Below, piece after piece: positions 1 through 64,000 of a stretch of DNA of 64,000 bases. The translations under genes were made by a program, and so were the position numbers. The notes under the pieces are model-generated. The model had not been told where the DNA came from, ran no database searches, and was given only the letters and a program-made list of their open reading frames with translations. Source of the DNA: Rhizodiscina lignyota (Eukaryota > Ascomycota > Dothideomycetes > Aulographales > Rhizodiscinaceae); contig ML978123.1 in NCBI GenBank assembly GCA_010015805.1, forward strand, positions 2,418,001 through 2,482,000. Direction: 5' to 3'. The number at the start of each line of letters is the position of its first letter. Position 1 is the first letter of the stretch.

Positions 1-1715
1 CTGGCGAAGATAAGGAGTAAAAGGTCGCGTTGTGACAGAACCGAATTCACTCAAATTCAGATGTGTATGTAATTTTAGTCTACTTCGGGCTGAAAGACGT
101 GGAATGGATTGTCGAGCTCTTCGGTCGTCAAACCTCAATGCTATACAAAGACTTAACGTTCGTGCCCCTATGCCTCGCGCCCGTAGTACTGAAGGAGCAA
201 ACAACTCGCTGTTGAGACAGACATGAGAAATTCACTTTATTTTGGGTCAACGGGAAAGCTTAGGATGCAGTGCATTTTCATGCTCTTGATTCGTTCCGCT
301 TAGATATACCTCGGAGTTTGAGGATGACAGGCTTATCAGAAGATGAAAGGACGCCTTGGGGTCACGCCGCTAAAAGCCAAGTACATATTGATGCTTAGAT
401 AGCCAGTAAGTATCTCGAAGTTCTGAAAGACGATATGTTAGTGTATATTTCTTAAGCACAATTAGTGAAGTATTGGAATTAAAGGCTGCGATTTGAGACA
501 AAATTAAGTGGATTAGTCTAGCAGTCTATCAGATTGCTTTAATATACAACTTCGCTGCGATGACTTGTGACCCCATTTCTTCGAGCCCCGGAGGATGTCG
601 AGTACGCAAGCGGTGACAAAAGAGTTGGCCGCAGCTTTCAAGATACTAAGCAGCATCGGTGTTCTGCCTCTACGGATAAAGTAATAGACACGTTTTCAAA
701 TGGCTTGCTGTAATCTAATGCACTCCAGAGGCTACACAACTGAACTTTCAGAGATAGTCTCGATTACTGTGAGCTGGAAGAGCTATTAGCCACTGACTGT
801 AACACCCCCTGCTCGCTGCCAACTGAATTGTCACCCCGAGTGCCTCCATATCGTTCGACCATTGAGTCGAGGCTAGCCTTCGTATGAGCTTTCATCAATC
901 TCATCGTCGGACTCCTCTTCAGGAGCACCCTCTACCCCTTGGAGGTGTTCGGGGATTCCGACAGACGGGACGCTCCCAGGTTTCTTCTACCAAGAGCATT
1001 CGTCATGAATGCTGAGCAGATCCTCGAGCATCTCGTCATACAAGTTGCTATCGTAATTATGCTTTGCATGATTCGAGATCTGCAACTTGAACAGGATGTT
1101 ATTAAGGCTCTCGTCGTGATCGACGAGTGAGGTGGGAAAACTTGTCGTCTACCTAGTCCTCATCTGCATACTATGAACGAGATGCGTAATAACGAAGCAT
1201 AGACGATGTCTAGCATATATAGTCATCTCCAGCCAGAGAAGGGCATCCTTGCCCTTACATTGGACATACTGGACAACACATTCTAAGAATATGGTCTCCA
1301 CGGTGTCGAGGGTCTCCCAGTACTTGTTGCACCACCCGCTCATACGAGCGAGGCGCTCTGAAAACACTTTTCAAAGCTTGTACCAGTTCCAATTTGAGCG
1401 CTTAGACTTCTGATGGACAGAAAACGAGCGGACGCCAAGCAGTCTGGTTGAGAGGCTGTCCTATTCAACTGAACGGCTGTAGTAAAAACAAGTTTTATTC
1501 TTTAGCACGAGCGGGAGCGTCTCTGAGCGCTCGATTAGATATATTCTAGGGCTTATTCATCTAAAACGCGCAGCTTTAGTATATATAATCTATATTAACT
1601 GCTAAGGATATGCATCCCTGTAGTTCGATACATTGCAGCTATAACTTAACTATTTTATTACCCACTTGGTAGAGTCGCCGGCGAAGTCGTATCTCTTAAT
1701 GTAGAATAATGGCCG
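1..1715. other. gene-free decayed DNA at left edge
   Basis: No convincing gene is visible. Open frames are short, lack homology-like segments and are interrupted on both strands. From about 1400 the sequence becomes AT-rich with many TA dinucleotides, which fits RIP-type decay next to the repeats that follow. No transposase, reverse transcriptase or RNA gene was recognised. Confidence 0.5.
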
Positions 1716-1810
1716 TACTCCTCGTCTAGGACGATTTATAAGAACGGTGTGCTATTCGCATACGTTTAGCTTTAATTGGTCAAAGCCGGGGAGAATTTGC
1801 TCACCGGAGT
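1716..1810 (-). pseudogene. decayed inverted copy of the tRNA-like element
   Basis: Read on the minus strand, this stretch begins with the same 44-nt block as the tRNA-like element at 10337-10380; 43 of 44 bases match. It then continues through a degraded D-arm, the same anticodon-loop core (CCGTTCTTATA), and ends at a GGAGTA resembling the 3' acceptor strand. Differences in the tRNA body are largely C/T and G/A transitions, and the T-arm is not recognisable. It is therefore read as a dead copy. The strong conservation of the first block compared with the body is odd. Confidence 0.5.
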
Positions 1811-1885
1811 ATGATGTCTCTCCTCTTGCCTTCGAGAGGTAATTCACACTGCGCTAGGTAGTGCCAATTTCAGCAGAGTTGCTAG

Positions 1886-2830
1886 ATCTGTATCGATCCG
1901 ATCCTGCAAATATCGTAAGGCTTGTATCCCTGCATATTACTTTGAGGATGACAAAATAGCAGGCCGCCTGGCACTTTGTAACGTTTAGGAGCAAGCAGCC
2001 CTCGCACTTCGATGCAAGTGAGACTATATCTGAAAGCTTAGTCCTATATTCCTTAGAGTGTATTTTGCAATATCGATCTTACTAGAAACTTTGTACAGTT
2101 TATTAAAAATAGAGGCTACTCACAATAGCTACCTAATGTCTTAAAGGAAGGCTGCTACGAGCATCTTCAACCCCCTTAAGTTGACTTTACTTCTCTCGGA
2201 TGACACTAGGTTACTATAATCTTATTACCCTATGCTACATTTCCGGGTCTAAATAACGTACAATTTTGCTACTACATCTGTATTAATCCGATCCTGTAGA
2301 TAAGGCATGTCTCTGCGAGACTGCGTCTTATGGCCGACTACCGGCCCCGTAAGCTGTAAGGTCCAAAAGCAAGCAGCTCTCACACTTCAAGGCAAGCGAG
2401 ACTATCTCCGAAGGCTTAGTTCTACATTATTTAGAGCGTATATATCAAAAGCATCCCGTTGATAGATCTGTATGTCTTGTCAATTAGACTCTGTAGCGGA
2501 CGGGTAATCGATAACGTCTTAAGGGCGAGTAGCACTTGCTTAAATTTCTCTTAAGGATAGGCGGGACTGTATCTAGAAGTTTAATTCCACGCTCTTTAGA
2601 GTGTATATAATTTGATCGCCGGGGAAGTTGTAATGTTTAACGGGAAACAGCTCTTACTCTTCCAGGTAGATAGGACTATCGTTGAAAATTTAATTATACT
2701 TTCTTTAGAGTGTATATAATTTGATCGCCCGGGAAGTTGTAATATTTAACAGAATACAGCTCTTGCTCTTCAAGGCAAATAGGACTATCATTGAAAATTT
2801 AATTATACTTTCTTTAGAGTATTTATGATA
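1886..2830. repeat. five diverged copies of a short repeat family
   Basis: Two longer copies (about 1886-2063 and 2276-2441) share an ATCTGTAT...GATCCGATCCTG head, a middle resembling GCAAGCAGCYCTC, and a tail ending TTTAGAGTGTAT. Three shorter copies with the same tail end near 2606, 2717 and 2826. The last two full periods are 109 bp each, measured by the tail motif at 2595, 2704 and 2813. Most differences between copies are transitions, suggesting RIP. No open frame or terminal inverted repeat was found, so the family is unidentified. Confidence 0.65.
2595..2812. repeat. two tandem 109-bp units
   Basis: The string TTTAGAGTGTATATAATTTG starts at 2595 and again at 2704, and a diverged form starts at 2813, giving an exact 109-bp period. 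The two units differ at scattered positions, mostly A/G and C/T exchanges. They are the youngest-looking part of the larger degenerate family around them. Confidence 0.75.
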
Positions 2831-2879
2831 TATCTGTTCCTCGGCTCATTCAGACTCCTGTCTAGACCTCCGCTTGACC

Positions 2880-5421
2880 TCAATCGTCCTCAGCAGGCGG
2901 CTTATGCATACCAGAGAACTGGTAGACCTTCTCTTCATCCGGGTCCACGCAGAATAACTCCGGGTCCAAGCCTTCCCTAGAAGCGTCCTTCGATTGCATC
3001 CTCGACGTAAGGGCCCATATCATGGTCTCATTGCTCAGTAGTAGAGACTCACTGGTCCATGAGCAAGGACGACCAATATCTTTGCAGCGCGGACAGGTTT
3101 CTGTACCAGGAAGTTGTTTGCACTCAGGCTGAGCGCCGGTCGTCCTTTCATAGACGTAGCAGCTGTCGCACTCCCTTCTGTGTCCACTCGTGTTGCCTTT
3201 TCCTAATTTGTTCAAGCTAGCTCTTCCGAAAGCTCCTCCGATGTTCTCCAAGCCGACCTTTTTCATTTCTTCTATAATCTCATCCTCACTCTTGCGGTGC
3301 GCTTTCCACGGGATAGCCGACTTGCCAAGCTGCTCACTGAACCGATAAGTTTGGGTGAACCAATCGAACTCGGCCCTAATAACCCGTGCCATACCAAATG
3401 GTGGTCTCCATTCGTCACGCTCGGGATCCAACTCTCTGGAGTCCAACAAGTGTCGCTTCAGGTGCCGAATGATGCCAGTAGCGTCCACATACGGTTTGAG
3501 TGAGCCCGGTACATCGGGGTTGTACATCTGCGACACCCAAGTTAACACATTTAACTATATAATTCCGTTGATTAAAGTGCCTACCAATAGAGTTTGAGTG
3601 AACTGATAATATAGTTCCTTCCACTGTCCAGTTTTTAGGTCTTGCCACTCAAACCTTGCTCCGAGTCTAGCGGCATCGGACCAGTCGCTGAATGGTCCGA
3701 TATCTGGGAGCAATGCCAGAGGGTATGGATGCATCTGACCTTCCGGAACGATCTCGAATGTGGGGTATACCGGAGTTCCCTGCGGCGGCAACTCTCCTTC
3801 GTTGGTCTGGAAGTTGACAACGAATATTTTCTCTTTCGGGTCTCTTGGTGAATTTACGCGCAGAGTATAGAGCTGGTAGTGGTCGCAGTGATCTTTTCCA
3901 CCGTCCTCATGGTTTCGAAGTACTTTGCGACACTTGTATGGCACTCCTCGACGGTAGTTCTCGACTTTGCCGATACCAGGGAATTCCGCCTCGGTAAGCA
4001 CCCAGAGCCTCTTCTCGAAGCCAGACTCTTCGAAGATGGGGCTGGCTCTGTTCAACCCATCTGTGACACTCTGCTCTTGGCCGCAGAAGCTCGCTCGAGT
4101 GGTCGCACCTGGCCAACCAGAAATCATTTTTGCCTTGTCGGCGATGGCCTTCAGACGAATAGCACAGTCCGACATGTCCGCGTAAGTTGCCGTCCAAGCA
4201 CCGAGGTTTTGCTTGTGAGTCTCGTTGGTACTAGCGACTGTGCTGGGGCTGAGCTTCGGATTGAATAGCCTCGAGTTGTACGTCTCCATGAGCAGCATAC
4301 ACACTTGCTCCCTGACTTCTCGCTCGGATTTATCGTCGATTGTTTGTCGACAGAGTACAATAGCGAGCCTTGTCCTCGCAGCATGCATAACCTGTTCAAA
4401 CTGTGAGAGGGAATCTAATTGTACAGTGGGTAACGGTGGGATAATACCTTGTAGGGATAGAAATGCCAGTCTTTACGGTTCTCGTCGAAGCAATCATTCT
4501 TGTGTTGTTGCCACTGCAAGCTGAAGTTGTTTGTCGAACCGACATACTGCCGACTGGAACCATCAGGCCAGACTCCAGGAAGCTCGTCTGTCGGTACAAA
4601 GTCCGAATAGTCGCAAAGGTAAATACCATGATTGCCTAAAACCATATGAAGCAAATCAGAACAGGTCCCTATTCAAGCCATGAACCACAGGCCAACTTAC
4701 CCTTCTCGTTCTTCGAATCGATCTTCACTGCGGCTTCAAGGAGCTCTTCACGTGTGAAGTTGGGCTTGTTCAAGACATCCAGCACCCCTGCCTGTCTGAA
4801 GCCCTCGTGCATTTTGTAGACGAATTTTGGGATATTGGAACCGGTTTCGCCCATCTCGGACACCCATTTAGTTCCGACAATGTCCAGTCCTTCACCTCTT
4901 GCCGCGTGTATCGATCGAACGAGAGCGTCAAGTGCCTTGTACACTTGATCTTGGTCCGCAGGTATAGGTATGTCAAACTTCTTGCCTTCTCTCTCTTTTG
5001 CCAAATGCTCGAATTCTATCGAGAACTGTCCCGGAATAACCTTCACGCCCGGCTCGATGTCTTCATGCGAAACTTCAAATTTGTGGACATCGGGTTTGAT
5101 CTCTCCGGGGAGAATGCCTGATTCTGTTGCCGAGTGTTCGGGTGTCCGCTCCACTTGGACAACGCACGTCTTCTCCAGCTCGTTGTTCGTTAGAATTGTC
5201 CCCACATCGCCCTCAAAGATTTGGATTTCTCGCGTTTTTGCAGTTGTAGCAGTGAAACCTCGTTTAGCTCGGAATGTATAGTCTTTCTCGAACCGGGGTA
5301 TGTCCGATGAATGTGACATACTAGGCATAGAGCCATAGTCCGAGGATTCGAGGTTCGGGAAGGAGCCGTAGTCCGATGTATCGAGGTTCGGAAAGGAGTC
5401 GTAGTCTGATGTTTGAGACAT
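2880..5421 (-). CDS. GIY-YIG-like domain protein with C-terminal Cys6 cluster
   Basis: Four-exon model, 787 aa: exons 5421-4701, 4635-4448, 4391-3585 and 3527-2880, with introns of 65, 56 and 57 nt that restore one continuous frame. The N-terminus carries three copies of an SDYGSFPNL-like repeat. Joining exons 1 and 2 creates HGIYLCDY (about residue 243) followed by QYVGSTNNF and QWQQH; exon 3 adds CMLLMETYNSRLFN with candidate catalytic Glu339 and Asn347. This order (GIY, YVG, H, E, N) is that of GIY-YIG nucleases. The Arg normally found between YIG and His appears replaced by Gln, so activity is uncertain. Residues 692-727 hold C-x2-C-x12-C-x8-C-x2-C-x6-C, similar to but looser than a fungal Zn2Cys6 cluster. 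It lies between RIP-like repeats and duplicated genes. The domain call is inference from motifs; a T5orf172/MUG113-type relative is an alternative. Confidence 0.7.
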
Positions 5422-6625
5422 GCCTGTCTTGAGAGAGAGAGAGCATGCACAGGTACGTTGTTGCAAGTGCAAGGAGGAGTAGAGAATCGAGCGGAATTGA
5501 GATGCTTCTGCCTGCTTGCCGCCGTGTTGTGAATGATGTGGCTTCTGATGCAATGCACAAATGTGCGAATACTTTACCGACAGGATTCAAAGAGAGTTGA
5601 AACCGTTTGTGACAGTGGGCGGCAGAATACGTCGTGCGGTGGAGTTGGACGACGGGCAGGCACGACCTTCGGTGGAAGGAGCGACCTCACCATATATGCA
5701 GCACCCCAATACTAAGTATACATGTAAGCTAGCAGGGAATCATTAGCAGGATAATAGAAATGAGTTGCTGAGTACTCGGCAGGTCGCATTTGGAAGATGT
5801 ATTGGTTTCAACGTTGGCATACAATGCAACGTCACCTGGTTTGAGCCAGGCGACCAGGAGGCAGCTTGCGCGCACCAGACTGGATTTTCAAAGAACGCAT
5901 AAGAAGATACTGTCGAGAGATAGGTCTAGCCTAGTCTCTGTTACAAACCCATCATGGTCGCTAGTACAAGTTTCCAGTGCGGTGATTGGGTGTCGTTCGT
6001 CAGTCCTTCCTGTGCCGGTGTCTCCCAGATTCGGAAACTCCAAATTGCGCGAGATGAGTGCAGCTGCTGGAGAAGGGCACGAAATTGGCTTAAGTGCCTG
6101 CTGCTTCGATGCACGCTGACTGGCTTGGGTGCTCGCTAGCTGGCTTCAATGCGTGTGCTCGCTATTTGAGGCTATTTGCTTATCGTACGTTAAAAGTAAG
6201 CTTATAAGAGGTTCAGCAAAACATTGAACATACAACAAATAGCAAACGAGGGGATTGATGAACTGTTTACCATCTCGTAACTTAACTGAACTCAGTCTTA
6301 GCTTCGCCTCGACAACGAGACTACTAGTCCCCGACACCGTGCAACAATGAGAGCTGCTAGAGGTGCTGAGTTATCGCCGGGGTTGGCTTGTAACGTATAG
6401 TCACAAACAGAGCGTTCAGCAAATCAAAGTCTTTGACTAGTTCCGCTGCGCGCTGTAAATAGCAATGATAACAAGACACCATAAGTATGCTGTCATGGTT
6501 CTCACTGCTGAGCGAAGCCGTTAGCCGCATTTATTGGCTGAACGAAACGCTGGAAGGCTCGAGGCTATGATTGCCTGAACCTTAAGAAGCTAGCATGCAA
6601 AAAGGCGCTCGCATGGCTCGAGATG
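5422..6625. other. intergenic, with one gene relic
   Basis: This is the upstream region of the GIY-YIG-like gene and the downstream region of the gene ending at 6626. A CATATATG sequence near 5692 could serve as a TATA-like element for the minus-strand gene. Apart from the relic at 6060-6105, listed separately, no convincing coding sequence was found. Confidence 0.4.
6060..6105 (-). pseudogene. short relic of the 7881-8738 gene
   Basis: Positions 6060-6080 match 8071-8091 exactly over 21 bases, and similarity continues with a few changes to about 6102 (the segment ending GTGCCTG in both). The matched part of the intact gene encodes the Ala/Pro-rich stretch after its second zinc-knuckle-like motif. 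No longer open frame survives here, so this looks like the remnant of a duplicated copy. The alternative is a chance match in Ala-rich code, which the extension beyond the 21 bases makes less likely. Confidence 0.45.
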
Positions 6626-7450
6626 TCATGAGTCGTCAGTGCTTTCTTTAGGCTTCGGAGACTCCTTAGTCTCCTCATCTAAAGTCACCGTCACGTCTTC
6701 ATCTATAGGGTCAGAGTAACCGATAGATGACTCGCCCTGGGACATCGCACCACTCCATTCAAGTGATGCTGGAGCTGTGAGCTGAGAAGCAGTCTGAAGA
6801 GTAGGACCGACCGGCAGAGACTCCGTGTCGGAAGCCATATCCACATTGGAAGTCATGCCTACGTCCAATGCGTCCATGGCCTCTAGAAGATCATCCGTGA
6901 TTTCTGTATCACCTTGATCTTGCTCTTGATCTTGCTCTGCGGATGGTGAAGGCCTTGCCTCCAACTGATCGCCTGCAATATTGTCGAGACTCTGTCTCGC
7001 GGAGTCGAGCATGCGCTCTTGATCGGGAAACTGGTTTGCAATCTCGGAACCAAGAGGCCAACGCTGACGGATTTGCTGGTACACTCTTTCCGCCTCTAGA
7101 CGGTAGCTTTCAGCCCCATCCCAGTCGTCGACAGCGCAAGCTAGGATCATATTGACCCTTAGTCTTTCGCTGTAAGGAAGTTCGGGCTCCCAGAGCAGCT
7201 CCATGAGTTGCTCGACACACTCTTGATGACGTTCCGTATCGTAGAGCGCGTAAGCGGCACGTATTCGAAAGATGAAAGCAACCTCGACATTGTTGAAAGG
7301 TCTTAACATCTTTTTTAAGACCGAAGCGTGAAGTGTTGATTGTATGTCGAGAAGATGAGTTGGATGACGCGAAACGAAGTAGAGGGTTAGTCGATAGCTC
7401 AATCTTACGCTAAGCCAATTTTGGATTGGCACCAAACCCAACTTCCGCAT
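6626..7450 (-). CDS. hypothetical protein, duplicated family, helical repeat-like
   Basis: Single open frame of 274 aa from the first in-frame ATG at 7450. The 5' end is uncertain, and an upstream exon or a start at 7309 is possible. The conserved core (about residues 20-125) is rich in amphipathic helices; it contains ELPYSERLRVNMILACAVDD and AESYRLEAERVYQQI and resembles TPR-like fungal orphan proteins. The C-terminal half is acidic and low-complexity, with EQDQEQDQ and many Ser/Asp/Glu. A decayed copy of the core lies at 9600-9820, so the family duplicated locally. I do not recognise a function. Its place in the RIP-affected zone suggests a lineage-restricted gene. Confidence 0.55.
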   Translation of the reverse strand: MRKLGLVPIQNWLSVRLSYRLTLYFVSRHPTHLLDIQSTLHASVLKKMLRPFNNVEVAFIFRIRAAYALYDTERHQECVEQLMELLWEPELPYSERLRVNMILACAVDDWDGAESYRLEAERVYQQIRQRWPLGSEIANQFPDQERMLDSARQSLDNIAGDQLEARPSPSAEQDQEQDQGDTEITDDLLEAMDALDVGMTSNVDMASDTESLPVGPTLQTASQLTAPASLEWSGAMSQGESSIGYSDPIDEDVTVTLDEETKESPKPKESTDDS

Positions 7451-7880
7451 CGACGGCACGCCCACGACGCGGTGACAAAAGTTGAGCACGGCGAATTCAA
7501 CAGCCAGTAAGAGCAAGTTTTATCCTTTAGTATAAAACATGTTTCAGTGCAATTTTTCAACAAGATAATGGATATTGCTCTATTTGTTGCTACCATAATG
7601 CTACTTGGTCACTACTGTCATCTAAATGGGATGTACTATATACGAGGGAAGCTGTGACTTGTGTTGTATTGTGTGCAGATGTGCAGATGTGCAAAGCTGT
7701 AATTTTCAAGGCGGCTCAGTTAAATCAGTATCAATAGTTATGTCTAATTATTAGAAGAAATTGTGTTGAGTGCTCATCTTGGTTTCCCGTAAAGGTACTT
7801 ATCCCCAGCACCACGTAAAGGTGTGAGCACATCGCTGAGGTCTGCTCTATGAGCAGAGATTTTTTCCTGTGGGTTTACTC
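7451..7880. other. intergenic spacer
   Basis: It lies between two minus-strand genes and would hold the upstream sequences of the 6626-7450 gene. The frame of that gene stays open to about 7516 without another ATG. Nothing else was recognised. Confidence 0.4.
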
Positions 7881-8738
7881 TCAGGAGTCCGGACCCGAGT
7901 CCCAGGGACCCGAGCCGCTACCGCGATGGGGTTCGCGGGGATGTAGCGTATGGAGTACGCTAAGAACTCCGTCGAGCTCCTCTGCGCTCGTGGCATGGCT
8001 TATGATATAGGCCATGTTCGTAGCGAAGTTCCCTGGAGCTTCTGGAACAGAAGCTGGAGCGGCTGCTGGGGCAGCTGCTGGAGAAGGGCACAGAGTTGCC
8101 TTCATGTGCCTGAAGCCGCAGTTGGTGCACACGGAAACGCGGCAACCATCTGGATTCGGCTTATGGAAGCCTTTGCAATCTTGGCAAAAGTTGCTCGGCT
8201 TCCTTCTCTTCTGCTGAGATGGGACACCAGAAGTATCCTCATCGAGAGAGCGCTTTGCGCCCTTCTTTGCATCCTTAGCAGCAATGGCAGCTGCCTGTTG
8301 GGCCTTGTTGGAGTCCTTCTGCTTGCGTTTAGCATCGCAGTTTTGGGACTCACAATAGCCTGGTGGATGAGGGAAGCCATAGGGACACTTGGGCTTACCA
8401 GCGGCAACCCAAGGCTTCCAATCTTCCGGGGCAAAGCGCAGATTCCGCGACTTTGTCGCGTCTTCTGCCGGCCCTGAGACGTCCTCTGGATCATTAGATC
8501 CATGAGTGGAGCCTTGAGAGCTGTTGAGGGGCCTTTTGGGCGCCGGAACAGGCTCTGTTGTTTCCTGAGAGGGGACGAGAGGCCTTTTAGGCGTCGCGTC
8601 ACGCTCTGGTGGTGGTAGAGAACGAGACCTTGTCCCATTCTCTGAAGGATGCTGTGGCACCCTTATAGTGTTTAGTGGAGTGGCTCTTCGCCACTCAACA
8701 AGTTGTGCGCATATATCGTGCGCGTTGTTGATGTCCAT
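7881..8738 (-). CDS. hypothetical protein with three CCHC/zinc-knuckle-like motifs
   Basis: Uninterrupted 285-aa frame from an ATG at 8738. Residues 40-100 are Pro/Ser-rich with two KRPL repeats. Cys/His groups follow: C118, H124, C129 and C134; then C185-x2-C188-x3-H192-x6-C199; then C204-x2-C207-x3-H211-x5-C217. The last two resemble tandem zinc knuckles but with spacing unlike the usual C-x2-C-x4-H-x4-C. A basic segment (KKGAKRS, QQKRRK) separates the groups and could be a nuclear-localisation signal. An Ala/Pro-rich linker and a short helical tail complete it. A fragment of a second copy is at 6060. Single-strand nucleic-acid binding is a reasonable inference, but no function is established. 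A mobile-element nucleocapsid origin was considered but no polymerase or integrase flanks it. Confidence 0.5.
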   Translation of the reverse strand: MDINNAHDICAQLVEWRRATPLNTIRVPQHPSENGTRSRSLPPPERDATPKRPLVPSQETTEPVPAPKRPLNSSQGSTHGSNDPEDVSGPAEDATKSRNLRFAPEDWKPWVAAGKPKCPYGFPHPPGYCESQNCDAKRKQKDSNKAQQAAAIAAKDAKKGAKRSLDEDTSGVPSQQKRRKPSNFCQDCKGFHKPNPDGCRVSVCTNCGFRHMKATLCPSPAAAPAAAPASVPEAPGNFATNMAYIISHATSAEELDGVLSVLHTLHPREPHRGSGSGPWDSGPDS

Positions 8739-9599
8739 GTTTTATGGTTCAACTGTGGAGAGGGAAAGGAAGAAAGCAGGAAGTCGAGTGAAAGCGAGAT
8801 ATTTAACTGCAGCCAGCGGCGGCCCGTGCATTTTAGACTTTCCCACAATCAAAGGTCATAACATCATTTCGGGCTCAAGTGACGCCGCAGACTTATCTTC
8901 ATACCTTAATGGGCACACTTTTCACTCTTCCTCTGTATAACCGTGCCAATACGCAAGAATTTGGCTCGATCATTCAACTTAATACGTGAATTGTTACTGT
9001 CCTCTCCAACAGTACTCTAAGCCGTCAGAACGCGGAGCCGTCCACGGGAATTGGTATTCGCCAAATCACTTTATAGAGCATGGTGTGAGTAGAATAGAGT
9101 GAAGCTGGCTAAGGTAGCTCCACGTTAAGATGGGAGCCCCAAATGGTCCCTCCCCCCCCACATATTTGTTAGCACATTCAATCTACCTCTGCAATGCCAC
9201 AAAGTCTTTTTGACGGCATGGGCTCGTGACCAGTGCATGCATTGCAATCCAAACGGCTCGGACAGGATGATAATCTGATCGCATTGCACGAAGGAGTTAG
9301 TTTCTTGTGAGGGAATGAGACCTGCAACGGCGTCTCTTTTCCGCCACCATAAGAAGTAAATCTTCTAAGGCAGGCCTGATAAGCTACTCCCTGACAATCT
9401 CGAATGTAAACTTACCACTATGTAGAAGCTTCTTAAACATGCTGAAGGCGACTGTAATATAGTAGCTCTGTAGACTGTTCAGTCGCAGCAAACTAGCGCC
9501 TTCGTAATAACATCTTAGTGAAGAAATTCTGTCCGCTCCGACCGTCTGCGATCGTAAGACAACGGTATCAGACACATGTGATTTTGACTGAAGAAGTCG
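8739..9599. other. gene-free spacer
   Basis: No supported gene. Open frames are short and unlike known proteins. A CCCCCCCC run lies near 9160. Sequence between about 9384 and 9600 may be further decayed remains of the duplicated gene whose recognisable part starts at 9600. Confidence 0.35.
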
Positions 9600-9820
9600 T
9601 CCTTGTAGCCCGAATACCAGTTGGTTAGCGAGGCGTGCTTCTTCTAGACGATAGCTTTCAGCCTCGTTCCAGTCATCGACGGCGCGGGCTAGGATCATAT
9701 TGGCCCTCAGTCCTTCGCTGTAAGGAAGCTCCTGGATTACCAGAGCGCGTAAGTGGCCTGTATGCGAAACCTGAAAGTAACTTCGACGTTGTTGGAAGGC
9801 CTTAACATTTAGGCAGATGT
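9600..9820 (-). pseudogene. decayed copy of the 6626-7450 gene
   Basis: Positions about 9640-9815 align with 7093-7310 of the intact gene. Shared peptide words are AVDDW, AESYRLE and MILA, plus a weaker LANQL versus IANQF match. The copy lacks an internal segment of roughly 45 bp present in the intact gene, and both ends of the frame are gone. Many differences are transitions. It is a nonfunctional paralogue fragment on the same strand as the intact gene. Confidence 0.7.
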
Positions 9821-10336
9821 AGATGTGAATTCTGTGTGATCGAGGTGACGTTGAAATCTCGACTCCAGTGCGCCGGGGGGGTTGGGTTGGTGGGGCAGCA
9901 ACACAGTTGGGTCCGAGTCCTATGATTGCCGTATTATTTTATATTTCGCAACGGCGACGAGGAAAAAATTTATTATAAATTTGGAAAATATAACTTTAGT
10001 ATACTTAAATGTCTACTCTTAATTTTTTTTTAAATTATAATATCTTAATGTGGTGAGATATAAGCGATAGTCTCAAGACATATGCAAGTTCCGAAGAAAC
10101 GGCAGAAAACTGACTTTTTTATATTGTTATTACGTGCTCCCTAATAGTTATATTTTAATTATGAAAAGTGCATATTAGAACTGAGTAGCTAAAATATCCT
10201 TCTGACTTATTTTATTTACAAAAATACTACGGTGTTGTTCAATTATCTTCCCTGGGGCAAGGGAGGGTTTATTTAGTGATATTGTCATATCTATATGTAA
10301 TAGCAGCCTTTCCTAGTGGCTTGATTTTCAGGCCTG
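9821..10336. other. AT-rich gene-free island
   Basis: From about 9940 to 10260 the sequence is strongly AT-rich (for example long A/T runs around 9960-10050 and 10150-10210), typical of a RIP-mutated stretch. No open frame, terminal repeat or RNA gene was recognised. It immediately precedes the tRNA-like element. Confidence 0.5.
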
Positions 10337-10486
10337 ACTCCGGTGAGCAAATTCTCCCCGGCTTTGACCAATCAAAGCTAATAAAAGGCCAGTTGGCGCA
10401 GAGGTAGCGCGCCGTTCTTATACTAGTCATTTGCACTCGTATGAATAGTCATGCGGATGTCACGGGTTCGAATCCCGTACGGAGTA
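10337..10486 (+). tRNA. tRNA-like gene, anticodon TAT, with two insertions
   Basis: Removing 10343-10392 and 10423-10450 leaves a near-complete cloverleaf. The acceptor is ACTCCGT (10337-10342 plus 10393) against ACGGAGT (10479-10485), 7 of 7 pairs, with discriminator A10486. The D-stem is GCGC/GCGC; the anticodon loop CTTATAA has TAT at 10419-10421. The T-stem is ACGGG/CCCGT with loop TTCGAAT. The only flaw is a T:T mismatch closing the anticodon loop. An A box (10394-10404) and a B box (10465-10475) are intact. The 28-nt insertion after position 37 is where eukaryotic tRNA introns sit. The 50-nt insertion inside the acceptor stem is abnormal: it starts GTGAGC, has CTAAT and ends CAG like a spliceosomal intron. 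TAT would decode isoleucine AUA; a Met (CAT) gene altered by a C-to-T change is another reading. Function is unproven. Confidence 0.5.
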
Positions 10487-11516
10487 TATCTTTTTAAAAG
10501 TTGCATTTCCTATCATTCTGCAAATTTTAAATTAATTTTTTGGGCTGTAGTGGTGAAGAAAATACATTTTTGGTGGCGGTGGTGAGCCGGGCCACGGCGG
10601 GAACCTTTCTCCCATGGACGAAAACTCGGTGATTTTGTACAATAATCAGACAAATTCCAGTTAGGTATTAACAGAGGGATGAAATATTCCATCAGTAGCT
10701 TCTAGGTTTTTAGAAACTCACTCAAATTTAAGACCTAGAGCTCTTCTTCTTCTTCCGAAGCTGTGGCGGGGCTATATTTGTCGTTAGATGGATTCAACTT
10801 GCACGGACTACGAAGCTACCGGGCCAAAGTAGAAAACTCGAGTTGTGAGAGGACAAACTGAAATGGAACTCTCGAAAAATGTTACTATTGCGAAAAGCTT
10901 TCTTTGTTCTTTCTCGTCCTCCACCTTTTGCCCTTCTCCTTCTTCTCCTCCTTCTCCTCCACCTTCTCCTTTTGCTTTTCCTTTCTCAGTTACAAAGGAG
11001 CTAGTTTCCTACGAGCGAACAGTATAGAGCTACTCTATTATAGTTGCCTTCAGCACTTCTAAGGAGCTTCCGTATATCACGGAGTTTATATTCGATGTTA
11101 TATAAGAGTAGCTTATCAAGCCTACCCTAGAAGATTTGCTTCTTCTCGTTATAAAAAAGAGATGCTATTACAGGTCTCACACCCTTATATAAAACGAGGT
11201 CCTTCGTACTATCCCTACCTACTTAGCTATATAGGGGAGTGTCGGCGAAGCGAGCGTCGCCGCGGCAGCAGTAGGAGGAGGGGTTATAGGCGATTATAGG
11301 TAGAAATGGAGCTATGAAATACGTAAACATTCACTATGCTAATTCATATCTGATTAAGCAAGACTTATATAGTGTATAACGGACGACATTATGTTGCTCT
11401 TACGTTACCAACGCTAGGAAGTGGGCAGAGGTCGCTATGGAAGATTTCAAATGAAGCTGTATCATTCAGAAAACACAAGATAGTGCTATAGATTCTTGGA
11501 TTCCCCAAAATCTCTT
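10487..11516. other. gene-free spacer with pyrimidine-rich run
   Basis: No gene is supported. A CTTCTCCTCC-type simple repeat lies at about 10910-10985, and AT-rich decayed sequence is on both sides. The zone ends at the 3' end of the haloacid dehalogenase gene, which marks the boundary to conserved gene space. Confidence 0.45.
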
Positions 11517-12326
11517 CTACAGCTTACTTACATTCACACCGAGCTTCTCAGCGGCGGTAACAAAGCCTTCATTGCCATCCTCCACCCAAACGTCGACCCA
11601 CCCATCCTTCCTTGCCTGCTCGACCTGATCAGCCGGCATGTCCTCCTCCTGTGGCCTCCATACGTAAACAGCTGCAAAACCCAAAGCCTTTGCCGCCTTG
11701 AGATCATAAAGATGAGCAGCAACCATTGCACATTCGTTAGGTTTAAGCCCCATCTTCTCTGCACCCCCGAGATATACTGTCGGTGAGGGCTTGTACGAAT
11801 TAAACATCTCTGCGCTGATAATATGCGTAAATGGTATGCGTGAATGCGTCCGCAGATCCTCAAGCAATGATGTGTTGCCATTGCTTAAGGTGCAGGTGTA
11901 GAATAGCTTGTTCATCTCGGCAATTCCTCTCACAGAATCCGACCAAGGGTCAAGCCGGTGCCAAATGAGGCTCAGGTCATGTAGCTCATCCGGTGTCCAC
12001 AAACCCTCCAATGCATGCTCTTGTAGTAGTTCAAGCAGACTATCGTAATGATGTTGATCGACGTTCTTGTATGGGATATCCGGATTCGCTGCCAGCTTTT
12101 TGGTAAACACCTTGTAGGTAGTCCGCCATTTCTGCGCAAAGGTACCCCAGTCACCCACTGTCATGTTTGAAGCCTTCATTCGCACCGCGGATGGGATTGA
12201 GGAGGTAGCGGCATTGAGAGCTTTGCTTGATGCATCTTCAAGGCCACGAGTGACTGTGCCGCGCCAGTCTACGCAGGTACCGAAGACGTCGAAGAAAAGA
12301 CCCTTGATAGGCTGCGAGGAAGACAT
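11517..12326 (-). CDS. HAD-superfamily 2-haloacid dehalogenase, type II
   Basis: Intronless 269-aa frame from ATG 12326. All four HAD motifs are visible: the nucleophile loop FFDVFGTCVDW with Asp13, the CTLSNGNTSLL Ser/Asn loop, the Lys loop (FNSYKPSPTVY), and the acidic motif MVAAHLYDLKAAKALG. The spacing and the helical cap with a WHRLDPW segment match (S)-2-haloacid dehalogenases, which hydrolyse 2-haloalkanoates to 2-hydroxyacids through an aspartyl ester. Fungal members are often of unknown physiological substrate. No signal peptide, so probably cytosolic. An upstream in-frame extension exists but the AUG used here is the one adjoining conserved sequence. It is the first conserved gene after the repeat-rich zone. 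Confidence 0.85.
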   Translation of the reverse strand: MSSSQPIKGLFFDVFGTCVDWRGTVTRGLEDASSKALNAATSSIPSAVRMKASNMTVGDWGTFAQKWRTTYKVFTKKLAANPDIPYKNVDQHHYDSLLELLQEHALEGLWTPDELHDLSLIWHRLDPWSDSVRGIAEMNKLFYTCTLSNGNTSLLEDLRTHSRIPFTHIISAEMFNSYKPSPTVYLGGAEKMGLKPNECAMVAAHLYDLKAAKALGFAAVYVWRPQEEDMPADQVEQARKDGWVDVWVEDGNEGFVTAAEKLGVNVSKL

Positions 12327-12990
12327 CTTAGCGTTCGGGAGCGTCTTGGAAGATATGAGAAGCGCACCATGAGGAGAGCATACACCTCGCTTTCTATACC
12401 TCGGAGAGCTCGACCATGCTGGAGCTAACCGATTGCGCCGGGTGAATGATGTCCAGGAATCTCTCAGCGGGGATTGAATGTCCGTTGCCAGTGATTTGAA
12501 TATGGACAAGTGACCATCAGGCCAGTTAACAAACTTAGAAATATCTGCATCCCCAAGGCTCAATGCCCAACCTATCTGTCGGGGTGGAGACTATGAAAAT
12601 AATACCAATGCATTGGCCTGTTGGGCGCATCGGAAGTGTGCAGATTCTACTGGGACCGACCGAGATGTGACTAGCGCCTTGAAAATAATAGACTAGGATA
12701 ATTCAGATCTCTTGGAATTAATTTGAGAAATTCCCCGCACGATCTGAGGATCTTACAGTTGAATGAAAGAATTGAAATATGAACTTCCCTATTCTCTTCT
12801 AATCTTGCCGTAATTCTTATTTTGAAGCTCAATGCAAGGCTTGTAGTTCCCTGATTGGGAAAGTAGCTTAAGATATGGTTTGTTCCGGAGCGTACGTTTA
12901 TCCGAACCCACACTGCCAACCGAAAACTTCAGAACGTCAAACAATTGAACTCGCGACAACCATCTCGAACCCATTCAACATCCAGTCGCC
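12327..12990. promoter_or_regulatory. divergent intergenic region, dehalogenase / eL18
   Basis: This 664-bp gap lies between two genes transcribed away from each other, so it holds both promoters and 5' untranslated regions. No TATA box stands out near either start, and I could not assign specific transcription-factor sites. Confidence 0.45.
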
Positions 12991-13735
12991 ATGGGTAAGT
13001 CACCAACTACCTATATATCCTCTGATTATTACTTAGATCCTCGAATCTGACAATATCTGCAGGTATCGACCTCGACAGACATCATGTGCGGGCCTCGCAC
13101 CGCAAGGCGCCCAAGAGCGACAACGTCTACGTCCGCCTGCTCGTGAAGCTCTACCGATTCCTTGCACGTACGTATTGAGGTTCTCTAATTCATAATGGTG
13201 TCTGATAAATCATTTGCAGGCCGCACCGACTCCAAATTCAACCAGGTCGTTCTCCGCCGCCTCTTCATGTCCCGCATCAACCGCCCTCCTATGTCTCTCT
13301 CCCGCATTGTCGTTAACGGTGCGAATCCGCACGCCGAGGAAGCCCACAAGGGCAAGACGATTGTGATTGTCGGCACTGTCACGGATGACAACAGGCTGAT
13401 GGAGGTTCCCAAGATGACCATCGCTGCGCTTCGCTTCACCGCGACTGCAAGGGCAAGGATTATCAAGGCTGGTGGAGAGTGTCTGACACTTGATGAGCTT
13501 GCTCTGAGGGCGCCGATGGGCCAGAATACGCTGTTGTTGAGAGGCCCGAAGAACGCTAGGGAGGCGGTTAAGCACTTCGGCTTTGGCCCGCATTCGCACA
13601 AGGTGGGTACATTGGGAGAAACTGCGACCATCGTTCTGATGCTGACAACTTTTACAGAAGCCATATGTCGAGAGCAAGGGCAGGAAGTTCGAGCGTGCCC
13701 GTGGCCGCAGACGATCGAGGGGTTTCAAGGTCTAG
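12991..13735 (+). CDS. RPL18: 60S ribosomal protein eL18
   Basis: Four exons: 12991-12994, 13063-13167, 13220-13602 and 13658-13735, giving 189 aa (the yeast protein has 186). The first exon holds only ATG plus one base; the donor is GTAAGT. The product starts [11 protein letters not shown] and contains [39 protein letters not shown] and [20 protein letters not shown], and ends in the basic [11 protein letters not shown] tail, all hallmarks of eL18. It is a structural protein of the large ribosomal subunit in the cytosol. The three introns are 68, 52 and 55 nt. A very short first coding exon followed by an intron is common in fungal ribosomal-protein genes. Confidence 0.95.
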
Positions 13736-13967
13736 TCGTGGACTTTCACACAAGTTTTACGTGGCGAACGTGGACACTTTCATCAGGCGAGGTCTTAGGT
13801 TTTGCATTGCGACAGAAGATCAATCAACGGTGTATTTACACAGTTTGCTTGTCATAACCAAATCAAGCATTTGAAAAAAAGCATTCGGAATCTTCTACAA
13901 CGACAATTCCGTCTCATCTAAATGACTGCAGGTGAACTTCAAAAAAGCGCAAAGCATAAGCCATACC

Positions 13968-15680
13968 TCAGCCCTTTTTCTCCATATAACTCTTCCAATT
14001 CCCTTCTCTCAATCTCTTGTCCTTCTCTCTAACTTCTTCATTGGCTTTCCTCGCATACTCCTCCACTAAGCCTCGTACTCTTAAATCGCTGACCCCCAGG
14101 ATCCTGGCCGCCAACAGCGCAGCATTCACACTGTTCCCTATCGCGACCGTTGCAACTGGTACCCCTCTTGGCATCTGCACGATGCTGTAAAGGCTGTCTT
14201 GTCCATCGAGACTACTGGCCTTTACAGGTACCCCGATGACTGGGAGACTCGTGTAGGCCGCAGCCATACCAGGCAAGTGCGCTGCACCCCCTGCAGCCGC
14301 AATGATCACACGAATACCGGTTGAGGCGGCCGTGGAGACAAATGATGCCATGACTTCTGGAGTGCGATGCGCAGAGGTAATGCGCACAGTATACGGAATT
14401 GCGAAGGTATCGAGGATGGTCAGACCGGGGGCGAGTGTAGGAAGATCAGAGTCAGAGCCCATAATCACTGCGATTTGCGGCACCTCTTTTCCGCCCTTGG
14501 CCCTTGAAGGTGTGGCTGAAGCAGGTTTCCTCCCAGAGTGCTTGTCGAATACATCGATGAGAGGCTGGATTAATTGCTCTGCTTCCGCCATTGTCTCAGC
14601 TGTGACTGTCACATGACCCATTTTACGCCCTGGAGTGGTGGCTGGACCTTTGCCATAAAGGTGGATGCTTGTTCTTGGATTGGATAGAGCGGCTGTGATG
14701 AAGGGGTCGATGGATCCACCAGTTGCAGATCCTAAAATGTTGAGCATGACTGCTGGTTCCCGCATCTCAAGGCTACTCGGTGGGATGGGAAGGTCCAAAA
14801 TAGCACGGAGATGGGCGTCGTACTGTGATATAGGACATGATTCTATCGTGTAATGACCCGAGTTATGCGGTCGTGGTGCGATTTCGTTGATGAGAAGTTG
14901 GTCGTTTTCAAGGAGGAACATTTCTACCCCAAATACGCCTTTCCCTTCGAATGCTGCAACTGCTTTCCTAGCTAGCTGCTGTGCCTTATCTGCTGTCGCT
15001 CGTGAGAGGTTCCGAGCTGGAGCGTACACGAGCTTGCATATGCTGTTCTCATGGACTGTCTCGACCGTAGGAAAGGACAGGACGCCATCCTTCGTCTTGA
15101 CGGCCATCACAGCAAGCTCGGCTTTGAAGGGAGCCCAACGCTCTGCATACACCTTTCGATCTTTGCAAAAGTCGCTGCCATGATCCAGGTCGTCCTTGGA
15201 CATGATGGGTAAGTTCCCTCGGCCATCGTATGCTTCTCTTCGCGATTTGAGCATAAAAGGAAAGTCGAAAACTTCAGCCACCCTCTTCAGCTCGTCCACA
15301 GAGCCAGAGTCCAGAGATATCGAGTCAGCTAACGCTATGCCGGCGCTCTTTAGGTGTTGCTTTTGATCAAATTTGTCTTGTATCGTTGCTACCGTTCGCC
15401 AATGAGGCTCGAAGATTACGCCGCTTTGTGTCAGTTCTTCCAGTACCAGGGTATCGATATGTTCGATTTCCGCCGTCAGAACGTCGCATTCTGCTGCCAG
15501 CTGACGGATAGCATGGGAGTCTTTGAATGAGCCTACGATGTGATTTGATGTGCCCAGGATCTGCTTGGCCGGAGCATTCTCCTTGTCGAGGATGAGGACT
15601 TTAATATTGAGACGGTTTGCCGCTTCAGCGAACATGCGGCCGAGCTGGCCACCGCCCAGGACCCCGACGGTCTTGTTCAT
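13968..15680 (-). CDS. ADE2: phosphoribosylaminoimidazole carboxylase (PurK-PurE fusion)
   Basis: Intronless 570-aa frame. Residues 1 to about 375 form the ATP-grasp PurK-like domain, beginning [12 protein letters not shown] and including [17 protein letters not shown]. Residues about 398-570 form the PurE-like domain with [21 protein letters not shown] and [11 protein letters not shown]. Together they convert 5-aminoimidazole ribonucleotide to carboxy-AIR in de novo purine synthesis, in the cytosol. Length and two-domain order match yeast Ade2 (571 aa). The gene is convergent with eL18 (232-bp gap) and divergent from coatomer zeta. In fungi, loss of this enzyme causes purine auxotrophy and red pigment, so it is a useful landmark. 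Confidence 0.97.
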
Positions 15681-16264
15681 ATTTTATAATGTGCTTGAGG
15701 TGAAGTGCGATGGAGTTGTGTAGACCTTGACGAATTGCGAGCGGTATGTTCCGGTGCAATACGAAATGTTGAATAGGCTCCCCAAAAATCTGAGGATGTA
15801 AGATACCTTAAGTAGCAACTTCAATGGACAGCCATTCAACGAAGTCGTTGCTTCCTTTATGGTTTTCCTTGTAATTGACTAACTTGGGGGGCTTCTTGAG
15901 ACAGTTGAGACATATCAATATGACGGAAATTCAAATATCTTTGTCAATTTTGACTATGTAGGGCAGGAAGTATAACTTGATGTTACTGTAGACGAATAAG
16001 CCACGCCTTGCATCAAACTCCAAAGACTTTCTTTCTGAGATGATTAAAGATCTTGTCTGATCTTTTCAACCAATCATACGCCTCAGCGGTGGGGCCATCA
16101 ATTGCCCGGAACGGAAAAACGAAGCTTCCACGATGCAGCGCAGGTCACTTCTACATGCCTGCATGAGCTACCTTACGCTGAAATCGCAAGCTGTTCAGAA
16201 AGGATAGACAACACAAATCTCTCAACTCCAAGCGCGAGCTCAAGCTCGCACCGTAACTGCCATT
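15681..16264. promoter_or_regulatory. divergent intergenic region, ADE2 / coatomer zeta
   Basis: This 584-bp stretch separates two divergent starts and must hold both promoters. Nothing specific was identified. A short reading frame at 16102-16443 overlaps the coatomer start in another frame and is not considered real. Confidence 0.4.
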
Positions 16265-16922
16265 ATGGCGCCAAATATGTCACTCTTTTCCGTCAACGCC
16301 GTCCTCATCCTCTCCACCGACGACTCGCGAATCCTCACGAAATACTACTCACCTCCACACCCGCCAGCAGGCACTCCTGCAAACTCCACAAATTACCCAG
16401 GCGCAAATCCATACCCGAGTCTAAAGGATCAAAAAGCTTTTGAGAAGGGGCTGCTTGAGAAGACTGCAAAGCAAACCAGCGATATCATTTTATATGATAA
16501 TCGGGTAGTAGTCTTCAAGATGGAGAGTGACGTGATGCTGTATGTGGTGGGAGGCGTAGATGAGAATGAGATATTACTCTATAGCGTCATTCTGGCGTTG
16601 CGAGACTCATTGAACATTCTCCTCAAGTATGTTTGCAACCTTACGCTCATTTTGGCTCCATCCTAATGACATGCAAAGGAGCTCGGTAGACAAGCGGACG
16701 ATTATTGAAAACTACGACCTTGTTTCGCTCGCGATAGATGAGATTGTCGACGACGGCATTGTCCTCGAGACCGACCCAATCATTGTCGCAAGCAGAGTGA
16801 GCAGGCCCCCTGCGCAAGACATGGCCAGCATGAAGGGGATTGATCTGTCGGAACAAGGGTTATTGAACGCGTGGGAAATGGTAAAGGTGAAGGCAAAGGA
16901 GAGGATAAGAGACGGGTTATAA
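16265..16922 (+). CDS. RET3: coatomer subunit zeta (COPI)
   Basis: Two exons, 16265-16626 and 16679-16922, with a 52-nt intron carrying donor GTATGT and branch sequence CTAATGAC; 201 aa. The start is LFSVNAVLILSTDDSRILTKYY, followed by an N-terminal longin-like fold with KQTSDIILYDNRVVVFK and the YVVGGVDENEILLYS segment. After the splice the product reads DKRTIIENYDLVSLAIDEIVDDGIVLETDP, the signature of the COPI small sigma/zeta family. The protein is part of the coat for retrograde Golgi-to-ER vesicles. Pro-rich residues 28-50 are a fungal insertion. The frame across the junction (LLK|SSVDK) is continuous. Confidence 0.95.
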
Positions 16923-17603
16923 GTGAACGACAAATTTACGAGTTAGGAGCTGACGACTTGTGCTGGTCTATACCACGATCAACAAGATCGCACCGCCTTG
17001 GACCATAGCGAGGTTTGGCGTTTGGGCGCAGCTATGATAGATAAATTGAGGCGGGCTTTGCAAGGCCTCGGATTTGGGGGACGTGGATTCCATTGCGACG
17101 ATGCCAGTGGCTGCTGAAATAGTGACAGTATTGCAGACAACAAACTAGTCGCAATGATAGACGTCCCCCCACTTTCTGACATTTTGTTCGTGAGTGTTAT
17201 GTTCAACTTAGCGTGTGCGCTATGGCAGTGAGAGTAGTTATAATGTCCAGCAGGACTTGCTAACTTGACACTGGTCTCTTTGTGATCTTTATGTGGAAGA
17301 AAATATTAAGGAAGCTAATTTTACAATTTCGTAGAGCTCGAGCAAGGTCTATGTCATATGAAGCCTTTCGGAACTATCAATAGACTCAGAGCTGGAGTAA
17401 GTTTGACCAGAAGCCGGGCGTGATCCCTTAAATCGATTTGTGTGCGTCACCGTGGTTTCGACAAATCGACATTATAGCCATTGTGCACGTGTCAATCGCT
17501 CCGCACCTCTTAGGTATTTTGCATGACGCAACTCTATGAAACATCCACACTCTACAATCTAGGTTATACCCTTCACCATCACACTCTCCACCGACGTGCC
17601 ACC
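16923..17603. other. intergenic, coatomer zeta to RQC2
   Basis: This gap holds the 3' end region of the coatomer gene and the promoter of RQC2. Open frames at 16979-17206 on the minus strand lack support. Nothing else was recognised. Confidence 0.4.
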
Positions 17604-20600
17604 ATGAAGCAGCGGTTCTCCTCTTTGGACGTCAAAGTAATCGCTCACGAGCTGAATGCCACCCTACCTTCACTCCGTGTCACGAATATCTACGACCTTT
17701 CCACGCGCATCTTCCTAATAAAGTTCCACGCACCAAACCAGCGCGAACAGCTGGTAATAGACTCTGGCTTCCGATGCCACCTCTCCTCCTTTGCACGCAC
17801 AACTGCCGCTGCCCCGTCGCCGTTCGTTCAACGGCTTCGAAAGTTCCTCAAGACCAGGCGAGTAACGAAAGTCGCGCAAATCGGAACCGATCGCATAATT
17901 GAGCTACAGTTTTCAGATGGGCTCTACAGGCTATTCTTAGAGTTCTATGCGGCGGGCAACATCGTTCTCACAGATGCGGAGTTGAACGTTATTGCGTTGC
18001 AACGGATTGTTAGCGAGGGCGATGAGCAGGTCAAGCTGGGCGCAAAATACAATCTTGAAGGGAGGCAGAACTATGCCGGTGTGCCGGAGCTGACGAGGGA
18101 AAGTGTTGTGGAGCGGCTAAAAGCAGCTGTCGCAAAACAGAGTGAGGCGACGCAGGATGACGGGGCGAAGAAAGCAAAGTTCAAGAAGAAGGGCAAGGAT
18201 GCACTGAGGAAGACGCTAGCAGTGAGCTTGACAGAATACCCGCCAATGCTGCTAGATCATGGGTTGAGTGTTGTTGGGTTCGATAAAGAGACTAGCCCAG
18301 AAGAAGTGATCGAGAAGGACTCTGTAATGGAAAAGCTCATGGAAGCCTTACAGGAGGCCAGGAGAATCATCGATGAGGTCATGGCAGCATCAATAGTAAA
18401 GGGCTACATTCTAGCAAAGCCACTCAAGAAATCCGAGCAGGAGAAAGAGGCCAACAAAGAAAGTGGGGAAGGTTCAGACACGACATCGAACCTCATTTAC
18501 GACGACTTCCATCCGTTCAAGCCCCACCAATTCGAGAGTGATCCGTCAATACGATTCCTTGAATTTGAAGGCTTCAACAAGACAGTTGACGAATTCTTCT
18601 CATCTATAGAAGGGCAGAGGCTCGAATCACGACTTCACGAGCGCGAGGAGGCAGCAAAGCGGAAGCTAGATCAGGCACGAGCGGATCATGAGAAACGTAT
18701 CGACAGCTTGCAGCAGGTCCAGGTATCGAACGTACGGAAAGCCCAAGCAATCGAGGCAAACCTGGAGCGCGTTGAAGAGGCCAAAGCTGCGGTAAATGGG
18801 TTGATTGGGCAAGGAATGGACTGGGCCGATATCGCCAGGCTGATTGAGACAGAGCAGAAGAGAGGAAATCAAGTGGCGCAGATGATCAAGCTACCGCTCA
18901 AGCTGTACGAGAACACAGTGACACTGCTTCTAGCTGAGCCTAGCTTTGACGAAGACCCTGATGACGAAGGATATGAGACAGAGACCCATTCTTCCGACAG
19001 CGAGGATGAATTACCGACTACCACCAAGGGGAAAGAGCTCGCAGCAAAGGAGGAAGACAAGCGGCTTACTGTCGACATCGACCTTGGACTGTCCTCTTGG
19101 ACGAATGCGAGCCAGTACTACGATCAAAAGAAGAGCGCTGTTAAAAAGGAAGAGAAGACCGCCCAAGCCTCTGGCAAGGCTCTAAAGAGTGCACAGCTGA
19201 AGATTCAGGCCGATCTGAAGAAAGGCCTGAAGCAGGAGAAGGATGTGTTGAGGCCGGTAAGAAAGCAGTTTTGGTTTGAAAAGTTCCTTTATTTCATATC
19301 TTCAGAAGGCTACCTTGTCCTTGGTGGCAAAGACGCGCCTCAAAATGAACTGCTTTACCGAAAGCATCTTCGCAAAGGAGACGTCTACGTTCATGCGGAC
19401 TTGCATGGCGCTTCATCTGTCATCATAAAAAATAACCCTGCGACCCCGGATGCGCCGATTCCGCCGTCTACACTTTCACAAGCTGGTAACCTATCAGTGT
19501 GTACGTCCTCGGCCTGGGACTCAAAAGCCGTCATGTCGGCTTGGTGGGTAAACGCAGATCAGGTCTCGAAAACAGCGCCTACAGGGGAGTATCTCACCAC
19601 TGGCGGTTTCATGATCAGAGGTCAGAAAAACTTCTTGCCTCCTGCACAGCTGTTGCTTGGATTTGCCGTCATGTTTCAGATCAGCGAGGACAGCAAGAGC
19701 AGACATATCAAGCACCGCATTCTAGATTCCGATCCCACTGTGCTGGGTGCTGCAGAGGCTAAACCACCTGAGCCGGCGGAAGAGGCCGCTCCAGAGCCTG
19801 AGCCTGAACCTGAGCCAGCGGCCCCCACCCAAGATTCTGACGAGGAGGAGGACTTCCCAGATGTCAAAGTAACCGGACTTTCAATTGATTCCGATGAAGA
19901 TGAGGATTTCCCTGACGCGAAACTGGATGACAGCAATCCGGAAGCTGAAGACGAGGAAGAAGGAACCGCCACATACAACCCGCTTCAGGAAGGTACCTCA
20001 GAGGCCAAGGAGAATGAGGATGATGGTGACGACAATGAGAGCTATGCAGAGAATGAGGACGAAGTTGCAGATCCCACAAAGGGAGCTGAGAAAGCCCAAA
20101 GTTCCGAGAACGCGGCTGACGAAAAGTCACAAAAGGGCACCCGTCACCTTTCAGCGAAAGAGCGGCGTCTACTCCGCAAAGGCATCACCTCGTCCCAGCA
20201 ACCTTCTACAGCGGCCAGTGAATCCGACCCGGAACCACGGGACACCCGGCCATCAGCTCCGTCTCCTGCACCCACCTCTAGTAGCGCTTCTAAAGGCAAA
20301 CCACAGCCGGTACCCCGTGGTAAGCGCGGCAAGCAGAAGAAGCTGGCAGCCAAGTACGCCGACCAAGACGAGGAAGACCGCGAACTTGCCATGCGCATTC
20401 TTGGCTCAAAGACTGGGCAAGAGCAAGCAAAGGCCGAGGCCGAGGCCAGGAAGAAAAAGAAGGAGGAGGAAGAAGCGCAGAAGCAACGACGCAGAGAACA
20501 GCACCAGCGCGTCCAGGCCGCCGCAGAAGAGAAGCGCAGGAGGGCTGTAGACGGCGCCGCCCGTGCAGAAGGCGCACCAGAAGACGACGCAGACGAGACG

Positions 20601-21038
20601 CTTGAGAACGACGAGGAAGCCGCGCGTCTTGAAGCCGTCGGCCTTGATGCCTTCGTCGGACGGCCGCTGCCGGGCGACGAGCTGCTCGCTGCAATACCCA
20701 TGTGCGCGCCGTGGCAGGCGCTCGCGAACTACAAATACAAGGTCAAGATGCAGCCCGGCATGCAGAAGCGCGGGAAGGCGCTGAGGGAGATTCTGGGCCG
20801 GTGGGACGCAGATGCAAAGGTGGGCAGGAACGTGGACGAGAAGAGCGAGGATGGCGAGAAGATGTGGCCAAGGGAGATTGAGCTTGTGAGGGCGTGGAAG
20901 GAAGCCGAGGTCGTGGGCGTGCTGCCGGTTGGAAAGCTCAGGGTAATGCTGAGTGGAGGGGGTGGTGGGAAGGACGGTGGTAAAGGCAAAGGGAAGGCCC
21001 AGGCGAAGGGGAAGGGTGGGAAAGGTGGGAAGAAATAG
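17604..21038 (+). CDS. RQC2: ribosome quality control complex subunit 2 (NEMF/Tae2)
   Basis: Intronless, 1144 aa from ATG 17604, which sits in a good context (GCCACCATGA); an upstream in-frame ATG at 17523 adds 27 unlike residues. The NFACT-N domain starts MKQRFSSLD. Asp9 and Asp96-Arg97 match yeast Rqc2 Asp9 and Asp98-Arg99, which are needed for C-terminal Ala/Thr tailing. A long coiled coil spans about residues 340-460. The NFACT-R (DUF814) domain starts near residue 553 with KQFWFEKFLYFISSEGYLV and includes HADLHGASSVIIKN. An acidic and basic low-complexity linker follows. The NFACT-C domain begins near 1033 (MCAPWQALANYKYKVKMQPG). The tail is a Gly/Lys run. The protein binds obstructed 60S-peptidyl-tRNA with Ltn1. 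Confidence 0.96.
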   Translation: MKQRFSSLDVKVIAHELNATLPSLRVTNIYDLSTRIFLIKFHAPNQREQLVIDSGFRCHLSSFARTTAAAPSPFVQRLRKFLKTRRVTKVAQIGTDRIIELQFSDGLYRLFLEFYAAGNIVLTDAELNVIALQRIVSEGDEQVKLGAKYNLEGRQNYAGVPELTRESVVERLKAAVAKQSEATQDDGAKKAKFKKKGKDALRKTLAVSLTEYPPMLLDHGLSVVGFDKETSPEEVIEKDSVMEKLMEALQEARRIIDEVMAASIVKGYILAKPLKKSEQEKEANKESGEGSDTTSNLIYDDFHPFKPHQFESDPSIRFLEFEGFNKTVDEFFSSIEGQRLESRLHEREEAAKRKLDQARADHEKRIDSLQQVQVSNVRKAQAIEANLERVEEAKAAVNGLIGQGMDWADIARLIETEQKRGNQVAQMIKLPLKLYENTVTLLLAEPSFDEDPDDEGYETETHSSDSEDELPTTTKGKELAAKEEDKRLTVDIDLGLSSWTNASQYYDQKKSAVKKEEKTAQASGKALKSAQLKIQADLKKGLKQEKDVLRPVRKQFWFEKFLYFISSEGYLVLGGKDAPQNELLYRKHLRKGDVYVHADLHGASSVIIKNNPATPDAPIPPSTLSQAGNLSVCTSSAWDSKAVMSAWWVNADQVSKTAPTGEYLTTGGFMIRGQKNFLPPAQLLLGFAVMFQISEDSKSRHIKHRILDSDPTVLGAAEAKPPEPAEEAAPEPEPEPEPAAPTQDSDEEEDFPDVKVTGLSIDSDEDEDFPDAKLDDSNPEAEDEEEGTATYNPLQEGTSEAKENEDDGDDNESYAENEDEVADPTKGAEKAQSSENAADEKSQKGTRHLSAKERRLLRKGITSSQQPSTAASESDPEPRDTRPSAPSPAPTSSSASKGKPQPVPRGKRGKQKKLAAKYADQDEEDRELAMRILGSKTGQEQAKAEAEARKKKKEEEEAQKQRRREQHQRVQAAAEEKRRRAVDGAARAEGAPEDDADETLENDEEAARLEAVGLDAFVGRPLPGDELLAAIPMCAPWQALANYKYKVKMQPGMQKRGKALREILGRWDADAKVGRNVDEKSEDGEKMWPREIELVRAWKEAEVVGVLPVGKLRVMLSGGGGGKDGGKGKGKAQAKGKGGKGGKK

Positions 21039-21866
21039 ATATGGCTTGCTCAGGGCGCGGTGGCCAGTGTTTCAGGAGCCCAAGAGAATTGTAAGCTGTA
21101 TCTTACATGCACTCTTAGACCGCACTGCTCAAATGGCAAATTTCCAAACCTTCCAACTACACAACTCTTGTCCTCGCTGTTCCTCATCCTGCGTCCTCAC
21201 TGATCAGCTCAAGACGCATAATTGTATCTTTTTGACGCCGGCTGTCTCTGCCACGACCAACAGCGCAGGGTGGAGCTCGCGGAAATGGTCTCTGAATGTG
21301 AAAATGGCGCTCAGGTTCGCCAATTGGTTGTCTAGCTGTCCAAGTCGGCTCATTTTCCAATTACCAGACAACTCTTAAATCAAGCAAATCCCATGATTCA
21401 ATTCGTCGGAACCGCGCGAGAAGAACGATGTTGAACAATCTGGTATTGAGAACGTCTCAAATCGAGAGATGGCTCAATTGAGAACAAGATGCTACCGCTG
21501 GCTGTGCTGCGCTATAGAGTACAGTTTGGATATCGAGCTTTCGCAAAAATGACATGATCCGATGGTAATGGTATCGCTGCTGGGCCTTCTTCAATTCTGC
21601 CCAGGTGATTGACGACCGAAAATAGAAAAGCGAGAGAGGAAGAGAAAGAAAAAGATTGCAACGCTGCCCCATGGTCCGGTGCCAATCCCCGGCTGTTCCC
21701 TATTCCAGCTTTCGCTGATTCCAAAAGAAAATTCCAAAAATGAGCTTTCGCTGGCATCTTGCCGAGTTATACGCCAAACAAAGGGACCATTTCCACCGAG
21801 GAATCTCACCCGAAACCATAGCAAAAGAGCGTGGTCCCAATAACTAGGAAAAGCTGCCTGCAACTA
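21039..21866. other. convergent intergenic region, RQC2 / KAR9
   Basis: Both flanking genes end here, so it holds two 3' untranslated regions. No coding sequence or repeat was recognised in its 828 bp. Confidence 0.4.
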
Positions 21867-24626
21867 TCATCTCCAGACCTTCTTCCCGCCCTCTTCTTCC
21901 ACTGTTCCTACTCTTGACCTCGCAAGTGGCAGCATACTCACCCTGCGCCCAGCAACACTGCTCGGCCTCGATGGCTTGCTCGTCGTCCTCACGCTGGGGC
22001 TCTCGTCTTCTGCCTCCGCACCAGCGTCCGGTTCCATGGCCGGTGTTGTCGGCACTACGTTCGCGCTACTTGACCGTCTTGCGCTGGCAGCTGCGTGTGT
22101 AGATGAAGCCGACGGGATCGAAGACGACGACGCACGATTCGCCTTTGCGAGTTGAGTGACGCCAGCAGCTGGCCTTACTCTAGGCGCCGCCAACTTGCTC
22201 GTGGTGCCAGGCGCTTTGGAGTCCCCTTTTGAGCCAGCCATCGCGACGCTCGCGGCCGCAAGACTCAATCTACTTGGAGGCCGGGTACTCCGATTGCTCG
22301 CGTTGCTCGTCGAGCTGTCAGCACGGCTGCGTGAAGGTGGTCTGCCTAGCCCGAGCGGACTTGGAATTGGTAATGCTGATCGCGTAGATCTTAACACTGG
22401 CTTTTGTCCCGTCGGAGTGGGCGAGTCTCTGCGGTGTGGTGATGGCGTGGTAGCGGAGAGCGGCTTAAAGTTGTGGCCTATGACGGTGTCTTTCATGTTG
22501 GTGCTGGAGTTCCATCTCGGTTTAGACGGGTCCATACCGGCCGGACTCCTTCCCGGATTTCGTCTGTTGCCTGGAGTAGGTGTCGTTGAGCACGCAGAGA
22601 AGCGAGGCGAGAGCGGAGAGTCCGATCCAGTTTCGCTGACCGAACCAGACATTGAGCGATTTGTTGAGATTATTTTCTGGGAGTACGGCGAGGTGTAGTT
22701 CTGTCCATAATTCTTCGCAACAACTGGTAAACTCGAGTGCCGTCTGTTTGCCGTACCCTGAACCTGGGTCGTGCTACTAGCGAAGCTGCTTTGTCTTGAC
22801 TTCCCGTTAACACCAGGCGTACCGATTCCAGAATGTCCGTACTCGCTGCTCTTGCGTGACATAAGAACGACGGAGCTCGCAGGGCTCGATCCAGGTGTGT
22901 CGACTGCCGATGACGCAATACTGCGGTCCATGCTCAGTATCGTGGAGATTGAATCGCGCAAGTTGTTCTTGTTAATATTCAATTCCACCAGCACAAAGTC
23001 CATAGCCTTCATCTCAGCCTCCAGCTCCGACCACTTCTCTTTCATATCCTTCTGCAGGGTGAGAACTTCGCCGTTGACTGTGAGCCTATCTCGGACACCC
23101 TTGTCTATGATGGCAAGGACACGCTTGATGGCATCACCGTAATGCGTCTTCTTATCCTCGTAGCTTTGGATCTTCCTCGTCATGAGAGGCGGATTTGTAT
23201 GTTGCTCTCCCTGGTCAAGCGCTTCACGTAGCTTTCCCATGCTCCTGCTGACGCTTTCGCACATCTTGATCATTTGCCGCCCAGAATTGCGAAACAGGAC
23301 TACCCATTTGTCCTCACCCAGCTCTCGCCTCAGAGCCTCAACGTCAGAATCCAACTTCCCGTACTTTGCCTCCAACTGCTCACGTCTATGCTCCAAGTCC
23401 ACGCATGCCGTAGGAAACGTCTCCGATCCCCTGTTTGAAAAACCGGCGAGCCGCATGGGCAAAAAGTCCAATGACGCGCGTAGTGGTTGCATGCGCGCGA
23501 CCAATTGCACAATGTTTGCATTCTCCGCGTCGTCGTTTTCCTGGCTAGCCTGTGACTGCAGAGCTTGTGGTGGAAACTCGGCGATGCTGAATCGATTGTT
23601 CACCTTTGCACCATTCCGGCTCGGCGCCTCTTCAACAATGGTCTCCAGCTCTTTAAGGTCCAGCTTATTCTCGCCCATCACGTCCACCATAACCGCTCTA
23701 TGCCTCCGCTCTTCCATCTCATACACGAACCGACCCAGCGATTCCAGCTCCAAGCCAATCTCTCCCAAGACACTGTTCCAAAGCTCTTCCCATTCCATCG
23801 CCAATTCGACCTGCTCCTTCACCTCGTCCAAGCTCCTCTTGATATCTTCCCAATCATTGAGTATTGTCTCCATCCTTTCCACCAGCACCTCCAATTCCCT
23901 CGGTTCTAACGTTGATATGTCTGGCCGTAGCTGTACATTCTCAATCGCAATGACATATACCCCGATTAGGCTCTGAAATCGATTTATCGCAATGTCGACC
24001 TCGTCCAGTCCATCTCTCCCGCCCGCGGCAGCCCATTCGACGTCATCTTCCGCATCCAGGCCATTGAGGACTTCAGACGCCTTCTTTATCCACCGCTTTA
24101 TTTGGTCTGCGGCATCAGTCAGTGCTCTTGCGGCGGCAGTGCTCGAAGGTATGGCAGCGATGCTTGTGGACAGCGACGACGCGTCAGGTAGCTTTATTGA
24201 CGTGAGCTGGGCAATTTGGCTTGTAAATGACACTCTCGAGAGGGTGAAGACCGAGTTCGTTCGGTGCACGCCATAGGGATTGAAATAGCCAGTCGGATCG
24301 TAGGCGGTGCTGGACGCGCTGATTGCGCTATTCGGCTCGTCTTTCGGAGGGGGAGTCGGCGCTGGACCGTCTGGCGACAGTGGACTCGAGCTACTGTTGC
24401 TGTTGAAGTTGCTGTTGAAGTTGCTGTTGAAGTTGCTGTTGAAGTTCCCACTTAAAGGAAAGGGTATGCTTCGGGGATGCGCCCTCGTCTTGCCGTGCTC
24501 AGGGAGTCTGTATTTGAGCGTGTCGATGCCATCGCCTTCCGAGTCCGATGCCATGGGGCGCGAGCTGGTGCTTATGATGCTCGAGATGTCGCTGTCGAGC
24601 TGCGTCTCTGCCTCCATGGCGGGCAT
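21867..24626 (-). CDS. KAR9: Kar9-family spindle-positioning protein
   Basis: Intronless 919-aa frame from ATG 24626. Residues 1-130 are Ser/Pro-rich and include an FNSN repeat. Residues about 150-560 form the helical Kar9 domain, with AINRFQSLIGVYVIAIENVQ, EVLVERMETILNDWEDIKRS and ELAMEWEELWNSVLGEIGLE. The C-terminal 350 residues are basic and Ser/Thr/Pro-rich, with SxxP stretches such as RSALPIPSPLG that are plausible EB1-binding regions. In yeast, Kar9 links the plus-end protein Bim1 to myosin V and orients spindle microtubules. Filamentous relatives are less studied. The assignment rests on domain pattern and size; it ends in the typical basic KKVWR. Confidence 0.85.
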   Translation of the reverse strand: MPAMEAETQLDSDISSIISTSSRPMASDSEGDGIDTLKYRLPEHGKTRAHPRSIPFPLSGNFNSNFNSNFNSNFNSNSSSSPLSPDGPAPTPPPKDEPNSAISASSTAYDPTGYFNPYGVHRTNSVFTLSRVSFTSQIAQLTSIKLPDASSLSTSIAAIPSSTAAARALTDAADQIKRWIKKASEVLNGLDAEDDVEWAAAGGRDGLDEVDIAINRFQSLIGVYVIAIENVQLRPDISTLEPRELEVLVERMETILNDWEDIKRSLDEVKEQVELAMEWEELWNSVLGEIGLELESLGRFVYEMEERRHRAVMVDVMGENKLDLKELETIVEEAPSRNGAKVNNRFSIAEFPPQALQSQASQENDDAENANIVQLVARMQPLRASLDFLPMRLAGFSNRGSETFPTACVDLEHRREQLEAKYGKLDSDVEALRRELGEDKWVVLFRNSGRQMIKMCESVSRSMGKLREALDQGEQHTNPPLMTRKIQSYEDKKTHYGDAIKRVLAIIDKGVRDRLTVNGEVLTLQKDMKEKWSELEAEMKAMDFVLVELNINKNNLRDSISTILSMDRSIASSAVDTPGSSPASSVVLMSRKSSEYGHSGIGTPGVNGKSRQSSFASSTTQVQGTANRRHSSLPVVAKNYGQNYTSPYSQKIISTNRSMSGSVSETGSDSPLSPRFSACSTTPTPGNRRNPGRSPAGMDPSKPRWNSSTNMKDTVIGHNFKPLSATTPSPHRRDSPTPTGQKPVLRSTRSALPIPSPLGLGRPPSRSRADSSTSNASNRSTRPPSRLSLAAASVAMAGSKGDSKAPGTTSKLAAPRVRPAAGVTQLAKANRASSSSIPSASSTHAAASARRSSSANVVPTTPAMEPDAGAEAEDESPSVRTTSKPSRPSSVAGRRVSMLPLARSRVGTVEEEGGKKVWR
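24394..24446. repeat. 12-bp coding tandem repeat in KAR9
   Basis: About four copies of GTTGCTGTTGAA in tandem. On the coding strand they give the peptide repeat FNSN near residue 65. A whole-codon period keeps the frame, so copy number can change without breaking the protein. Confidence 0.85.
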
Positions 24627-26047
24627 GTGTTGCCCTGACCGTCTCGTGTGTCCGACAGATCGCGACTACACTCGGGTCCCTGAGAGAAATCACGTCCGCC
24701 GGCGGCGCCGACCAGCGCCCAGAAGAAGAGCGCGAGGGTGAATTGTTGCCTGCAGCTTTGCAGAATGTTCTTTGGGACTTCTTCTTGCGGTGTCTGACTC
24801 GGGCAATCCACCGCTCTTCCGGCCGGGTGCAAGGTGACGTTGAAAGTCGACGTTCCCAGGCTCCAGGATTCCTCGAAAAAGCGACCAGGGCACGGTGTGT
24901 GAGAGAGGTGGTGGAAACGGTTTTGTCGGCTGAAACACTTGCACGCAATTAACTAATGACAGGTGCCTGCCAGCGGCCCGACTGGATGAGGAGGAGGCAG
25001 TTGGGGGGGTGGTGGTCACGGTGGTGAATTTTTGGCAGCGGCGTCCGTGGCTTGGTCACACCACAGCACAGGATTGGGAGGCCCGCGCGCCTTGATTCGA
25101 CAGCAGCAGCCACTTCCGATTCGGGCAGGGCAAAGCTCGTCACAGCGAGGCGTGCGGAGAGGAGGCTCAGGAGGTGAGCAACGAGCCTCAGATGGCGGGG
25201 CGGAGGGCAGTACACGACGACTCGAGCACGCAGAGCGGATGATTCGCGACGTTGGGGGAGATTGCAGCGGCAGGAATAGCTGGCAGAGCTAGCAGGGCCA
25301 GCGCGGTCAAGAGGCACCGAAAAGATGTAAGCGTGCAGCAAAAGCGAGCCTCACGACGCGCTGCAATTCGGCGGCGAGCGAGCGAGAGACGCGCCTTGCA
25401 TGCACCACGCTACCCGCAGACGCGTCCGTGGCCGCTCGATTGGGCCGCGACAGCAACAACAAAGAGCACTCTGGATATCACGGCAGGACGTGGTGCTCAG
25501 GAGGGCGGGCCAGGCGAAGAGCTCGCTAGGGCCAAATGGATATGGGCAGATGTTCTCTGCTCTGCTCTGCTCTGCTCGCCGAAGGAAGTGCAAGGGCGTC
25601 AGGGGTGGCTTGGTCCCTCCGCGTTTCATGTTTTCTGAGAGGCTGACTTAGCAGCTGCCATCCCGGCCGCCACGATAGAGCCTCCCTACCTAGGCCGTGT
25701 CCTTTCCGTGGTCTCGGGACTCACTTGTCAGTCTGGTGAAGACACGCTGTGGAGGAGGCTTGAGCTGCTTCGAAGCTGTCAATCATACTGTTCCTCTGCC
25801 TGCTGAATTGGTAGTTAAAGACTCTACGGGTATAACTAAGACGCATTACAAACATGTATGCAATGCTCGATGGCTCTTCAATTTCGTCCATCGGGGGAGC
25901 AGCATGCCCCTATGCCGTAAAGGCGTGGCCTCTCCAGCCAGCCAGAGATATCTTCCACCGCAAATACGCTGCGACAACGCCTTGCCAATGACATACGAAT
26001 AGACAATCAACAACTTATCCTCTCTCCTCCTGCATGTGTGAGGCTGG
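24627..26047. other. KAR9 upstream region, GC-rich, with microsatellite
   Basis: This 1.4-kb gap lies between two minus-strand genes and contains the KAR9 promoter and the 3' region of the next gene. It is GC-rich, and several long frames run through it without ATG starts or protein-like composition. A (TCTGC)4 run sits at 25556-25577. No gene is supported. Confidence 0.45.
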
Positions 26048-27730
26048 TCACTCTGCCTTTGCACCCATCTGGTTCTTCTCCCTCTCCTTCGCCTCCCAAT
26101 CTCGCACAATTTCTTCCCTTACGCTCTTACACCATTGCAGCAGCGCATCGTCGAAGCCCCTCCATGCCTTGTCGCACACCTCCTTGCCCTTGTCGTCACA
26201 CACGACGCCCATTACGTCCACGTTCATCTTGACATCCCACCTCCGCTCTGCAGCTTTGATCCAGTACCGCACATTCTCGGCGCAGCGATACGGCTTGGCT
26301 GTGTCGGTATGCCATTTCGTGATCTCCTCGAAGTGCCTCTTGGACGCTCGCACGGCCGCGTTGTGCGCGTGGACAAGCAGCACGCCAGTCCTGAACCTCG
26401 CCAGGAACGGCGTCGGCAGTGAACCTCCTTCTACTGGAGGCAGCTCCGGCCAATCTGGCAGCTCCTCCTCGCCACTGGGCATCAAGCTGTTCAGAAACAG
26501 CCGCTCCCTCTCCCTCTCTTTGCCTGTCCAATCGCCAGTCCTCCACCTCCACCGTTCCCGCTCTTCCTGCTCGCGCCTCTCCATGTCCTCCTCCGTCTTC
26601 AGCAAGTCGCTGATTCCTACGATCCATAGCAATATTGCGTTCTGCTCGCTCGCCTTGATGCCGCCCGCAAAGTTCCGCGCTGCCATGCGTTTGAGCACCT
26701 CCAGCACCTGGTACAGCTCTGCGCGGATGGCGCGTTCCGACTTGATGCTATATAGTCGCTGCGGCCGCTCGTGCGCTGTATAGTAATTCTTCGCGGCGCG
26801 GATCGCGAGCGTGGTGACATCGAGCAGGTGGAGGCCTTGGATCTCGTGAACTCCTTGAGCTTCGTCTTTTGGCTTGTCTGGCGTCGGCGTGCCGTGCGCA
26901 TTATTCGAGCTGGCGTCCTTCTTCGGTGTGCTGGGAGCGCTGGTTGGTTTCAATTTATGCAGCTCCTCAAGCACTTTACATGCATCCTCGACGGCTTGAA
27001 GCAATTCCTTCCGCAACGTCTTTACATCTGGTGGCGGTGGCACATATGCTGGTCTATAATTATATGTGCTCACAGTTGGCGGGAGCATTGCCGACGACTC
27101 TGTGTCCCAGTTTGGGTCCTCTTCCTGATCAACCGGGCTGTCCACAATCACGCTCGTCCCGTACGAATCGTCCATGGCTGCAGCTCCTACACTCTCCATT
27201 GCCATGGCGAGTATCTCCGGGTTTGATCCGAAGTAGACGGTATTTCTGTTGCTCTTGGGAAGCGAGGAGTCTCTCTGCTCGTCACCCTCAAAGCCACTTG
27301 ACCTTTTCCTTGCTAATTGCGCCCCTTTGCCGTCCAAAAGCCCAGTTCGTGCAAAGTAGTACTGCAGATGTGCGATGGAGCCCAAGCTCATCACACTTTC
27401 CCTGTTCTTTGCAGACGCAGCAAAGTTTGTGGCCTGTGGTCTCATGTAGCCCCTTCTCTTGTTCACTGCCAAGGACGGCCCTTCTGCTGTCGACAACCTC
27501 GAGCTCGTAGACGCACTGCCGGATATCGACGACGTGGCGGAGGATGCTGTGGACAACGATCGATCGAGTCCAGGACACGCGGATATTGCGAGAGAAGGCG
27601 TAAGCGAGGGCGGAGGAGAGGCGGAATCCGAACGCTCGATTATCGGCACGTCGATGGGGATGCTGTCTGCGCCATTTTCGTTCTCGTGCACGGCTGCCGC
27701 AGGTGGAGTGGGAGTGAGGATCTCAGCCAT
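26048..27730 (-). CDS. conserved fungal protein of unknown function
   Basis: Intronless 560-aa frame from ATG 27730. The first 230 residues are Ser/Pro-rich and likely disordered. An ordered alpha-helical region follows: DVKTLRKELLQAVEDACKVL (about 237-256), GLHLLDVTTLAIRAAKNYYT (about 300), then AELYQVLEVLKRMAARN and LLWIVGISDLLKTEEDMERR. A charged Arg/Glu/Trp-rich linker (residues about 380-410) leads to a conserved C-terminal part with ARFRTGVLLVHAHNAAVRAS and KPYRCAENVRYWIKAAERRW. The pattern is that of a single-copy Pezizomycotina protein, but I do not recognise a named family, catalytic motif, signal peptide or membrane segment. Confidence 0.8.
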   Translation of the reverse strand: MAEILTPTPPAAAVHENENGADSIPIDVPIIERSDSASPPPSLTPSLAISACPGLDRSLSTASSATSSISGSASTSSRLSTAEGPSLAVNKRRGYMRPQATNFAASAKNRESVMSLGSIAHLQYYFARTGLLDGKGAQLARKRSSGFEGDEQRDSSLPKSNRNTVYFGSNPEILAMAMESVGAAAMDDSYGTSVIVDSPVDQEEDPNWDTESSAMLPPTVSTYNYRPAYVPPPPDVKTLRKELLQAVEDACKVLEELHKLKPTSAPSTPKKDASSNNAHGTPTPDKPKDEAQGVHEIQGLHLLDVTTLAIRAAKNYYTAHERPQRLYSIKSERAIRAELYQVLEVLKRMAARNFAGGIKASEQNAILLWIVGISDLLKTEEDMERREQEERERWRWRTGDWTGKERERERLFLNSLMPSGEEELPDWPELPPVEGGSLPTPFLARFRTGVLLVHAHNAAVRASKRHFEEITKWHTDTAKPYRCAENVRYWIKAAERRWDVKMNVDVMGVVCDDKGKEVCDKAWRGFDDALLQWCKSVREEIVRDWEAKEREKNQMGAKAE

Positions 27731-28534
27731 GGTCGCGGTGCTGCTGCGGGAAGTGTGCAGCAGTTATATGCAGGCTGGCGGGCGCTACAGCAGGGAGATG
27801 AGATGCAGTGCCTGCACCTTGGCCCCGAACGTTTTATCGTACAGCCCAGGACGTCGGGTTGATCTGGAAACTTTGGCGAGCTTGGGGGAATGCCCCTGAA
27901 ATTCACCGTGTCCGCATGCGGGATGCCGCGATCACAAAGTTGTCTTTGGGCGCTGAAGGAGGTCGGTAGAGGAGGATGTGACACGGGAGAAGATACGCTA
28001 GGATTCGTGCCAATACGGACGAGAAAAATCAGGCTATCCAACAGTTCGTCGCGCGGTGGTTTGATCCCCCTTCAATGCGAGACGCGTGAGACGGCGGCCT
28101 GGATGTATAGGGCAAAGGGTCCAAGCGCGCGGGAGAGCAACCAGGTGGCGTCGTATGTTTATGCGGAAATTCTGGCAGTTTCCGACATCACCATTGCTGG
28201 ATTGAGAAAAGGTGAGGTGGAACAGGCAGAGAAATGGAAGCTGGCTGTACGTATGAACGATCCAGACGATGGTACGGCGTCTCGGGTCTTACAAGTTACA
28301 ACGCGTTGGTAGTCCCCTGGCAGCTCGTCCGGAGATGGAGATGCAGGGATCCGGATGCTAGACAGGGATGTCGAAGAAACGATATCCATGTTCTGGAAGA
28401 CGGATAGATCTGCACCATTACGACACGCGTTTTTGCCTCTCGAATTCTCACAATTGCATCACTGAAATCGCAATTCAAACTACAATTGCGCCCAGTTTCA
28501 TGGAATGAAAAGGCTATTCTCAAGCTTTGGAGCC
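27731..28534. promoter_or_regulatory. divergent intergenic region
   Basis: This 804-bp region separates the minus-strand gene starting at 27730 from acylphosphatase and so contains both promoters. No motif could be assigned. Confidence 0.4.
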
Positions 28535-29025
28535 ATGTCGAAAAGAGTACTCCATTCCGCGAATAATCGTTAAAGTGGCACAGTGGCTGATCTCAGTACA
28601 CAGATCTCATACAAGGTGGAAGGTGAAGTTCAAGGTAAGAAATTTCGTTTATCAGCAATTCAAACTTCAACTAACATATCATTCAGGTGTTTTCTTCCGG
28701 TATTTACGAACATCACCGTACCTCCCCAGGTACCGCTAACAGATCGCTCACAGCAAGTTCGCCGTGGAGCAAGCCAAAGCGGCAGGTGTAACGGGCTTCG
28801 TCAAGAATGCTTCAGATGGTTCTGTACGCAGTATCTGGTATTTGTATAATTAAAGCCGCCCACTGAATCCATATGCAGGTAACAGGAGAGGCACAAGGCT
28901 CTGAGGACTCCCTCAAGCAATTCGTGCAGCATTTGCATAATGGCCCGTCTGCCGCAGAGGTGCACAATGTGTCGCAGTCAGATATCCAAACGAAGTCGGG
29001 AGAGACTGGTTTTGGTCAGCATTAA
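28535..29025 (+). CDS. acylphosphatase
   Basis: Five short exons: 28535-28546, 28604-28634, 28687-28699, 28754-28823 and 28879-29025, giving 90 aa. Introns of 57, 52, 54 and 55 nt all have GT-AG ends. The spliced product starts MSKRISYKVEGEVQGVFFRK and continues AAGVTGFVKNASDGSVTGEA, exactly the acylphosphatase core. Arg19 binds the phosphate and Asn37 orients the catalytic water in the family. The enzyme hydrolyses carboxyl-phosphate bonds of acylphosphates in the cytosol. The exons of 12, 31 and 13 nt are too small for simple open-frame detection, so the gene is easily missed. The fit of every junction to the family makes the model firm. Confidence 0.93.
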
Positions 29026-29637
29026 GATCCGCAGGACAACGTAGTGACGAGGACTATGGCATGACCGGGCTGTCAATCTGATAGGACACCGAGGCACATT
29101 GACGGACACTCCAAAGACATCAAACCAATGCATGAACTTCCAAAAATATGTATACCAGCAATTAAAAAATCCCTACAAACTAAGAAATAGTACACACCTT
29201 TGACCAGATGGTTCCAGATGCCAAGTCTTCGTCAGCTGTGAAAATTCCAAGCCAGTGACTGTGCTCAATGGAGTGACTGTAATTTAATGGCTCGATGTAT
29301 TGTACCCATGGCTCAATTTTCTGGTCGTCCTGGAACATTTACTGGCTTCCAAAGACATTTTCGAGCAAATCAGATTTTGTATCTCGATGATTGAGTACCT
29401 AGAATACAAGGCGTCTAAGTGTCTGCGCCATATTCTCACTCCCATGTTTTGAAGCTAACTGCAAGTCCATCATAATGCTGCAACCTAATGCAATGCGGCA
29501 TGAAAGCCATTTATGAAGGGTATGCTGCAAGCCAGTAAGGAAGCATCAGAAAGCATGTGCAAAATCAATGGTGTCTATGCATCCATTGAACATCCGACTC
29601 CACAGAAATACTCGCTCCCACACCTGGTACTCATGAC
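29026..29637. other. convergent intergenic region
   Basis: It holds the 3' regions of acylphosphatase and of the minus-strand gene ending at 29638. Nothing coding was recognised. Confidence 0.4.
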
Positions 29638-31053
29638 TCAGGCCTTCGCTGAATACATTTTCTTTTTCCTCGTCATCGCCTTCTCGATGGCCTCTCCGAG
29701 TCCATAGGCCACCTTGCTCTCCCCATAACGCCATATCATCCTTGGGTGCGAAATCACCTTTGCCTCATCCGCCTTGATAGCCGTCAAGGCAGCCAGGAAT
29801 CGATCGTCCGTCTTCGTCAACATTCGGCGGCCCACGAACGCCAGCTTGATGCTTCGCAATTCTCCATGCTGGGTGAAGATGCGAAAGCATTCAATGAGAT
29901 TAGGATCGTGAACGAAGCGGCGTTCCTCGTTGGTAAGGCCCGGGGTAGTACTAGGCATAGCATCATCGCAGACGAACGTGACATCCCGTATTAGGGACAA
30001 GTTCTTGTGTCCGATAGATGAGAGGAATAGACGAACATCCTTGAAGCCAATCTCCTTGCCCTCGGCAGACCAGTAAGGTGAGCGGGGCATTCTATTCCTC
30101 TCGAAACTGAACGAATTCTCGCAATACAGGATCTCCCGGCCCTCGGATAAGATTTGTTTGCAAGTGCGGAGGAATTGTCCGGAGAGTTTGAAGTGTATGG
30201 GATGGTAAAAGTCGACTGTATTGTCGGGCTGATAGAAGACTAGATGGTATATGCGATTGCGAATTTCTGCTGGAAGAGTTGGCCAACCCCAGGGGGTAGA
30301 AGTGGCCGAAGAATTCGTGTTGAGCCCGTGAGACAGCGGGTGAGTGGCGCTGAAGGATGTTGGCGCGACGGGAGAGGAGCTATTGCTAAAATAGTCCGAG
30401 GTACGAGAGCGTTTGCGGAGCTGATCATTTGATGTAACGAACGAGGAAAGGGGGATTTCGATGCGAAGCGGACCTTGAAAGCCAGCAGCAATGTTGAAGG
30501 TCAGGCTGAGTACCTCTGGAGTGGATGAGCTTTGTCCGTTGCGCTCCTTCTCTTCACTCGCCACGTTATCGAATGTCTGCATGTTCGTCGGCATCCGTCC
30601 TAATTCATCAAGTGTTGAGTTGAAATCGGGCGGCGCAGGCGAGAGAGGAGATAGAAGTGGACTTGGGCTGCGATCTTTTCTTTTGCGTTGTTTCCGGGTG
30701 AGTTCAGCGATAAGGTCAGACTTTGGCTTGACCTTGACGCAGTCCTCATCGTATAGAGATTCGTAGCCAGTCGTGTCGCTACCTGCGTCCAATTCGAGGG
30801 AGTCTTGATAGTCTGGATTGAGACTCCTGCGGCCGGCTGACTCTCTTATCGGGCGACCAGTGCGTTTGTTGTAGCGCACAGCGAACTCACCTTCGCCGAG
30901 CTCTTCACTCGGCTTTCGCGGCAGGCGAAGATTCGCTTGATGGTTCGATTGGTGTTTGCCATGATGATTTGGTGTCTGCTTGGATGGCAAAGTCGATGGA
31001 TATTTGGAGGGTCGACGAAACGACGTGAAGTCTGAGCTTTCTGACGACGACAT
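29638..31053 (-). CDS. protein with LPAEIRNRIY F-box-like motif
   Basis: 471 aa from ATG 31053 (context AAAATGT); the frame extends further 5' without an ATG start. The N-terminal 240 residues are Ser/Pro/Arg-rich and disordered, with KRTGRPIRESAGRR. Near residue 255 WPTLPAEIRNRIYHLVF is the signature found at the start of a very large family of fungal F-box-like proteins. The following part has LRTCKQILSEGREILYCENS, also typical of that family. Such proteins are thought to contact Skp1, but most are uncharacterised and the substrate here cannot be guessed. It ends in a basic RKKKMYSAKA tail. Confidence 0.8.
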   Translation of the reverse strand: MSSSESSDFTSFRRPSKYPSTLPSKQTPNHHGKHQSNHQANLRLPRKPSEELGEGEFAVRYNKRTGRPIRESAGRRSLNPDYQDSLELDAGSDTTGYESLYDEDCVKVKPKSDLIAELTRKQRKRKDRSPSPLLSPLSPAPPDFNSTLDELGRMPTNMQTFDNVASEEKERNGQSSSTPEVLSLTFNIAAGFQGPLRIEIPLSSFVTSNDQLRKRSRTSDYFSNSSSPVAPTSFSATHPLSHGLNTNSSATSTPWGWPTLPAEIRNRIYHLVFYQPDNTVDFYHPIHFKLSGQFLRTCKQILSEGREILYCENSFSFERNRMPRSPYWSAEGKEIGFKDVRLFLSSIGHKNLSLIRDVTFVCDDAMPSTTPGLTNEERRFVHDPNLIECFRIFTQHGELRSIKLAFVGRRMLTKTDDRFLAALTAIKADEAKVISHPRMIWRYGESKVAYGLGEAIEKAMTRKKKMYSAKA

Positions 31054-32113
31054 TTTCACACGGCGCTGAAGCTGAGCAGAGTCATACGAGGACGACTCAA
31101 TTTTTGACGAAATGCTCGTGTTTGTTCCGATGATGAAGTTGGTATATGGAATCGTGATGGCGAGGAACGATCGTGCAGGAGGGTTCTTTTGAAGTGGAAG
31201 AGGCACCGTTGCCTGGTGTTTGGTTGGGTGGTCTAATTTAGAGCGTTGGGTACCATCGCGACTGCGGAAGGCGCGCCTCCTGGAAGGTGGAGGTGGAGCA
31301 CTGCGTGCCTACTCTTTACATCGCGCATGCCAACACGAAGAATTAACCTTTTTGGATCACATTACACAATTGAGAAAGACTACGCTAAACCGTGGCGCTT
31401 GCGGAAGGTGTACCAAAGTCGAGATTGCTCAAAGAAAGCAAGGTCGCACGGGAAGCAGTAAGAGACAATGAGAAATCGACAACCGCGGACGGTCTCTACA
31501 TCGCACCATCGCAGGGAACTCGGCTACTAGGAATTGGCCACGGCCATTGTATTCATTATTGGCCTAGACAGCGTCGTTAAGTACAAATAGTGGCAGCCGC
31601 ACTGCGCGCAACGCGGCCAATACAAACCGCGACGTGGCCAACATATATCCATCCCTTTCTTAATTGCTCCTTTCCCATCTCGTCAGCAGATTCAAGTATC
31701 ATGCTTGCCGCGCCAGAGGTCTGCGGTGCTGAATGCAATGCCCAATCTGATGCCAGCAGAATGCCGGGCACACAACGATGATTCCGGTCAGAAAGCGTCA
31801 CATTGTCTCTTGAAAGGTGGTGAAGTTGGCCCCGAGACATGTTCCAGCAGACACCCGCTGCGCCCGGCAGTGCCGAGTACAGCAGACGTACGTATGCCGC
31901 AAAGGCCATTCATCCCTCCGGATAATAGTTGTGTGAAGAAGGGAAAGGGAAGAGTCCGCGTTCCTGCAAATTTCAGCCTCCAAGAAGCTCCTCGGCCCTA
32001 AACCTCTTTGGGCCCTCGGTCCAAGCGAGTCATGTATTATTCCAATGCACACACATCACTCGTGTGACTGTGCGAAGCTTTCTCTTCAACAGCGTTGCAT
32101 GCTGAGATAAGAC
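31054..32113. promoter_or_regulatory. divergent intergenic region upstream of SHMT
   Basis: This 1.06-kb gap lies between two divergent genes. It contains only short frames and no repeat. Promoters of both genes must be here; no specific site was assigned. Confidence 0.4.
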
Positions 32114-33899
32114 ATGTCGTCTTTCAGGAGCAGCTGTCAGGCCTCTCGCTCCCTTCTCTATGCGAGCAGCAAGAGACCAATTGCGAGGAGATGTCAACTC
32201 CAGCGATTGCCCGCACGATGGCGGGGTATGGCAATGTCGATGGACAGCCAGCACAAGGTAACTTGAATTGAGTTGAGACGGAGGTGCTACATGCTAATTA
32301 TGCCATGGCAGATTCTCTCTGCCCACCTTGAAGATGCTGATCCTGCCGTCTACGAAATCGTCCAGAAGGTACGCCAGAAACGACTCCTTCACAGACCCGT
32401 TCTAACCACGCGACACTGCATCACAGGAGAGAAGAAGACAGCAGCATTTCATAAACCTCATACCTTCCGAAAATTTCACATCACAAGCCGTCTTGGACGC
32501 ACTGGGCAGCGTTATGCAAAGTTTGTTGCCACTGTCTACGCTGCGAGGGACAATAATTGACGCGGTTCAGATAAATACTCTGAAGGATATCCGGGGGCCA
32601 GATACTATGGCGGCAATCAGTTTATCGACCAGGCCGAGCGACTATGCCAACAGAGAGCGCTACAGACTTTTGGTCTCCCAGAAGACGAATGGGGTGTCAA
32701 TGTCCAACGTACGACCTCCATTCGGTCGGTATCGAACCTAAGCTGACCATCCTACCTTAGCACTCTCCGGCTCCCCAGCAAATCTAATGGCCTATTCAGC
32801 GCTCCTCGAAACGCACGATCGAATCATGGGTCTCGACCTGCCCCATGGTGGTCATCTTTCCCACGGCTACCAGACTCCTACGAAGAAGATATCTGCCATA
32901 TCAAAGTACTTCGAGACACTTCCATATCGACTAGATGAGAAGACTGGGTTAATCGACTATGACAAGTTGGAAGAGATGGCGTCATTGTATAGGCCTAAGC
33001 TCATCATCGCAGGTACATCAGCGTATAGCAGACTGATCGACTATCCTCGGATGCGGCAAATATGTGACAGCGTCGGCGCGTACTTTCTCTCAGATATGGC
33101 CCATATCTCCGGTCTCGTCGCCGCAGGCGTTATTCCGTCTCCCTTTGCGTACTCAGATGTTGTGACCACTACGACGCACAAATCCCTCCGTGGTCCTAGA
33201 GGTGCTATGATATTCTTCCGAAAAGGTGTTCGCCGTGTCGATAAGAAAGGGGTCGAAGAAAAATGGGATCTTGAGTCCAAGATCAATGCATCCGTCTTTC
33301 CTGGGCATCAAGGTGGTCCACACAACCACACCATCACTGCACTGGCGGTCGCATTGCACCAGGCGCAGACGCCAGAATTCAAGGAGTACCAAAAGACAGT
33401 TCTGGAGAACGCAAAAGCCCTTGCTGAACGACTTGGATCATCTAGAGAGCGCGGCGGCTATGGTTACAATATTGTAGGTGGAGGCACAGATAACCATCTT
33501 GTGCTTGTCGATTTGAAGGACAAAGGCGTCGACGGTGCAAGAGTAGAGCGGGTCCTTGAACTCGTAGGGGTGGCGAGTAACAAAAACACTGTTCCTGGTG
33601 ATAAGTCTGCCATGAAGCCCGGTGGATTGCGTATGGGCAGTCCCGCAATGACTACGAGAGGCTTTGGCCCTGACGACTTCAGACGGGTGGCAGACATCGT
33701 TCACAGAGCGTGCACGATCACACAGAGGGTTGATCCGGAGATGAAGGCAAAGGCTGAAAGCTCAGGTAGGAAGAATCCCGGCAGCGTTAAGGCGTTCCAG
33801 GAGATGCTTGGAGAGGGTGAAGATGTGCTGGATATCGTTCAGCTAAGAAAGGAGGTTGAGGATTGGGTTGGCACGTTTAGCCTGCCATGGGAGAAATGA
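32114..33899 (+). CDS. SHM1: serine hydroxymethyltransferase, probably mitochondrial
   Basis: Five exons: 32114-32257, 32312-32368, 32427-32520, 32571-32708 and 32761-33899, giving 523 aa; introns are 54, 58, 50 and 52 nt. The first 40 residues are rich in Arg and Ser with no acids ([20 protein letters not shown]), a typical mitochondrial presequence. The body has [20 protein letters not shown], the [14 protein letters not shown] motif, and [15 protein letters not shown] with the PLP lysine at Lys285. It transfers the serine C3 group to tetrahydrofolate, making glycine and methylene-THF, which links to purine synthesis and so to ADE2 in this window. Every exon junction recreates conserved family sequence. 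The cytosolic isoform would lack the presequence. Confidence 0.95.
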
Positions 33900-34311
33900 G
33901 AGCAAGGAAGAGTCGCATGCGCTATAGCACGACTTTAATGGTGATGCAAATATGAATGAGGACCATTTGGTCATCAAGGTTTGGGACTTGCGTCTGTGTT
34001 TGGTGCATCTATGGTGTTTGGAGTCACGCGCGCCTGCTCTCCTCAGGTCTTGGCGATCTCTGAATCGGCGCGAAGGCACAATATCAAGTCTTCTCTTATT
34101 GTATCTATCCGAATGCTGGTCCCTAAGACACCTCTCCTCCGGATTTCTTTAAGCGACTTCTGTGTTGTTCAAATTTTCTACGTTAGGTTGCAGCCCAGTG
34201 TTGCCCTTCACAGATTGCCACTCGAGTCCTGGAGATTTATATTCGCTTCTGCCTCTCTTGTCAACTCAATAACCTCAATAACTTATTCACCACGACGTCA
34301 TCACGATCGAT
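33900..34311. other. intergenic spacer
   Basis: It holds the SHMT 3' region and the upstream region of the membrane-protein gene. Nothing was recognised. Confidence 0.4.
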
Positions 34312-35241
34312 ATGGCACCAATTCTCCAAGGACTCGTTTGCCTCTTCGCACTCACGTCCTCATGCCATGAACCTTCAAGTTCTGAAAAGAGGGCATTCGG
34401 GCTAGAACACTTTGTACGAGATCGGATCTCAGCAAACGAGCCGCAACTCCCAGACGTCGACGCGCAACTCCTTACGCGAATCAATCCGGCACTCATGACC
34501 ACGACGTCGAGTCTAGAGATCAGAGACAATAACGTCGTTGCTCAAGGTACTACTGAGCAGGCGAACCCTGGTGGCCTTCTAGCTTTTCAAGATAGCGGAA
34601 CACCAACAGCAGACAATGTTACTCCCACTCCTACGCAAACCAGCAATGGAAGTCCGACAGGCAAGTCGAATCACTACGGTCTCCCCACACATACCTTCAC
34701 TACGAACCTCATGAACCTCACGAACCTCACGAAACAAGCTTGGTTCCCAGTGGTGCACTTCGCTGTATGGGTATACGTGATTGGTAGTGCATTCCTATTG
34801 GCTTGGTTATGGTGCATTGGTGCCATTGACGCGAGGCTGAATGTAAGCTGCCACAATTCCTACTCTCTGAAATCGTTATACTGAACAGAAATGCAGCCAC
34901 GACCTCGTAACACCGCCGTTCCCCAACGTTTCTCTCGTCGAAACTCTCGCTTTAGTATTCCACACTTTCGTTTCGTACGCCAAGTCGAGCGACAACGGAG
35001 CGACAGCACGACGACGCAATGGCCACGACCTATCATTGGAGAACAGGAGGAATATGATGTGAGGGATGCAGATGGAGCTGGCACGGGGGAAAGTATCCGC
35101 ATGGAAGTACTGAACTTGAATCGAATGGATGAAAGTCTTCGGCGGTTGCATAGCGAGAGGCGTCAATCACGGGATTCCAGTGCCACAGCATCCGTGTCGC
35201 GCTACATTGAGAGGGAGAGAGCCTTCATGGGATTGGTATAA
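34312..35241 (+). CDS. small type I membrane protein, unknown function
   Basis: Exon 34312-34842 and exon 34897-35241, 291 aa with the 54-nt intron. The N-terminus (MAPILQGLVCLFALTSSCHE) looks like a signal peptide. A Thr/Asn/Pro-rich outer part has Asn-Leu-Thr glycosylation sites near residue 142. One membrane span follows: WFPVVHFAVWVYVIGSAFLL. The cytosolic tail is basic, then polar (QWPRPIIGEQEEYDV, MDESLRRLHSERRQS). The second of two nearby acceptors (CAG at 34888 and at 34896) is preferred because it gives the longer, more protein-like tail. The first would give a different 57-residue tail. The overall plan resembles fungal surface sensors or small signalling receptors, but I recognise no family. 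Confidence 0.6.
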
Positions 35242-35727
35242 TTGGGAATGGTATAGCGATTGAGATACTGTAACTTCCCGTGCCATTGGACGGTGACAAG
35301 TAGAGCACAACGAAATAATAAGATATACCCTCTGCGGTTAACATACGTTCTGCAAATTGAAGCTGTGCATTCTCCATGTGCACTACCGAGTCGTATTAAA
35401 TCAAACCTTCTCAAATGCTCTCGCTCCTCTTGAAGAGGAGAGCATGTTGTTACAGCACCACTTCGGTTTGATTGGGTTCAGGGATTCCTCGTATATACGA
35501 ACAAAGAGCTACAAGACCGCTACGCAGTCTGAACATAAGGGAAGAGACCAAACTTGAGCGGGGTCGGTGCTTGAATTACCGTGCAAGCTGGATGGGAGAC
35601 AACATTTAATCTTACAATATGATCAATGTTTGCGTCTGAACGGATGACCGAAGAAATGTCTCCAGCGACATAACAGATACTTTTAGGTAACTTAACGCGT
35701 ACATTGCATAGAAGAAGCGCTTAGGCG
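35242..35727. other. intergenic spacer
   Basis: No gene, repeat or RNA was recognised between the membrane-protein gene and the candidate small gene that follows. Confidence 0.35.
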
Positions 35728-36093
35728 ATGCAATTGATAGTCGAGGAAGTGTATAGCCTGAACGGAAGAACAGCAAATTTCAAGACGGCCACGGACGAGG
35801 CATTATTGGAAATCAAACAGGTGCTGGAGCATTGCCTGCCATTCTTGGAGGAAAGGTGACATTGGGGTACGTAGTCTGTTATCGTAAGATACATGGATGT
35901 TTGCATGTTCTCGAACTTCTAGCGACCCTGATGATGATATCAATGGATGCATACAATATGTCGCAAGGTGAATTTCTCCGACATGTTATTTCCGCCTCTC
36001 AGGAGAAGCCCTCTCGGGCCTCTAAGGTGTGCTTTGCCGTACCGACATGACAAACTTTCGGAAGCGATCGTTCAAGCGAGTCATGGTTCATAG
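35728..36093 (+). CDS. candidate small three-exon gene, unknown
   Basis: A possible 79-aa product from exons 35728-35855, 35923-35967 and 36027-36093. Introns would be 67 and 59 nt with GTGACA and GTGAAT donors and AG acceptors, and phases agree. Peptide words look protein-like: MQLIVEEVYSLNGR, ALLEIKQVLEHCLPFLEE, then SDPDDDINGCIQYVAR and CALPYRHDKLSEAIVQASHG. It is acidic and helical. Splice signals are weaker than in neighbouring genes, no family is recognised, and a remnant of a larger gene is equally possible, since further coding-like sequence (LSRDRQEQIFQDARTYN) lies at about 36220-36275. Confidence 0.3.
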
Positions 36094-36434
36094 TCTTTAC
36101 CCGATACATGTTTCATATTACTCCTTTCGTGATGTGGGGCATAAAATAATGTTCCTGAATGAGGCGCAGAACCCGGAACGCGACATGCCAATTCCAGAAG
36201 TCCGGCGCTCGTTCTGTGCTGAAACTCAGCAGGGATCGTCAGGAACAAATATTCCAAGACGCACGTACCTATAACAGTGATATTATAGGAGCAAGGTCCA
36301 ACTTCTCGTGTTGCGATGCGCCAATCCTAGGTAGCAATCCGCCACATGACGATCCAGTCGGGGATCCATACTGTATGCATGGGCAGAGCCGCAGCCCTAG
36401 GGTTGGGAATCTTAACGGTGCACAAAAGGAGTAT
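36094..36434. other. spacer with possible exon remnant
   Basis: It lies between the candidate small gene and the 3' end of CNS1. A frame around 36220-36300 encodes a coding-like stretch but could not be joined to a start. Otherwise nothing was recognised. Confidence 0.3.
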
Positions 36435-37682
36435 CTATGTTCTCGGAGGAAGCCGTTTCTTGACCTCCTCAATCCACTCGGCGGCTTTTGATTTTGGAAT
36501 GACGTGTATTCTGAGCAGTCCATCCTCAATTTCGATCCTTTTGTCTTCCAAGATTTTGATGAGCGATAACTTCTTGCCCACCTTGACGAGACCGGCGCCA
36601 GCAAACACGTAGCAGTTCACATTGTCAGGCTTGTACTCTCCGGCCTCATCCCAAGGCAAAGGCTCTTCGAGAATATAGTTCAGGTGCTCCTGGAGAGTTT
36701 CATGCTCTTTCACAGACTTGATGAGGTCTGTCTGCAGATGAACGGAATACATAAGCATAACGGGTATGCTCAGCGTCGACTTCTTATCCAGCGGGTCCAT
36801 GAGCTGCATTTCTGCGTCCTCTAAATCCGGCTTATTGCTCGTAGTCTTAGTCTTGATTCCCCTCTCCTTTAGTGCAATTCTAAGCGTCCGCTCCTTCATC
36901 ACTTTGCGCTCTTCTCGCTCCTGTCGTTCTCTTTCGATTCTAGCTATATCCCCCTTTCTCTTAGCGATATCTTCCGAGAGACGGCTGAGCGCTTTGTTAG
37001 AAGGCTCGACCTCCAGTCCACGAGAACAAGCGTCCTCAGCTTCTGGGATTTTGTCTAGAGCGAGGCAAGCGGAGGCAGAGCGATACCAGGCTTTGACGTT
37101 GCGTTCATTCAGGCGAAGGGTGGCTGCGCAATCAAGGTTACACGAGCGGTAGTTTTCTATGTAATTACGGTTAGTCCTATGGAAAGAAAGATAATCGCGT
37201 GGAATGAGTGTACTTTTCTCCAAGTTGCACAAAGCTCGATTAGTATAGCAAGCTTCTGCTATTTCCTTCTCCTTGTTCAATTCAACTTCTTCATCTTTGA
37301 TCTCCTCCCATTCTTCCTCCTTTCGAGGTGATTTCAGGGCAGCCAGAGCCTTGTCATAGAATTCCCTGGCATCCAACCATCTTTTCAGCTTCGCCTGGTC
37401 GTTTCCCTGCTCGCGAAAGTTCTGCGCTACCTCAGCTCGAGTGCCTTCATACGCAAGGGCTTTCAGCGCTTCTAATTCAACATTTTCGCCTCCCTCGCCG
37501 TCTGTCTCGTCCAGCTCGGTCATAAAGAGGGGCATGCGATTCATCATCTGGACAACTTCGTCGACGGTGTGGCGTTTTGACTCAGCCATGGCGGGAGGGA
37601 GGGCCGGCACGGCGACGTTTGCAACGGTGTCGCCATCCTGTTCTGATTTCTCTGGCTCTGAGCCTGCAGGGTTGCCTGCCAT
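36435..37682 (-). CDS. CNS1: Hsp90 co-chaperone Cns1/TTC4
   Basis: Exons 37682-37214 and 37156-36435, 396 aa. The 57-nt intron (GTACAC donor, ACTAAC branch, TAG acceptor) has no stop and is a multiple of three, so an unspliced reading stays open; splicing restores CNLEKKNYRSCNLDC, as in Cns1 relatives. A TPR domain covers about residues 80-230 (VAQNFREQGNDQAKLKRW, AWYRSASACLALDKIPEAED), followed by a charged coiled coil and the C-terminal wheel domain (VPVMLMY-like LSIPVMLMYSVHLQ, LPWDEAGEYKPDNVNCYV). The family binds the Hsp90/Hsp70 C-terminal EEVD and supports folding of elongation factor eEF2. Start chosen at the first ATG; the frame upstream lacks one. Confidence 0.9.
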   Translation of the reverse strand: MAGNPAGSEPEKSEQDGDTVANVAVPALPPAMAESKRHTVDEVVQMMNRMPLFMTELDETDGEGGENVELEALKALAYEGTRAEVAQNFREQGNDQAKLKRWLDAREFYDKALAALKSPRKEEEWEEIKDEEVELNKEKEIAEACYTNRALCNLEKSTLIPRDYLSFHRTNRNYIENYRSCNLDCAATLRLNERNVKAWYRSASACLALDKIPEAEDACSRGLEVEPSNKALSRLSEDIAKRKGDIARIERERQEREERKVMKERTLRIALKERGIKTKTTSNKPDLEDAEMQLMDPLDKKSTLSIPVMLMYSVHLQTDLIKSVKEHETLQEHLNYILEEPLPWDEAGEYKPDNVNCYVFAGAGLVKVGKKLSLIKILEDKRIEIEDGLLRIHVIPKSKAAEWIEEVKKRLPPRT

Positions 37683-40352
37683 ATCGTTGCCGCTATACAA
37701 AATGCTCGAAAGGACCTATCGTGAAGGTGCCAGCTAATTGCCGAATTCACCAGTCAACGGGGAAAAGTGTGTTTGCCGAATATTTGCTCTTATCGATAAG
37801 AGTGCCAAGAACCTCGAATGGTCTTTCCTTCAACGGCGAACGTCTAACCGACCACCATACAACCCCTGACCATGCCCTTGACATTGCCCCATGTTCAACG
37901 TTGTGTTCTTTTCAGAAGCTAATAAAAATACCTTGAACCCTGAAAAGCTTCTCTAACGACGACATCTGATGAAAGCTGAGGACGGGTCGTCTCCCTATTT
38001 CTGCCTACGCTGCCTTCGGTAGTCGCGATCTTCGCTTTGCGGCTTTAAGGGCTCGAGTGAGGCTGGAGTGCTCACCCAATCGGGTAGGTAGGACTCCTTT
38101 GGCGCACTTTTAGAGCCGTGAGGCTCTTGGACGCGACGAGTATACGGCTAGCGTGACAGGAGGCTGCTGTAAAGGTTGCTTACAGCTGTTCTGCGAATGG
38201 AACTGTAGCGCCTTGTCAGATCATCAGATGGAAGTTGGAATCCTGCACAAGATCCCGAACTATGTTACAGAAACAATTTCCAAGATCTGGCACCACTTGA
38301 GGTGCGCATGCTCGGCCCCAGGACAGTCGATCAGCACGGCTTGAGGCCTGCAAGCTCCACTGTTGCATCTCTCATCCACGTGTCAGCGACGCTTTGCGAG
38401 AAGAAGCAATTGCCCAGCCAGGGTTCTTGCAGAAAACCAGGCTGTCCTTTCATCATTATCCAGAGAAATTGTCATGACCCGTGACGGCATGTGATGAGAT
38501 GTGCATTCCCCAACACGAGGGGAACGCGGAGGATTGCTCGTGGACGCGGGCGCGGATGAGATGCACGCTGCATAACGGAAGCTTTGACGACAGCCACTGC
38601 TTGCACCACACGCGAAAATGGGCGTCAACTGGGCAAATGAGAAAATTTGAAAGATGATCAGGGTTCTCAATGGCTGGCTGGGGATAAAATCGTGGCCCCC
38701 GGCGACCTGCCTAATCCTCGCCGTCAGCAGGAGTCACGATTAATTCGTCCGGAAGCCAAATGTTTCAAAAGTCTGCGACCCGTTTCCAAAGGTGCCTCCA
38801 CTGTGCCTCTTGTTCCGCATTTCCTGTGTGCGTGGCCCATGTCATCCGTACGGGCCGTTGGTGTCAGTTTGATGGGCTACCGTTCCCTTCCAACATGCTG
38901 TGGCTGTCGCTTCTGCTGCTAATTGACTGAAGCGAGTCGAAGGTGGTGTATCTGCCTTTGCTGCTGCCCGACACGGTTGTCAGGCGACCTGTAACGTTAA
39001 AAAGCGGGTGTCCAACATGGGTGATGAGGGCTCCCTGTCGTGCTGTGCCAGGCACGCCTGTGGAGCAAGTGACGATCAGAGGGTGATGGCAGGCATTGAC
39101 TCGGAGAAATCTTCCATTTGGTGATGAAATCAATGGCCACTATGCTGAGTGCGGCGTGGTGCCAGGCTGGCGCTGGGCATGGCTTCGAGGACCGCGCTCC
39201 CGCGATGGGGATCTTCTGCTCCAAGCGTGCGGATGTGTGCAGGTCGCTGTTGCACGAGCCCATGCAATTTTCCCTGTCGCCGTTCGAGGACGAGTCGCTC
39301 GCTCATTTCTTTTCCAATCTGCTGCCGGCGGCCAGCCCTTCCCATTCGTCTGCAAGCGGTCCGCGGGCCCTTGACCATGCTTCTTGCGGACTCGGGCCGT
39401 GCTTGGGGTAGCTCCTGCGAGGCCAAACCACCCTATGGGCGTTTTGTGCCGCCAGGAACAGGCAGAGAGGGTACGGAGTAGGAAAGGGTAGAGATGCAGC
39501 GCATGGACGACCTCGCATCATCTGGAAGGGAGAGCAGTGGGCAATCAGCGCCAGCTGCGAGCAGCACTGTGCGGCGCGACCGTTTCCCGAAACCCTCTCC
39601 TCGTCTTGCTGCGTCCCCGTCTTTGCATCTCTTCAAACTTCCGCGCGTGTTGGCGCGTATGGTCGCTCTTTTCCATGTTGCTGTCGTGTCTGGTTTCAAC
39701 CTGAATTGCAATTGACGCCTGTCTTGGTTTTTGCCGTCTAATCGAAAGCTTGGAATCTCATCCCGCTCTCCGAACGCTGTACAGATCGGTACGTTCTCCT
39801 GGATCGTTGCCGCAGTCTCGACATTGCCCACGACGTCGTCCACGCAGAGATCCTACAATTCATACTGACATATCTAATAGCTTGTCCCATACTGTCACTT
39901 CTGTGAATTGGCCGTCGCGTGCATACATTCTCGTTGCGCGTGAGAATTGAATTATAATCAATACGTCCGCTGGGTCCGGAATCAACAGTCTCTTGACTCG
40001 AAAGCCGGGCATAAACTCTGTCAACACTTCCAACTTGCACGTAGAAGTCGACCGATACAGCCCAGGAAAGCGAATTGGATCCCCGCCGCGTCTAAAGGAA
40101 ATACGCGTCCAATTGCACAGTCAGTGCTTCACGTACGTCAAACGTTCAATTCCATAAGCGATTACCCAGTCGCTCGGCTGCCCATCACTGGATATTGCAA
40201 ATTTCTTCGCTCTGAAGGCTAACTCGGAAGCAGCTACTATGCCCCGGAATACATAGCGGAGATCGAGTCTGTGACTCTCACTTTCCAGCGTGCAGGGCAA
40301 GCAAATTCGAGCCTCAATCTGAGCTGCCAATGCTACGATAGGAGCTTAGACA
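37683..40352. other. 2.7-kb divergent intergenic region
   Basis: It lies between CNS1 and the ApsA-like gene, which are transcribed away from each other. Open frames are many but short, mutually overlapping and without ATG or protein-like composition. The part from about 39100 to 39700 is GC-rich. Long fungal 5' regions are usual for large cortical-protein genes. No gene, repeat or RNA is supported. Confidence 0.45.
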
Positions 40353-43300
40353 ATGGCTCCGAGCGACTACTTTGCAGATTACGAGGGCAGTGGCTATGTC
40401 CAGCCACTGCCTAGTCCTGGAGAAACACCATATCAGACTCCACCAACTTCAATGTCCAGACGTTCTTCAGGAAGAGGCACCTCTTCGCCCCCATTGTCAT
40501 CTTCTCCTCCCCCTCCACTGCCCGAAGATACAAAGCGCAATTCGAGGGACTCAGCAACTGATGAGAACATCTCGATATTGGACCCAAGAAGATTTACACC
40601 AACACTGCACGCATCTTTAGTATCGGAGATCCTTTCGTTACGTCGAGACCTGGAGGGAAAACACAAGTACATTGAGGACCTTGAATCAACCCTCCACAGC
40701 TCCAAGTCAGAAAATGAGACCCTGTCGAGAAAGCTGTCGCAGAGCAATAAAGAGGGCCGAAGTGTAAAACGTCAATTTCAGCAACTTGAGAATGGGACTT
40801 TGGCAGCATTGGAAGAGCTGGCTAGGGACCGGGACGAATGGAAAGGAACTTCTGATGACTTGAAGGAAAAGGTCGAAAAGTTGGAAAGGAAGATTAAGAG
40901 CCAAGAAGATGAAGCCGAGAGAACTCAAAGGCTTTGGGATCGTGATCGGGAGACTTGGGACAATCAGAAACGAACTCTCGAGCGAAAGGTACATGTCAGC
41001 GAGTCGCGACTAAAGAATGTTCTTGCAGAGCTTGCTGCGGAGCATGCGGCTGAGCAAGAGCATCACAATGGTCAAGACAGCGAAGATGAAGATACACGCG
41101 ACAGTGGCCTTGGAAATGACAGCGACACGAACAGTGTCCAATCCAGCGGCCACGCTCCAAAGCGGACGCCAAGCAGAAGATCTACCAGACGCGGACACGC
41201 TCGGAATATGAGCAGCGCCAGTCAGCGCAGTTTGAATCGCCCTTATCGCTTCTCGACTCAATCAGATGCTGGAAAATTGGGTGGCCTCAGTCTTGCGGAG
41301 GAGCTCGACTTTGACGGAGAAGACGAGGAAGTATTGGATGAGATCGATGAGGATGAGGAGGAAGATTTCCCAGAGCATGAAGTACATGCAAGAAGAGCGC
41401 TCAGCTCCCGAAGCTCTTTCGAGGCAGACTTCAAAGCTAAGCGTGTCCTTGGTCTTGCGCAGGACGGCAAGCAATTGCCAACAGTAAGCGAAACTGGCTC
41501 TCTGCATACCACAGCCCTCCAGTCGCCGGACAGCGAATCGTTCACTGGAAGACCATCCGATTTGAGCAGGACCGATTCCATCAAAGTTATGCATAGGAGA
41601 AACCGCTCTTCTGAGGTCCCGGTGGAATATGTTGATTCTGGCGTCCAATACTCCCCACCTCCATCGCCTCAGCTGGCATCAGTACGAGCCGAGTCGGCTG
41701 GAACTTTCTACGATGACATGACAGATATAACAGACAGTGCGGTCAACAGCCGAGTACAATCGTTAGCATCGCCAACACCAACGTCGCCCACACCAACCCC
41801 ATATGACGCCGAGGCAATGACTATAACTCAAGAGAGACCAGCGGTTATTATGGTCTCGGCTGCCGCACAAACAACGGATGAACCTCTGAGTCCCCCAGAA
41901 ACACCGAAGGTGTCACAACAGCCCACATTTGACCCTATGGAAGACACTCCAGGCCCCAGTAGGACATCAGCTGATCGAGAAGCTGAAGAAGAACCAAAGC
42001 CAGAGCCGGAACCTGAGGCGGAAATGTTCACTGTGGGGACTCAAACAGATCCACTTCAGGAACTTTCACCATTGGGCAAACCTTCTTCGTCACTGAAACG
42101 GGAGAACAAACCTGCACCCGTAACTATTCCTTCGATCGCAATTCACCCTGCATCTGCGCCACCTTCGCCGCCTTCACCGAGAGAGACGATGCTTCCGCCT
42201 GGAACGAAGAACGTGAGCACGCAGACAAAGACAGAGGAACTCGTTTCCACACGATCAATTTCCATACAAACAGATGAGATCAGAATTGATCGACGCTTAA
42301 TGAAGCTACCGCCTCATTTACTTCCATCCGCAATCAAATCAACTCCTGCCTCACCAGAAGTTTCTCTACCAGGGCGATATGGCACTCCAGAACAAGGCGA
42401 CGACGAACTGGACGGAGTGTCCATTCCGACAGCTACCCCTAAACAATTGTCCGAGAAAGCTCTCGGAAAATCGCCACTGTTGCGCTCCGATATCCCGTCT
42501 TCGCCGCCACAGCCGATGGTCATGTCGGACACTGATACGGAAGATAGGTACCCCGGTAACAACGATAATGGACCTCTTCAGCCTGGAAATAGAGAACAAG
42601 GGATTAGGAGGCCATTCAGAAAAGCGAGTCTTTTTGCGGGTTTCGAAGACGACAACAACGATGAGAAGCAAGGCGATGCCGACGATGAAGACATTCCGGA
42701 CATCCAATCTGCGCCTGTTCCATATTCAACGTCTTCCTTCCCAAAGAGGAGCCTGAGGGACTTGAGAGACGGACGTTCGTATCCAAAGCCTCCCACACCA
42801 GTACCAGAAGATAAGGAGGTCACTTCCCGCGGAAGCAGTGAAAGCACGAGGCAGAGAAACCAGTCCGGCAGAGTCTCTGCACGCAACTCACTCGAAAACG
42901 CACGAGTGTCGAAGAGGCAGCCGAGTATCAGACGCTCGACACTTATCAAGGGTGGTGCCGCGGCCCACATGCAGCGATCGCGTAGCCCGAGCTTGCAAAG
43001 CGGCTCAAGCCAAAGAAGCAGTCTGCAAGGCCCTCCCATTCCGCCACCACCGTTTCCAATCCCGAACCGCGCCAGTTCACGGAGGCTGTTCCCCATTAGC
43101 AAGAGCGATGGTGCCCAAAGCCCGACACCTCGCGCCAACGGCATCTATTCCGGCCGCAGGAAAGAGAAGGGGAAACATATTGCTCGCAATGAGAGCCTGC
43201 GAAAGGTCAAATCAGCGGCTGTCATACCACGACGTAGTGGTGAGCGCTCTAGGAGCCGTTCGCCGCCAGCACCGCACCGAGATTCTGGTCCGCCACCGAT

Positions 43301-44622
43301 GCCGCAAGACATCATTACTCGGTCACAGTTTGTATATGCGCCTCAAAGGCTCAGCAGCCATAGCCAGACACAGCCTTCTCAGTCAGCGGAGACTGAAGGT
43401 GGGCAACCGACGGTCGTGGATGCAATTGCGGCTACGATGGTGGGCGAGTGGATGTGGAAGTACGTACGGAGAAGAAAGTCATTCAATGCTCATGAGGCAC
43501 CGGAAGATTTGAGCCGTACCGCACAGGATGGTTCTATCAATGTCACGGGCAACGGCGTACGACATAAGAGATGGGTCTGGATCTCGCCCTATGAGCGAAG
43601 CGTCATGTGGAGCAGCAAGCAACCTGCGTCAGGTACCGCATTGTTGGGCAAGAGCGGCAGGAAACGTAAGTTAACATTATGGGTGATTATGACTCTCAAA
43701 GACATGCTGACGATTTTTAGTGCTCATCCAATCTGTTCTGGACGTCAAAGACGACACACCGCTTCCGCGCGGATCGGGAATACAGCCATTCAACCGTTCT
43801 ATTCTCATATTGACTCCCGCACGTGCCTTGAAGTTTACAGCAATATCTCAGGAGCGTCACTATCTCTGGCTAACAGCGCTCTCCTTCTTAGCGCATGCCA
43901 GCGTCGGTGCCCCCGAACTCGCCGCCATTCCACCTGTACCTCAAGGGGAGCCTGAACCCTCCTCTTCATCTGCTTTCTCCCGCCGCACGCCTATCCGCGA
44001 TTCTGTTCGGCTCACCAAGGACAAGCAGCGCCCGTCTGCCCTATCCAGTCTCACCTCTCGCGACTCTAATAGCCGTAAAGGGGCTATGCTCAGTCCAACC
44101 ATCCATACTGAAGGGCCACTCCCCAACGCTGCCGACGCACCGAGTATCCCTCGCTACACCAACCACGCCCGCAAGCGCAGTATGACTGGCCCCCGCATCC
44201 CGCCTGCCCCAGCAACGCTTCGCAATTTCTCCTCCCCTAATGTCCCGCCCTGTGCAAACTACAGCATAGGCAACGGTCCCGGCTCCGTTGGTGACACATT
44301 CAGTTTTGGCGGACTTAGCCAGCCCGCGAGTCTCTATCAGGGCTCAGGACGTACATCTGAGGCGACCAATGCAAGCGCGCGGACACAGTACGTCGACCAT
44401 GTTGGCACTGTCAGGATGGAAGCATTTGTTGCCTCACGACGGAGCAACGACACAAGTACCACTGGCAGTGTCATGGCACCCAGCAGGATGAGAGCAGGGT
44501 TTGGGATTGGTACGCGTGCGAGGGGAAATACTCAGTGGAGCAGCAGCACCGGAGATCCGAGGAGGAGCGGGATGATTGTTATGGATGAATTTGATGCATT
44601 TGACCCGTTCAAGGGGTTCTAA
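40353..44622 (+). CDS. apsA: PH-domain cortical anchor, ApsA/Num1 family
   Basis: Exons 40353-43665 and 43721-44622 joined over a 55-nt intron (GTAAGT...TTTTAG), 1404 aa. Residues about 80-240 form a coiled coil (LRRDLEGKHKYIEDLESTLH, ELARDRDEWKGTSDDLKEKV), as at the N-terminus of Num1/ApsA. A long acidic, Ser/Pro-rich middle contains repeated xTQTD motifs (VSTQTKTEELV, SIQTDEI, GTQTDPLQE). A PH domain spans about 1021-1160: VDAIAATMVGEWMWKYVRRR, RHKRWVWISPYERSVMWSSK and, past the intron, ALKFTAISQERHYLWLTALS. These proteins sit at the cell cortex, anchor dynein and position nuclei. The C-terminal tail is Ser/Arg-rich. The junction GRKLLIQSVLDV is continuous. Confidence 0.9.
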
Positions 44623-45259
44623 AATCCTTGATGGCGAAAAGTGGTACCGGACCTTTCGAACCGGAAGAGCTTGGATATTTTACAGCGACGACTTGCACCC
44701 GTTTACACCCACGACCCGTGTCAATGCTGATGCCTACGAGAAAGTGCTCCTTTCACAGCGTTGATTTTTTACTCTGTCAGTATGTATGTCCGATCCTTTT
44801 GGGGGATTCCTTTTGTTGCTACTCTGTTCATTGTACGCATTTTGATTTGTCACACTGCACTTCAGCTGGGCATCCTGTCGAAAAGCAACGCGCTGATATT
44901 GGAGCGGGCGTCTTCACGACCGCAAGGGCTCAAGTGCTTAAGGGGGACGGACTGTTGAAAGGGGGTTTTCTCATCTGGGTTTTCGGCGCGTCTCTCAGGA
45001 TCGTTGGAAACTCGGTTCGATTCATTAAGGTTGGATACCACTTTGTACGATGCGCATTAGATACCTTTTGCTTCCTCAGGGATTACTGTACTTAAGTTTC
45101 GTATCTCAGATGGTCGACGGGAGCTTGTAAAGCGTAATGTAACATCTCATCATTGAGATTAGCTCTGAATCTTTATGTCCTCTCCGCGATGCAATCCGTG
45201 ACCCATTGAGTGCCAACAATTTCAGGGACGTGGCTTACTCTACACCAAAAGATATATTG
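44623..45259. other. 3' region of the ApsA gene and spacer
   Basis: A 155-codon frame at 44628-45095 is T-rich and Cys/Phe-heavy and looks like untranslated sequence. Possible 5' exon sequence of the next candidate (coding-like from about 45222) lies at the right end. Nothing else was recognised. Confidence 0.35.
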
Positions 45260-46053
45260 ATGAAAGCCGGAGCATGGCTATTCAAATATATCTCTACAGG
45301 TAGCGTAGCTTCTTATAATCCCTCAGAACACATCAAACAAGAGGTATATCAAATAGGAGATCTTGAAGGCATAGGCAAGCGATGGGCAACTGGATTTTGC
45401 TAACATTCTTCCTTGGAGATGGACCCGCGAGACTGGTATTTCAAACCTCACTCTTTAAAGCCTCAAACAGGGTCACATGATCAGGGCTGTGAGGAAATGC
45501 CCAAGAACACACCTGAGATCGAGAGCCTGCTTAACACGAGAGCTCTGTGGGAGGTGAAAGTCGAATGCTGGTTGTACACGCCCAGATCCCAGATCCCGGT
45601 CACTGTTCAAAGTGATGCTCGTAGTAACGTGTTACAGAGACAGCTGAACAGTTTGCATCAACTACATCTACTCCGCCAGAACCGTTTGAGGCACTGCTAG
45701 ACGATCTGCACGGCATGGAGCGTGGAGAGGATGAAGCAACCTACCAAACACAAGAGACTATAAATAATGTGATTTATGAGATTTGCAAGATCCATGAGAA
45801 TGTAACAAACAAGCTGACGATGGAGGCGCACGGATACAAGCATGAGATGAAAGGCATCATCGATCATGTTTGCTACAGCCACTATGTCAACTTCTCGGAA
45901 GAGCTATTCTGCTCGAACGAATTGATGCTCCATATGTGGTGCCAACTTCAGAGAGGACGGGGTTGTTCTGACCTAATTGATGCTCCATATGTGGTGCCAA
46001 CATCAGAGAGGAAGGGTCTGTCTGATGACGTTGATGCTGGAACCACCGAGTGA
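45260..46053 (+). CDS. candidate orphan gene with multiple exons
   Basis: Model: exons 45260-45343, 45419-45553 and 45640-46053, about 210 aa. The first intron is well supported (GTATAT donor, GCTAAC branch 16 nt before the acceptor). The second is weaker. The product contains KAGAWLFKYISTGSVASYNP, DPRDWYFKPHSLKPQTGSHD, PPEPFEALLDDLHGMERGED and a helical VIYEICKIHENVTNKLTMEA. No family is recognised. The 5' end may lie upstream, because coding-like DVAYSTPKDILM precedes the chosen ATG in frame. The 3' end is unsure: an open frame from 46053 includes ADCYSSARDFRKTDAVYAVC and could be a further exon. A 55-bp duplication alters the C-terminal part. A decaying gene is possible. Confidence 0.35.
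45921..46030. repeat. two 55-bp tandem copies
   Basis: ATTGATGCTCCATATGTGGT starts at 45921 and again at 45976, so the period is 55 bp. The second copy has diverged mainly in its second half. Since 55 is not a multiple of three, the open frame reads the two copies in different frames (LMLHMWCQ and then LIDAPYVV). Confidence 0.85.
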
Positions 46054-46644
46054 TGGTGGCGGAAGAGTTACCTTCCATGCTGTACACAGGCCTCCAGACA
46101 CAAAGCGGTCTCGAGGGAAGAGCCTGCGCCGACTGCTACAGCAGTGCTCGCGATTTCCGAAAAACCGACGCTGTGTATGCAGTTTGCCGATATTTCAAGA
46201 TTCATGATCTCGTAAAGAGGTTGATGCCCAAACGACAAATGGATAACTATAAAGTTTCCCGCCAGATCTCACGACGACACATTACCACGTTCGGGCTAGC
46301 GCCGCGCAAATCAGCCACTGACACCACCGCCGAATCTAATCAACCTCGGCACCTAGCGGCTCTAACGAACCCACACCACCATTTGCTCTATCATCCGGGG
46401 TTCGAAGAACCTCGCTTCTTCTCCCGCCTCCAAAACCACCTATTCCCTTCATCCCATTCCCAGCATTTGTGTCCTTCGCAATCAGCGTCCAATTCCACCA
46501 TCCCCGACCGCGAGACTGCCCACCATCCTAAGCATTCAGGCCCTCATCCGAACCCACCTCGGCCGTCACACTACCGCATAGACACCGCCTCGGAACGAGC
46601 GCCCATCTCATCCCCATCCCCATCACAGATCCCAATCACGCAAA
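46054..46644. other. upstream region of cytochrome b5
   Basis: This stretch holds the promoter and 5' untranslated region of the cytochrome b5 gene. A frame open from 46053 runs through it and out of frame into the b5 exon. Its first third is coding-like and its remainder is Pro/His/Ser-rich, as expected of pyrimidine-rich fungal 5' regions. Confidence 0.4.
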
Positions 46645-46975
46645 ATGTCGGAGCAGTTCAGCACCAAGGACGTCGCGTCGCACAACACGGTCGACAACGG
46701 GCTGTACATCATCATCGACGGCAACGTGTACGGGATGGCGGGCTTCGTAGACGAGCACCCGGGCGGCGCGAAGATCCTGAAGCGCGTGGGCGGCAAGGAC
46801 GCGAGCAAGCAGTTTTGGAAGGTATGTGTATTTTCTCTGTGCATAGGGGAGAGTGGCCGGTGCCAGGAAGTATACTGATTTGTGTGCGATTGCGCAGTAC
46901 CATAATGAGAACGTGCTGAAGAAGTATTCGGATCGGCTGAAGATTGGCACGGTGAAGGAGGAGGCGAAGCTGTAG
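46645..46975 (+). CDS. small soluble cytochrome b5-like protein
   Basis: Exons 46645-46821 and 46898-46975 with a 76-nt intron, 84 aa. The product begins MSEQFSTKDVASHNTVDNGL, followed by YIIIDGNVYGMAGFVDEHPGG. His38 in the HPGG loop and His61 in the KYHNENVLKKY segment are the two expected heme ligands, 23 residues apart. The protein ends soon after the heme domain with KIGTVKEEAKL; there is no C-terminal membrane anchor, so it should be soluble, unlike the ER cytochrome b5. It may donate electrons to an unknown reductase partner or bind steroid or heme as related one-domain proteins do. The start context (CACGCAAAATGTC) is good. Confidence 0.9.
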
Positions 46976-47761
46976 ATATTGAAGGGCTTGTGGGTATATA
47001 GTATAGACGGGAGATGTGGAGGCGGGTTGTGCATAGTTTGAGTTGGTGGTTTGGGCACTCGCAAGATACACACTTTGCTGGCTAGAAATCGTATTCGCGC
47101 TCTGTTTTGTTGTGTCGTCTTCGTTCACACCTGCATTAGCGACATGTATCGTGGTCAACTATAGAAGGTTGTGCATACTTTCGCGCTGCTCAGAAGACTT
47201 GCCTTGATTAGAGTTTCTGACCGACCTGTGGCAATGAATCCTACCCACACAGCGCTGCCATTGAATGGCACTGGAGAATGGAATCGCATCAGTTCAAGCC
47301 CAAGATTACAGACATGTATTGTGAAGAATTGATTGAAAGAAGGACGAGAGTCCTCATGGATACCGACTGTCTCCACTTCTGAGAGGGACAGCGGTGTGCT
47401 CCATGTTACTACTAGTACAGTACAGAAGGCCGTGAAACACGTGCAAAGCGTGTAAATCATCGCATCTAATGCCCCATGCGCCAGATTTGCAACCCCGTCC
47501 GTGCATTGATGCTGATCAAAAGAACCTGAGGCGCCGGGCTGCATGCTTCCTTGGTAGACACCGTTAAACCATACGCCGAGCTAAAAAGCAATTTTGGAGA
47601 CTTCAGAGAAAGCCGAGCAAGAAAGGAAGGTCTAGTCTCCGTTGTAGGAGGGGTTTCGGCCGCTTCTGATGCGTTGCCGATCGCTTCGGGCAAATAGCAA
47701 GGACAAACGAAAAGTGAAGATAGGCTCTCAGAAAGAGCAAGTTGACAAGAGAGCCGGAGAC
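46976..47761. other. convergent intergenic region
   Basis: It holds the 3' regions of cytochrome b5 and of the WOPR gene. Nothing coding was recognised in 786 bp. Confidence 0.4.
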
Positions 47762-49261
47762 TCAGGTTGTCGGCTTGTTGAATCTCCCATCCAGCGCCGC
47801 AATAGCCATCATATCTTGTCTGCAACTGCCCTTGTCTCCGGGTAAGTCTCTCAGTTGTGGGCCTGCAGGGCCCGATGCATGCGCACTGTTCGGACTCCTG
47901 CTATCGGCCCTGCTCACACCATTGACATTCGTCTCCCCGTTTCGCTGCTGCTCGCCAGAAGATGTAGCAGGTGGTGGTGTCTGCGGAGTGGAGTCCGAAT
48001 TGATGAGAGCACCGATGGTGGGAAGGACTTTGCCGCTCGTTGTGGCACCGTTTGGTAAGGATGCATCGCTAGAATGCGGTCGTTCCGCTGCGGTCGCAGT
48101 GTTTGAGGAGGATGGTGGAGGCGTTAGAGGCTTGCTGCCGTTGGTGAGTGGCGCAGGGATCTGGAGCGACGGAGGAGGGTGAGAAACGGTCATTTGCGGT
48201 TCGCCCATTGAAGGCGCTGGTCCGGGCGAGGGAAGATGAGATCGTGGATCGACGTTTCCGGTGTAGTAATTTGGCTGCGGGCCAGAGATGTGAGGAGACA
48301 TGGCTGATGGTAAAGGTGGTCGGCCTGGAGGTTGCTGATACATAGGGACAAGATGTTGTGGTTGATGGCCGTTCGGATATGCAGATTGCGGAGGCGGGAG
48401 ATGAGATGGGTGTGGTGGGCGATCGTTTGGAGGCATGGCATACGGATGATATCCGTATGGGTGAGGTTGGTGTGGCGAGTGCATGGGATGACTCGGGGGT
48501 GGCGGATGTGCATAATAGGCGTATTGAGGAGCTCCAACCGGACTTCCTGGCCAGCTTGCGGGAGGGTAACCTGGAGGTGGATAGCCTTGCGGGACTAAAG
48601 CATGACCATATGGCGGGGCAACGGCAATCTGCTGTGGAGCTGTCGGATATGGAGAGCCAGGCATTGGGCCTCGAGTAACGGCTGGTACATTGGTCGCCTC
48701 ATTGACCGTTGCTTCTGGGTACATGCCTTTTGCGGGGCGAATGTGTCGAAGAGTTGGGTCGTTCGATGGCTGCTTCAGCGGAGCTTGTGTTGGCTGGGAC
48801 CGCGCATAGTAGCTAATGAGGTGCAGGTGCTGACCGCTGTTGGTAGTTATGCTGAAGGACTGCTTCATTAGTCCATCAGGCTTGTAGCGGTAGCCATCTG
48901 GTCCGTCCTCTCCACTGTCGCCGTCACCCTCTCCGCTTCGCGATCCATCGTTGCTCATGCGCGAGCTGCTCTTCTTAACAGGCTGCGAGGTAGGAAAGCC
49001 ATTGCCACCACGCTTGCCCTCCATCTCGCGGTATGTTAGGAAGCTGCCAGAGACTCTTGATGCACTCCATGATTTGCCATCGGTCCATCGTCGCATGCCA
49101 GCTTCTCTCTCGTCCCACACAAACACGGAGCCCGAGCGGATCTGCTGTCGTTCTTTCTCCGACAATCTCCTCTGGACGCGAGGAAGCACGCCTAGGCGAC
49201 AAGCTTCAAAGAGTATGATTGCATCTTGAGGCGTTCGGACGTGCCCGTTGTACGTCTCCAT
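47762..49261 (-). CDS. WOPR-family transcriptional regulator (Wor1/Ryp1/Sge1-like)
   Basis: Intronless 499-aa frame from ATG 49261, with an in-frame TAG six codons upstream. The WOPR box has both halves: N-terminal METYNGHVRTPQDAIILFEA, LGVLPRVQRRLSEKERQQI, SGSVFVWDEREAGMRRWTDG and SASRVSGSFLTYREMEG; then, after a Ser/Gly linker, YRYKPDGLMKQSFSITTNSG and QHLHLISYYARSQ. The rest is a Pro/Tyr/His-rich activation-type region (PPGYPPASWPGSP). Family members bind DNA and govern morphological switching, conidiation and virulence in fungi (Wor1 in Candida, Ryp1 in Histoplasma, Sge1 in Fusarium). The box is of this type rather than the Pac2 type by its first residues. The upstream non-coding region is about 5.2 kb. 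Confidence 0.92.
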   Translation of the reverse strand: METYNGHVRTPQDAIILFEACRLGVLPRVQRRLSEKERQQIRSGSVFVWDEREAGMRRWTDGKSWSASRVSGSFLTYREMEGKRGGNGFPTSQPVKKSSSRMSNDGSRSGEGDGDSGEDGPDGYRYKPDGLMKQSFSITTNSGQHLHLISYYARSQPTQAPLKQPSNDPTLRHIRPAKGMYPEATVNEATNVPAVTRGPMPGSPYPTAPQQIAVAPPYGHALVPQGYPPPGYPPASWPGSPVGAPQYAYYAHPPPPSHPMHSPHQPHPYGYHPYAMPPNDRPPHPSHLPPPQSAYPNGHQPQHLVPMYQQPPGRPPLPSAMSPHISGPQPNYYTGNVDPRSHLPSPGPAPSMGEPQMTVSHPPPSLQIPAPLTNGSKPLTPPPSSSNTATAAERPHSSDASLPNGATTSGKVLPTIGALINSDSTPQTPPPATSSGEQQRNGETNVNGVSRADSRSPNSAHASGPAGPQLRDLPGDKGSCRQDMMAIAALDGRFNKPTT

Positions 49262-52200
49262 GTTGTACTCCAGCTACACGGTCTCGGACGCTCTTGAGCG
49301 CATATGGATTCTCGCTAATAATGAAGTGAGGCTTAAAGCCGGAGGAGATTTGAAAACACGATAGAGAGTGGATCTGCTGATGGCTCGTGTTAGTGGATGT
49401 GAGGCTAAAATCAATGTTTGACAGGGTAAGGCGTTCGTGTCTAAGCATAGCACAAAATTAAGCACAGCGCAGGGGAATTTAAGGAGGCTCGCAAAACAAA
49501 GAGTAATGTGGGGACATGGTAAGATAATCTTTTCCATGAGCGCATTGCTAAATTGGGAAGATTCGTATTCAATGGCGACTCCTGGAAAGTTGATGGAGAC
49601 ACTGACCTAGCGTGGGTGGAGAGACAAGAGGCCGAGTCAGTAAGCGCAGAACTAAAATGCGAGACGAATCGGCACTGGGCCGGCTAATGAGGAAGACAGC
49701 TTCGATGCAGATTCTCGATGGAGTGCGCAGAATTAACTTTGCGCTGTTGGCCTGATGGGAATGCGGTCATTTGAGGGCGTAGCTGGTGGTGGGTTGCACA
49801 GCTCGATAGCGCCGAGATGCGTGCGACGCAGAACGTTCGATTCGAGACTTGGATGTGGCGCCGTCGAAGTTTGGATGGACTCAGTGCGTCTGTGATGGAG
49901 AAGGTCGAGTGAGGAGAGGGCGATGGGGAGCAGGCAGAAGAGTTGCGCAGTGCGGAGGAATGCTCTTGCTTTGTAGTGCTTGGCGGCGATGGAGGGTGCT
50001 GCTTCCAAGGCTGGGTGGAGCGATCTTGTGGCGTGGCGGCTTTGGCGAGAAGTTCCGGTAGGCTAGGGAAGCTAGGGAAGGCGCACTTTATTTATTGGGC
50101 CAAGCCCAAGCTTTTTCCCTGTGCGACGCTGTCGGCTTGGGACGTCTTGCTCCCTTCAGCAGCAGATACTCTCGCTGCGGAAGCAGGAGCGAGTCCCGCG
50201 TTAGCAATGGCCGTTCCCAGGCATTCATGCGCGCGTTGCATACGGCACAAGATCTTCTCATCATCTAATCTTCCTCACCACCGTCATCGTAATCCGAATA
50301 AGCACAAGGCAGATCGTCGCGCGGCCGGGGCAGGCCAAGGGAGCAGAGCCTTGTCTTATGGCGCAGGGATGCGAACCTTACTCCCAGCGACGCCCTAAGC
50401 AGTGGAAAAGCGAGTGTTTCCATCCACGACAGACAAGCCTTTCGGCTAAGTCCATCCCCCAAGCAGGCGTGGTCCGCGCCAGCCGTGCGTTCGTCAAGTG
50501 CTGCCCCCTGGCCCACTCATCTATTTCGTGCCTGCTCTGCTTGCTGTATTCCTCATCTTCTAACGTGTCCCCATCAGGCCAATTTACGAGCATTCCATTA
50601 CCCAATCACCCCCGCCCACTCCGCCGCAGCGAGGAAGCATGGTGCCCGGCCCAGCGGTGCGCGAGCCAAGGCTGGTGGTGAGTCGCGCCTCGCACAGCAG
50701 ATGGCAATTGAGCGGCGACTAACGGCCGGCTGCCCCGCCGGAAAGCAGCGCGGTGGGCGCTCAATCGTCATGCTCGTCGCGTCCTGGGCCAGCGATTCGC
50801 TGTCGTTGCAAATGCACAGCGAGTAGCGACGACGCAGCCAAGCGTCTGGCACTGGGCGCGCCGAGAGCGGCTAGTCCCACCCGCCTGACTCGTCGCGCCT
50901 CGCAGCCCGAAGCGCTCTAGCGTGCCGATTCGCATTTTATGCTTATCTGCTCCTGGTCGCGCTTGTCCTCCAACTTTATCCTGCCTCGACAAGGCCTGCC
51001 GAAGGAGCGGTGCTGTGCTGTGCTGCTCCAACACCCTCTGCCCTGCCCTTTTGCCGTCTGTGTCGCCGCAGCAGCCCACATCCACCCTCCGTCTGCGCAA
51101 ATGAAAAGGTGTCCTCAAGCCCATTATCCGTCTTTGCAAAAGTCGCCGTCTGCTTGCTGACACGCGGCCTCCGACCTGTTCCAGCCCACGCCATCTTCTC
51201 CGCAATAACTAACTAGCAGTGCCCTAACTTAACTCTCCAAGAAGCTTAAGTGGTGCGTCGGACGGATTCCTTAGCATGTGCCCGCCGTGAGTCGTGCTGC
51301 CCACCCAGCCTTTGCGTGCCACCCCCAACTGCCGTCTGCGCGTGGCTTCAGGCACGCGAGACGCGAAGAACTGCCCTCTTCTCCAGTCTTGCAAGCGAGC
51401 CTTGTCAGAGACTCACCGGCCTGGCGGATGCATTCGCTGTATCACCTCAGCGTCCAAAAGCGGGTGCAGCAGCTGCCAAAACGTCGCAAAACACCCCAAG
51501 GCATGGCGTTTCACCGTGGTGGTGGGTGAGATTATGCTTACTTTCTGGCGGCGCGCCTAATTTGACCTCTTGTCTTGGCTTTTTCTCCTTTGCTCTGCCC
51601 CCGGCCCCTGTTCCCTGCCCGGCTCCTTGGTCCTTGGAGCACCGCTCCACGACTTTGCATGGCTTGCATCATCGATGAAGCTTTTGATCGCGTGGCAGCT
51701 TGGCATGCTTGGTGCTGCTTCTAGCCTTTGTGCGTAGAGCCAGTCGCCTTTCTTGTGCGAAGCTGGACCAGTCCCGTATAAAAGACAATAGCTGAAAAGC
51801 GTCGCATGACCATGACCTGACCCTCTGTCTGGAAACTGAACTTGGGCTGTGGAAACCCGCCGGTCAACCAAACTTTCAATGCCACCACTTCAGCCCACGC
51901 ATTTTGACAAGCGGGACTTGTCATAGGGAGGCAATCTATTATCCCGAAAAATGACTCGGAGACGGCCCGTTTAACACCGTGGCACGAGAGCAGGCTAAGG
52001 ACCCATTCAGAAATTGTCCTTTTTGTTTTCACCCATGGACCACCTGGCCAATTACCAAAGTTGGAGCTGACTCCAGTGGCGATCAGATCTGTCTCTACAC
52101 CGATTGAGCCAATAATGGCACGTACTTGCACTTTCACAAGCTAATTAATGACATACTCGAGGCTATTCCATAGCAATCGTGTGTCTAGTATTCCAGATTT

Positions 52201-54439
52201 CTCTCCATCAGGACATATGTTTCACTCAACGCTTTTCAGGCCGATTGAGAGAGGCATCCGCAGGAAATTTCCAGCCCCAGGCATTCAATCTATCTATCAC
52301 GCGATCTCATGTCCGTGGAGCGCCGTGGCCCGTCTCATACTCAAGAGCCAAGGCCGAAAAAGCATGCAGCAGGCAAAAGGGACTCGGCTTCAGCCAAATT
52401 CGCTGGTCCCTATCGCCGACGCCTCAAGGAACTGGGCAAGTGAGTTAAAGTTGGCCAAGCATTGGCTGGCCCCGAATGCATCTCGAGACGTCTACTTCTC
52501 TTGGCTGGGTTGCTTAGGGGCTCGACATCTTGGTGCCGCGGAGACAACAGCTCGCTCAATCTTCCACCAAAAATACACAGAGCAGCTGACGTTGGAGATG
52601 CTCAATCATGTGCTTGCGACATCGCAACAGTAGCCGACGTACCTCATCGTAATGCACACCCCAGTCGCACAATAATACCGAACAACATCCGATGAGAGTG
52701 CTGTTGAACTGGAAATCAAACTCCTGCTTCTCCGCATGAAGACCTTCGCGAGATCATGTCAGAGGCAATACTAATAAGCAGTACGAGACCCCAGGAGCAC
52801 TAAACAAGGGTAGTACTAGAATGCACAGAATCTACAACTCTATGCGCCACAATCACTATAAACTCGAGACCTGATGACTGTATCCCGGAAGTCCATCTCA
52901 ACGATTGTGGACGGACCTGCGGCTCCCGCGCTAAATGGTAGTTAATTAAGACCCAGCTACACGATAATCGAAGTTCGTGGGATGCCATTTTTGTTTTGTT
53001 AATTGCTGTTCTCACTAAGCCGTAGAGCTACTCGGAATTCCTCGCGAAGTAACGCAAAGGGGCAGTTGGGACACCCGAGATTCGCGACGTCAAACGTGAC
53101 ATTCGGCACCTCCGACGGTACGATTCCATTTTCATCAAGTCAGGGGACACTTTGGTCCTCTGTAAGTGGAAATCTGCAAGATCATGGTTGAATATGACTA
53201 TCCTCGTCAAGGAGATCCGCAGACGGTCACGGACAGCAAATGCGTCCCAGTACGGAGTAGTGTACCTCGCAAGTAACAACCTGGTCTCTGTATATGTAAC
53301 GCATTGGTCTCGGGCTCCCAATTGAACAATGCCACTGTATCTGACAACATCATAGACATTAAGATTGCCGTCTTTAACAATGTCTCTTTCGCACATTAGA
53401 AATCCTGCAAGGCTTGGGTACCTTGATTTGATACTTCGTCAAACTTTTCCTTATGTGTACGCATGTACTCATCCATTGCCATCCAATCCTCATTCTTCTA
53501 AAGGCCTACCCTGCTCTGATCTCCCACGATTCTGGGTTATTCCCTTATTCCGGGTTCCTAATCGTTACTTACGTCAGATTCTTATAATCTTACACGACTG
53601 CCTAACCCCAATCAGACCGCGCCTAACCGTCAAAGGCACTGTACTAGGCAAATGCAGCATTTGTATACCCCTCCACCGCTTATTATGACTGACGAAGCAT
53701 CGACAATGACTCGACGTTGGCGATCATGCCATTCCACATCGTGCTCTCGCAAACTCCACACTAGAATCAGCAGGACTCCGTAAAAGATAACTTACTAAAC
53801 GTCGCCTGAGAATCCGTTGCCATTTCTACCATGGCGAAGGCAGGTGAAACGCATCTATCCCAGCGTCTGGGGCCATGGTCTGACTCGCTTAACTTACCAT
53901 GCTTGAATTTAGAGTTACTACCGGTCAGCCAGCGGCCGCTGCAGCGGGCGCCCATACATAAGCGGAGACATTGCACTTCCGCTGAATCACACAATCCAGA
54001 TAATTGCCCCGTTCGGTAGTGGATGGACACTTTCATCCTTACTGACGATGCTGGGGAATACCTATCAAGGCCTCGCAGCTCGAACGCGCCGTTCAAGTGA
54101 CACGTCGAGAATGACACGGAGTAGTTACTAATTGTGGAAAGAGAGGCTCTTGAATTGGCCCGAGCAATGTCTCCGTATGGACGCGGTCGTCAGTTGCCCC
54201 TGGCTGTGGGGACGGGAATTTGAGAAAGATTACAAATTCGCTTGCTCCACAAGCTTTGCGAATAAGCTTTCCAGTTCCGCGACTGGTAAATCGTTATTCA
54301 TCTACTTGTGCGGAACCGGTACCAATATCCACACACATTAGTAGCTAACTCCGACAAATGCTTAGATCATATGCCATTCCAGAACGCCGTGCAGATGCGA
54401 TTTGATATCCGCCCCATTGAGTCCAAAGCAGGAAGCAAA
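49262..54439. promoter_or_regulatory. 5.2-kb upstream region of the WOPR gene
   Basis: This is the longest gene-free stretch in the window. It lies upstream of the WOPR gene and ends at the 3' end of SOF1. The left 2 kb is GC-rich and pyrimidine-rich, probably long 5' untranslated sequence; 52.6-54.3 kb is more AT-rich. Open frames are short or lack protein-like composition, the longest ATG frame being 52148-52633 (161 codons). Large complex promoters are known for Wor1-type regulators. No repeat family or RNA gene was recognised. Confidence 0.45.
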
Positions 54440-55835
54440 TCACTGCTCTGTCGCAAGAACCATCTTCTCTCTCTCCGCTCTTCTCTTGACCTTCCCCTTC
54501 TTGGAGTGCTTCCGCTCGTTCTCCTCTCTCCTCCTCAAGGCCATCAGCTCCTCCTTCTTGATTTCGCCCGCTTTCTTCACGTTCTTCGGTATGTGGCGGT
54601 GTCTGCTGATCCTGCGAATCTCAGGCATGTGACCCCACCGCTTCCTGAGCTCCTCGTCGTATTCGAGCTGCTGCCTCTGGCGCGCAGTCTTGACGCCTTG
54701 CCGTTTCGACGCCTGCGCTCGCCACAAGCGCACATTCCCGTCGTCGCTGCCGGACAGGACAAAGTCATTGTCGGGAGTCCAGGCACAGGCGAAGACGCGC
54801 TGCATGCGTTTGGTGTGATAAATGTCTCTGCTGTGGCCGCGGTCGCGGTTCCACAGGCGAATGGTGCGGTCGTAACTCGCCGTGACGAGCTCTTCGCCCG
54901 TAGGCGAGAAATCCACGTCCATGACCGCTGCGACATGGTCGCGGAGCACGTTCAGTGCACGCTTCATCTGCCGCATGTCGAATAAATAGACGTTGTGGTC
55001 TTCGCTTGCGGCGGCGAAGTTGAATGGCTCAACTGGATTCCAGGCCAGACTGTTTGTGGCGAGCGTCAGGACGGTTCGGTGTAATGGCGAGGACGTTCGA
55101 AGATCGTAGAGCACCAGTGAGCGATCCGTTCCAGCGGAAACGATAATAGATGTCTCGGACTGGTTGAAAGCGCAGTTTGTGATGGTGTCGACAGTTGTAG
55201 GCCATTGCAATGTTTGCGAGGGAGCGGAGCTTGGTCTGCTCGTGTCGTAGATGGAGATGACGCTAGATGCGACAGCGAATGACGGTAGATGCCTGTGATG
55301 TGAAATACTCGTGAAGGCGCCAGAGCCAAAGAACGTCGTGGTTGGAGCGGAATCGGAAGGTGTGTTGTATGGATCATAGAGTTTGACAGTCTTGTCGGCG
55401 GCACAAGTCAGAAGCTGCTTGTCGCGCGTCCATGCCATGCCCTTGACAACATTGTCATGCGCCTTGGTCTGCCATATCTCTTCTCTGCTGCCCAAATCCC
55501 ACACCTTTGCCACGCCGTCGCCCGAGCCGCTCGCGAAGCGCTCCAGCGACTCGGGATCCTTTGCGATGCTGTACACACCATCTACATGGCCTCTGCCGAG
55601 CTGAGCCACGAAGGGCGCAGCAAACATGCGCTCCAATTTGGTCGCATTGAGGGCGCGCGTGTATTCTCGAGCTCGCTCGAAAGGATGCAACGCCGGGTCG
55701 AGATTTCGAGGCTGGTGGGCGACGCTGGAGCCAGGTGTTTGTATAGACGACGCCGAGCGCGTCAGAGCTTTTATCTTCTGCATCGCATGTCAGTAACAAG
55801 CATAGGTCATGCAGGGATTTTGATCTGCCTACCAT
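54440..55835 (-). CDS. SOF1: WD40 SSU-processome protein Sof1/DCAF13
   Basis: 446 aa. The preferred model puts the start ATG alone in exon 55835-55833, then a 55-nt intron (GTAGGC, branch TACTGAC, GCAG), then 55777-54440. This gives the family N-terminus MKIKALTRS. Without the intron, an ATG at 55783 yields MQKIKALTRS. The product contains RNLDPALHPFERAREYTRAL and LERMFAAPFVAQLGRGHVDG, both strongly conserved in Sof1, about seven WD repeats (ASGSGDGVAKVWDLGS, VTASYDRTIRLWNRDRG, LSGSDDGNVRLWRA) and the C-terminal Sof1 domain (LRKRWGHMPEIRRISRHRHI, PKNVKKAGEIKKEEL). It binds U3 snoRNP and is needed for 18S rRNA maturation in the nucleolus. The basic tail fits nucleolar location. Confidence 0.94.
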
Positions 55836-56244
55836 TTTCTGCGGTCGAAATGCATCCTGATGCTGGCGAATCCGTCGACTGAAATTTTGGTGGAGTAAGT
55901 CTCGAAATCTTGGCATCCGTATTCCCGAGAATCAGCCGGTTGCCAGCCGGTTGCCAGGGTCTCAGGAGTCCAGTGACGCTTGTTTACGGCCAGACCTCGC
56001 GCGGTTAAGTGCGAACAACGCACCTCCGCTACGACCACCCGCACTCCACCACGACTTCAAAGCAGCATATTTAATCGCGCTCTTGTTTACTATCGCGCTT
56101 TCAAGCTGCTGTCGTGCTTTACAGCTCTCTCTTCACAACTACTCGCTTGATTGAGAGAGAATGCCACTGACATAGCTGTCGGCGCCTGCACAATCGTTTC
56201 CCAAGCACATCCACATTCCACGCGACAACAAGCAGGTCTTGACG
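55836..56244. promoter_or_regulatory. divergent intergenic region
   Basis: This 409-bp region separates SOF1 from the large coiled-coil gene and serves both starts. Nothing specific was assigned. Confidence 0.4.
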
Positions 56245-59200
56245 ATGCCATCTGTCGACAGGGAAACGTCTCGCGAGTCCCGCGACCGAGATGCGATCGT
56301 CAAGCACAAGCATTCTTCTTCAGAAATCATTGCGGGAAGAGCAATTCCTATGTAAGGACTGGAGCACTTTGCATCATCTCTTCTTGTTTATAAAAATACT
56401 TGTCTACGAACCATGACACTGACCGCCCGTCTCCGCTCTCTCAGGTGGGATAGCTCTGACCCTGATCGCGCTCCTCCTCCACTCCCTTTAAATCCGAATC
56501 CAAATTCTCCCATCACGACTCGCGCCGGTACATCAGCGGCAATCGCAGAGACCGCGAGGCTCCTCCAAGAGAAGGCAACAGAGAGTGTCTCCCCAAGCAA
56601 ATACACTTCGAATCCCCTCCCAGAATCCTCGCCCGAAAAGTCGCCTGAGCGTTCATTAATCAAAGGAGTGCAGCATCGACGCCTCCAATCTCTGCAAACT
56701 TCGAGTAACAGTGATCTACGAACGTTCCTCAGTGGCAATGGCGCCAGATCCCCAGAGCGATCCCCAGAGCGACCACTGTCTCTTGGAAATCTCGACTCCC
56801 TCTCCAGGCCAGCATCTCCTGAGAAAGCCCCCTCGCGGGCGACCACACCTACACCAAGTGTAAAGCGTTCCCCTCCCAAGCCTATTTTGGGAGAAAACAC
56901 TCCTCCTTCCTCGACCATGCTGGCTCTTCAAGCGATGTCTGCTCGAGACTTCCAGGAAGGTCCGCCATTGTCAAACATTACAAATACTGCTTCGTCCTCT
57001 TCTGTCCGCAGTCCTCCCTCGACGACCCCCGGACCAGAGTTTGGAAGCCTTCATACACACATCCTTTCCCTTACGACCATTGCCACGAATCTTCAACGGG
57101 AGATGCAGAATCTCTCCCGCCGATCAAAAGACAATGCGACCGACTTGATCAGCCTCAAAGAGGCTACCAATGCCCGTGATGAGGACATTCGTAAATCATT
57201 GCGCGAGCTCGTCCTCAAGGTTAGCGATGGCATTGGATCACGCTCAACAGGCCCTTTCGGCATTCCATTCCTCGACAACGCTGAGCCACACTTAACACCC
57301 AAGTCGAACAAGTCTTACTCGCTCCCTCGCATTCCCAGCCCCGGTACGTTGTTCGACGATGGTGGGCGCAGTCCTTCACCTTATTCAGTCGAGGGAGCTG
57401 CAAGCGTCGCGATGCTCGAGAAAATCATTCGCGAGATGGTCACGAAGGAAGGACAAGATAGACTTCTCAGCCAGTTGTCTACACTTTTTGAGAAGGCTCA
57501 GAAGGAGTCCGGCGACACCGCACAGAAAGTCTCAGAGCTGGTCGAATTCATCAAGGACAGTAGCAACAGTCAAGCACTCGTTCGACGTCAGGGTGAAAAT
57601 GGATCTGGCAACGGCGGACCACCCCGAATCGGTGACGGAGATTTCGACAAGTCTGCAATGCCTGGTCCTCTTACTGTGGCAAAGAGTGAAGCTGGGAATG
57701 GAAAGCCTTATACCTCCCCCCGAGCAGCAGATTTTGTCACAAACGATATTATCAAGATGCTCAAGAAAATGATGGACGCCGTGACCAATACAGGCGGACT
57801 AACAGGCGAGGTTAAAGCTGCCCAGCATATCCTCCGTGGTGAAGTCTTGCATATGGGCCGAGATTTGGCGCGTAAGATTGACGAAGCACACCAAGCGAAG
57901 GACATGTCACGGGCGATTGAGGACGGTGCCAGCAAACAGGACATCGCCGCCATCGTTGAACAAGGCCTTGCAGACTTGAAGTTACACCTTGATAGCGTTA
58001 TGCGCGAAAAGCGACGACAGAGCACTTCGACCATCGTCAGCAGGAGCTCGGTCGACAACCAGCAAGTATATGATGTAGTCAAGCATGCTCTTGCCGAGCG
58101 TGACTTAGACCAAGCACAAGCCGGAAACATGTCACTTGCAGAAACCGATAAGGACGCCATTCTCCAAGCAGTGAGAGATGCATATGAGACTTACCAGCCG
58201 GAAGTCAAGATCGAACAATTCGGGCTAGAAAGAGACGAGATCCTGCAATGTCTCAAGGAAGGCCTGGATGATTATCGAGAATCCGCAGCTGCTCCTGCTG
58301 TCGACAAACAAGACATTTTGGACGCAGTGCATGATGGCATGCAGCACTTCCAACCGCCACCTCCGATGAATGAGATGCGAGAGCTACGCGACGAGATGCT
58401 TGCTGCTCTGCATGAGTCTCTTAGCCAACTTCAGCCGAGCCAGCGCGAGCAGATCAACCGCGAGACGGAGATCATGCGCAATACCATCATCGATGTGGTG
58501 CGAGATACGCTCCGCACCCACGCCAATGGTGGGCCTCAGGAAATATCCATCTCCCGAGAGGACTTGTTCGAGGCTGTTCAGAATGGACTTGCAAGCAGCG
58601 GCACACCGTTTGGCCGCTATGGTGAACAAGTGGTGAATCTGATCCACGAACTTCTGAACGACATGCGTGCCGAGTTCAAGGACTACAGTACTGCCAATGG
58701 CCGTGACACCGAGCAAGTACTCGATGCGATGAAAGATGGACTTGAGAGTCTGCGAGGCGAAATCGAGAGCTATGTCGACAGGAGCCAGGACGTGACCGGT
58801 AAGAGCGAGATTATCGACGCAGTGAGATCTGGACTGGACAACCTCAGAATGGATGTCGAGCAATTCGTGTCAGAAGGGATCAAGAGTGATAACGCTGTTA
58901 GCGTCCCCAACATGATCACCTACATCAAGTCAGAATTTGAGCAGTTGCACGAAGCCATCAGGAACCAAGACCACGCGGCGAATGAGCAGACTATTATGAA
59001 CGCGCTCCACGCAGGATTCGAATCTCTCCGCGCTAATGTTGGCACTCGCGGTCTGGGGGATGATGACGGCGAAGAGCTAAACGGCGCGATGAAGGAAGAG
59101 TTCGAGCGGCTCAAGGAGACTGTGCTCGTTGGAACTACTACCAACCGCGACGATGTGCTTGCAACACTCAGGGAAGGATTTGGCGAGATCAACGGTCGTC

Positions 59201-62200
59201 TTGAAGCTTTACCCGCGCCAGATGGAATGGATATGGCGAGCTTGAAGGAGGAGCTGGAGCATCTTCGTACCACATTGGGCAGTTCGATGATTCGCTCTGG
59301 AGGTGCGGATAAAGATGAAATCATTGAAGCCGTCCGCGAAGCCGTAGAGGCTATTCGTCCCCAAGCCGTTCCCGAGCGCAGTGCGGAGGAGATGGAAACT
59401 CTGCAGGCTATTCAAGACGACATCACACGCTTGCGAGAATCATTCAGCTCTGGACTCGTTCCATCCAATCCCAGCCCTGATAAAGAGGAGCTGATTCAGG
59501 TGCTCAAACAAGGTCTGGACGAGATTCGAGCCACTGCAGGCAACGGCGGACTCAATGGCGCATTCATAGAGGCTCTCCAAGGGCAGTTCGACCAACTCCG
59601 ACAAACCATTGCAAATACCGGCGCATCTCGCGCGGACGGTACCGAGGAGATTCTTGATACTGTGCGCCTCGGCCTTGACGATCTTCAATCCCATATGGAC
59701 AAGAAGCTCGAGAACCGGGACGGTCAAATGTCTGCGACCGGCGAATTTCTAGATGCGCTCAACGAGGGCCTGGAGAATCTTAGAGCCGACCTGCTGAAGA
59801 CAGTTGACAAGCCCGTCGATATGACTGTGTCATATGAGATCCTAGACACGTTGAAGAGCGGCATTGCAGAGCTGCGAGCTGAAATGGACAAACTCAAAGG
59901 CAGAGGCGATCTCAAGGACACCAATCGTCCTGGCAATGAGATTGTGCTTGCTGATGCCAGTGATGTTGGTCTTTCCCGTGACATCCAAGACGTTCCAGAG
60001 ACGGCTATGACGACAGATGTGCTTCGCCGCAACGACTTGGAAAAGGTGGAGGTCATGCTAGCGCAGCTTCAAATCAAAGTTGAAGCTATGGATGCCAATA
60101 TTCAAAGCACGCCTATTCCGCCACCTGCAGCAGAGCGAGAGATACCAATAGAACCAAGAGAGCCCGCAGAGCCGGCTCCTGGAACCGTTACGAAGGACGA
60201 TCTAGCCTCCATTGAGGACATCCTGAGGGATCTTCAAGCGATGGTCAGTGTCGTTGCCACTCGGGAAGACCCTGAGGGTGTGGCAAAGAAGGAGGACACC
60301 GACGCAATTGAGACTCTGCTCAGGAATACGAAGGCTCAAATAGAAGACAGCTTCCCCAACCCCGAAACTGCGGTTACAAAAGAGGGGATTGATGCCATCG
60401 AAACTATCGTTCGCAATACGAGCGACAGGCTAGAATCCATTAACACTACCATCGAAGAGCTACCCTCGAAAACCGATGTGACAGTCGTCGAAGTTCTAGT
60501 CCATGACATAAAGAAGCTTGCAGAGGACATGAAAGAAAAACTGGAAGCAGTCGACAACAGCGATGAGAAAATCCAGAAGAAGGATATCGACTTGGTTGGC
60601 GAGACGTGCATGGAGATCAGGAACAAGCTCGCGGATATCCTCCCTGCCGATAGCTCAGTCGCAACAAAGGATGCCGTCGAGCAGCTTACCGGCCTCCTGA
60701 ACGACTTCCGTGAGAGTCATGACAAGATGAGAGACACGTATGAGAATGATCTCGGTGTCACTGCTCAGGCCTTTGACGACCGCAAGAAGGAAGCCGAGGA
60801 AGTGATGCTGTCCATCACAGCGGTCAAAATATTCTTGGAGGAAGTCAAGGAAGAGCTGAAAGCAAAGGTCGAGGAAGGAAGTGAAGGCGTCAACGGTCTT
60901 TCCGAGGCTGTCAAAAATCTCGAGTCGACTATGGTTGTTGGAATTGGCCCAGTTTCTGACGACGTGAAAGCCCTTGTCGAGACTGTGAATAACGAATTCG
61001 AAAAGGCCAACAGCTCGATTCAATTCCTCAAGGAACATCAGGAAGAAAAGGCTGCCATTCATATCGAGAAGCTGGATGAACACAAGACGGCTGTCGTTTC
61101 TGAGTTCACTACCAAGCTGGATGAGCACTTTGCCACTCTCATGTCCAAATACGACGATGCGCAAGTCCAAATGGAAATCCAAGGCAGATCGATCGAAGAG
61201 AAAACTGCAGAGCAATCGGCCCTTCTAACGGGTACCAAAGAGATGGCAGAAGAACTTCGTCTGACCATTGATACGCTTGGCAGCGCCGTGACAAGTATGC
61301 AAGAGACGTTCAACGAGACTGCCCAGAAGCTGGGTGACGATTCTCCTTTCAAGACTCTGTTTGAGAAGATCGATGAGACGACTACGAAAATGGACGACGT
61401 CGCGACGGAAGTTAAAGTCGACGGCCAGCTCACGCGCGAAAGTCTTCAGGAGAGTCTTCGCGACGAGATTGCCAAGGCTGTTACTGCCGTCAACAGTTTG
61501 CAGGGAGAAGTCAACAATTTGCAGGGAGGAGTGGACAGCTTGCAGGGCGGAGTCAACAATTTGCAAGGAGAAGTCACGGAGTATCATCCGCAGTTTCTGG
61601 TCACTCTCCGCGAAATCCAGGCCCTCGTCAATCAGCATTATGAGCACTCGCAAAAGGCTCAAGAAGCAGCTGAAGAGGCTGCTAAAGCCGCTGCAGAAGA
61701 GTCGAGATCGCACGCGGAGGAAATCAAGAGCAGCTTTTCCGCTCTGCCCGCGCTGATGCCAGCACCTCCACCGCTCCCAGCGATAGAGCCGGTGGTGGTG
61801 GAGAAGTACAATGATGCCGAGATCCAGGAGAAACTCAACAGGCTCATGGAAATCGCAAGCGTTTCTCAGACTTCTGAAGTGCAGCTCCAACGTCTCGATA
61901 AGATTCACGAACAGGTCATGGCAAATGCTGCAGAGTTTTCGGCCTTTGTCGCCTCACAGACAAGACTGATTGAAGAAAACCATGAGAGCAGAGAGAAGGA
62001 GGCAGAAGAAGCGCGTCTTTTGCTGGAGCGCCGAGAGAAAGAGGCAGAAGAGATACGTCTTTTGCTTGAGCGCCGCCAGAGCGAGATGGAGCACCGCCAG
62101 AGCGAAAAGGAGCAGCTCGACAGCGAGATTCAGAATATGGCTTCCGACAAAGCATCCTTGGCGGAGGAGATCGAACACCTCCGTTATGATCGTGATGCCC

Positions 62201-63621
62201 TGCTAGCCCACAAGAGTCGCCTCGCTGCCGATGTCTCGTCCATTGAGACTGCTCTTCATATCCGACGTGAAGAGCTCCATACCATGGACGCCAAAGCCGA
62301 TGCATTGGAACGTCGCATCCTCAACGGCATCATGGACCACTCTCGGGCCCTACTCATGCAGCGATCCCTGAAGGCTCAAACAATCAAGGAAAGTCAGGGC
62401 CAGAGAGCGAGCATGCCACAGCGGAATATCAGCACTGCATCACACAGCACTATCTCATCGCTCCCACCGCCAAGCGCTGCTGTCCAAGGTCTCAGTATGG
62501 CTCTGAAGACTCGGCCCGGCGCGAAGCGCAATGGGCCAATGTACAGCGGCAATGGTGGTGGTGCCAATGACGGCCACACGGCTCGCCGTATCATGTCTCT
62601 GAGTCAAATTACTGGAAACGCTGTCAGCGGCGCAAAGCCGTACTATGGACAGAGCATAGCTCCCCAACAAGGAAACCTAAGCGGCGGTATGAAGCGGAGC
62701 CACTCGGTGAAAACTCAATGGCCAAGGAAACCTTCTTGGAACACTGAAAAGGCACCCAAGAGCCGAGTTGTGTCCGTTTCAGAGATTGAGGAGGACAAGG
62801 AGAACGCAGCTGAAGAAATGGATGCAGACGCGGATGCCACTGCCCTCGTTCTTGCGAATCCAGCACTTGCTCTTGTCCCACCGCCGGAGACCGAGCCAGA
62901 GACTGTTGAGGTCTACGCTGAAGCCGAGACAGAGCGTGAACTAGAGCAGTTTGATGAGGCTAGCGAGGCAGGCACGGAACGGCACACCAACCATGACGAC
63001 GAGACGATAACCGAACTTGAGACCGAGAGCGCTTATCCCGCGTCTACTATGGACCATACTGAGGCAGAGCGTAGCGAGGCAGAGACGCCAAGTGAGGATC
63101 GGCGGTCGAGCTACGGCACTGTAGTCACTGGCTCGAGAGAGTCGGACGTCTCGTACAGCACTGGTTCATACTTTACGGAGACTGAGACGGAAACAGAGCG
63201 AGCCAGCTCTGTTCTGGGTGCAGTCACCGCACAGCATGACGAGGATGAAGAGGACGAGAGCGAAGGCAGCGAAGGCAGCGAGGAAGGGAGCGCGGACGGG
63301 TCGGACGGCGAAGGGTCCGAGGTCAGTGAAGATGCAGAGACTGAAGGACACACGCATGAGGATCATGAGCACGCGGAAGTGGAGAGTGCTATGAGCGGAG
63401 AAGAATCGCATCTTACGGAAACGGAGACTCATGTCGAGGCGGCTCCGAGCGCGGGTGGTGAGCACCAGCACACGAAGGAGTTCATGATCTTCAATACTCC
63501 TGCTCCTAGCGATAGCGGCCTGGGCTCGGACCTGCCGACGGCAGCAATGATGAGTGGTTCAGAGACTGATTACTTTAGGCGTGCAGCGGAGGACGCTACG
63601 TCGGCGTTGTCGGGCAAGTAG
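56245..63621 (+). CDS. giant repetitive coiled-coil protein, 2427 aa, function unknown
   Basis: Exon 56245-56351, 93-nt intron (GTAAGG, branch CACTGAC, CTCTCAG), exon 56445-63621. Splicing gives MPSVDRETSRESRDRDAIVK, then SSSEIIAGRAIPMWDSSDPD; an ATG at 56413 inside the intron would miss the first exon. After a Pro/Ser-rich region with SPEKSPERS repeats (to about residue 230), the middle is built of many copies of a roughly 35-60-residue helical unit resembling EILDAVRxGLDxLRxDVE. A long coiled coil follows (about 1400-2020). Residues about 1700 hold four seven-residue repeats. The tail is basic, then strongly acidic with ETETETERAS. Such a layout suggests an extended structural scaffold or tether, but I cannot name the family; spindle, septal-pore or organelle tethering are guesses. 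Confidence 0.8.
61492..61575. repeat. four 21-bp coding tandem repeats
   Basis: Four units of the form AAYARTTTGCARGGAGRAGTC encode NSLQGEV, NNLQGGV, DSLQGGV and NNLQGEV. The seven-residue period equals one coiled-coil heptad, so units can be gained or lost while keeping the coil register. Confidence 0.9.
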
Positions 63622-63845
63622 GTTGATGGTATTGTTTGTGCTATCCTTCTTTTACTGGTTGAATGTACATTCTTCTGCCGAGTGATCGGTCGAGTATGAT
63701 TTGGACGTTTCCCCTTCTGGATCAACCTGCTCCCGTCAGGGTGCCTGTTGGTCAAATGATAACGATGCTTAACAATAGCAAAATTGTAGCTCTCATTTCA
63801 GGGGACAAGATTAGTGGATCACAGTGTCTGTCTCATTTCATCATG

Positions 63846-64000
63846 CTACTGGAAATACGGCCCACACATCGCCTCGAAATTCTTCACGTCTCCGTTGTGC
63901 GCGACGATGCCATGATCTCCAAATTTCCTTACCATGTCATTGCTCTTTGTGAATTGGGCCCAATTCTGCGAGGCAAGGCCGCCGTGCGGATCGTTCACGA
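63846..64000 (-). CDS. 3' end of a gene running off the window, unknown
   Basis: On the minus strand an open frame enters from the right edge and stops at 63846-63848. The final 50 residues include NDPHGGLASQNWAQFTKSND, MVRKFGDHGIVAHNGDV and NFEAMCGPYFQ. It is coding-like in composition and codon use, convergent with the coiled-coil gene, and 224 bp from its end. The family is not recognised from this fragment. The rest of the gene lies outside the window. Confidence 0.65.
   Translation of the reverse strand, partial: VNDPHGGLASQNWAQFTKSNDMVRKFGDHGIVAHNGDVKNFEAMCGPYFQ

Follow-up and report, generated by a model that had tools for sequence, protein, structure and literature searches.

Positions 10337-10486 on the plus strand of the window (the whole 64-kb stretch of DNA analysed) read as a tRNA-Ile(UAU)-like gene that is interrupted in its acceptor stem: ACTCCG (10337-10342) is followed by 50 nt (10343-10392), and the tRNA resumes with the T at 10393. 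We tentatively favour the interpretation, which we hold at slightly under an even chance, that a tRNA-Ile(UAU)-type gene gained a spliceosomal-type intron while it was live and that its transcript was processed then or is processed now. The support comes from the tRNA fold of the spliced form, from an intron signature at boundaries set by that fold and from a second copy that is incomplete but arranged alike. The insert itself is most likely of the spliceosomal-intron type and older than the second partial copy. The parts of the gene are as follows:

10337 to 10342, plus strand: tRNA positions 1-6, ACTCCG, the 5' acceptor strand, complementary to CGGAGT at 10480-10485; the BLAST similarity to the second copy starts here.
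10343 to 10392, plus strand: insert of 50 nt with a spliceosomal-intron signature (GTGAGC; GCTAAT at 10377; CAG), the sole 50-mer in the window that matches the pattern.
10361 to 10378, plus strand: hairpin inside the insert (GCTTTGA with TCAAAGC), from folding (z = -1.21).
10393 to 10422, plus strand: tRNA positions 7-37, with the A-box region and anticodon TAT, from the cmscan match to RF00005 and the cloverleaf.
10423 to 10450, plus strand: anticodon intron of 28 nt in the canonical position after position 37, from the pairing of C32 with the intron G at -3 and from ARAGORN on the spliced form.
10451 to 10486, plus strand: tRNA positions 38-73, comprising the 3' side of the anticodon stem, the T-arm (B box), the 3' acceptor strand and the discriminator A, from the RF00005 match and the cloverleaf.

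With the insert in place, cmscan matched the Rfam tRNA family (RF00005) to 10387-10486 (+) at 32.6 bits, against a gathering score of 29, with a badly paired acceptor. Under relaxed settings Rfam returned three rows on 10200-10560 and eight on the whole window, among which only the tRNA reached its gathering score. When 10343-10392 was removed, the acceptor strand ACTCCG+T paired with ACGGAGT in 7 of 7 positions, and when the 28-nt intron was removed as well, the 72-nt cloverleaf became the minimum free energy (MFE) structure, at -26.5 kcal/mol. In this doubly spliced form the D-stem (4/4) and the T-stem (5/5) are also complete, and the anticodon stem has four pairs but is weakened by the unpaired T31:T39 and by a T30:G40 (U30:G40) wobble. 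The first-pass annotation had described the seven-pair acceptor, the regular D- and T-arms and a T:T mismatch in the anticodon arm, and all of these were borne out. The conserved D- and T-arm cloverleaf is thus the MFE structure of the spliced form; it is not that of the unspliced RNA.

ARAGORN found no tRNA in the whole native window or in the tRNA DNA with only the anticodon intron removed. With only the 50-nt insert removed, its default run reported no gene, and a run that allowed introns gave Met(cat) or Tyr(ata); the doubly spliced form was called tRNA-Ile(tat). The reading of the anticodon as Ile(UAU) depends on the assumed 28-nt intron after position 37, because Met or Tyr is proposed when the insert alone is taken out. 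That intron had also been annotated at first pass, and it is upheld by the Ile(tat) call and by C32, which can pair with the G at nucleotide -3 of the intron, the usual anticodon-intron pair.

It could be argued that ACTCCG is unrelated and that the true tRNA, or its relic, is 10387-10486 with a decayed acceptor. This coincides with the best Rfam match, and completion of the acceptor with six or seven distal bases was obtained at 2043 of 127,580 real window positions on both strands and, when the upstream 150 nt were shuffled with dinucleotides kept, in 17 of 5000 shuffles. However, the similarity to the second copy starts at ACTCCG, and the splice signature lies at the boundaries that ACTCCG implies; we regard such a coincidence as scarcely credible.

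The insert presents GTGAGC at its 5' end, then GCTAAT, then CAG at its 3' end; the branch A, at 10381, precedes the end by 11 nt. The tRNA fold sets its boundaries to within one base, an insertion one base upstream (between positions 5 and 6 instead of 6 and 7) being equivalent for the fold. PMC5832005 gives GTRWGT, RCTRAY and YAG as fungal motifs and 6-36 nt as the branch distance; measured against these, GTGAGC has one mismatch to GTRWGT, and GCTAAT, CAG and the branch distance of 11 all fit. The pattern GTR[A/T]G...RCTRAY...YAG matched 37 start-length pairs among 127,760 starts and 76 lengths on both strands, and at length 50 it matched only this insert; because the pattern was picked after the insert had been seen, this rarity is somewhat inflated. 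A slightly different intron pattern matched 1 of 127,900 50-mers in the window. Seventeen candidate coding introns picked out mechanically did not serve as a yardstick. The spliceosomal look noticed at first pass is real, and it falls at boundaries that the tRNA fold sets independently. The hairpin noticed with it is present but unremarkable, since 26 of 200 shuffles fold as well. An insertion of DNA-transposon type was rejected, since a script found no direct repeat of at least 3 nt and no matching inverted ends at the insert boundaries.

A second, partial copy of the interrupted tRNA, absent from the first-pass annotation, was found at 1810-1737 on the minus strand. It aligns with the gene in two blocks:

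1766 to 1810, minus strand: ACTCCG and the first 39 nt of the insert, 44 of 45 nt identical, from BLAST and nhmmer.
1737 to 1754, minus strand: the tRNA 5' half up to position 37 (ending CTTATA), 16 of 18 nt identical, both changes being G to A, from nhmmer and collinear with the first block.

The BLAST similarity begins at tRNA position 1, and the first 27 nt of the insert are exact, a match seen in 0 of 100 shuffles. The middle stretch between the two blocks is shorter than in the gene at 10337-10486, and all three substitutions within the blocks are C-to-T or G-to-A as read in the second copy. Taken alone, the 18-nt block has an E value of 0.76 in the 64-kb window, and we accepted it, as a matter of judgement, for its collinearity with the other block. 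When all that follows the 45-nt block was aligned leniently, the score was 40, against a shuffle mean of 32 and a best of 52 among 500 shuffles. Beyond position 37 nothing rose above chance (the 3' alignment scored 19.5, and 839 of 1000 shuffles did as well), which led us to reject a whole-gene duplicate with a decayed 3' half. No Rfam match to the second copy was obtained up to E 5.

Since the second copy has the same ACTCCG before its part of the insert and part of the tRNA 5' half after it, the insert was in this tRNA before the second copy arose. Its extent, positions 1 to 37, corresponds to the ends that RNase P and the splicing endonuclease give to a 5' exon, so that an RNA of this kind, with the insert retained, may have been copied into DNA here. 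The boundaries suggest this RNA origin, and their agreement could also be a coincidence.

The second copy also bears on the first-pass proposal that the insert belongs to a family of introner-like elements and arrived by insertion at this site. Such elements are known in Dothideomycetes (described in PMC4457414), and the intron-like ends, short length and internal hairpin of the insert resemble them. The sole other copy in the window, however, has the same tRNA sequence on both sides rather than a separate insertion site, and because it is a copy of the interrupted tRNA, the two copies are not independent introner insertions. The boundaries lack repeats, and nhmmer detected no third copy of the insert within the window at E values up to 10, a weak test at 64 kb. 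Within the 64-kb window the proposal is therefore unsupported, and we consider it distinctly improbable. Wider searches found the exact 27-mer of the insert and a degenerate tRNA 5' half 0 times each in viral contigs. A 20-mer of the insert occurred in three stretches of bacterial and archaeal genomes, and when 270 nt of the locus were compared with these by BLAST, each matched the insert once, over 21, 22 and 25 nt (the 25-nt match has one mismatch), any other matches being weaker; these were taken as chance, with about 0.5 expected by hand arithmetic. No relative was found among the viral and prokaryotic sequences, which says little for a fungal gene.

A further way to remove the insert would be cleavage by the tRNA-splicing endonuclease at a bulge-helix-bulge (BHB). 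Archaea, red algae and nucleomorphs have non-canonical tRNA introns of this sort, those of nucleomorphs often being described as having no defined motif (PMC3978253, PMC4090602). Here, a BHB at positions 6/7 would have 2 of 4 central pairs, 1 inner pair and 3 outer pairs, and one at 5/6 would have 3, 2 and 1, so that three-nucleotide bulges around a 4-bp central helix were found at neither boundary; the pair test is not sharp, given that the control anticodon intron itself scored 2, 3 and 3, with 2 of 4 central pairs. One shifted boundary pair scored 4, 2 and 4 but fails to restore the acceptor. Endonuclease excision of the insert thus appears highly improbable to us.

The A and B box sequences are present in the tRNA gene, and two further elements in its flanks resemble Pol III signals:

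10292 to 10296, plus strand: TATAT, 45 nt upstream of position 1, a possible Pol III TATA element, weak and in an AT-rich flank.
10491 to 10495, plus strand: a run of five T residues, Pol III terminator-like, from a sequence scan.

The A box begins at T8, and 57 nt separate it here from position 1, where 7 would be normal. Pol III geometry would presumably put the initiation site within the insert and exclude ACTCCG from the transcript. The TATAT could override initiation set by the A box, although it is weak. The native unspliced RNA folds at -49.8 kcal/mol, against -33.9 kcal/mol for the constrained cloverleaf, and the sixth acceptor pair has a probability of 0.24; the RNA without the insert folds at -35.7 kcal/mol, against -31.0 for its cloverleaf. 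The native stretch folds better than shuffles (z -2.96). In its native fold the insert hairpins stand out and ACUCC pairs with GGAGU, and the D-arm and anticodon arm are absent.

The window has the appearance of filamentous-ascomycete nuclear DNA. This judgement comes from Pfam, which, run on 10 of the 16 listed open reading frames (ORFs), matched KAR9, a fused AIR carboxylase/ATP-grasp protein, NFACT and serine hydroxymethyltransferase, with DUF7730 below threshold. A RIP-like index (TpA/ApT > 0.89 and (CpA+TpG)/(ApC+GpT) < 1.03) was found in 15 of 317 windows of 600 nt; 11 of these lie in 1201-3000 and 9401-11600, around both tRNA copies, and the other four start at 22001, 22201, 34401 and 62601. 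Beyond 12 kb, 0 of 11 AT-rich windows were RIP-like. Neither 10001-10600 nor 10201-10800, the two windows containing the entire tRNA gene, is RIP-like, whereas 10401-11000, with the 3' part of the gene, is.

Two MITE-like repeats of about 220 nt, at 9288-9507 (+) and 10990-11207 (-), flank the tRNA locus in opposite orientation and are 75% alike. Their ends are of the ACGAAGG...CCTTCGT type, one end of the 10990-11207 repeat being altered, and transitions account for 33 of the 50 mismatches between them; in 23 of these, a C or G of the 9288-9507 repeat is replaced by T or A, respectively, in the other. The stretch 9643-9808 resembles 7095-7309 in two pieces, one of 104 nt and one of 67 nt, at about 84% identity, so that ORF 6626-7519 is partly repeated near 9.7 kb; it looks like a decayed partial duplication of that gene-like ORF. 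Degenerate repeats are likewise found near the second tRNA copy (2577-2829, 2344-2444 and 1977-2063); among them is a 109-nt unit present about twice in tandem.

The RIP-like tracts and the flanking MITE-like repeats raise the odds that this tRNA gene is dead. On that account an intron-like or other sequence entered one copy, whose product is unprocessed, an intact gene elsewhere supplies the tRNA, and the partial copy at 1810-1737 would be another remnant of this dead family. We consider such a pseudogene nearly as likely as intron gain by a live gene. The clustering of RIP-like windows, the uniform direction of the three substitutions in the second copy, the missing 3' half and missing Rfam match of that copy, T31:T39 and the preference of the unspliced RNA for folds other than the cloverleaf all agree with it. 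Against it, the tRNA stems are intact save for the insert, T31:T39 and one wobble, with a perfect acceptor once the insert is removed; the splice signature lies at the boundaries set by the fold; and both 600-nt windows with the whole gene lack the RIP-like index. Intron gain by a live gene, in turn, has counted against it the distant A box, the exon junction CCG/TTGG, which differs from the usual AG/G proto-splice context, the unspliced fold, the weak anticodon stem and the repeat-rich, RIP-like setting.

If a live gene did gain the intron, an mRNA-type intron would have entered a Pol III gene, as in fungal U6 genes, and the gene would now carry a 50-nt spliceosomal-type intron in its acceptor stem, after position 6 (or 5), in addition to the usual intron that follows position 37. 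A functional gene would need a transcript that starts upstream of ACTCCG; the spliceosome would remove, or would once have removed, the insert and so restore the 7-bp acceptor stem, and the tRNA-splicing endonuclease would take out the anticodon intron. The narrower proposal within this interpretation, that the tRNA matures in this way today through both machines, seems doubtful to us. AUA accounts for 37 of the 147 isoleucine codons in five stop-to-stop ORFs of the window, and such use means that some AUA decoder is needed; under two-machine maturation, AUA decoding would depend on the spliceosome. More broadly, a true spliceosomal intron in a tRNA would mean that intron gain reaches Pol III genes without a link to the spliceosome, and it would have to be asked how RNase P and tRNase Z are kept from acting until the acceptor stem has been spliced. 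Among the open-licence papers listed by our literature searches, judged by titles and abstract openings, we found no report of a tRNA gene with a spliceosomal-type intron.

According to PMC5832005 (2017), frequent interruption by introns is known for no small structured RNAs other than U3 and U6. U6 is a Pol III transcript from which an mRNA-type intron is spliced out in fission yeast, and the U6 snRNA genes of fission yeast and other fungi resemble the present locus in having a spliceosomal-type intron inside a small structured Pol III RNA (as described in PMC10484740). They differ in that the host here is a tRNA, whereas U6 itself takes part in splicing, which offers a ready explanation by reverse splicing, and in that splicing has been shown for U6 and is a proposal for the tRNA insert. 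The non-canonical BHB introns of archaea, Cyanidioschyzon and nucleomorphs likewise break a tRNA outside positions 37/38, and introns at acceptor position 3/4 are known in certain Thermoproteales tRNAs (reported in PMC4090602), but our locus lacks a strict BHB and carries a spliceosomal signature instead. The introner-like elements of Dothideomycetes share with it a short intron-like insert in a filamentous ascomycete; no independent insertion was seen in the window, where both copies have the same tRNA sequence on both sides. Fungal U3 snoRNA genes differ in the length of their introns, which average 92 nt against 50 here, and in their number, with 138 of 310 genes interrupted against one gene and one partial copy; like the tRNA described here, however, they encode a structured RNA whose intron, with the GTRWGT, RCTRAY and YAG motifs, lies mostly in a 5' stem-loop (PMC5832005).
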